Assembly (NCBI GenBank): GCA_027620015.1
Contig: JAQCGH010000016.1
Location: 1-36,027 of the forward strand
DNA from: Cyanobacteriota bacterium
Lineage (GTDB): Bacteria > Cyanobacteriota > Cyanobacteriia > PCC-6307 > Cyanobiaceae
Length of the DNA stretch: 36,027 nt
Direction: 5' to 3'
This document shows, piece by piece, positions 1-36,027 of this stretch (position 1 is its first letter; every line of letters starts with the position of its first letter). The translations under genes were made by a program, and so were the position numbers. Below the pieces are notes generated by a model. The model searched no databases, was not told the origin of the DNA, and saw only the letters and a list, made by a program, of their open reading frames with translations.

Positions 1-20
1 TCAACTACCTAACGGCCCGT

Positions 21-1268
21 TTGCGCCCCTCCCGTTCCGCCAGTTCGCCGCAGTCCGGCTGGCTGGCTCAGTTTCCGGCGGCGCTGCGCCAAGTGGCCTT
101 CGTGCGACTGGTGGCTTCGTTCGGAGCCGGCGGCGTGCTGTATCTAACGCCGATCGTCTTCCACCAGGCGGCTTTCAGCGCCCAGGCGGTTACCCAGGGG
201 TTGGCGCTGGCAGCGTTAGCGGGCACGGCTGGTCGTTTTTTGAGCGGCATGCTGCTGGATCGGGGGCTGGCTTGCTCAGTACCAGTGCTGCTGTCCGCCC
301 TGGCAGCACTGCTGGGGGATCTGCGCCTGTTCGGCACGGCCAGCTTCCTGGGCTACGTGCAGGGACAATTGCTGATTGGCATTGCTGCCGGCCTCTACTG
401 GCCGGCGATTGAGCTGGCGGTGCCCCTTGGCTGCGGCACGGGGCCAGCCCCAATTCCCGCAGCCCGCGGTTTTGCCTTAGTGCGCAGTGCCGATGCTGCA
501 GGAATTGCGGCCGGAGCACTGCTTGGGGCGCTGCTGGCTGAGACCGGCCGCCTACGAGGCATTTACCTGATCGACATCGCCTGCCTGGTGGCGGTGGTAG
601 CGCTGCTGATAAGGCAACCCCTACAGCAAGCGAGCCCTGCCAGCCGCGATCCAGCCGACCACACACCCTGGCGTAAATGGTTACCGCCACTAATACCAGT
701 ACTCACAATCAGCCTGCTGGCAACCTCGCTGCCGGCACTGATGCAAAGCGCCCTACCCCTGGATCTGGTGCGCGGCGGCCTGAAGCGGGCGGCCATGCCA
801 GAAAGCCTGGGGGCGCTTTTGATTGGTCTGCAGTTGGGCGTGCTGGTGCTGATCCAATGGCCGGTGGGTCAGGCCCTGGCCAAGCGTCCGAAAGCGCAGG
901 GGCTGGGCCTGAGCCTGGCCTGCTTTGCCACTGGCACGGTTCTACTGGCCTTTTCGGCCCTTAGCAGCCACGGGCTATGGCTGGTGCTGATAGCTCAGCT
1001 GCCTTTGGCATTAGGGGAGGCGGCTTTCCTGCCGATTGCCACCGCAGCAGTGATCGAGCTAAGCCCCAAGGAGCACCAGGGCTTGGCCATGGCTCTCTTC
1101 TCGCAATGTTTTGCCCTGAGCGCTCTAGGGGCGCCATTACTGGCCGGCTTAGCCCTCGATGCCCAAAGCCACGCGGGTGGCTTCTGGATCGGCATGACCC
1201 TGGTTTGTCTGGCAGGTCTCAACCTAGTGAAACGGCTGGGCAGTGAAACCAGCGCAGCTCAGCATTAA
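21..1268 (+). CDS. MFS transporter (possibly 5'-truncated)
   Basis: Predicted inner-membrane transporter of the major facilitator superfamily. The 415-residue product is very hydrophobic, with roughly a dozen predicted membrane segments in two halves joined by a polar linker around residues 200-220. A glycine-rich stretch ending in GRFLSGMLLDRG at about residues 72-83 resembles the MFS loop 2-3 motif. The length fits the family. The only nearby start is TTG at 21. The frame stays open to the left edge, so the true start may lie outside the window, although the first membrane segment begins soon after residue 25, which fits a start close to here. The stop faces the small minus-strand gene ending at 1283. 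The substrate cannot be inferred. Confidence 0.8.
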   Translation: MRPSRSASSPQSGWLAQFPAALRQVAFVRLVASFGAGGVLYLTPIVFHQAAFSAQAVTQGLALAALAGTAGRFLSGMLLDRGLACSVPVLLSALAALLGDLRLFGTASFLGYVQGQLLIGIAAGLYWPAIELAVPLGCGTGPAPIPAARGFALVRSADAAGIAAGALLGALLAETGRLRGIYLIDIACLVAVVALLIRQPLQQASPASRDPADHTPWRKWLPPLIPVLTISLLATSLPALMQSALPLDLVRGGLKRAAMPESLGALLIGLQLGVLVLIQWPVGQALAKRPKAQGLGLSLACFATGTVLLAFSALSSHGLWLVLIAQLPLALGEAAFLPIATAAVIELSPKEHQGLAMALFSQCFALSALGAPLLAGLALDAQSHAGGFWIGMTLVCLAGLNLVKRLGSETSAAQH

Positions 1269-1282
1269 CGGGGGCCTGTTCC

Positions 1283-1492
1283 TCACTCCGAAGCCGGTGG
1301 ATCGCAATCAGGGGCTTGCTGCTGCGCCACCCAGGCCTCGTGGGGCAGGGGCTCAGTGCCGTATTCCCAGTCGTCGTAGTCGGGATCGTTGCGGATTTTC
1401 TGATGTAACTCCTTTTGCACCTCGAAATCGTGGGAGTGGCCAGCATCCACTGCTTCTTCAGGCTGAGGGTTGGTTGGTTGGGGGGCAGTCAT
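1283..1492 (-). CDS. Small conserved-looking acidic protein of unknown function
   Basis: I do not recognise this gene. From the ATG at 1490-1492 it encodes 69 residues, acidic and hydrophilic, with a proline-rich N-terminus and a central stretch rich in Asp, Glu, His and aromatic residues (DPDYDDWEYG). There is no membrane segment or signal peptide, so it should be a soluble cytoplasmic protein. The frame extends 11 codons upstream to a TTG at 1525, but the ATG is more plausible. It lies 61 bp downstream of ychF on the same strand and may be co-transcribed with it. Amino-acid use looks like a real protein rather than an antisense shadow, but this rests on inspection only. Confidence 0.6.
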   Translation of the reverse strand: MTAPQPTNPQPEEAVDAGHSHDFEVQKELHQKIRNDPDYDDWEYGTEPLPHEAWVAQQQAPDCDPPASE

Positions 1493-1553
1493 GGCTTTTA
1501 TCTCAGCAGGATCATTCTGAAGCAATTGCAGGTTTGGTGAGCTGCACCCGAGC

Positions 1554-2645
1554 TCATACGTTGAACAGAAACTCCATCACATCGCCTTCTGCAACGATGT
1601 ATTCCTTGCCCTCAGCCCGCAGCCAGCCCTTGGTGCGAGCTTCCACCAGCGAGCCCGCCTCGAGCAGCTGCTTGTAGCCGATGGTCTGGGCGCGGATGAA
1701 GCCGCGCTCGAAGTCGGTGTGAATCACGCCAGCCGCCTGTGGAGCGGTCATGCCGGCCTGAATTGTCCAGGCGCGAGTTTCCTTCTCACCGGTAGTGAAA
1801 TAGGTGCGCAGACCCAGCAGGGCGTAAGTAGCGCGGATGAGACTCTGCAGGCCCCCCTCCTGTACTCCGAGGCCCGCCAAGAATTCGGTGCGATCCTCCT
1901 CTGGCAATTCGATTAATTCGGCCTCCACCTGGGCTGAGATGCGCACCGTTCCCGCCCCCTCCTTCACGGCTAGCGCGGCCACCTCCTCGCAGTAGGCGTT
2001 GCCACTGGCCAAATCGTCTTCGCTCACGTTGGTGGCATAGATGATCGGCTTGGCGGTGAGCAGCCCTAAGGGCTTGAGCATCGGGGCCTCCTCATTGCTG
2101 AGGACCACATTGCGGGCTGCACCGCCGGCCTCCAGCTCCACCTGAATGCGCTCGAGGGCGGCATCTTCAAGCTGGGCCTCCTTACTGGTGCGTACCTGCT
2201 TTTTAAGTCGCTCGCGTCGCTTCTCCACCTGGGAAAGATCGGCCAGGCCAAGCTCCAGGTTGATCACCTCGGCGTCGCGGGCCGGCCCCACCGAGCCACT
2301 CACATGGATCACGTCGTCGTTCTCGAAACAGCGCACCACGTGCACGATTGCGTCTACCTCGCGGATGTTGGCCAGAAACTTGTTGCCGAGGCCCTCTCCC
2401 TGGCTAGCTCCTTTCACCAGCCCGGCAATATCCACAAACTCCACCCGGGTGGCAACGATCTCCTTGCTGGAGCTGAGCACAGCCAGCTGATCGAGTCTGG
2501 GATCTGGCACCGAGACCACACCAGAATTCGGTTCAATCGTGCAGAAGGGGTAGTTGGCGGCTTCGGCCTGGGCGTTGGCAACCAGGGCATTGAACAGGGT
2601 CGATTTGCCGACGTTTGGCAGACCGACGATTCCGGCTTTGAGCAT
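1554..2645 (-). CDS. ychF: Redox-regulated ATPase/GTPase YchF (OLA1 family)
   Basis: YchF is a universally conserved Obg-related P-loop nucleotidase that associates with ribosomes and, in studied bacteria, prefers ATP and is linked to oxidative-stress response. The 363-residue product has the usual length. The P-loop GLPNVGKST lies at residues 8-16 and the switch/Walker B region [10 protein letters not shown] near residue 73. The nucleotide-specificity motif, NKxD in true GTPases, reads NVSE around residue 206, as expected for YchF. The C-terminal third is a TGS domain containing [10 protein letters not shown]. The ATG at 2645 is the natural start. The gene is divergent from the efflux adaptor with a 43 bp gap. 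Confidence 0.97.
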
Positions 2646-2688
2646 TACGGAAATCTACGGGCCGCAGGTCGAGGCTTCAGCAGCGAAA

Positions 2689-3855
2689 ATGAATTCCTCT
2701 GCCATCAGCCCAATTCCCACACCCTCTTCAGTACCGGCGGTTTCCAGCTCGCCGCGCCGGCCCTGGCAGCGTCGGCGCCTTTGGGCCGCGGCCGCCGCAG
2801 GGCTTGTGCTTGCAGCCGGTATCGGCCTAGTGCAGCGTCAGCGCGGCACTAGTAGGGCCAATCTCGATCAATACACAGTGGTTGCAGCTGCGGGCGAGCT
2901 GCCTGGGGTGGTGAGTGCCAGCGGCGAACTCGAGGCCGAAAAGCGCGTCAACGTCAGCCCCAAACGGCAGGGGGTGATTGATGAGCTCTACGTAGAGGAG
3001 GGTGACCCGGTGGACCGCGGCCAGGCCCTAGCTCGCATGGATCGAGGCGACCTCGACGAGCGGCTAGGCGAGCTGAAGGCCCAGCTGCGCTCAGCCCAGG
3101 CCCAGCTGGCACGTAGCCGCAGCGAGCTGGAGCGAAATGAGAGCCTCAACCGTCAGAACGCCATCAGCCTCAGTGACTTCAACAGCGTGCGCAGCACCTT
3201 CCTTGTAGACCAGGCAGCCGAACAAGCCGCCCGCCAGCGATTGACCGCACGCCAGGTGGAGCAAGCAGACCTGGTGGTGCGAGCGCCCTTCAATGGGGTG
3301 GTGACCCAACGCTTCGCTGATCCAGGTTCCTTTGTGACCCCCACCACCACGGCCTCGGCTACGGCAGGCGCCACTAGCTCCTCGATTGTGGAGCTAGCCC
3401 AGGGCCTAGAGGTGGTGGCCAAGGTGCCGGAAAGCGACATAGGCCGTGTGCAGCTTGGCCAGAGCGCCACGGTGCGGGTGGATGCCTTTCCCGATAAACG
3501 CTTTGAAGCGCGAGTTAAGCGCATCACACCCCGGGCCGTGAAAATCAATAACGTCACCTCATTTGATGTGGTGCTGCGCCTGGTTGGCGACGCCCCCGAG
3601 CTGCGCATCGGCATGACCGCCGACGTCGGCTTCCAGACAGGTCAGGTGCAAGCCAAAACTCTGGTTCCCACCGTGGCGATTGTCACCGAGGAAGGGCGTC
3701 CGGGCGTGCTGCTGGTTGGCAAGAAAAACGAACCCACCTTCCAACCGGTGGAGCTAGGTATCAGCAGCGGCAAGGACACCCAGATCCTCTCGGGGATCAA
3801 AAGCGGCACACGAGTGTTCATCGACCTGCCCCCTTGGGCCCAGAAACGCAAATAA
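2689..3855 (+). CDS. Efflux transporter periplasmic adaptor (HlyD/MacA-like membrane fusion protein)
   Basis: Adaptor subunits of this family span the periplasm and link an inner-membrane ABC or RND pump to an outer-membrane channel. The 388-residue product has a short basic N-terminus, one membrane anchor at about residues 30-47, a biotinyl-lipoyl-like half before and after a coiled coil rich in Gln, Ala, Leu and Arg (residues about 125-185), and C-terminal beta-barrel and membrane-proximal domains. I chose the ATG at 2689 because the longer open frame runs back through ychF on the opposite strand. No pump gene adjoins it: wecB follows on the opposite strand. The pump partner is therefore encoded elsewhere and the substrate is unknown. 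Confidence 0.88.
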   Translation: MNSSAISPIPTPSSVPAVSSSPRRPWQRRRLWAAAAAGLVLAAGIGLVQRQRGTSRANLDQYTVVAAAGELPGVVSASGELEAEKRVNVSPKRQGVIDELYVEEGDPVDRGQALARMDRGDLDERLGELKAQLRSAQAQLARSRSELERNESLNRQNAISLSDFNSVRSTFLVDQAAEQAARQRLTARQVEQADLVVRAPFNGVVTQRFADPGSFVTPTTTASATAGATSSSIVELAQGLEVVAKVPESDIGRVQLGQSATVRVDAFPDKRFEARVKRITPRAVKINNVTSFDVVLRLVGDAPELRIGMTADVGFQTGQVQAKTLVPTVAIVTEEGRPGVLLVGKKNEPTFQPVELGISSGKDTQILSGIKSGTRVFIDLPPWAQKRK

Positions 3856-3863
3856 AACCGGTG

Positions 3864-3881
3864 CTGGGGGCTAACCCTCAG
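3864..3881. terminator. Possible bidirectional hairpin between efflux adaptor and wecB
   Basis: A 7-bp stem with one G-T pair and a CTAA loop sits between the convergent 3' ends of the adaptor gene and wecB and includes the wecB stop codon. On the minus strand a short TTTT run follows a few bases later; the plus strand has no T tract. This is weak evidence, so it is a candidate only. Confidence 0.3.
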
Positions 3882-4990
3882 GAGGACAGGAAAGTTCGCG
3901 CAGCTTCCACGATCCGCCCAGAAGCCTGGCCGTCACCAAAGGGGTTGTGGGCCCGGGCCATGGCCTCGTAGGCGGCAGGATTATCCAGCAGGTGGCTGGC
4001 CTCGGCAACGATGTCGGCGCTGTCGGTGCCGATCAACTTGGCCGTACCCGCCTCCACAGCCTCAGGGCGCTCCGTGGTGCGGCGCAGCACAAGCACCGGC
4101 TTACCCAGCGACGGCGCCTCCTCCTGCAGGCCGCCCGAATCGCTAAGCACCAAAGTAGCGCCGCGCATTGCCGCTACCAATTGGTCGTAATCGAGGGGTT
4201 CTACCAGAAAGGCGCGTGAATGGTCGCCGAGCAGGGCCTGCAGGGGCTCGCGCACGGTGGGATTGCGATGCAGGGGCAGCAACAGGGCGGTATCGGGATA
4301 GAGCTCGAGCAGCTCACGGAAGCCGCGGCCGATGTCCTGCAGCCGCTCACCCCAGTTTTCGCGACGATGCACAGTGGCCAAAATCACCCGCTGCTTCTCA
4401 AAATCCAGGCCGGGCAGCATGTAGGGGGGGGCCTGGTCTGCCATCAACAGCAGGGCGTCAATCACCGTGTTGCCGGTGGTCAGCACCGTGCCCACAACCC
4501 CTGATGCACGGCAGTTGGCAGCCGACAGGGCCGTGGGGGCGAAGTGCAGCTGGGCCAGCTGGGAGATCAGGCGTCGGTTGGCCTCCTCGGGGAAGGGATC
4601 GAGCAGGTTGGCGGTGCGCAGCCCGGCCTCCACGTGACCTACTGGGATCTGCTCGTAGAAGGCCGCCAGGGCCGATGCAAAAGCGGTGGTGGTGTCACCC
4701 TGCACCAGCACCAGATTGGGGCGATGGCTGGCGAATTCCTGCTTCAGGCCCTGCAGCGCTCCACAGGTGATGTGAGTGAGGGTCTGCTTTGGGGCCATCA
4801 GGGCCAGGTCGTGGTCGGCCGTCAGACCAAACAGACCCATCACCTGGCTCACCATTTCGCGGTGTTGGCCGGTGAGCACAACCCGAGTCTGGAAATCGTC
4901 GGCCTGCTGAAACGCCCGAATAACCGGTGCCAGCTTGATGGCCTCCGGACGGGTGCCGAGCACGATCGTGACGAGGGGCTTAGTCACCAA
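3878..4990 (-). CDS. wecB: UDP-N-acetylglucosamine 2-epimerase (non-hydrolysing)
   Basis: Cytoplasmic enzyme interconverting UDP-GlcNAc and UDP-ManNAc, a precursor for surface polysaccharides. The 370-residue length is typical. The N-terminal GTRPEAIKLAPV motif lies near residue 13, HRRENWGE near residue 209, and the UDP-binding LSDSGGLQEEAPSLGKPVLV stretch near residue 283, ending in the conserved RRTTERPE. The start is a TTG at 4990 or the directly following GTG at 4987. It lies 62 bp downstream of the Hlip gene on the same strand. No other polysaccharide genes adjoin it, so the product it feeds cannot be named from this window. Confidence 0.95.
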   Translation of the reverse strand: MVTKPLVTIVLGTRPEAIKLAPVIRAFQQADDFQTRVVLTGQHREMVSQVMGLFGLTADHDLALMAPKQTLTHITCGALQGLKQEFASHRPNLVLVQGDTTTAFASALAAFYEQIPVGHVEAGLRTANLLDPFPEEANRRLISQLAQLHFAPTALSAANCRASGVVGTVLTTGNTVIDALLLMADQAPPYMLPGLDFEKQRVILATVHRRENWGERLQDIGRGFRELLELYPDTALLLPLHRNPTVREPLQALLGDHSRAFLVEPLDYDQLVAAMRGATLVLSDSGGLQEEAPSLGKPVLVLRRTTERPEAVEAGTAKLIGTDSADIVAEASHLLDNPAAYEAMARAHNPFGDGQASGRIVEAARTFLSS

Positions 4991-5052
4991 AGCGCTGCAG
5001 ACCGACTGACACTAGGAAAGTGTTCAGGAAGGGTCCAGGCTTATAGGGTTTG

Positions 5053-5262
5053 TCAGTGGCTGGCCAGCCGAGCTACCAGCAGAACTGATAAGCCAACAGA
5101 AAGGCCCACCATTGCCAGCCGGCCATTCCATATTTCTGCTTGGGGGGTGAAACCCCTGCGCCAAGAATTGAGTTCAGCAGCACCTACAGGCTCAAACCCG
5201 TCAGGTACCTGATCAATGAGAGCGGTGTCTTGCAGATCGCGCTCGCGGTCGAGGGTAGTCAT
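5053..5262 (-). CDS. hli: High-light-inducible protein (one-helix chlorophyll-binding protein)
   Basis: Hlips are single-helix relatives of light-harvesting proteins that bind chlorophyll and carotenoid in the thylakoid and protect photosystem assembly or dissipate excess light. The 69-residue product carries the diagnostic motif AEIWNGRLAMVGL at residues 42-54, with the Glu and Asn/Arg pigment ligands, inside the single membrane helix. The N-terminal 35 residues are polar and presumably stromal. The start is an ATG. It lies 39 bp downstream of tsaD and may share its transcript, though Hlip genes commonly have stress-induced promoters of their own. Which subclass (HliA-D) it belongs to I cannot tell. 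Confidence 0.93.
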   Translation of the reverse strand: MTTLDRERDLQDTALIDQVPDGFEPVGAAELNSWRRGFTPQAEIWNGRLAMVGLSVGLSVLLVARLASH

Positions 5263-5301
5263 CGGCCCGCTGAAATACGGATCAATGTCAGTGTACGACG
5301 A

Positions 5302-6369
5302 TTAAAAGCATGGTTGTGATTCGTAAAGCAAGCCGGCTTGCTCCAGGGGCATTCGGGCAGCCACGCCTAGGTCGAAACAGCTGCTCTGGCCGCCGGCCAG
5401 GCGCTGGGCCGCAGCCACACCAATCATCGCGGCGTTATCTGTGCAATAGGCAAACGGAGCAACACGCCAGGCCAGGCCATCAAGCCCGCAGCGCTGCTCC
5501 ATCAGCTGCCGCAACCGGCGATTAGCCGCCACACCACCCACCAACACCAGCGTGCCAAGGCTCTGCTCACGGGCGCAGCGGCAACTGCGCTCAACCAACA
5601 CCTGGGCCACCACCTGCTCAAAACTGGCCGCAAGATCAGCTAGCGGCAACGGCTCGTTGCCTGCCCGGTGCTCAGCCTCCAAAGCGCGCACCTGGCGCAG
5701 CATCGCCGTCTTTAGACCGCTGAAACTGAAGTCATAGGGATAAAAGCCGCCCTCCGGCCGCGACACCCGGCCCTTGGGCAGGGCAAAGCGAAGGGGATCG
5801 CCGTCTAGTCCGGCCGCCTCGATCGCTGGACCACCCGGATAACCGAGCCCAAGCAGGCGGGCCACCTTGTCGAAAGCTTCTCCGGCAGCATCGTCGTGAC
5901 TGCGGCCCAAGCGGATATAGCGACCTGGCCCGTCAACCCGAATCAACTCAGTGTGGCCGCCACTGACCAGCAGCACCAGGTAAGGGCCTGGGGGCAGGGG
6001 CTCCCCCAGCTGCACCGAGCAAAGATGCCCTTCAAGGTGGTGTACGGCCACAAAAGGCTTGCCATGCAACCTTGCCAGGGTTCGCCCCGTTACCGAGGCA
6101 ACCAGCAGGGCCCCCACCAGGCCAGGAGCGACGGAGGCGGCAACGCCGTCGAGCTCAGAAATCGCCACACCGCTATCGCGACAAACCTGCTCAATCAGCT
6201 GGGGCATGGCCTCGACGTGACGCCGCGAGGCGATTTCCGGTACTACGCCCCCCCAGCGGGCGTGCTCCTCCACCTGGGAGGCCACGACACTGGCGAGCAC
6301 CGTCTGATCACGCACAATCGCTGCCGCCGACTCGTCACAACTTGTTTCGAGGGCCAGAACCAATGGCAT
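5302..6369 (-). CDS. tsaD: tRNA N6-adenosine threonylcarbamoyltransferase
   Basis: TsaD, with TsaB and TsaE, transfers threonylcarbamoyl to A37 of tRNAs reading ANN codons. The 355-residue length is standard. The ASKHA-fold N-terminus reads [15 protein letters not shown], the metal-binding HLEGH follows a preceding His near residue 113, and SGGHTELI lies near residue 137. A late [10 protein letters not shown] motif precedes the C-terminal CTDNAAMIG. The ATG at 6369 fits the family start exactly. It is divergent from psaF, with about 61 bp between the two starts, so the two promoters share a very short region. Confidence 0.98.
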
Positions 6370-6430
6370 TGGACTTCAACAGCTCCCGTACTGTCCAGAA
6401 GTGTCATCCTGCCCCGCGGCCCTGCGTCCG

Positions 6431-6925
6431 ATGCGCCGTCTTTTTTCCCGCCGACTCTTCGCGGTTCTTCTCTCCGCCTTCCTGTTGCTCGGCTTCGCCC
6501 CTGCGGCCAAGGCTGACGTAGCAGGGCTGACCCCCTGCTCCGAGAGCGCCCGCTTCCAGCAGCGCGCTGCTGGCGCCAAAACCGATCAAGCCAAGGCTCG
6601 CTTCGCGATGTACAGCCAATCCGTATGCGGCACCGATGGCCTGCCCCACCTGATCGTGGATGGTCGCTGGAACCATGCTGGTGATTTCATGCTCCCCGGT
6701 ATCGCCTTCCTCTACATCGCTGGCTGCATTGGCTGGGCTGGTCGCAACTATTTGCGCTCCATCCGCGGCGACAAGGACGCCACCATGAAAGAGATTCAGA
6801 TCGACCTGCCCTTGGCTTTTAAGAGCACCCTGGCAGCAGCCACTTGGCCTCTGGCCGCCTTCGGAGAGCTCACAAGCGGCAAGTTGCTAGAACCCGACGA
6901 CAAGGTCACGGTTTCGCCCCGCTAA
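6431..6925 (+). CDS. psaF: Photosystem I reaction centre subunit III (PsaF)
   Basis: PsaF sits on the lumenal side of photosystem I and helps dock plastocyanin or cytochrome c6. The 164-residue precursor has a basic N-terminus (MRRLFSRR), a hydrophobic core and an APAAKA cleavage site near residue 28, so it is exported to the lumen. The mature part begins DVAGLTPC and holds two conserved cysteines (LTPC and QSVCG). A membrane helix containing FLYIAGCIGWAG lies near residues 95-112. I chose the ATG at 6431 rather than the upstream ATG at 6401 because it gives a normal signal peptide. psaJ follows 47 bp downstream, the usual cyanobacterial psaFJ operon. Confidence 0.97.
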   Translation: MRRLFSRRLFAVLLSAFLLLGFAPAAKADVAGLTPCSESARFQQRAAGAKTDQAKARFAMYSQSVCGTDGLPHLIVDGRWNHAGDFMLPGIAFLYIAGCIGWAGRNYLRSIRGDKDATMKEIQIDLPLAFKSTLAAATWPLAAFGELTSGKLLEPDDKVTVSPR

Positions 6926-6972
6926 AGGGTTTTTAGCCCTACCAGTCCTAGAAACCTCTCTAATTTTTCACG

Positions 6973-7089
6973 ATGAAAAAGTTCCTCACCACCGCTCCGG
7001 TATTTGCCGCCATCTGGTTTGGCCTTACCGCTGTAATAATTATCGAATTCAACCATTTCGTCCCAGACTTGTTGTTCTTTCCCCTCTAA
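6973..7089 (+). CDS. psaJ: Photosystem I subunit IX (PsaJ)
   Basis: PsaJ is a tiny single-helix subunit that packs beside PsaF in photosystem I. The 38-codon frame starts [16 protein letters not shown] and ends DLLFFPL, matching the family in length and in both ends. One membrane helix covers about residues 9-26, followed by the conserved EFNHFVPD segment. It is 47 bp after psaF and upstream of a strong hairpin terminator, so psaFJ forms a complete two-gene unit. Confidence 0.96.
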
Positions 7090-7109
7090 TCAGCCCCTTT
7101 GATCAGACA

Positions 7110-7134
7110 CGGCCCCCCGGGGCCGCTTTTTTTT
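7110..7134 (+). terminator. Rho-independent terminator of psaFJ
   Basis: A GC-only stem (positions 7110-7115 pairing with 7120-7125, four-base loop) is followed by an uninterrupted run of eight T from 7127 to 7134. It lies 20 bp after the psaJ stop and 17 bp before the 3' end of the convergent gmk. It is the clearest terminator in the window. Confidence 0.9.
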
Positions 7135-7151
7135 GCCCGTGCCTAGCCGCC

Positions 7152-7706
7152 CTAACCCAGCAACTGCCCCAACTCAGCTAGGGCCAGCTCCAGTTCGCCG
7201 TTGACAAGCACCGCGTCAAATTCCGGCGCCGCAGCCAGCTCCACCTTGGCCCGCTCCAGCCGCCGGCCAATCGCCTCCTCGCTGTCGGTGCCGCGGCCGC
7301 GGATACGCCGCTCAAGCTCCTCAAAACTGGGGGGTTCGACAAAAATCTGGAAAGCTTCGGCAAAGCTTTGGCGCACCTGGCGTGCTCCCTCCAGCTCGAT
7401 CTCAAGCAGCACGGGCCTTCCTGCAGCCAGCTGGGCCTGCACCGGTTGGCGAGGGGTGCCGTAAAGGTTGCCAGCAAATTCGGCCCACTCCAGAAACCCG
7501 CCCTCAGCCACCTGGCCTTCAAAGGCATCGCGAGTCAGGAAAAAGTAGTGCTGACCATCCAGCTCACCGGCGCGGGGGGCGCGGGTGGTGGCTGAGACAG
7601 ATAACCAGATCTCTGGATGAAGTAGCAACAGCCGCTGCACCAAAGTGCCCTTGCCCACACCACTAGGGCCGGTGATCAAGGTGAGACGGCCGGGCAAGAC
7701 GCTCAT
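7152..7706 (-). CDS. gmk: Guanylate kinase
   Basis: Cytoplasmic enzyme phosphorylating GMP to GDP with ATP. From the ATG at 7706 the product has 184 residues, the normal size. The P-loop GPSGVGKGT lies at residues 13-21, followed by the GMP-binding [10 protein letters not shown] segment and [23 protein letters not shown] carries the conserved acidic segment, and [12 protein letters not shown] forms the lid. The frame continues 156 codons upstream, but that stretch is the antisense of rqcH and is not part of gmk. The gene is divergent from rqcH with about 80 bp between the chosen starts. Confidence 0.96.
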
Positions 7707-7760
7707 AGTGGGCGGCAGCTCTGACCTGCAGAGTAGAAGCCAGCCTCCGTGTCCCTCTGC

Positions 7761-7802
7761 CAAGCCATGGCACCCTCCCGCCAAGCCATGGCACCCTCTC
7801 GC
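7761..7802 (+). repeat. 21-bp tandem duplication carrying an in-frame ATG at the rqcH start
   Basis: Two adjacent 21-bp units (7761-7781 and 7782-7802) differ at one base (C versus T at unit position 18). Each carries an ATG in the rqcH frame, at 7767 and 7788. A weak third partial copy including a GTG at 7749 precedes them. The unit encodes seven residues, QAMAPSR, so duplication keeps the frame. Confidence 0.9.
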
Positions 7803-9476
7803 CTTCAGACAGTTGACGTCACGACCCTGCGGGCGGTGCTGACCGAGTGTCGGCAGCTGCTGCTGCCAAGTCGCTTCGAGAAGGCCCAGCAGGCCAGTCC
7901 CCAGGCCCTGCAGATCGGCCTGCGCAGCCTCAGCGGTAGCCACTGGCTCGAGCTCAGCTGGCAGGCAGAAGCGGCTCGACTGCACATGATCCGGCCGCCA
8001 ATTCGCCAAGGCGATGGCAGCACCCTGGCCCAGCAGCTGCAGCACGGCCTCAAAGGTCTGGCCCTCATCGAAATCCAGCAGCAGGGCTGGGAGCGGGTGG
8101 TGGAGATTGGCTTCGCTAGACGTCCCGGTGAGCCAGCGCTGCGCTGGCTGGTGGTGGAGCTGATGGGCCGCCACAGCAACCTGCTGCTACTCGACGCAGA
8201 CCGCCAGGTAGTGGCCCTGGCCCGCCAGGTAAAACCCCAGCAATCACGCCTACGGCCGATCGGCACCGGCGACCAGTACCAACCGCCCCCGCCCCTGGCG
8301 GGCGAGCCGCCGCGGCTGGAGGAAAGCTATGCGAGTTGGCAGCGCCGTCTCCGCCTAGTGCCCCTACCCCTGCAGCAGGCTCTTCGCGATGCCTACCAGG
8401 GCATTAGTCCGGCCTTACTGCGCCAGCTACTGCCCTGCGGCTGGGGCGAACTGGCCGTGAACAGCATCAGTCCAGAGCAATGGCAGCAGTTGTGGCAGGT
8501 CTGGCGCCAGTGGCTTGAAGCCGTGCAGATGGGCCGATTTAGCTGGCAGCTCGAACCCGCCGGCTACCGCTGCTGGGCTGGATCCAGCAGCAATGCCCAG
8601 GCCGCAAACCATGATCTGTCAATTAATCAAGGTCTAGCTGCCTATTTCGACGAGCACTTACAAGCCCAATTGCTCGTGCAGCAGCGCCAGCAGCTGCAGC
8701 ATCGCTTGCAGACCACAGTCGAGCGAGAAAGCCGCCAAGCCAGCGAGCAGCAAGCCCTGCTGGATGCGGTGCCTGAAGGTGAGGCTCTGCAGCGTCGCGC
8801 CGATTCCCTGCTCAGTCAGCTCCAGCCCAGCCGCCAGTGCATTGAAGAGGCCCAGAAGCTCTACAAAACTGCCCGCAAACGGCGCCGCTCGTTGGCGGCG
8901 ATCACCCCCAGGCTGGAGCTGCACAGGCAGCGGATAGAAAGCCTTGAGGCCAGCCTCACCTACCTGGAGCAGGCAGACAGCCTCGAGCAGGTGAGCAGTC
9001 TTGTGGCTGAGCTCGAAGTACTGCTTGCCGAACGCGGCCAGCGCAAGCCAACGGGGGGGCGTCAGAGCCGGCGGGCTGGGGCAATGGAGGGGGTTCCCCA
9101 GCCGCTGGAGCTACACACACTTTCCGGGTTGCCTTTGCACATTGGCCGCAACCACCGCCAAAACGAATGGATCGCCTTTCGCCAGGCGCGCCGCGGCGAT
9201 CTCTGGTTCCACGCCCAAGAACTACCCGGCAGCCATGTAGTGCTGAAGAGCTCGGAGCGACTGGCCAGCGAAGCAGATCTGCAGGCCGCAGCCGATCTGG
9301 CCGCTCACTTCAGCAGGGGCAGGGGCAACAGGCGGGTGCCGGTAGTGATGGTGCCCACCGAAGAGTTACAACGCATTCCTGGTGCTGCGCCCGGTACGGT
9401 TCGCCATCGTGGCGGCTCCGTGCTGTGGGGAGAACCTCAGCGGGCTCTTAGCCTGCTGAAGGAGCAGAAACGATGA
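7788..9476 (+). CDS. rqcH: RqcH / NFACT-family ribosome quality control protein
   Basis: Bacterial RqcH (NEMF/Rqc2 relative, formerly called fibronectin-binding protein) binds obstructed 50S subunits and recruits tRNA-Ala to add alanine tails to stalled peptides. The 562-residue product has an NFACT-N domain (about 1-200), a charged Gln/Arg/Glu-rich coiled-coil middle (about 280-420), and a C-terminal NFACT-R (DUF814) domain with [19 protein letters not shown] and PGSHVVLK. The start is ambiguous: ATG at 7788, ATG at 7767 or GTG at 7749 are all in frame because of a tandem duplication. I prefer 7788, which leaves a short leader before VTTLRAVL. tatC overlaps its stop. Confidence 0.93.
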
Positions 9477-10252
9477 GCGCCGAATCCGAAACCTCAGCCA
9501 ACCGCATCGCATCACCCGAATCGAGTCCTGGAGAATTTCCGGCCGAGGTGGAGATGAGCCTGGTGGACCATCTCGAGGAGCTCCGCCGCCGCGTGCTGCG
9601 CAGCCTGCTGGCGGTGGTGGTAGCGGCAGGAGCCTGCCTCGTCGCCGTTAAACCATTGGTGCGGCTGCTGGAGGTGCCGGCAGAGGGCATCCGCTTCTTA
9701 CAGCTAGCCCCGGGAGAATTTTTGTTTGTATCGTTCAAAGTGGCGGGTTACGCCGGGCTCACCTTGGCCCTGCCCTACGTGCTCTACGAGGGTCTGGGAT
9801 TCGTGCTTCCAGGACTTACCCGGCGGGAGCGGCGGCTAGTGGCCCCGGCGGTAGCTGGTTCAGCGGTGCTGTTTGCAGCGGGGCTGGCCTTCGCTTGGTG
9901 GGCCTTGGTGCCCGCAGCCCTGCGCTTTTTGGTTAGCTACGGCGCAGACGTGGTCGAACCGAGCTGGTCGATCGAGCGCTATCTCGACTTCGTGCTGCTG
10001 CTGATGGTGGCCACCGCTCTGGCATTTCAATTGCCGGTGCTGCAGTTATTGCTAGGCGCCCTTGGGCTAGTGAAAGCCCAACCCATGCTGGCGGGCTGGC
10101 GCTGGGTGGTGCTTGCAAGTGCCCTGGCGGGAGCCGTGTTGACCCCCTCCACCGACCCAGTAACGATGCTGCTGCTATCTGGGGCGATCACGGCCCTCTA
10201 CCTAATCGGAGTTGGCTTGGTGGCCTTTACCGAACGGCTTAGACCTGCCTAG
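9473..10252 (+). CDS. tatC: Sec-independent protein translocase subunit TatC
   Basis: TatC is the membrane receptor that recognises twin-arginine signal peptides and, with TatA/B, exports folded proteins. The 259-residue product begins with an acidic, hydrophilic tail and then the signature MSLVDHLEELRRRVLRS, followed by six predicted membrane helices. A conserved APGEFLFVSFKV loop and the EGLGFVLPGLTRRERR segment are visible. Its ATG overlaps the rqcH TGA (ATGA), and AAGGAG at 9459-9464 sits 8 bases upstream, so translation is probably coupled. petC, a likely Tat substrate, lies just downstream beyond one minus-strand gene. The stop overlaps the end of the DUF3067 gene by 4 bp. Confidence 0.97.
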   Translation: MSAESETSANRIASPESSPGEFPAEVEMSLVDHLEELRRRVLRSLLAVVVAAGACLVAVKPLVRLLEVPAEGIRFLQLAPGEFLFVSFKVAGYAGLTLALPYVLYEGLGFVLPGLTRRERRLVAPAVAGSAVLFAAGLAFAWWALVPAALRFLVSYGADVVEPSWSIERYLDFVLLLMVATALAFQLPVLQLLLGALGLVKAQPMLAGWRWVVLASALAGAVLTPSTDPVTMLLLSGAITALYLIGVGLVAFTERLRPA

Positions 10253-10623
10253 AGCAAAAATTCGCTGGCCCGGCCGGCCGGGATTTCCAACGCCAGACCC
10301 ATGGCTTTGCCCAGCCTCGGCTTATCGGCAGTGGTGCCCAGCCAGCTGCGCACCTGATCGGCCACCCCCAAGCCGTTAAGCAAACCCACCAGTTCCTCGA
10401 GCTTGCTGAAATAACCCTCCTCCGTGAGCGGGAACGACTGCTGCTCTAAGTAGGCCCACATCACCTGTAGGTAGAGCCGGCCGCGACGCTGCACAAGCTG
10501 CAAGTCGTAAGAGACCTGCCAACGCGTTTGCAGCAGATCCCAAACCTCCTGCGCAGACAGGGGCAAACCTGCCCCAGGGGGTGGGGGGAGGGCACTGGAG
10601 GGCAGGGACACACCCGAGCTCAT
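10249..10623 (-). CDS. DUF3067 family protein
   Basis: A cyanobacterial and plastid family of unknown biochemical function. From the ATG at 10623 the product has 124 residues. The conserved block runs from [14 protein letters not shown] through [19 protein letters not shown] to a C-terminal [10 protein letters not shown]. No membrane segment or signal peptide is present, so it should be soluble. The open frame extends upstream to 10698, but the ATG at 10623 gives a more usual N-terminus. It is convergent with tatC (4 bp overlap) and divergent from petC with a 113 bp gap. Confidence 0.85.
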
Positions 10624-10736
10624 GCGGACGGATTGCACAACAGCATGTTGCAGGCCCAGGGGCGGTCTGGCTGCAGCGCCCCGAAGCCGCACAAGCAAGG
10701 TTCATAATGGGTACCACACTGATCCGGCGTGTCTTC

Positions 10737-11285
10737 ATGACCCAGATGCCAGCGAGCGCTTCCAATGGTGATGTGCCGGGGATGGGCCGCCGGCAGTTCA
10801 TGAATCTGCTGACCTTTGGGTCTGTGACCGGTGTAGCCCTGGGAGCTCTCTACCCAGTAGCTCGTTATTTCATCCCCCCTAAGGCGGCTGGCGGCGGCGG
10901 CGGCACCACCGCTAAAGATGAGCTCGGCAACAGCGTCACTGCCAGCGGCTGGCTCAGCACCCACAAGGAAGGGGATCTCAGCTTGGTCCAGGGCCTCAAG
11001 GGAGATCCCACCTACTTACTAGTTGAGGGCAATGACGCAATTGGGAGCTATGGCATCAATGCCATCTGCACCCACCTGGGCTGCGTAGTGCCCTGGAACA
11101 GCGGCGCTAATAAATTTATGTGCCCCTGCCATGGTTCCCAGTACGACGCCACCGGCAAGGTAGTGCGTGGACCAGCGCCCCTCTCCTTGGCCCTAGCTCA
11201 CGTTTCTGTAGACAACGACAACGTTTTCCTTAGCCAGTGGAGCGAAACCGACTTCCGCACCGGCGACAAGCCCTGGTGGGCCTGA
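10737..11285 (+). CDS. petC: Cytochrome b6f complex Rieske iron-sulfur subunit
   Basis: PetC carries the 2Fe-2S cluster that moves electrons from plastoquinol to cytochrome f. The 182-residue product has a single N-terminal membrane anchor (about residues 22-45) preceded by GRRQFMN, a Tat-like arginine motif, then a glycine-rich hinge (AGGGGG). The cluster ligands are in CTHLGC (111-116) and CPCHGS (129-134). The C-terminus ends RTGDKPWW, as in other cyanobacterial PetC. I chose the ATG at 10737; the longer open frame has no family match upstream. petA follows 48 bp later, the usual petCA operon. Confidence 0.98.
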
Positions 11286-11333
11286 TTACCCCGATCCAGC
11301 TTTTCTTCTCTCTGTCTGTCGCCTGATCTTGTG

Positions 11334-12281
11334 ATGCGTCGTTCCCTTTCCCTGCTGCTCGGCTCCCTGATCGGCACCGCTCTTTCCCTGATAGTGCTGC
11401 TTGGCGGCGCCAGTCCCAGCTGGGCCTATCCCTTCTGGGCTCAGCAGAACTACGCCAGCCCCAGGGAGGCTACCGGCAAGATTGTTTGCGCCAACTGCCA
11501 CCTGGCTAAGAAAGCCACCCGGGTGGAAGTGCCCCAGGCCATTTTCCCTGACACGGTGTTTAAGGCCGTTGTGGAAATTCCTTACGACGCCAGCATTCAG
11601 CAGGTGGCAGGTGATGGCAGCCGTGCCGGGCTCAACGTCGGCGCTGTGGTGATGCTTCCCGATGGTTTCACCCTTGCGCCGCAAGACCGTCTCAGCGAGG
11701 AGCTGAAAGAGGAGACTGCTGGGATCTATTACACCCAGTATTCCGACGAAAAGCCCAACATCCTGTTAGTGGGCCCCATCTCCGGTGACGAGCACCAAGA
11801 AATCGTTTTCCCGATTCTTTCTCCTGATCCCGCTACCGACAGCAGCATTCACTTCGGCAAATACCAGCTTCACGTTGGCGGCAACCGCGGCCGCGGCCAG
11901 GTGTATCCCACCGGAGAAAAGAGCAACAACGGCGTGTTCAACGCCCCTGTGACTGGCACTATTTCAGCAATCACCTCTGGTGAAAACGGTGCATCTCTTG
12001 TGGAGTTCACCGCCGCTGACGGAACTACAGCCACTGAAACAGTGCCTGCTGGTCCAACCATCTTGGCGGCAATTGGTGATGCAGTAGTTGCTGGTTCCCC
12101 AATCACCAACGACCCCAATGTGGGTGGCTTCGGTCAGATTGATGCCGAGGTAGTACTTCAAAACCCTGTTCGCATCTACGGTTTATTGGCTTTCTTTGCC
12201 GCAATCGCCTTGGCCCAGATCTTGCTGGTGCTCAAGAAACGCCAGGTTGAGAAGGTTCAGGCTGCCGAAGGCTTGATCTGA
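11334..12281 (+). CDS. petA: Apocytochrome f
   Basis: Cytochrome f receives electrons from the Rieske centre and passes them to plastocyanin or cytochrome c6 in the lumen. The 315-residue precursor has a Sec signal peptide cut after PSWA (residue 31), which exposes Tyr32, the unusual N-terminal heme ligand. The heme-binding motif CANCH is at residues 52-56. The large lumenal domain is followed by a C-terminal anchor (residues about 281-301) and a short stromal tail ending EGLI. A GTG immediately precedes the ATG at 11334; I use the ATG. It is downstream of petC, and lgt starts 5 bp after its stop. Confidence 0.98.
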
Positions 12282-12286
12282 GCAGC

Positions 12287-13138
12287 GTGCTGGCCATCTT
12301 TACCTCCCCGGGGCCTCTGGTTTTCCAGCTAGGCCCCTTTGCTTTGCGGTGGTACGGCCTGCTCATCGCCGTGGCCGTGCTGCTAGGCCTCAGCCTGGCC
12401 ACCCGTCTCGGCCGGGTTCGGGGTATTGAGCCATCCCTAATTGCAGATCTCCTACCCCTGATGGTGCTTGGGGCCGTGATCGGTGCCCGCAGCTACTACG
12501 TCGCGCTCGAGTGGCGCCAGTATTCCGGCAACTGGCTTGATGCGATTGCGATCTGGCGCGGAGGTATCGCCATCCATGGCGCCCTACTTGGTGGCTCCTT
12601 GGCCACGATGCTGTTCTGCCGCTGGCGACGGCAGCCCTTCTGGCAGCTGCTGGATGTATTGATGCCCGCCGTAGCCCTTGGCCAGGCGATCGGCCGCTGG
12701 GGAAACTTCTTTAATTCCGAGGCCTTCGGATTGCCTACGGATCTTCCCTGGAAACTGCAGATCCCAGCCGCCAGCCGCCCAGCTGAATTCCTTGAGCAGC
12801 TCTACTTTCACCCCACCTTCCTCTACGAATCGATCTGGAATCTGGGGGTGTGCGCCTTACTGCTAGTGCTTTGTCGGTCCGCTACTCGCGGCCGGATTCA
12901 ACTGCTGCCCGGAGCACTCAGCTGTGTATATCTGATGGCCTACAGCAGCGGCAGGGTGTGGATTGAAGGTCTGCGCCTCGACCCCCTCTGCCTGCTCTCC
13001 GAGCCGCCATTCTGTGAAGGCGGCCTGCGCATGGCCCAGCTGGTAAGCCTGCTTTTGATTGCCCTCGGGGGTGTTGGCCTTTGGTGGCTCTACCGCCGCG
13101 GCCGCCCCCTGCCAGACCCAAGTGGAGTGCCCACTTGA
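12287..13138 (+). CDS. lgt: Prolipoprotein diacylglyceryl transferase
   Basis: Lgt attaches diacylglycerol from phosphatidylglycerol to the lipobox cysteine of prelipoproteins in the plasma membrane. The 283-residue product has seven or so hydrophobic segments. The motif region reads [14 protein letters not shown], with the catalytic-region His, and the signature [17 protein letters not shown] lies near residue 126. A conserved late PTFLYES and GRVWIEGLR are also present. The start is GTG at 12287, only 5 bp after petA, and its stop overlaps the TTG start proposed for cobM, so the petA-lgt-cobM genes are probably read as one transcript. Confidence 0.95.
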
Positions 13139-13902
13139 ACAACAAGCCCGTCTGGATAGTTGGTGCCGGGCCCGGTGCACCCGACCTACTCACCCTGCGC
13201 GCTGCTCGGCTGGTAGAGCAGGCGGAAGTATTGGTGTGGACTGACTCCCTGGTTAATCCCCAGATCGCAGCCCTTGCACCCAAGGGCTGTGAACAGGTAC
13301 GCACTAGCACTCTCACGCTGGAGCAGGTGATGGAGGTGGTGCTGGATCGGGCCCGTGCCGGCAAAACCGTGGTGCGGCTCCACGATGGTGATCCCTGCAT
13401 CTATGGCGCCATTGCCGAGCAAATTTGCCGCCTGGCCGATGCCGGAATCGGCGTGGAGGTGGTGCCCGGCTTGAGTGCCTTCCAAGCCACCGCATCGGCC
13501 CTGCAGAGCGAGCTCACCATCCCGGGCGTAGTGCAAACGATCGTTATAGGCCGCGCTGGGGGGCGCACCGGTGTTCCTGAGCGGGAGGCCCTGGAACGGC
13601 TGGCAGCCCTGCGCGCTTCCCTCTGCCTCTACCTCAGTGCTCGCCACATCGAAGAGGTGCAAACCGAACTGCTGCGCCACTACCCAGCTGACACTCCCGT
13701 AGCCATTGGCTACAGGGTGAGCTGGCCTGATGAGTGGATCAAGGTGGTTCCCCTTACCGACATGGCCCGGGTAAGCCAGGAACGAAAGTTGATCCGAACC
13801 ACCCTCTACGTGGTGAGTCCTGCACTTGCTGCGCCAGCACAGGCACGTTCTCGCCTCTACTCAGCTAGCCACAATCATTTGTTCCGCGGCGGCGCTACCT
13901 GA
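13135..13902 (+). CDS. cobM: Precorrin-4 C11-methyltransferase
   Basis: CobM/CbiF methylates the corrin ring at C11 using SAM during cobalamin (in cyanobacteria pseudocobalamin) synthesis. The 255-residue product opens with [19 protein letters not shown], the SAM/tetrapyrrole methylase signature, followed by [24 protein letters not shown] and a late [11 protein letters not shown] chose the TTG at 13135, which overlaps the lgt stop (TTGA) and places the first strand directly at the N-terminus. The longer open frame merely reads through lgt. No other cob genes are adjacent, as is common in cyanobacteria where the pathway is scattered. Confidence 0.94.
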
Positions 13903-13910
13903 AAAAGCGT

Positions 13911-15401
13911 TCAGCTCGCCTCGCCATAAAGCTCCCGGGCGAAGCGCTGCTGGTCGAAGCCACAACCCAACCGCTCAACTATTGCCTCCAGGTCCCGGGC
14001 GGCATTTCCAAGGCAGCAAGTGCCCCCAGGGGAAGGGGTGACGTTGAAAACCAGGCCAGGCCGGGCCGCGATGCTGGCTTCGCCAAGCATCAGCTTGCGG
14101 TTTGCCTTGTCAATCAGCTGGGGGCGCACGCCGCCGTAGCCCTCAGCAAAGCTGAGATCCTCGAGGCGCATATCGGGCACGATCTTGCGGGCATCTGCCA
14201 AGAACAATCGTCGCCGCAGCCAGGGCACCTCGAAAAGCAGATTTTTAAAAATGTAATTGCGAATATCAGCGATGCGAAAGAGCTGCCAGAACACCGCCAG
14301 CACAGCCCAATCAAGCCGCAATACTTTAAGAAACTCCCAGAAAGAAGCAGGTTTATAACGCTCCAGCAGCGGCAGCAGCAGGGCGGTAGGGCCAAAACGG
14401 GTTTTGCCGGGGGCTCGCACGTCGGGGTCGCCGTGAATGGCGGCAAAGGGCAGCTTGTCGTTCTGCACGGTGTAGACCTTGCCCCGAAGCAAATCCGGCG
14501 TGAAGTAGAAGCTGCCGGCCACCGGCAGGCAGGAATACTCCAGTCCATAGCCCATGCGCTGGGCCATCAGCAGGCTATGGGCTCCGGCATTCACCACCAC
14601 GTGTCGAGCTAGCACGCTCTTGGGCGCAACCGGAGTGCCATCAACTGCCAAACCGGAACTACAGCTGGGGGTGGGGGCCAGTTGCACCCGATAGCCATCC
14701 CCCTCCGGGGTGATTGCGACCACGCTGGTGCCTAGCTGCACTTTGAGCTGGCGCGGCGTATCGGCCACCGCCGCCGCCGCCTGGGCCACAAACGATGCCG
14801 AGAGCTCCTCATAGTCAACTGCGGTGTAAGTGCGGCGGATACCGATCGCCACCAGCTCCTCTGAGCGCAACTCCCCCTGCACCAGACCCACCTCGGGCTC
14901 CCACTCGGCGATCTGCGGCTTCTCGAGCAGCTCCATCGCAGAGAAGTGGGGTGAGAAGCTTTCAAACCGCTCCCGCAGGAAGGTGCACTCGCGCTCGCCT
15001 ACCCCGAGAACCATTTTGGGAGTGCGAAACACACAGCGCTCGCGGCTGGCTGGATCAAGCAGCTCGGCGTAGTTCACGATCATCTCGGCAGTGCGCTTCA
15101 CCCGCAGCGCCTTCTCGAGCGTGTAGTTGGTCTCGATGTCGCCGCAGTGAATTGTCTGGCTGTTATTAGTGGCCTTGGAGTTCACCCGGGCCAGGGCGTC
15201 GTAGCGCTCCACCAGCAGAATGCTGGCCACATCGGTGTAGCGGGCAAGTTCGAACAGCAGGGCGGTGCCGCACACGCCGCCGCCCACGATCAACACTTCC
15301 ACATCCGACTGAGGCACATCCGACTGAGCCACATCCGATTGAGCCACAGCCGCTTCTGCCGTTGCTTGCTTGGAATTGGATCCTTCGGGGCTGGCTCTCA
15401 A
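13911..15401 (-). CDS. mqo: Malate:quinone oxidoreductase-like FAD enzyme
   Basis: Mqo enzymes oxidise malate to oxaloacetate at the membrane surface and reduce quinone. The 496-residue product has an FAD dinucleotide-binding motif, IVGGGVCGTALL, at about residues 38-49, then a conserved NSKATNNSQTIHCGDIETNY stretch near residue 73. The C-terminal end reads NVTPSPGGTCCLGNAARD, also typical of the family. The N-terminus is unusual: about 34 residues of low-complexity sequence including three copies of QSDV precede the Rossmann strand. The listed start is TTG at 15401; several in-frame GTG codons within the repeat (about 15300-15347) are alternatives. Function is by family resemblance; other FAD dehydrogenases of the same superfamily cannot be fully excluded. 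Confidence 0.82.
   Translation of the reverse strand: MRASPEGSNSKQATAEAAVAQSDVAQSDVPQSDVEVLIVGGGVCGTALLFELARYTDVASILLVERYDALARVNSKATNNSQTIHCGDIETNYTLEKALRVKRTAEMIVNYAELLDPASRERCVFRTPKMVLGVGERECTFLRERFESFSPHFSAMELLEKPQIAEWEPEVGLVQGELRSEELVAIGIRRTYTAVDYEELSASFVAQAAAAVADTPRQLKVQLGTSVVAITPEGDGYRVQLAPTPSCSSGLAVDGTPVAPKSVLARHVVVNAGAHSLLMAQRMGYGLEYSCLPVAGSFYFTPDLLRGKVYTVQNDKLPFAAIHGDPDVRAPGKTRFGPTALLLPLLERYKPASFWEFLKVLRLDWAVLAVFWQLFRIADIRNYIFKNLLFEVPWLRRRLFLADARKIVPDMRLEDLSFAEGYGGVRPQLIDKANRKLMLGEASIAARPGLVFNVTPSPGGTCCLGNAARDLEAIVERLGCGFDQQRFARELYGEAS
15300..15359. repeat. 15-bp tandem repeats in the 5' end of mqo
   Basis: Four consecutive 15-bp units start at 15300, 15315, 15330 and 15345. The first three differ by one or two bases; the fourth is degenerate. 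Read on the minus strand they encode repeated AQSDV units and keep the mqo frame. Each good unit contains a GTG that could serve as a start codon. Confidence 0.9.
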
Positions 15402-15470
15402 GTAATGCTTCTGGCTCTCAACCCATGGTGACCGATCGACCGCCTGCAGTGTTTTAAGGTCTAAGGGTGC

Positions 15471-15542
<72 letters not shown>

Positions 15543-15577
15543 TTTGACGGCTGGTCTCCATAAAAATTACCTGCAGA

Positions 15578-16336
15578 ATGTCAAGGTCTGCTGAGCTAGC
15601 TCTTCTGGTGTCGGACTCTCCCAGCCCCGATGCTTTATCCGCCCTGCGCTCTCTCGGTCAAACCCTGCGTCACGGCCGTGTAGTCAACAATCTCGAACTT
15701 GCCACTTTGGCAAACCGTTTAAACATGGGAGCCGAACAAATTGAGGCCCTAGAAGAAGCTGACCCCAGCCGATTACCTGAACCGGTATTTGTGATCGCCC
15801 AGGCCCGCAGAATCGCAAGCAGCCTAAACATCAACATTGATAGTCATCTTCAAATCCTGCGCGATTGCGGCCAGTTTCAAGCCAAGCCGATCAAAGTTGC
15901 CGAACTGAATCAGCTTGCCCCAAGCAGAACGGGCCGAGGCAGCAAAAAACTGGTCATCACAGCAGCAATCTTTGCCACCCTCAGCGCCGCGGGCTGGCAG
16001 CAATGGCAACGGCACCAGGCCCGCCAAACTAAGCCGCAAGCCCAGCCCCAGCTGCTCACTGCCACACCACCAGCTGGCGGCGGCGGCGGCCTCCAGCCAG
16101 ATCAACTTCAACTGACGAGCAACCAGTCCAGCTGGCTCGAAATAAAAACAAAAACAGGCACCATTTTGTTCCGTGGCACCTTCAAAGGTGAGCGGAGCTT
16201 CCCTCTAGGCCAAGGGCTTGAGGTGCTGGCAGGGCGGCCCGACCTGGTACGCACCCAAATAAGAGGCGGTACTGCTCAACCCCTGGGACCCATTGATCAG
16301 GTGCGGTGGCGCAGCTTCAGGGCTCCGGCACCCTGA
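15578..16336 (+). CDS. RodZ-like membrane protein (HTH_25 and DUF4115-type domains)
   Basis: RodZ-type proteins couple a cytoplasmic helix-turn-helix domain to a periplasmic beta domain and organise cell-wall elongation through MreB. The 252-residue product has an HTH_25-like N-terminal region (about 20-95, with LGQTLRHGRVVNNLELATLA), a polar linker, one membrane segment after GRGSKK (about residues 124-143), a Gln/Pro-rich spacer, and a C-terminal domain (about 175-248) with SSWLEIKTKTGTILFRGTF, like the RodZ C-terminus. The start is ATG. Its 3' end overlaps ppx by 20 bp tail to tail. Assignment is by domain architecture. Confidence 0.8.
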   Translation: MSRSAELALLVSDSPSPDALSALRSLGQTLRHGRVVNNLELATLANRLNMGAEQIEALEEADPSRLPEPVFVIAQARRIASSLNINIDSHLQILRDCGQFQAKPIKVAELNQLAPSRTGRGSKKLVITAAIFATLSAAGWQQWQRHQARQTKPQAQPQLLTATPPAGGGGGLQPDQLQLTSNQSSWLEIKTKTGTILFRGTFKGERSFPLGQGLEVLAGRPDLVRTQIRGGTAQPLGPIDQVRWRSFRAPAP

Positions 16337-17927
16337 GACCAAGGCCAGAGGATTCCTGCACTACTTCGGCGCAGGATCGCAGGCTCCAGCGCTCCAGGCT
16401 GAGATCTAGAGCTGGGTCGCCTGGGACCGAAGCTAGAGGCTCCAGGTCGACCCAAACCTCACTTTGCCGTGATGACACCTGCAGGGTCGCAATTACCGCA
16501 GCGGGCCGGCGATCCAGGGCAGCGGCCAGCCGCAATAGCAATGCCATTGAGGTGACGGTGCGGCGCTGATCGCGGTCTTCGATCAGCTGCCAAGACTCAT
16601 GGCGCTTCTTCGGCAGGCTGCGGCGGTGATAGCGGCCAATCGCCGCCACCATCAAGTGCTCGGATTCGGAGTAGCCCAGCAGCTCGCCGTGGCGGATCAA
16701 ATACCAGCTGTGCTTGTGATAAGCGGAGATATTGATGCTTTTGCCACAGGTGTGCAACTGAGCGGCGGCCCAGAGCAGCTCGCGGCCTGGGCCCTCATCG
16801 TTGTGCAGCAGCCCCCGCGTCTGGTCGTAGAGGCTGAGGGCATGGGCAGCAACCCGATCGGCCCGGGCACGATCGACACCAAAGCTCTGGGCGAGGTGCA
16901 ACACGGTGCGCTGACGAATGGTGCTCTGAAAGGCGAAGCGATCTCCCAGCATGCCGTTGCGAAGCATCCAGTCCACGATCAGGCCCTCCCGCAGGGCCCG
17001 ATCGCAAACCACCAGCTCCCGCACGCCGAGCATCGCCATCGCCGTTTGCAAAATTAGTGCCCCGGGCACGATGATCTCGGCCCGCCGCTCGTTGATGGCG
17101 GGCAAGGAGCGGCGCTGTTCTGGCGTCATAGCCAGGAGCCTGGCAATGAGCTGGTCGATACGTTCGCGGCTGAGCCGGTAGCCCTGCAGCTTCAACGGCG
17201 GCTTGGGATCTTCAGCCGCCGCTAGGGCCGCTAGGGCCATGGCTGTGCCGCTGGTGCCCACCATCAGCGGCTGTTCGCCCCACCGCAGCGCCGCCTTCAC
17301 CTCAGCCACGGCCGGGTCGAGGGCACCCTGGATGTAGGCCTTCAGAAAGGAGCGTCGTTCAACCGGGAGGGGGTCCTGCTGACAAAACTCCCGTTGCAAG
17401 CGCACCGCGCCGATGCGAGTGCTGCTGAAGGAGCGGCCATCCCGGCCATCAGCCAGCACTAATTCGGTAGAGCCGCCGCCGATATCAATTATCAAATGGG
17501 GCAGGTCGCCGAAGGCCATTCCCGAGAGCACACCTAAGTAGATCAGCCGCGCCTCCTCCGGTCCACTTACCAGATCCACCTCCAGGCCAAGTTGCTCCTG
17601 CAATGCCGCCAAAAATTCCCGGCCATTGGGGGCCTCCCGCACTGCGCTGGTTGCCGCTGTGACGATCTGCTCCACCCCATGGCTCATGGCAAGATCGCGA
17701 TCATGGCGCAGGGTGAGTAGCGCCCTCTCTCTCGCCTCGGCAGTTAGTTCACCGCTATGGGGATCCCTTTCGCCGAGACGGGTGGTGGCCTTCTCAGCAA
17801 GCACCACGCTGAAACTACTCAGCTCCGGATCCACCTCTGCCACCAGCAGGTGGATTGAGTTAGTGCCGATGTCAATCGCGGCCACCCGGCGGCGACCGGC
17901 TTGCTGAAGGTTGGGGGCCTGAACCAT
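16317..17927 (-). CDS. ppx: Exopolyphosphatase / guanosine pentaphosphate phosphatase
   Basis: Ppx/GppA enzymes hydrolyse terminal phosphate from polyphosphate or pppGpp. The 536-residue product has the ASKHA N-terminus AAIDIGTNSIHLLVAEV, the catalytic-region motif TSAVREAPNG, the phosphate-2 loop LIIDIGGGSTELVLAD near residue 143, and MVGTSGTAMALAAL. The C-terminal half is the HD-like domain (about residues 315 onward) with LHTCGKSINISAYHKHSWYLI. The ATG at 17927 is preferred to TTG codons up to 17945. It is divergent from the UbiA gene with about 90 bp between starts. Whether polyphosphate or pppGpp is the main substrate cannot be told from sequence. Confidence 0.95.
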   Translation of the reverse strand: MVQAPNLQQAGRRRVAAIDIGTNSIHLLVAEVDPELSSFSVVLAEKATTRLGERDPHSGELTAEARERALLTLRHDRDLAMSHGVEQIVTAATSAVREAPNGREFLAALQEQLGLEVDLVSGPEEARLIYLGVLSGMAFGDLPHLIIDIGGGSTELVLADGRDGRSFSSTRIGAVRLQREFCQQDPLPVERRSFLKAYIQGALDPAVAEVKAALRWGEQPLMVGTSGTAMALAALAAAEDPKPPLKLQGYRLSRERIDQLIARLLAMTPEQRRSLPAINERRAEIIVPGALILQTAMAMLGVRELVVCDRALREGLIVDWMLRNGMLGDRFAFQSTIRQRTVLHLAQSFGVDRARADRVAAHALSLYDQTRGLLHNDEGPGRELLWAAAQLHTCGKSINISAYHKHSWYLIRHGELLGYSESEHLMVAAIGRYHRRSLPKKRHESWQLIEDRDQRRTVTSMALLLRLAAALDRRPAAVIATLQVSSRQSEVWVDLEPLASVPGDPALDLSLERWSLRSCAEVVQESSGLGLRVPEP

Positions 17928-18017
17928 CGAGCTCAGCAACAGCAACTAGGGGCGCCACTTTGCCACCCAAGACCCATCCCACCAGCACACCTAGGGTGCT
18001 CACGACGAAATGGGGGC

Positions 18018-18923
18018 ATGGCCAACGCGATGAGCAGCACCCGTCTGGAAGCTTGGCTGGAGCTGGTGCGCTGGCACAAGCCCAGTGGCCGCCTGATCCT
18101 GCTGATTCCAGCTGGCTGGAGCCTCTGGCTCACACCAAACGCCCCACCGGCGCCGCTGCTGGTGGGGTTGATAGTGCTGGGAGGACTGGCGGTGAGCGCG
18201 GCCGGCTGCATCGCCAACGACCTCTGGGACCGCCGCATCGACCCCTTAGTGGAGCGCACCCGCAGCCGTCCCCTGGCCGATGGACGCGTTGGCATTGGCG
18301 AGGCGATAGGCCTGCTGCTTCTCAGCCTGGTATTTGCCTTGGCAGTGCTGCTGGTGCTGATGTTGGAGTTGCCCGCCGCCAGCCGCAACCTCTGCCTGCT
18401 ATTAGCAATCGCGGCCCTGCCACCAGTTCTGCTTTACCCCTCGGCAAAACGCTGGTTTGGCTATCCACAAGTGGTGCTGGCCCTTTGCTGGGGGTTTGCG
18501 GTGCTGATCCCCTGGGCCGCAACCACGGGCTCCCTGGCCGGCGGCTGGCCTCTAGCCCTGGTGTGGCTAGCCACCTTGCTTTGGACTTTCGGCTTCGACA
18601 CGGTGTATGCCATGGCCGACCGGGACGATGACCGGGCCATCGGTGTGCGCAGCAGTGCCCTCAGCCTGGGCAGCCAAGCCCCCCTGGCGGTAGCGATCAG
18701 CTACGGCCTAGCAGCCCTGGCCCTGGGGCTAGCCGCCGGCATACAGGGCTGCGGCTGGATCGGTTGGTCCCTGGGCCTGCTGGCAGCTGCCGGCATGCAG
18801 CGAGAAGCCGCCCTACTGCGCCGCCCCAACCTGTCCCGCTCGTCTTACGGCCTTCACTTCAGCCGCCAGGTTCAGCTAGGTGGTCTACTGCTGCTTGCCT
18901 TGATGTTGGGGCAGATACCGTGA
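18018..18923 (+). CDS. UbiA-family 4-hydroxybenzoate polyprenyltransferase
   Basis: Membrane prenyltransferase that attaches a long isoprenoid tail to 4-hydroxybenzoate, in cyanobacteria on the route to plastoquinone. The 301-residue product is highly hydrophobic with eight or nine predicted helices. The first Asp-rich motif is NDLWDRRIDPLVERTRSRPL (about residues 72-91), and the second is DTVYAMADRDDD (about residues 194-205), which bind Mg-diphosphate. The start is ATG at 18018 or 18030. The next gene's GTG overlaps its TGA. Orthologues of UbiA in cyanobacteria support the plastoquinone assignment, but other aromatic acceptors are possible. Confidence 0.92.
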   Translation: MANAMSSTRLEAWLELVRWHKPSGRLILLIPAGWSLWLTPNAPPAPLLVGLIVLGGLAVSAAGCIANDLWDRRIDPLVERTRSRPLADGRVGIGEAIGLLLLSLVFALAVLLVLMLELPAASRNLCLLLAIAALPPVLLYPSAKRWFGYPQVVLALCWGFAVLIPWAATTGSLAGGWPLALVWLATLLWTFGFDTVYAMADRDDDRAIGVRSSALSLGSQAPLAVAISYGLAALALGLAAGIQGCGWIGWSLGLLAAAGMQREAALLRRPNLSRSSYGLHFSRQVQLGGLLLLALMLGQIP

Positions 18924-19837
18924 ATTCGGTCCCACTTCAGCCCACTCCGCTGCGGCCAGGGGATCGGATGCAAATGGTGGCGGCAAGCTCGGCCCTTCTG
19001 GGCGATGAAGGCTTGGCGCGCATGGAGGCGGGCATCGCCGTGCTCGAAGGCTGGGGGCTGGAAGTTGAACACACGCAGCTGCACGGGCGCCAGTGGGGCT
19101 ACTTAGCTGGCAAAGACCTAGAGCGACGCGGCGACCTGGAAGCAACCGCCAAGTTGCTGGTCTGTGTGCGGGGCGGTTGGGGTGCCGCCCGGTTACTGGA
19201 AGCACCCCTAGCCCTGCCAGCGCGCTGGCTGCTTGGTTTCTCCGACGTCACCTCCCTGCTCTGGGCCCAGATGGCCCAGGGGCATGGAGGCGCCATCCAC
19301 GGACCGCTGCTCACCACCTTGGCCACTGAACCCGCCTGGAGCCAGGAGCGGCTGCGGTGCCTGTTGTTTGGTGACTCCCTAGGCGACCTGCAGGGAGAGG
19401 GCTGGTGTGGCGGCATCGCCGCAGGGCCCCTGCTGGCCGCCAACCTCACCGTGGCCACCCACCTACTGGGTACGCCGTATCTACCGGATCTGCGCGGCGC
19501 CATTTTGGTGCTCGAAGATGTGGGCGAAGCGCCTTACCGAATCGATCGCATGCTCACCCACTGGCGGCTGTGCGGTGCGCTGCAGCAGCTAGCTGGCATC
19601 GGCCTGGGGCAGTTCACAGACTGCGATGACAGCCCAGCCGAAGCAAATCGGTTCAGCCTCGAGCAGGTGCTCCGCGAGCGCACAACCGATCTCGGCATCC
19701 CTGTGGTGAGCAACTTGCCGGTGGGTCATGTGGCAGGCAATGCGGCCCTGCCCCTAGGCACCTGGGCCGAGCTCGACGGCAGCAGCGGCAAGCTGCGGAT
19801 CAACCTCGCGAAGCAAGCACCGCCGCTGCCACGGTGA
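18920..19837 (+). CDS. LD-carboxypeptidase (peptidase family S66)
   Basis: S66 peptidases trim murein tetrapeptides in recycling (LdcA) or cleave peptide-nucleotides (MccF). The 305-residue product has the nucleophile motif [10 protein letters not shown] with the catalytic Ser around residue 106, the Glu-containing [18 protein letters not shown], and the late His in [15 protein letters not shown], which together fit the Ser-Glu-His triad. The start GTG at 18920 overlaps the UbiA stop (GTGA), implying coupling. The C-terminal 12 codons overlap ispD on the opposite strand by 38 bp. There is no signal peptide, consistent with cytoplasmic LdcA. Whether it is LdcA or MccF-like is open. Confidence 0.9.
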
Positions 19838-20480
19838 GATCGAAGGGGGTGGTGAGCTTGATGTTGGAAGCAGGCGCTTCCAACACCTGCACCGCCAAAC
19901 CCAACCGCTCAAATAGGGCCGCATCGTCGGTGACGCTCCAGCCCTGCTCCGTGGCGATTGAGTGGGCATCGCGAAGCTGCTGCACCGGAAAGCCCTGAGG
20001 AGTTTGCGCGGCCCACAAACAGCGGCGATCGTGAGTTGACGTGATGGTGCCAGCTCCATCCACCTGTTTGATCGTGTCGATTACGGGGGTGGCGGCGATC
20101 ACAGCTGCGCCTTGCTGCACCGCAGCAGCACAGCGAGCCAACAGCTCCGGCTCCACAAGACAGCGAGCCCCGTCGTGGATCAGCACCCCAGCAGCACCAG
20201 CAGGCAGGGCCGCCAGCCCCCGGCTCACCGACTCCTGACGGGTGTCACCACCCTCAATCCATTGCACCGGCAGATCTGGCTGAGCTTCAGCCACGATCGC
20301 CGCGATCGCGACCGCATCAACGGGCTGGCCCACGATGCCGATCCAGCTAATTGCGGGGCAGGCAAGGGCCGCGTCCAGGGTCCAGGCAAGCATCGAACGC
20401 CCCGCCACAGGCAACAGCAGCTTGTTGCCCTCGGCCCCCATGCGGCGGCCACTGCCAGCTGCGGCGATCAGCAAATGCAC
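19800..20480 (-). CDS. ispD: 2-C-methyl-D-erythritol 4-phosphate cytidylyltransferase
   Basis: Third enzyme of the MEP isoprenoid pathway, making CDP-methylerythritol from CTP. The 226-residue length is standard. The nucleotide-binding [20 protein letters not shown] lies at residues 6-25, [13 protein letters not shown] near residue 77, and [15 protein letters not shown] near residue 98. A late [14 protein letters not shown] and DDAALFE complete the signature. The start is GTG at 20480; the frame is closed soon upstream. Its 3' end overlaps the S66 peptidase gene tail to tail by 38 bp, and both stops (19800-19802 and 19835-19837) are clear. Confidence 0.97.
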
Positions 20481-20553
20481 AAGCGACTCCCGCGAAACGG
20501 GTCAAACCGAATCTGATCCATACAATCAGGCCGCCGAACCTGTGTCGTCTGCG

Positions 20554-21399
20554 ATGCGCGCCCTTTTTCTGATTCCGGGCGGCAGCAGCCAGCAGCTGCA
20601 GAGTTTTGCCGCCGTTGCCGCCGTTGCCGACCAACTCCATGCCGACGTCCAGGTGGTCTGTCCGTTAGCGGCGGTGCCCCTTTGGTCCCTGCATCCAGCC
20701 GTGGAGCGGGCCATGCCATTCACCTATGAGCAAGCAACCCTGGCCGATTGGGCCAACTTGATGGGTTCGGTGCGGGAGCCTGATTTTCAGGTGAGCCTCA
20801 ACCTGGCGCCCAGCCGCCAGATGGATCTGATGCTTTCAATGAGCCACATCCCCACCCGGGTAGCCAGCGGTGGCTTCTCCGCTACTGAGCGGATCACCCC
20901 CATCGAGGGCGGCTGGGCCAACCAAGCCTTTGAGGCCTTCCTGCGTCCAATCGGGGTACGCCTCGAGGCTGACTCATTCAGGTTGCCTATCGCTCCGGCC
21001 GACATGGAGGCTGCCAGCGCGTCCCTGCCCAGTGGCGATGGACCAGCACTGTTGCTGGCACCCTCCGGTGTAAACGGCGATTGGCCAGCCCAGCAATGGC
21101 AGGACCTACCCGCCAAGATCATCAGAAAGTTACCCAATCTGCGGGCCTTGCCAGCATTAGCTGGCCCTGGGGCAGGGAATATCCGCAAACGCGCCGCCCA
21201 AATCGCCAGTGCCGATGTGGTGCTAGCCAGCGATCCCGTAGCCATTGAATTGGCTCTCCTGCTCGGCTTACCGCTGGTGGCCCTGGGCAGGGATCCAGCC
21301 AGTCTGCCCAGCCGCACTGGGGTGCAGGGCCTCAGCAGCCCTGCCAGCCTCAGTCAACTAGGCGACGCCGAGGTGCTCGCCGCCCTGGGGCTTGGATAG
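20554..21399 (+). CDS. Glycosyltransferase family 9-like (heptosyltransferase-like) protein
   Basis: The 281-residue product starts MRALFLIPGGSSQQLQSFAA, like the N-terminal strand and loop of GT9 ADP-heptose transferases, and has a second Rossmann-like half with LLLAPSGVNGDWPAQQWQDL followed by VVLASDPVAIELALLLGLPLVALG, the usual donor-site region. It is shorter than the 330-350 residues of LPS heptosyltransferases and the donor loop is degenerate, so enzymatic activity is uncertain. Starts at ATG 20554 or GTG 20542 are possible. It is divergent from ispD with a 73 bp gap and stands alone. Cyanobacterial LPS generally lacks heptose, so the real substrate is unknown. Confidence 0.7.
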   Translation: MRALFLIPGGSSQQLQSFAAVAAVADQLHADVQVVCPLAAVPLWSLHPAVERAMPFTYEQATLADWANLMGSVREPDFQVSLNLAPSRQMDLMLSMSHIPTRVASGGFSATERITPIEGGWANQAFEAFLRPIGVRLEADSFRLPIAPADMEAASASLPSGDGPALLLAPSGVNGDWPAQQWQDLPAKIIRKLPNLRALPALAGPGAGNIRKRAAQIASADVVLASDPVAIELALLLGLPLVALGRDPASLPSRTGVQGLSSPASLSQLGDAEVLAALGLG

Positions 21400-21456
21400 T
21401 GGGGGATCGGGGGTTAGTCAGGCCATACGATCAGCGCCACAACCGCAGGTGTCGTG

Positions 21457-22209
21457 ATGTCCAGCCCCGCCCCCCTGGCCGGCCAAGTGGCCCTGGTTAC
21501 TGGTGCTAGCCGGGGTATAGGTCGCGCCATCGCCATTGATCTGGCAGCCGCTGGGGCTCAAGTAGTGGTTAATTACGCCAGCTCCCTTGATGCCGCCGAA
21601 GCGGTAGTTGCTGAGATCACTGCTGCCGGAGGCGAGGCCTGGAGCCATCGGGCCGATGTTGCCGATGAAGAGCAGGTAGACGCCATGGTCAAAGCTTTGC
21701 TCGCTAGGAGCGGCCGGCTCGATGTGCTGATTAACAACGCCGGCATCACACGCGACGGCCTGCTGATGCGAATGAAAACCGCCGACTGGCAGAGCGTGAT
21801 CAACCTCAATCTCACCGGCGTTTTTCTATGTACCCGCGCTGTGAGCCGATCCATGCTCAAAGCCCGCAGCGGCCGCATCATCAACATCACCTCAGTAGTT
21901 GCCCTGATGGGTAATCCAGGCCAGGCGAACTACAGCGCCGCCAAGGCCGGGGTGATCGGCCTCACCCGAAGCAATGCTGCTGAATTTGCAGCCCGGGGAG
22001 TCACCGTCAATGCCGTTGCCCCGGGCTTCATCGAGAGCGACATGACCGCTGCACTCGAAAAGACGCCAATTTTGGCGGCCATCCCGATGGGACGCATGGG
22101 CCAAGCCTCCGAGGTGGCTGGTGCAGTGCGTTTTCTAGCCGCCGACCCAGCTGCTGCCTACATCACCGGCCAGGTGCTGCAGGTGGATGGAGGAATGGTG
22201 ATGCGATGA
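21457..22209 (+). CDS. fabG: 3-oxoacyl-[acyl-carrier-protein] reductase
   Basis: NADPH-dependent reductase of the type II fatty acid synthase. The 250-residue short-chain dehydrogenase has the cofactor motif TGASRGIGRA (about residues 16-25), NNAGITRDGLLMRM (about 89-102), a catalytic Ser in INITSVVALMGNPGQ, the YSAAK motif, and the C-terminal TGQVLQVDGGMVM typical of FabG. ATG at 21457 follows a GTG directly; either may start. It is not in an operon with other fab genes here. Confusion with another SDR is possible, but the C-terminal and NNAG segments are strongly FabG-like. Confidence 0.95.
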   Translation: MSSPAPLAGQVALVTGASRGIGRAIAIDLAAAGAQVVVNYASSLDAAEAVVAEITAAGGEAWSHRADVADEEQVDAMVKALLARSGRLDVLINNAGITRDGLLMRMKTADWQSVINLNLTGVFLCTRAVSRSMLKARSGRIINITSVVALMGNPGQANYSAAKAGVIGLTRSNAAEFAARGVTVNAVAPGFIESDMTAALEKTPILAAIPMGRMGQASEVAGAVRFLAADPAAAYITGQVLQVDGGMVMR

Positions 22210-22213
22210 GTGT

Positions 22214-22468
22214 TTAGAGAGTCGCTACTTCAGAGTTGGGAACCGGCTGAGCCAACTCCTCGCGCAGCCGGCGAATCCGCTGCAGCAGGCGCAAGCGGCG
22301 ACTGCGGGCAGTGATTGTCAAAAACAGTCTCACTGGCACATAAACCAAGGCCATCAAGACCCCAGCCGCCGCCACAAGCACAAACACCATGGCATTGGCG
22401 GTTGAACCTGGATCCAGCGAAATGGCTTCGTCCGCGCTCTCCAGTGCTGTTTGCAGCAAATCATCCAT
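22214..22468 (-). CDS. Small single-helix membrane protein of unknown function
   Basis: I do not recognise this gene. The 84-residue product has an acidic N-terminus (MDDLLQTALESADEAISLD), one strong membrane helix at about residues 27-50 (NAMVFVLVAAAGVLMALVY), and a strongly basic tail rich in Arg and Leu (RSRRLRLLQRIRRLREEL) that would face the cytoplasm by the positive-inside rule. The start is ATG. It converges with fabG, 4 bp away, and is divergent from groEL across a 134 bp gap. Its length and composition suit a real gene. Confidence 0.65.
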   Translation of the reverse strand: MDDLLQTALESADEAISLDPGSTANAMVFVLVAAAGVLMALVYVPVRLFLTITARSRRLRLLQRIRRLREELAQPVPNSEVATL

Positions 22469-22564
22469 TGCTAAACCCTATCGAGCCTGAAGCGGATCAG
22501 TAGCCCAAAGCAACAGCTTGATTCGGCTTTCCCCACCTCGCTGGGTTGACCTGGTAGTGGTCCG

Positions 22565-24276
<1,712 letters not shown>

Positions 24277-24289
24277 TCCCAAGGGCTGC

Positions 24290-24964
24290 TCAGGAGGCCA
24301 GAACATCCCGTACATAGGCAGCAACCTGCAAATCGACCCCGGTGATTGCCGTGCCCACAACCACGGCATCAGCGCCAAGGTCAAGTGCTTGGCGGGCCTG
24401 CTTAGGACTTGAAATACCTCCCTCGCAGATCAGGCTTACCTCAGCAGGCAATTGCTGCCGCAGCAGGGGCAAAAGATTCCAGGCTGGTGGCTGCTGGCTT
24501 GCGGTTGACTCCGTATAGCCATAGAGAGTGGTGCCTACCCAGGTGCATCCCAGCTCGGCTGCGCGCAGGCCATTGGCAACGCTGTCCACATCAGCCATCA
24601 GCGCAGCACCAAGCTCCTTTTGAGCCTTAACGATCAAAGTTTCCAACTTTTCACCCCCGGGTCGCTCCCGCTCGGTGGCATCAATTGCCACTACATCAGC
24701 ACCCGCAGCCCAGACGGCACGAATCTCCTCCCACCCAGGGGTGATGTACACCGAGCTATCTGGGTAGCTGCGCTTCCATAGGCCGACGATTAGAGCGTTT
24801 GGGCAGCGCCGACGAACAGCGCCAATGTGCTCAGGGCTTTCCAGGCGTACCCCAGAGGCGCCATTGCGCAAACTGGCATCAGCCATGGCGGCGATCACAT
24901 CTGGATCGCGCATCGGTGAGCCCTCGGGGGCCTGCACCGAGACAATCAAACCGTATGGCTTCAC
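24290..24964 (-). CDS. nanE: Putative N-acetylmannosamine-6-phosphate 2-epimerase
   Basis: NanE converts ManNAc-6-P to GlcNAc-6-P in amino-sugar catabolism. The 224-residue TIM-barrel product matches family length. Visible motifs are GLIVSVQAPEGSPM at the N-terminus, GASGVRLES, LIVGLWKRSYPDSSVYITP, an ADVVAIDATERERP strand, MADVDSVANGLRA, GCTWVGTTLYGYT with the catalytic-region residues, ICEGGISSPKQAR and DAVVVGTAITGV. The start is GTG at 24964, immediately after the TGA of the upstream gene with no gap. No nanA or nanK lies nearby, so the physiological substrate source is unclear. Confidence 0.93.
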   Translation of the reverse strand: MKPYGLIVSVQAPEGSPMRDPDVIAAMADASLRNGASGVRLESPEHIGAVRRRCPNALIVGLWKRSYPDSSVYITPGWEEIRAVWAAGADVVAIDATERERPGGEKLETLIVKAQKELGAALMADVDSVANGLRAAELGCTWVGTTLYGYTESTASQQPPAWNLLPLLRQQLPAEVSLICEGGISSPKQARQALDLGADAVVVGTAITGVDLQVAAYVRDVLAS

Positions 24965-25399
24965 TCAGCTGGCCACGGGAAGGTCAGAGCTATCAAGCTC
25001 TTCAGCATCAGGCAGCCAGGCCCGCAAGGAAGCGTGAGCAAAAGGTGCAGGAGCGGCATTGATCGCTGCCGGCGTCAGGGCATCCTGCATAAGGGCCAGC
25101 ACAGCTCGTTGTTCGACACGTTGCACAACCGGTTGCTCTTTAGAAGTTGCAGTCTCGTGGGGGAGTTCAGGGTTGATTTCCAAACCAGCCTGTAAGCGCA
25201 GCCATTCAGCGGCCCCTGATCCCTGGCTCTCGCATAGTGGTCCAGAGATCAGAACCTCGAGAGCCAGCAGGCCCCGGCGGTGCGCCCACTGCTGCACTAG
25301 GCGCTGGGCCATGGCCTGATCCCTTTCAGCCACCGCTGCCAGCAAGCGATCCCCTAAGTCGGGACGGTCGGGCAACGAAAATCTGGAGGGCTGGGTCAC
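24965..25399 (-). CDS. Unknown 144-residue protein between ABC permease and nanE
   Basis: I do not recognise this gene. The product is soluble by inspection, with no signal peptide or membrane helix. The N-terminal half is alpha-helical in character (DRLLAAVAERDQAMAQRLVQQWAH), with a conserved-looking RRGLLALEVLISGPL segment. A Glu/Gln-rich middle is followed by a proline- and alanine-rich tail (LTPAAINAAPAPFAHASLRAW) that ends acidic. The start is GTG at 25399, 11 bp after the permease stop; its TGA touches the nanE GTG. Tight packing in a co-directional run supports that it is translated. Its function cannot be guessed from sequence. Confidence 0.65.
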   Translation of the reverse strand: MTQPSRFSLPDRPDLGDRLLAAVAERDQAMAQRLVQQWAHRRGLLALEVLISGPLCESQGSGAAEWLRLQAGLEINPELPHETATSKEQPVVQRVEQRAVLALMQDALTPAAINAAPAPFAHASLRAWLPDAEELDSSDLPVAS

Positions 25400-25410
25400 G
25401 AAAGGACTTG

Positions 25411-26256
25411 CTAGGTGAGCTTGCGATCCAAAAGGGGCCGAATCAGCAGGAACAACCCGGCGGCCAGCAAGGCGAGCACCCCCAGGCAGGTGACGCTGTT
25501 GAGCTGGCCATAGGGAGCCTCAAGCACCACTGCGGTGAGAGAGACCTGTCCCGCATAGGCGGCACGAATCGGTTCTATCGCGAAGGTAAGTGGATTCAGA
25601 GCCGCTAGCCAGCCCAGCCAAGACGGCATGAACGACAAGGGTGCCAAAGCAGTGCTGGCAAATAGCAGTGGCAGGTTGGCCACAAAGATCACCGCAATTA
25701 ACTCAATGTGCCCTGGCAAAGCAAAAGCAAGGCCCAAACTCAATGCAGTGACTGCAAACACCAACAACAGCAAGGTGACCAAAACCAACAGCAGCCCAGC
25801 TCCACCAGGCCAGCCGTAACCCAGCAGAGCAGCAGTGACCATGATCGCCAGGCTCTGCACCAAGCTGAGCGTGGTGATGTACAGAACCGAGGCGAACACG
25901 ATGGAACTGCGCGAGCGCAGCGGCGCCACCAGCAACCGGTTGAGGAAGCCGAATTCCCTGTCAAACATCAACGGCAGGCCGGCGTTGAGGGCCGCGCTGA
26001 AGGCCGTAAATACGATCACACCTGCGCCAAGGAAACGGCCATAGCTGATGCCACCGGGGAGCAGGCCCGCCGGAGCCTTGGCAAACAGGGCGCCGAATAA
26101 CACCAGCCAGATCAGGGGCTGCAGCACCCCCGCCACCAAGGTCGAAGGCCGGCGCTGCAGCTGTACAAACAGACGCCGGGTGAGGGCCAGGGTTTCTTGA
26201 CTGATCTCGGCGAAGGCGGAAGCCTCGGGTTGGGGGCCGGAAATGGTTGTAGTCAT
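25411..26256 (-). CDS. ABC-2 type transporter permease
   Basis: Membrane half of an exporter of the DrrB/NodJ class. The 281-residue product has a cytoplasmic N-terminus (QETLALTRRLFVQLQRRPS), then about six predicted helices with the family's characteristic GVIVFTAFSAALNAGLPLMFDREFGFLNRLLVAPLRSRS region. The ATG overlaps the TAA of the ATPase gene (ATGTAATGAC context at 26256), so the two halves are translationally coupled. The ATPase is directly upstream. Transported substrate unknown; drug, lipid, polysaccharide or cofactor export are all possible for this class. Confidence 0.93.
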   Translation of the reverse strand: MTTTISGPQPEASAFAEISQETLALTRRLFVQLQRRPSTLVAGVLQPLIWLVLFGALFAKAPAGLLPGGISYGRFLGAGVIVFTAFSAALNAGLPLMFDREFGFLNRLLVAPLRSRSSIVFASVLYITTLSLVQSLAIMVTAALLGYGWPGGAGLLLVLVTLLLLVFAVTALSLGLAFALPGHIELIAVIFVANLPLLFASTALAPLSFMPSWLGWLAALNPLTFAIEPIRAAYAGQVSLTAVVLEAPYGQLNSVTCLGVLALLAAGLFLLIRPLLDRKLT

Positions 26257-27296
26257 TACATGCTCGCTTTGCGTTCAGCCTTGGGATCACGGCTGCCGGC
26301 CACCTCAAGCTCCGCGTCCATAAGGGTGCGGCCGGTGGCCTGTAGATAGACATCATCAAGGCTGGGGCGGCTCTGGGCGAGGGCGAAAACCGGCAGGTCC
26401 GCTGCTGCCAGTTGGCGGCGCAGATTCTCCACCACACTGTCATCCACAATCACCAGATTTAGGGAGTAGCCCTGGGCACGATTCACCACCACCTGGAGCA
26501 CCCCAGCGCAATCGTGCAACAAGCTGCGGACCCGCTCGGCTTCGACGGCATCACTAAATTCGCGCACCCTCAAAGTCACCCGGTCGCCTCCCAAGGCGGC
26601 CTTGAGAGCAGCAGGAGCGCCCTCGGCGATGACTTTGCCCGCCTCGATGATTGCAAGATGGTCAGCCAGGGCATCAACCTCCTCTAAGTAGTGACTGCTA
26701 AGCAGCACGGTTGTGCCGTCATCGCGCAGATGGCGTAACACTGACCAGATCGCGGCGCGACTTTCGATATCAAGACCAACGGTGGGCTCATCGAGCACCA
26801 ACACCTGGGGGCTGTGGAGCAGACCAGCCGCCAGATCGAGCCGGCGCCGCATCCCGCCTGAGTAGCTACCGCAACGTCGATCAATCCAGTCGGACATGCC
26901 GAGCAGCTCGATTAGCTCATCTATGCGCCGGTTCCTCGCAGCCGGAGCCAGGTGGTACAGGTCACCCTGCAGTTGCAGCAGTTCGCGGCCGGTGAGAATC
27001 TTGTCGATTGCAACTTCCTGGGCCACGTAACCCAGCAAACGGCGCACCGCTCGTGGATCAGCCAGGGCATCAACGCCACCTATACGCACCCTGCCGCTAT
27101 CAGGGGCCAGCAGGGTGCACAGGATGCGTAAGACGGTCGTCTTACCGGCACCATTAGGACCAAGCAAGCCATAGAGGCTGCCGGCCGGCACCTGTAGGGA
27201 AAGGTTGTCGAGGGCAACCACAGCAGTTGCCGACTTTTTGCCCCCGTAGCGCTTGCAGAGCTGCAGCAGTTCGATCACCGACTCAAACCGCTCCAA
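26256..27296 (-). CDS. ABC transporter ATP-binding protein (DrrA/Ccm-like)
   Basis: ATPase partner of the ABC-2 permease. The 346-residue product has Walker A LLGPNGAGKTT (about residues 44-54), a Q-loop region, signature YSGGMRRRLDLA, Walker B VLVLDEPTVGLD and the switch LLSSHYLEE. After the nucleotide-binding domain there is a C-terminal extension of about 100 residues of the DrrA/DUF4162 type. The frame starts at TTG 27296, adjacent to the ctaB stop; GTG at 27278 (VIELLQLCKRYGG) is an alternative that would start right at the first strand. It follows ctaB with no gap, so the exporter is probably expressed with heme A biosynthesis. Confidence 0.95.
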   Translation of the reverse strand: MERFESVIELLQLCKRYGGKKSATAVVALDNLSLQVPAGSLYGLLGPNGAGKTTVLRILCTLLAPDSGRVRIGGVDALADPRAVRRLLGYVAQEVAIDKILTGRELLQLQGDLYHLAPAARNRRIDELIELLGMSDWIDRRCGSYSGGMRRRLDLAAGLLHSPQVLVLDEPTVGLDIESRAAIWSVLRHLRDDGTTVLLSSHYLEEVDALADHLAIIEAGKVIAEGAPAALKAALGGDRVTLRVREFSDAVEAERVRSLLHDCAGVLQVVVNRAQGYSLNLVIVDDSVVENLRRQLAAADLPVFALAQSRPSLDDVYLQATGRTLMDAELEVAGSRDPKAERKASM

Positions 27297-28280
27297 TCAG
27301 CCAACCAATGTAGGCAAGGCAGCAAATGGGACGTTGAGCAGTTGGGGGCCCAACAGTGCTGCCTGCGGTAGGCGGGCCAGCAATAGCAACGCACAGATAC
27401 CAAATAAATAAAAGATCGACCAGCGGAACATCGCCTTGGCCCGTTGGGGTTCGTCAGGCTCGCTGCGTAGCTGGGAGCTCAGTTGCAACAGACGAGCGTT
27501 GAAGGGCAGCACCATCAAGCCGTAGAGCAAGCCACCGGTTGGCAGTGCCACGATCCCCAACAAGCTCAAGCCAACCGTGGCCCAGGCGTAATGACTGATG
27601 GCACGTGTGGTCACCGCGACTCCTTTGACCACCGGAAGCATCGGGATACCTACGGAGCGGTAATCGTCCTTAAGCAGCAGGGCAAGCGCCCAGAAGTGGG
27701 CTGGAGTCCACAACATCACCAAGGCAAACAACCACCAAGAAGACCAGCCAAGCGAGCCGGTAGCAGCAGCAGCTCCCACTAAGGGAGGGATTGCCCCGGC
27801 CACCCCGCCAACCACAATGTTCTGACTGGTGCGAGGCTTAAGCAGGGCGGTGTAAAGCAGCACGTAGCTGCAAAGGCCAAGCAGTGAGAGGCTGGCAGCC
27901 AGCGGATTTACTCCAACAACCAGCACCACCACAGACAAGATGGTGAGGCCGATTGCCAGTCCAAAAGCCTGGCGCTGGGCTAAACGACCAGAGGGCAGGG
28001 CACGACGGCTTGTGCGCTGCATGCGCCCATCCAGATCCTGTTCCCAAAGGCAATTGAGCACACCGGCCGCAGCCGAAGCCAGGCTGCCACCCACCAGCGT
28101 GCAAATAATCGTGCTGGCGGTGGGTGCATCGCTAGAGCTAAGTGCCATGCCCCCAAGGGTTGTGGCGAGCAGCAGCGGTATTAAGCGCGGCTTGGCAACT
28201 TCAAGCCATGCCGGCAATTTCACTGAGGGGCGGATCGGCTGGGCAGCAGCGATTGGAGGTGTGATCGTTGCACTAACCAT
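27297..28280 (-). CDS. ctaB: Protoheme IX farnesyltransferase (heme O synthase)
   Basis: CtaB (CyoE) adds a farnesyl tail to heme B, giving heme O, in the plasma or thylakoid membrane. From ATG 28280 the product has 327 residues and about nine helices. The Asp-rich prenyl-diphosphate motif is [23 protein letters not shown] in continuous sequence at about residues 90-112, and the second motif lies near [16 protein letters not shown]. The ATG overlaps the end of ctaA by 8 bp, which couples them. Together with CtaA it makes heme A for the divergently encoded oxidase. Confidence 0.97.
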
Positions 28281-29259
28281 GAGCCACCTCTGAAGACATT
28301 GGAGACATGGGCAAGGTCTGGCCTGAGTTGCCAAGGGAGCGAGCAAGCACCGCTGCGAGCAGACCGATCAGGAGTGCTGCAATCAGTTGGTGGCCAATAG
28401 TCACGAGTGGAACCTGGAGCTGGAGCTTCAAGGTCCAAATGCCCAGGCTCACCTGGGCGAACATCAAAACGGCCGCCCCCTGGGCGAGGCGTGGCAGCTG
28501 GCCCTGCTCAGGTGGCAGAAATAGGGTTGACGCTGCAAGGGCCAACACGGAAAGGGCTGCTGGAAGTGCAAGTTGTCGATGAGCAAGCAGCAAGCTGCAA
28601 CCATCACCGGCACTGAAACACTGATCTGCTGCCCATTGGCTAGCCATGATTCCACCCAGTAGGCACTGGCCGAACGTCAGCACCAGAGCCAAGCTCGCCA
28701 GCAGCTGCCACCAAAGAGGAGGACTGGTCGAGGGGGTATTCGCCATTGCCAAGCGCTGGTAAAGGCCGCTTGTGAGAGCAACTAGCAGCAATGCGGTGGC
28801 GAGGTGAGCCGTGACGAACGGCGCTTCTAGAAGTTGCGTGACCGTGAGAGCCCCAAGAGCTCCTTGAACCAGCACCAGAAAAAGCAATCCGGCAGATAAA
28901 AAGGGCACCCAAGCAGGCAAGCGTCGCCGCCATAAAAAGCTGGCTGCGGCAAGCACAAGCAGGGCCAAGCCCACCACGAAAGCGTCTAGGCGATGAAACC
29001 ACTCCAAAAACACCTGAATATTCATCTGCCGACCTGGCAGGAACTGGCCGTAGCAAAGGGGCCAGTCAGGACATGCCAGACCCGCCTCCATGACCCTGGT
29101 GGAACCGCCGATGCCAACCAAGGCCACCAAAGCCACCACCAGATGGGAAGCAAGTAGGGCGAGCCTCTTGAGCAGAACAGGGTTTGGTCTGCTGCTAATT
29201 CCTGAACCTTGACGCGGCTGGCGATATGTCGCCACGGAAACGACCAACCCGGAGTTCAA
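28273..29259 (-). CDS. ctaA: Heme A synthase
   Basis: CtaA (COX15 family) oxidises the C8 methyl of heme O to make heme A. The 328-residue product has eight predicted helices. The N-terminal half has the conserved [23 protein letters not shown] segment with the two-cysteine loop, followed by EWFHRLDAF with a heme-ligand His, and a second His pair in [15 protein letters not shown] and [12 protein letters not shown]. The start is uncertain: TTG at 29259, TTG 29247 or GTG 29235 are all in frame. It is divergent from ctaC with 170 bp between starts and overlaps ctaB downstream. Confidence 0.95.
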
Positions 29260-29429
29260 GGAAGCTAACCAAGTTGTTCATTACAAGTGATGCTGGATCG
29301 CCAAGATCACGAAGTGAAAACACCAGCGCTACAAGCAAGCCTCAGAGGCGTTGATTTGCCAACCAATGAAAGGTTGTCCCGCACATCGCAGCTAACGGCC
29401 ATAAGCTGACTAGAAGATCAAACAGCATC
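29260..29429. other. Divergent ctaA-ctaC intergenic region (170 bp)
   Basis: This gap separates the two halves of the oxidase gene cluster and must hold promoters for both. It is more AT-rich than its surroundings. I found no pair of -35/-10 boxes at good spacing and no clear operator repeat by eye, so I mark it only as the probable control region. Confidence 0.5.
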
Positions 29430-30272
29430 GTGCCGATTCGCACTGTTCTAGCTGTGTTCACGGCCACCACAGTCCTTGTCATAACTGGACTGTGGGTTGG
29501 CAACAACGTCAACCTGCTGCCGCCGGGGGCCAGCAGCAACGCATCCACTTACGACGAACTGTTTAAGGTTTTGTTCAGTATTGGCACGGTGCTCTTCCTC
29601 GGCATCGTGGTCCTGTTGATTTACAGCATGATTCGTTTCAGGCGCCGCAGTGGCGACATGAGCGATGGCCTGGCGATTGAAGGAAATCTCCCTCTAGAGA
29701 TCGTTTGGACGGCAATCCCAGCCGTAGTTGTTTTATTCGTTGGGCTATACAGCTACGACATATATGAGCGTATGGGTGGCATGGCCACGCTTAACGATCA
29801 CATGGCGATGGATCACGGAGCTATGCAACAGGTCAGTGTCAAGGAAGGTGATACAGCTGGGCGGGTTTGGGGTGGTATTGGCGTGTCTGGCATGGAGGCA
29901 GCACCTGGAGGACCAGTTTTGCCTGTGGAAGTTACTGCCATGCAATTTGCTTTTATTTTCCACTATCCAGGTTCGGATATAACAACAGGCGAACTTCACG
30001 TCCCAACTGGTCAACAGATTGAGTTACATATGGAAGCTCGTGATGTAATCCATGCCTTCTGGGTACCCCAGTTCAGGCTCAAGCAAGACATAATCCCCGG
30101 CCAACCAACCGTGCTCTCCTTTACCGCTACACGAGCTGGCACTTACCCAATCATCTGCGCCGAGCTCTGCGGGCCTTACCACGGCGGCATGCGCTCGAAC
30201 GTGGTAGTTCAAGAGCCTGAGGCCTACGACAATTGGTTGCAGCAGAACACTCCCAACAGCACCAACACCTGA
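29430..30272 (+). CDS. ctaC: Cytochrome c oxidase subunit II
   Basis: Subunit II takes electrons from cytochrome c or plastocyanin through its CuA centre. The 280-residue product has an uncleaved or weakly cleaved N-terminal segment, two membrane helices (about 47-68 and 92-110), then a lumenal cupredoxin domain. CuA ligands are His208, Cys243, Cys247, His251 and Met254 in the CAELCGPYHGGM motif. Between the second helix and the cupredoxin domain (residues about 115-160) lies a Met/His-rich insertion. The start GTG is at 29430. ctaD begins 10 bp after the stop. Confidence 0.97.
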   Translation: MPIRTVLAVFTATTVLVITGLWVGNNVNLLPPGASSNASTYDELFKVLFSIGTVLFLGIVVLLIYSMIRFRRRSGDMSDGLAIEGNLPLEIVWTAIPAVVVLFVGLYSYDIYERMGGMATLNDHMAMDHGAMQQVSVKEGDTAGRVWGGIGVSGMEAAPGGPVLPVEVTAMQFAFIFHYPGSDITTGELHVPTGQQIELHMEARDVIHAFWVPQFRLKQDIIPGQPTVLSFTATRAGTYPIICAELCGPYHGGMRSNVVVQEPEAYDNWLQQNTPNSTNT

Positions 30273-30282
30273 AGACACGGCC

Positions 30283-31905
30283 ATGACTCTGGCAAGCCCA
30301 AGCGATTTTGAAGACAACCTGCAGCCCCAAGGCTGGCTCCGCTACTTCAGTTTCAGCCTCGATCACAAGGTGATCGGGCTTCAGTATTTGATTTGCGGCT
30401 TCATCTTCTATTTGGTCGGCGGAGCCTTAGCTGGAATCATCCGCACGGAATTGTGGAGTCCAATGTCCGATTTCGTAAGTCGGGAGACCTACAACGAGAC
30501 GCTCACCCTGCATGGCACGATAATGATCTTCCTTTGGATCGTGCCTGTCGTAAATGGAGCCTTCGGCAATTATCTAATTCCCTTTTATGTGGGAGCTAGA
30601 GATATGGCTTTTCCCCGTCTAAATGCAGTCGCTTTCTGGCTGATCCCGCCTGCAGGCATACTTCTTATAAGTAGTTATTTTATTGCTGGAGCGGCTGCCC
30701 AGTCCGGCTGGACCGCGTATCCGCCGTTAAGTCTTACCACCCCAGCAGCAGGCCAAGTGGTGTGGATCTTGAGTGTGCTTCTACTTGGTGGTAGTTCAAT
30801 CTTTGGAGGCATCAACTTCATTGCCACCATTCTCAAACTTCGGCGTCCGGGCTTGAAGTTAATGATGTTGCCTTTGTACTGCTGGGCAATGTTAGGCACC
30901 AGTGTTTTAGTTGTTCTGTCAACACCAGTTCTTGCAGGCACACTAATTCTTCTCAGCTTCGACATCATTGCTCACACTGGATTTTTCAACCCAACGATGG
31001 GTGGCAATGTAGTTGTCTACCAACATCTATTTTGGTTCTATTCTCACCCGGCTGTATATATCATGGTACTACCAGCTTTTGGCTTGGTTAGTGAAATTCT
31101 ACCCATCCATGCGCGTAAACCACTTTTTGGGTATACAACCATGGTGTATTCGATCATGGCAATTGTTTTCCTTGGATTAATTGTTTGGGCTCACCATATG
31201 TTTACCAGCGGCACTCCGCCCTGGATGCGTTTGTTTTTTACTATTGCCACCTCCTTTATAGCTGTGCCAACGGGCATAAAATTCTTTAATTGGTTAGCAA
31301 CCCTGTGGGGAGGAAAGATTGCCCTTAATTCAGCGATGCTGTTTTCATGTGCATTCATAGTAAATTTTGTATTTGGCGGAATTACTGGAGTAGCTCTTGC
31401 CCAAGTACCTTTTGACATTCACGTTCATGATACGTACTTCGTGGTAGGTCACTTCCACTATATTGTTTACGGTGGCACAGTGTTTGTTATTTTCGGATCT
31501 TTATATCATTGGTATCCGAAATTCACTGGTCGACTGCTTAATGAAGACCTGGGTAGGCTCCATTTCCTTCTCACTTTCGTTGGCTTCAATCTCTGCTTCG
31601 CACCTCAGCACTGGCTTGGTTTAAACGGCATGCCCCGTCGAGTTGCCGAATACGATCCAGCCTTCACAACTCTGAATCAACTCAGCAGCGTAGGTGCCTT
31701 ATTGATGGCGATCAGCACCCTGCCACTGCTTATCAATGTCGTGGTTACAGCTATAAATGGCAAAAAAGCTGGTGATAACCCTTGGAATGCACTCACCCCT
31801 GAGTGGCTCACCAGTTCGCCACCACCGGTTGAGAACTGGCATGGCGAGGCTCCACTAGTGACTGAGCCATACGGCTACGGCCAGCACCTGGAGGCGAAAG
31901 CGTGA
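30283..31905 (+). CDS. ctaD: Cytochrome c oxidase subunit I
   Basis: Catalytic subunit of the aa3-type terminal oxidase, holding heme a and the heme a3-CuB site. The 540-residue product has twelve helices. Ligands are in place: His77 (heme a), His256 with Tyr260 (CuB and its cross-linked tyrosine), His305-His306 (CuB), His391 (heme a3) and His393 (heme a). Asp108 in GARDMAFPR marks the D-channel entrance, so it is A-family. Base composition drops to about 40 percent GC through its middle, unlike its neighbours. ctaE overlaps the stop by 4 bp. Confidence 0.98.
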   Translation: MTLASPSDFEDNLQPQGWLRYFSFSLDHKVIGLQYLICGFIFYLVGGALAGIIRTELWSPMSDFVSRETYNETLTLHGTIMIFLWIVPVVNGAFGNYLIPFYVGARDMAFPRLNAVAFWLIPPAGILLISSYFIAGAAAQSGWTAYPPLSLTTPAAGQVVWILSVLLLGGSSIFGGINFIATILKLRRPGLKLMMLPLYCWAMLGTSVLVVLSTPVLAGTLILLSFDIIAHTGFFNPTMGGNVVVYQHLFWFYSHPAVYIMVLPAFGLVSEILPIHARKPLFGYTTMVYSIMAIVFLGLIVWAHHMFTSGTPPWMRLFFTIATSFIAVPTGIKFFNWLATLWGGKIALNSAMLFSCAFIVNFVFGGITGVALAQVPFDIHVHDTYFVVGHFHYIVYGGTVFVIFGSLYHWYPKFTGRLLNEDLGRLHFLLTFVGFNLCFAPQHWLGLNGMPRRVAEYDPAFTTLNQLSSVGALLMAISTLPLLINVVVTAINGKKAGDNPWNALTPEWLTSSPPPVENWHGEAPLVTEPYGYGQHLEAKA

Positions 31906-32510
31906 CCAGCACCACACCGCTGCAGGATTCCACCGCCATTGAGGCAAGACAAGAGCAAGCTGAAGAAGCCCACGGCGATTTCCGCCTATTTGGCCTAGCC
32001 ACTTTTTTGGTGGCAGATGGCATGACATTTGCTGGTTTTTTTGCTGCCTACCTCACCTTTAAGGCCGTTAATCCGCTGCCGGAAGGGGGTATCTATGAAC
32101 TAGAACTGCTGCTCCCCACCATAAACACGGTGGTTTTGATCATCAGCAGTTTCACATTTCATCGCGCTGGCAAGGAATGCAGAGCCGGACAGCTGGGAGC
32201 CAGCCGCCTCTGGCTGGGAATCACTGGCGCTCTAGGCGCAATTTTCTTGGCGGGTCAGATGGTCGAATATTTCAATCTGCCCTTCGGCCTCACCGACAAT
32301 CTTTTTGCCAGCACCTTTTATGCCCTCACAGGCTTCCACGGACTGCACGTAACTCTTGGGGTGATCTGTATCACCATCGTTGCTCTGCAGACACGCCCAG
32401 GAGGCCGCATTAGCGCTACCGACCACTTTGGCCTCGAAGCAGCTGAGCTGTATTGGCATTTCGTTGATGGCATCTGGGTTGTGCTCTACGGAATCCTGTA
32501 TCTGCTTTAA
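31902..32510 (+). CDS. ctaE: Cytochrome c oxidase subunit III
   Basis: Subunit III stabilises the oxidase core. The 202-residue product has an acidic N-terminal tail, then five predicted helices; the five-helix short form is usual in cyanobacteria. Conserved segments are FFAAYLTFKAVNPLP, FHGLHVTLGVICI with its conserved His-Gly-Leu-His, and EAAELYWHFVDGIWVVLYGILYLL at the C-terminus. The start is GTG at 31902, overlapping the ctaD stop (GTGA), so translation is coupled. It ends the ctaCDE operon, 90 bp before cyabrB. Confidence 0.97.
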   Translation: MTSTTPLQDSTAIEARQEQAEEAHGDFRLFGLATFLVADGMTFAGFFAAYLTFKAVNPLPEGGIYELELLLPTINTVVLIISSFTFHRAGKECRAGQLGASRLWLGITGALGAIFLAGQMVEYFNLPFGLTDNLFASTFYALTGFHGLHVTLGVICITIVALQTRPGGRISATDHFGLEAAELYWHFVDGIWVVLYGILYLL

Positions 32511-32539
32511 CCCTCCAACTCGTCAACCTCTGGCACAGA

Positions 32540-32568
32540 TTGCGATTTCCCTGTATACCGGGCACAAT
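32540..32568 (+). promoter_or_regulatory. Candidate sigma-70-type promoter for cyabrB
   Basis: TTGCGA at 32540-32545 is followed after 17 bases by CACAAT at 32563-32568, a plausible -35/-10 pair in the gap between ctaE and cyabrB. It would allow the regulator to be expressed apart from the oxidase operon. This is a pattern match only; read-through from ctaE is not excluded. Confidence 0.35.
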
Positions 32569-32600
32569 GAATCGTTATCTGCATAGCGCAGGCCTTTTTC

Positions 32601-32999
32601 ATGGCGGCCAGGAACGGCGACAGCCCCGCGGACATGCTGGAAGGAAAGCCCCTTCTTGATCGGGCCCGCGCCCTGAGCAACCGTCCAGAGGACGAAATCG
32701 CCCGAGGCTGCGGCTACGTGGGTCCAAGTGGCCGCGTCCTCAAAAAAAGTTTTTATCGTGCGTTGGTGGCCGCCAAGGGCTATGCGATACCAAGCAGCGT
32801 TAGCAGAAGTGGCAACAGCGGCCAAGGCAAGGGGCGACAAGCTGATTTCCGCACCCGAGTACATGGCAACGGCAACCTGCTGATCGGCCAGGCCTATACC
32901 CGCAGGCTGGGATTGGAGCCAGGCCAGGAATTTCGGATCGAAATTCACCAAGACAATGGTTCGATCAGCCTGCTGCCGCTCGAACCAGTAGATCCCTAG
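32601..32999 (+). CDS. cyAbrB-family transcriptional regulator
   Basis: Cyanobacterial AbrB-like regulators (CalA/CalB type) bind DNA through a C-terminal AbrB domain and influence carbon/nitrogen balance and photosynthetic genes. The 132-residue product is basic in its middle (GRVLKKSFYRALVAAKG) and ends with the DNA-binding region NLLIGQAYTRRLGLEPGQEFRIEI (about residues 92-115), which is the cyAbrB hallmark with the domain at the C-terminus rather than the N-terminus. ATG at 32601. It lies immediately downstream of ctaE on the same strand, 90 bp away, with a candidate promoter in the gap. Confidence 0.9.
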   Translation: MAARNGDSPADMLEGKPLLDRARALSNRPEDEIARGCGYVGPSGRVLKKSFYRALVAAKGYAIPSSVSRSGNSGQGKGRQADFRTRVHGNGNLLIGQAYTRRLGLEPGQEFRIEIHQDNGSISLLPLEPVDP

Positions 33000-33106
33000 C
33001 CCTCCTGCTCGGTCGTCGCAGTGGAAGCTGATTCCCACCAGCACCGCAAACAAGAGTGAAGGCCTTCAATTCTTCGCCTCGCAAGTAATTACGCCAACCC
33101 CAGAAG
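33000..33106. other. Convergent gap between cyabrB and ribE (107 bp), no feature seen
   Basis: The region contains a 10-bp palindrome, GAAGGCCTTC (33058-33067), but no T tract that would make a convincing terminator, and no FMN riboswitch signature. A minus-strand open frame crosses it, but its first part is an out-of-frame shadow of ribE, so I do not call it a gene. Confidence 0.4.
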
Positions 33107-33772
33107 TCATATCCAGCCGTGATCTGCCAGCCAAGAGGCATTAATTGGCTCGGCCGCGCCAATGGAACCGGTGGCGGCCAGCAGACGCTCGGTGTATTTG
33201 GCAAGTAGATCTGCCTCCAGGTTGACCCCATCGCCCACGGCCAGCTGGGCCAAGGTGGTGCTGGCCCAGGTGTGAGGAATAACGGCGATCCAGAAACCAG
33301 CACCATCGGGATCGCAGCCGGCCACTGTCAGGCTGATGCCATCCACCGCCACGCTGGCCTTTTCGCATACGTAGCGGCCATAAGCGGGGTTATTCCAGGC
33401 CAGCTCCAGGCGCCAGGAGGCAGCCTGGCGTTCAATCGCCCGCACCACACCAAGCCCATCAACGTGACCGCTCACCAGATGGCCGCCAAGCCGGTCGGCC
33501 AGGCGCAGGGCCGGCTCAAGATTGACCGTTCCGCCCCGGTCTGCCTTGGCCGCCAAGGTTGTGCGGCTAAGGGTTTCCTCACTGACATCGGCGCGAAAGC
33601 CAGCGGCCAGCAGGTCAGCCACAGTGAGACAAACCCCATCTACCGCCACGCTCTCGCCAAGGGCCAGGCTGGCAGGAGTCCAGATAGCCCCCGGAGCTGC
33701 CGCCCACTGCAGCTGAACCCCATGGGGAGAACGGCGGATTACACCTGTGGCCTGCACCAGACCCGTAAACAT
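33107..33772 (-). CDS. ribE: Riboflavin synthase, alpha subunit
   Basis: Catalyses dismutation of two 6,7-dimethyl-8-ribityllumazines to riboflavin. From the ATG at 33772 the product has 221 residues, standard length, and starts with the invariant MFTGLVQATG. It is an internal duplication: two lumazine-binding repeats, the first with GESVAVDGVCLTVADL and the second with KASVAVDGISLTVAGC, and the linking NLEPALRLADRLGGHLVSGHVDG between them. The open frame continues upstream but the family start is unmistakable. It is divergent from the BFN gene by 61 bp. Confidence 0.97.
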   Translation of the reverse strand: MFTGLVQATGVIRRSPHGVQLQWAAAPGAIWTPASLALGESVAVDGVCLTVADLLAAGFRADVSEETLSRTTLAAKADRGGTVNLEPALRLADRLGGHLVSGHVDGLGVVRAIERQAASWRLELAWNNPAYGRYVCEKASVAVDGISLTVAGCDPDGAGFWIAVIPHTWASTTLAQLAVGDGVNLEADLLAKYTERLLAATGSIGAAEPINASWLADHGWI

Positions 33773-33833
33773 CAGCTGTCCAGACCAGGGCGATTCATCC
33801 TCGCCATAATCGGGCAAAGGGCAGCGCTGAGCC

Positions 33834-34403
33834 ATGGTTGAAATGCGCGTTGCTGGAATTGCCCTCGACGCGGCCAGCCGCAGTCCGATCGTGCTGCTCC
33901 GCGATCCATCGGGCCGGCGCCAGGTGCCGATCTGGATCGACCAAGCCCAAGCCCAAAATATTTTGGCGGGCCTCAGCGATGAACCACCAACACGGCCCCT
34001 CAGCCACGACCTAATGGCCGACCTGATCGAAGCTGGGGGTCTACAGCTTGACCGGGTTGTAATTCACACAATCGAAGACAGCACCTTCCGCGCCGTGCTG
34101 AAACTCAGCCCCGCTAACGATGGGGAAGCCGGGACTCCAGGCGAGGAAACGGCAGCCTCAACCATTGAGCTTGACGCCAGACCTAGCGATGCCATCGCAC
34201 TCGCCCTGCGCACAGGTAGCTGCATCTGGATGCTTGAAGAGGTTGTGGCTGATGCCTCCATTCCGGTGGATGCGGAGGCTGACGCTCAAGAGCAGGACAA
34301 TTTCCGCCGCTTCCTAGACAGCACTAGCCCTGCCGACCTGGTGCGCCACCTCAAACATGCCCGCCCCGAAGCCCACGAACCTGGGGATGAACCAACAGCC
34401 TGA
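33834..34403 (+). CDS. Bifunctional nuclease (BFN, DUF151) family protein
   Basis: The family was named from a plant protein with RNase and DNase activity; in bacteria its role is poorly known. The 189-residue product opens with MVEMRVAGIALDAASRSPIVLL, and has the conserved GRRQVPIWIDQAQAQNI, RPLSHDLMADLIEAGG and LDARPSDAIALALRTGS blocks across residues 1-125. The C-terminus is acidic and variable. Related proteins are widespread in cyanobacteria. The start ATG is at 33834. Its last 17 bp overlap the start of the aldo/keto reductase gene, so the two are co-transcribed. Confidence 0.9.
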   Translation: MVEMRVAGIALDAASRSPIVLLRDPSGRRQVPIWIDQAQAQNILAGLSDEPPTRPLSHDLMADLIEAGGLQLDRVVIHTIEDSTFRAVLKLSPANDGEAGTPGEETAASTIELDARPSDAIALALRTGSCIWMLEEVVADASIPVDAEADAQEQDNFRRFLDSTSPADLVRHLKHARPEAHEPGDEPTA

Positions 34404-35538
34404 GAACCAGCTGCAGCGCCCCTACGGCTCCGGGCCGACGGTGTCTGCCTTCAGCCTCGGCACAATGCGAGCTCTAGGCAGCCCCGCCCAGATGGAATCG
34501 GTGTTGCGAGCAGCACTCGCCGCCGGCATCAACCACCTGGAAACAGCAGCTGCCTACGGGCCCGCTGAAACCTTTCTTGGCCAAGCCATAGCGTCCCTAA
34601 AACGGGAAAAGCTGGCTCCAATTGATGGCTGGCGCATCACCAGCAAACTGCTGCCCGGCCCTGACCTGGCCACCGGCCAAGGGCAACTGCGTTCAATCCT
34701 TAAGCGGCTTGGCGTGGCCAAGCTCACCAGCCTGGCCGTACATGGCCTCAACCGCCCTGAGCACCTGGAGTGGGCGCTCAATGGCCCCGGTGCCGACCTA
34801 CTTACCTGGGCAAAAGATGAAGGGCTGGTGGGCCAGGTGGGATTCAGCAGCCACGGCACGCCTGAGCTGATCGAAGCCGCCCTGAGCTCGGGGAGCTTCA
34901 CGTTCTGCAGCCTCCATGTGCACCTTTTTGACCAAACCCGCCTCCCCATCGCCCGGGCGGCCCTGGCCAAGGGGATGGGCGTGCTGGCCATCTCCCCGGC
35001 CGATAAGGGAGGCCGCCTCTACGACCCATCAGCCGAACTAGTAGCCGACTGTGCGCCGTTTCACCCCCTAGAACTGGCTTATCGCTTCCTGCTCGATCAG
35101 GGGATCTCCACCTTGAGCCTGGGGGCCGAGCAGCCGGAAGACCTGGCCTGGGCCGCTGCTATCAGCGGGCCCTCGCCCTGGCTGAATGCCGCACAACGCT
35201 CAGCCCTACAGCACCTAAATGCAGCTGGCCGCGAGCGCCTAGGGGCGGAGCGCTGCGGCCAGTGCCGCGCCTGCTTGCCATGCCCCAACGGCGTGCCGAT
35301 TCCCGAACTCCTGCGGCTGCGCAACCTGGCCGTGGGCCACGGCATGGAGACCTTTGCCAAGGAGCGCTACAACTTGATAGGCCGCGCCGGCCACTGGTGG
35401 GAAGAGCTCAACGCCGAGGCCTGTCGCGCCTGTGGCGCCTGCCTACCCCGCTGCCCCCATGAGCTGCAAATCCCCGAGCTGCTGGCAGACACCCACCGGC
35501 GCCTAAGCGCGGCCCCCCGCCGCCGCCTTTGGGGCTAG
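34387..35538 (+). CDS. Aldo/keto reductase with C-terminal 4Fe-4S ferredoxin-like domain
   Basis: The 383-residue product has an aldo/keto reductase TIM barrel for about 270 residues (start SAFSLGTMRALGS, NHLETAAAYGPAE with the catalytic Asp position reading Glu or Thr in place, and KLLPGPDL), then a cysteine-rich tail. The tail holds Cys290, 293, 296, 299 (CGQCRACLPCP) and Cys346, 349, 352, 356 (CRACGACLPRCP), the second being a canonical CxxCxxCxxxCP cluster site. This architecture matches a known AKR-ferredoxin subfamily of predicted oxidoreductases. I use the ATG at 34387 inside the end of the BFN gene; an earlier ATG at 34357 is possible. The natural substrate is unknown. Confidence 0.88.
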   Translation: MNQQPENQLQRPYGSGPTVSAFSLGTMRALGSPAQMESVLRAALAAGINHLETAAAYGPAETFLGQAIASLKREKLAPIDGWRITSKLLPGPDLATGQGQLRSILKRLGVAKLTSLAVHGLNRPEHLEWALNGPGADLLTWAKDEGLVGQVGFSSHGTPELIEAALSSGSFTFCSLHVHLFDQTRLPIARAALAKGMGVLAISPADKGGRLYDPSAELVADCAPFHPLELAYRFLLDQGISTLSLGAEQPEDLAWAAAISGPSPWLNAAQRSALQHLNAAGRERLGAERCGQCRACLPCPNGVPIPELLRLRNLAVGHGMETFAKERYNLIGRAGHWWEELNAEACRACGACLPRCPHELQIPELLADTHRRLSAAPRRRLWG

Positions 35539-36027
35539 GGGCTGGTGGGTGAAGCCGCATCCCAAAGGTTCTGCTGGGCCAGCTGCTGAGGCACGGAAAG
35601 GGGTGGCAGGCTCCAACAGCGCTGCAGCAAAGCGTTGCCCGGCAGCAGCAGAGCTGAAATTGCCGCTGGGAAGCGCCGTGCAACTGTCGCCAAATCTCTC
35701 TGGGGCAAGGGCGGCATCCAGCCCCGGGCCATAAGCCCTTCCAAAAGAGGCTGCTCGAGCACTGCCCCTAGCCACTCCAACGGTGGCGCTGCCGAAGAAG
35801 CGGCGGCAGCAGGCCGCAGCAGCAGCTGCCAGCTGAGCGGCGCACCGCTTTGGGGCCAGATCACCGCAAGACGTTGATCGCGGCGCAGCAGGGGAATCAG
35901 GCGCTGAAGGGGCAGCACCGCCGCCTCAGCAGCACCACTTAAAAGCAGATTAAGGCCGTCACGGTCGTCGTAGGCGATGGCCTGGGCTCGCAACCGCCTC
36001 AGGCGCTCAAAATCGCCAGCCATTACC
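35535..36027 (-). CDS. Probable PotD-like periplasmic substrate-binding protein, C-terminal part
   Basis: This frame runs off the right edge. The visible 162 codons include YDDRDGLNLLLSGAAEAAVLPL and RLAVIWPQSGAPLSWQLLLRP, which resemble the second lobe of polyamine-type ABC substrate-binding proteins (a LLSGEA-like segment, then an IPxxGAPLxW-like segment). The first Met visible (36021-36023) has no upstream signal and the frame is open through the last bases, so the start lies outside. The 3' end overlaps the aldo/keto reductase gene by 4 bp. The substrate is not inferable; a general extracellular solute-binding protein is the safe call. Confidence 0.5.
   Translation of the reverse strand, partial: VMAGDFERLRRLRAQAIAYDDRDGLNLLLSGAAEAAVLPLQRLIPLLRRDQRLAVIWPQSGAPLSWQLLLRPAAAASSAAPPLEWLGAVLEQPLLEGLMARGWMPPLPQRDLATVARRFPAAISALLLPGNALLQRCWSLPPLSVPQQLAQQNLWDAASPTSP

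Follow-up and report, generated by a model that had tools for sequence, protein, structure and literature searches.

The window, i.e., the whole stretch of 36,027 nucleotides that was analysed, contains an AT-rich valley in its cytochrome c oxidase operon, which was probably inherited vertically and arose in two layers, namely protein composition and a silent turnover that is raised locally, the lineage as a whole drifting towards AT. The first layer is formed by the GC-poor amino acids of the membrane oxidase subunits, CtaD above all. The second is a silent turnover about 2-3 times that of typical genes, which is common to the whole clade of the window and its four sister genomes and is located chiefly in codons 80-420 of ctaD. 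A literature search covering the titles and abstract openings of the papers listed found no account of this feature.

Composition of the oxidase operon

The sliding 500-bp GC content reaches its minimum of 0.420 at 31001-31500, compared with a mean of 0.611 for the whole window; it is 0.52-0.54 over 29001-30750 and 0.53-0.56 over 31501-32750. These values, together with the GC3 of ctaC (0.58), ctaD (0.49) and ctaE (0.58), confirmed the valley in the cox operon that was described in the initial annotation. Its G + C counts for the lines starting at 31021, 31081 and 31321 (23/60, 27/60 and 23/60) were all exact, and the line at 29461, given there as near 57% GC, was recounted as 34/60. The statement that the shift starts and ends within genes was likewise borne out, as the low-GC3 codons are clustered inside ctaD (p = 0.0005, the smallest value attainable with 2000 shuffles). 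This clustering is significant in the window and in none of the four sisters taken singly.

Based on curated family cut-offs, the three genes are predicted to encode subunits of cytochrome c oxidase. Subunit II is assigned to ctaC (29430..30272, forward strand), which matches PF02790 and PF00116 and scores above the cut-off of TIGR02866 (155.3, cut-off 147.7), and subunit I to ctaD (30283..31905, forward strand, GC 0.478), which matches PF00115 and scores above the cut-off of TIGR02891 (680.8, cut-off 670.75). Subunit III is assigned to ctaE (31902..32510, forward strand) by PF00510 (99.5, cut-off 23.8); its first 4 bases are shared with the end of ctaD, and no NCBIfam equivalog matched CtaE above its cut-off. 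The gene order and protein families are the same as in the cyanobacterial ctaCDE operon for the aa3-type cytochrome c oxidase. Compared with that operon, no unusual trait was noticed in the proteins, and only the silent-site composition stands out. The oxidase assembly gene ctaA (28273..29259, reverse strand, PF02628) has a GC3 of 0.61 and a silent divergence among the sisters of 0.17, which is above the median. The unstranded ctaA-ctaC intergenic region (29260..29429) is also low in GC (0.48).

The silent-site layer consists of two dips. The first covers approximately codons 125-200 of ctaC (29805..30029, forward strand, GC3 0.37), and the main one covers approximately codons 80-420 of ctaD (30523..31542, forward strand, GC 0.446, GC3 0.424). 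Between them, from ctaC codon 220 to ctaD codon 80, GC3 is near-normal (0.68-0.82), and it is near-normal again at the end of ctaD.

The rank of the valley within the genome was assessed on a sample of 360 kb in 20 stretches, including the window, with 278 mechanically chosen ORFs of at least 150 aa (GC3 mean 0.667, sd 0.084, median 0.69). The GC3 of ctaD is the 14th lowest of the 278, and its value corrected for amino acids (z = -9.3) is the 8th lowest; lower GC3 was found in urt genes, sufB and some accessory ORFs. Among 1418 windows of 500 bp, 12 have a GC content at or below 0.42 and 35, spread across 11 of the 20 stretches, at or below 0.45. The GC valley in ctaD is uncommon, not unique, within this genome. 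Two AT-rich accessory ORFs of the same genome (L129:112-1521 and L140:13618-14397) are candidate foreign genes; one has weak, sub-cut-off matches to pentapeptide repeats, and the other has no NCBIfam match.

The GC content of ctaD expected from its amino acids and the codon usage of the genome is 0.544, compared with 0.478 observed and a mean of 0.607 for the ORFs; therefore, about half of the deficit is due to protein composition. The remaining half lies in the silent sites, that is, in codon usage. A dip at the oxidase operon was present in all nine of the same-genus 20-kb loci compared. In the GC-rich genus mates G011, G008 and G014, the GC3 of ctaD is flat and high throughout (0.78-0.91), so their dip is essentially one of protein composition, and amino-acid constraint accounts for it. 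As the only cause of the valley in the window, however, amino-acid constraint is hardly credible and is refuted by the GC3 of ctaD, which is 0.49 where the amino acids predict 0.67, and by its z of -9.3.

Phylogenetic position of the valley

The closest relatives at the locus are the four sisters (G012, G005, G006 and G001), whose CtaD is 96-97% identical to that of the window. The trees based on the valley (1020 nt) and on its flanks (1821 nt) both group the window with these same four sisters, in the 53-taxon as well as in the 28-taxon dataset. The 53-taxon trees omitted L024 (taken as the genome of G011), L002 (short ctaE match) and rows with more than 30% gaps; the taxa for the 28-taxon trees and the AU tests were hand-picked. 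As clade supports may shift by one node after midpoint re-rooting, we relied on the topology and the AU tests. For the valley, the AU test gave p = 0.665 for the window with the four sisters and p = 0.519 for the same group with G004 and G015, while the grouping of the window with the G002 clade was rejected (3.7e-107). A clade of the four sisters excluding the window was not rejected (p = 0.204), which is to be expected if the window is the outgroup to the sisters. The unconstrained 53-taxon valley tree lacks the G004/G015 grouping of the flanks, and forcing this grouping costs 0.55 log units.

One explanation offered in the initial annotation was intragenic recombination, in which a segment of ctaD (and ctaC) was acquired from a lower-GC relative, sampled or unsampled. 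Such an import would fit a GC shift that begins and ends inside genes, as well as codons 240-330 of ctaD, where the window is 0.52-0.59 from its sisters, nearly the same as from G003 (0.52). Allele exchange also seems to occur in the clade: the UrtC protein of the window's genome is 96% identical to that of G006 and only 70-71% identical to those of G001, G005, G012 and G004, so an exchanged urt allele is likely. However, besides the concordance of the valley and flank trees and the rejection of the G002 grouping, no donor closer than the four sisters was found for the valley DNA in 16 genus genomes (own included) or, among the matches listed, in 400 family genomes. The sisters are 84-86% identical in both comparisons, and the next family genome among the matches listed is 79% identical. 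The 400 genomes, own and genus included, were evenly drawn from a larger group; 375 had a match, and two candidate places were scored per genome. None of the ten pairs among the five genomes showed a clustering of silent differences within the valley (scan p 0.085-0.888), a scan of limited power for very short tracts. Moreover, an in-house PHI-type test gave no signal in the valley, in ctaD or in ctaCDE (p 0.36-0.997). The same test was positive for three of ten other genes (groEL, 0.017; L127 16794-18629, 0.006; L135 9593-10963, 0.0005) and is therefore able to detect recombination here. These tests have limited power to detect numerous very short tracts or a donor from inside the clade that is missing from the sample. 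With no discordant tree, no closer genome among the matches listed, no patchiness and no PHI-type signal, the proposed recombination was not upheld, and we regard it as very improbable.

The psbA gene of Synechococcus and its phages is reportedly a mosaic of recombinant tracts, and in a conserved gene a silent-site mosaic would be the expected trace of such exchange. Unlike psbA, ctaD shows no donor, discordant tree or patchiness here. A phage-borne ctaD was also rejected as a donor, since the relatives found in one viral scan (three contigs) are only 45-47% identical and too distant. These contigs, L224, L225 and L226 from IMG/VR, are classed as viral, and host contamination is possible.

A second CtaD gene (51-56% identical) is present in 10 of the 15 genus mates searched, some of which are incomplete; it had no match in the window's own genome of 1.83 Mb (G000). 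The urea-transporter (urt) operon, located on contig C8 of the window's genome (L133:3716-8905), is strongly AT-rich, with a GC3 of 0.33-0.46.

Pace and direction of silent change

The comparison of silent change was based on 115 of 137 gene sets, retained when G004 was present, sister identity was at least 80% and the silent difference was at least 0.035; 103 of them were PHI-testable. Another gene comparison kept the 56 of 278 ORFs with matches in all four sisters. The sister-sister silent difference over the 115 sets has a median of 0.115 and a 95th percentile of 0.260, and it is 0.20 for ctaD and 0.23 for sufB. Within ctaD, it is 0.08-0.14 in codons 0-80 compared with 0.14-0.31 in codons 160-420, and the corresponding window-sister differences are 0.25-0.28 and 0.39-0.59. 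The silent divergence of the valley is raised in each pair of the clade, and the positional profiles of the window and the sisters are alike (rho 0.78), partly through shared ancestry. At the protein level, codons 80-420 are nearly unchanged, with 0-2 differences per sister in each segment of 80-90 codons.

Because the silent sites of the valley diverge most, not least, its codon usage appears to reflect fast AT-directed drift and not a selected preference. Thus, the other explanation in the initial annotation, constraint or codon bias on an oxidase gene, holds as far as amino acids supply about half of the deficit and codon usage the rest, but apparently not in the sense of selected codons. 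The same source expected that, without recombination, close relatives would share the low GC3. All segments do group with the close relatives, and the GC3 of ctaD in the sisters is lowered (0.65, compared with 0.73-0.81 in their groEL, abc1 and ctaB), but not to 0.49, and in the next outgroups, G004 and G015, it is not lowered (about 0.8).

Outside the clade, the contrast within ctaD is inconsistent: the silent difference exceeds that of codons 0-80 in 11 of 18 pairs for codons 160-240 and in 7 for codons 240-330. Codons 125-200 of ctaC differ more than codons 0-125 in 14 of these 18 pairs, so the fast turnover at the ctaC dip is wider than the clade. In GC-rich members, the GC3 of these ctaC codons (29805-30029) is not low despite the raised silent difference.

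The sufB and sufC genes, located on contig C16 of the window's genome (L135:15888-18185), resemble ctaD in their conserved protein (97% identity to the sisters for SufB), low GC3 (0.43 and 0.50, respectively) and raised silent divergence to the sisters (0.38-0.39 compared with a median of 0.27).

The direction of change was analysed at sites at which the four sisters and G004 agree, counting changes on the window's branch. In this analysis, 79 of the 115 gene sets were used, 66 of them ordinary, with four cta, two suf, two pst and five urt sets kept apart. In ctaD, GC-to-AT changes occurred at 56/157 sites and AT-to-GC changes at 6/28. In the ordinary genes, divided into tertiles of sister rate, the GC-to-AT changes were 427/3618 (0.118), 431/2694 (0.160) and 441/2791 (0.158), and the AT-to-GC changes were 32/460 (0.070), 43/370 (0.116) and 47/314 (0.150). 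The implied silent equilibrium GC of ordinary genes is 0.37-0.49; that of ctaCDE is 0.45 and that of sufBC 0.24. These estimates come from few AT-to-GC changes and from sites already conserved in five genomes. As the value for sufBC is lower, the cta and suf cases may not be one thing. The best-supported reading is that the window's lineage is moving to a silent GC of about 0.4-0.5 in general and that ctaD, moving 2-3 times faster, is nearly there.

A model based on rate only is incomplete, since rate alone is a poor predictor of depth. In 40-codon windows without cta and suf, the sister silent rate was not correlated with the GC3 loss against G004 (rho -0.04, p 0.48), and the value for ctaD is 0.19 lower than the regression predicts. 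This regression included 337 windows from the 56-ORF comparison; nine of its sets (five urt, three likely antisense ORFs and one more) and those without G004 were left out. Per gene (66), the sister silent rate weakly tracks the GC3 loss (rho -0.28, p 0.025), and its correlation with the GC3 of the window itself is not significant (rho -0.17, p 0.17).

Strand-specific mutation was set aside, as T-ending codons have replaced C-ending ones in ctaD and A-ending codons have replaced G-ending ones as well. An embedded RNA element was likewise rejected: no Rfam match was obtained over 28000-33500 at E up to 1, and the high silent divergence would argue against an overlapping constraint.

Possible causes of the faster turnover

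According to the reading preferred here, the oxidase subunits, being membrane proteins, are forced to a lower GC by their amino acids, and within the clade the silent sites of the operon, codons 80-420 of ctaD foremost, turn over about 2-3 times faster than those of typical genes. Ordinary genes of the window's lineage drift to AT too, with an implied equilibrium silent GC of about 0.4-0.5, and the general drift combined with the fast turnover has therefore placed the ctaD segment furthest along, near equilibrium (GC3 0.42), while purifying selection holds the CtaD protein nearly constant. The faster turnover may mean that GC-ending codons are less well maintained here, because codon selection is weaker, because GC-biased gene conversion is rarer, or for both reasons.

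Under GC-biased gene conversion, rarely recombining genes should have GC-poor silent sites, and the GC heterogeneity among bacterial core genes within a genome has been linked to recombination (Lassalle et al. 2015, PMC4450053). If the oxidase operon recombined less, it would escape both the push to GC and the homogenisation between species; we consider this escape a possible, albeit rather unlikely, cause. In the sisters, PHI-positive genes have a higher GC3 than the others (0.783, n = 27, compared with 0.751, n = 76; p 0.0096), also when the cta, suf and urt genes are removed (0.788, n = 26, compared with 0.768, n = 66; p 0.024) and in a partial correlation (p 0.018), and ctaA, ctaC, ctaD, ctaE, sufB and sufC are all PHI-negative (p 0.075-0.613). 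The direction agrees with Lassalle et al., in which core genes differ in GC3 and the recombining ones are GC-richer. However, the ctaD deficit is much larger than that pattern, lies within a gene and comes with raised silent divergence; the average PHI effect is small next to it. The contrast loses significance when the window is added (p 0.058, n = 75), PHI-positive genes, a urtA-like one among them, make up four of the 22 listed as GC-poorest, and the PHI-type test is an in-house one on five or six genomes. Moreover, the equilibrium of ctaCDE (0.45) is not below that of ordinary genes (0.37-0.49), although an escape from gene conversion leads one to expect a lower value.

Relaxed translational codon selection, whereby GC-ending codons would go unmaintained in a presumably weakly expressed oxidase, is an unlikely cause. 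It is consistent with the state of groEL and the PsaA/PsaB, Photo_RC and PSII family genes (which we take to be psaA, psaB and others), in which GC3 is normal for the amino acids and GC-ending codons are used at the normal level or slightly above it (z -0.9 to +2.7), and with the two psaA/psaB-type genes, which have the lowest silent divergence among the clean gene sets. However, relaxed selection would predict the GC3 of an ordinary gene (median 0.69), not 0.42.

It is also conceivable, though quite doubtful, that in this clade several housekeeping operons have conserved cores (ctaD, sufBC) that no longer take part in between-species gene exchange, with the result that silent divergence there is faster and composition moves to the mutational AT equilibrium. 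If true, recombination cold spots could be read from silent sites alone, inside a GC-rich genome.

Under the vertical, two-layered reading, a GC valley in a core operon can form without horizontal transfer, by amino-acid composition and fast AT-directed silent drift, and scans for foreign DNA based on composition would misjudge such a valley. The comparison of ctaD and sufB, which are conserved and AT-drifted, with psaA or groEL, which are conserved and undrifted, would offer a natural test of how GC-ending codons are maintained in picocyanobacteria.
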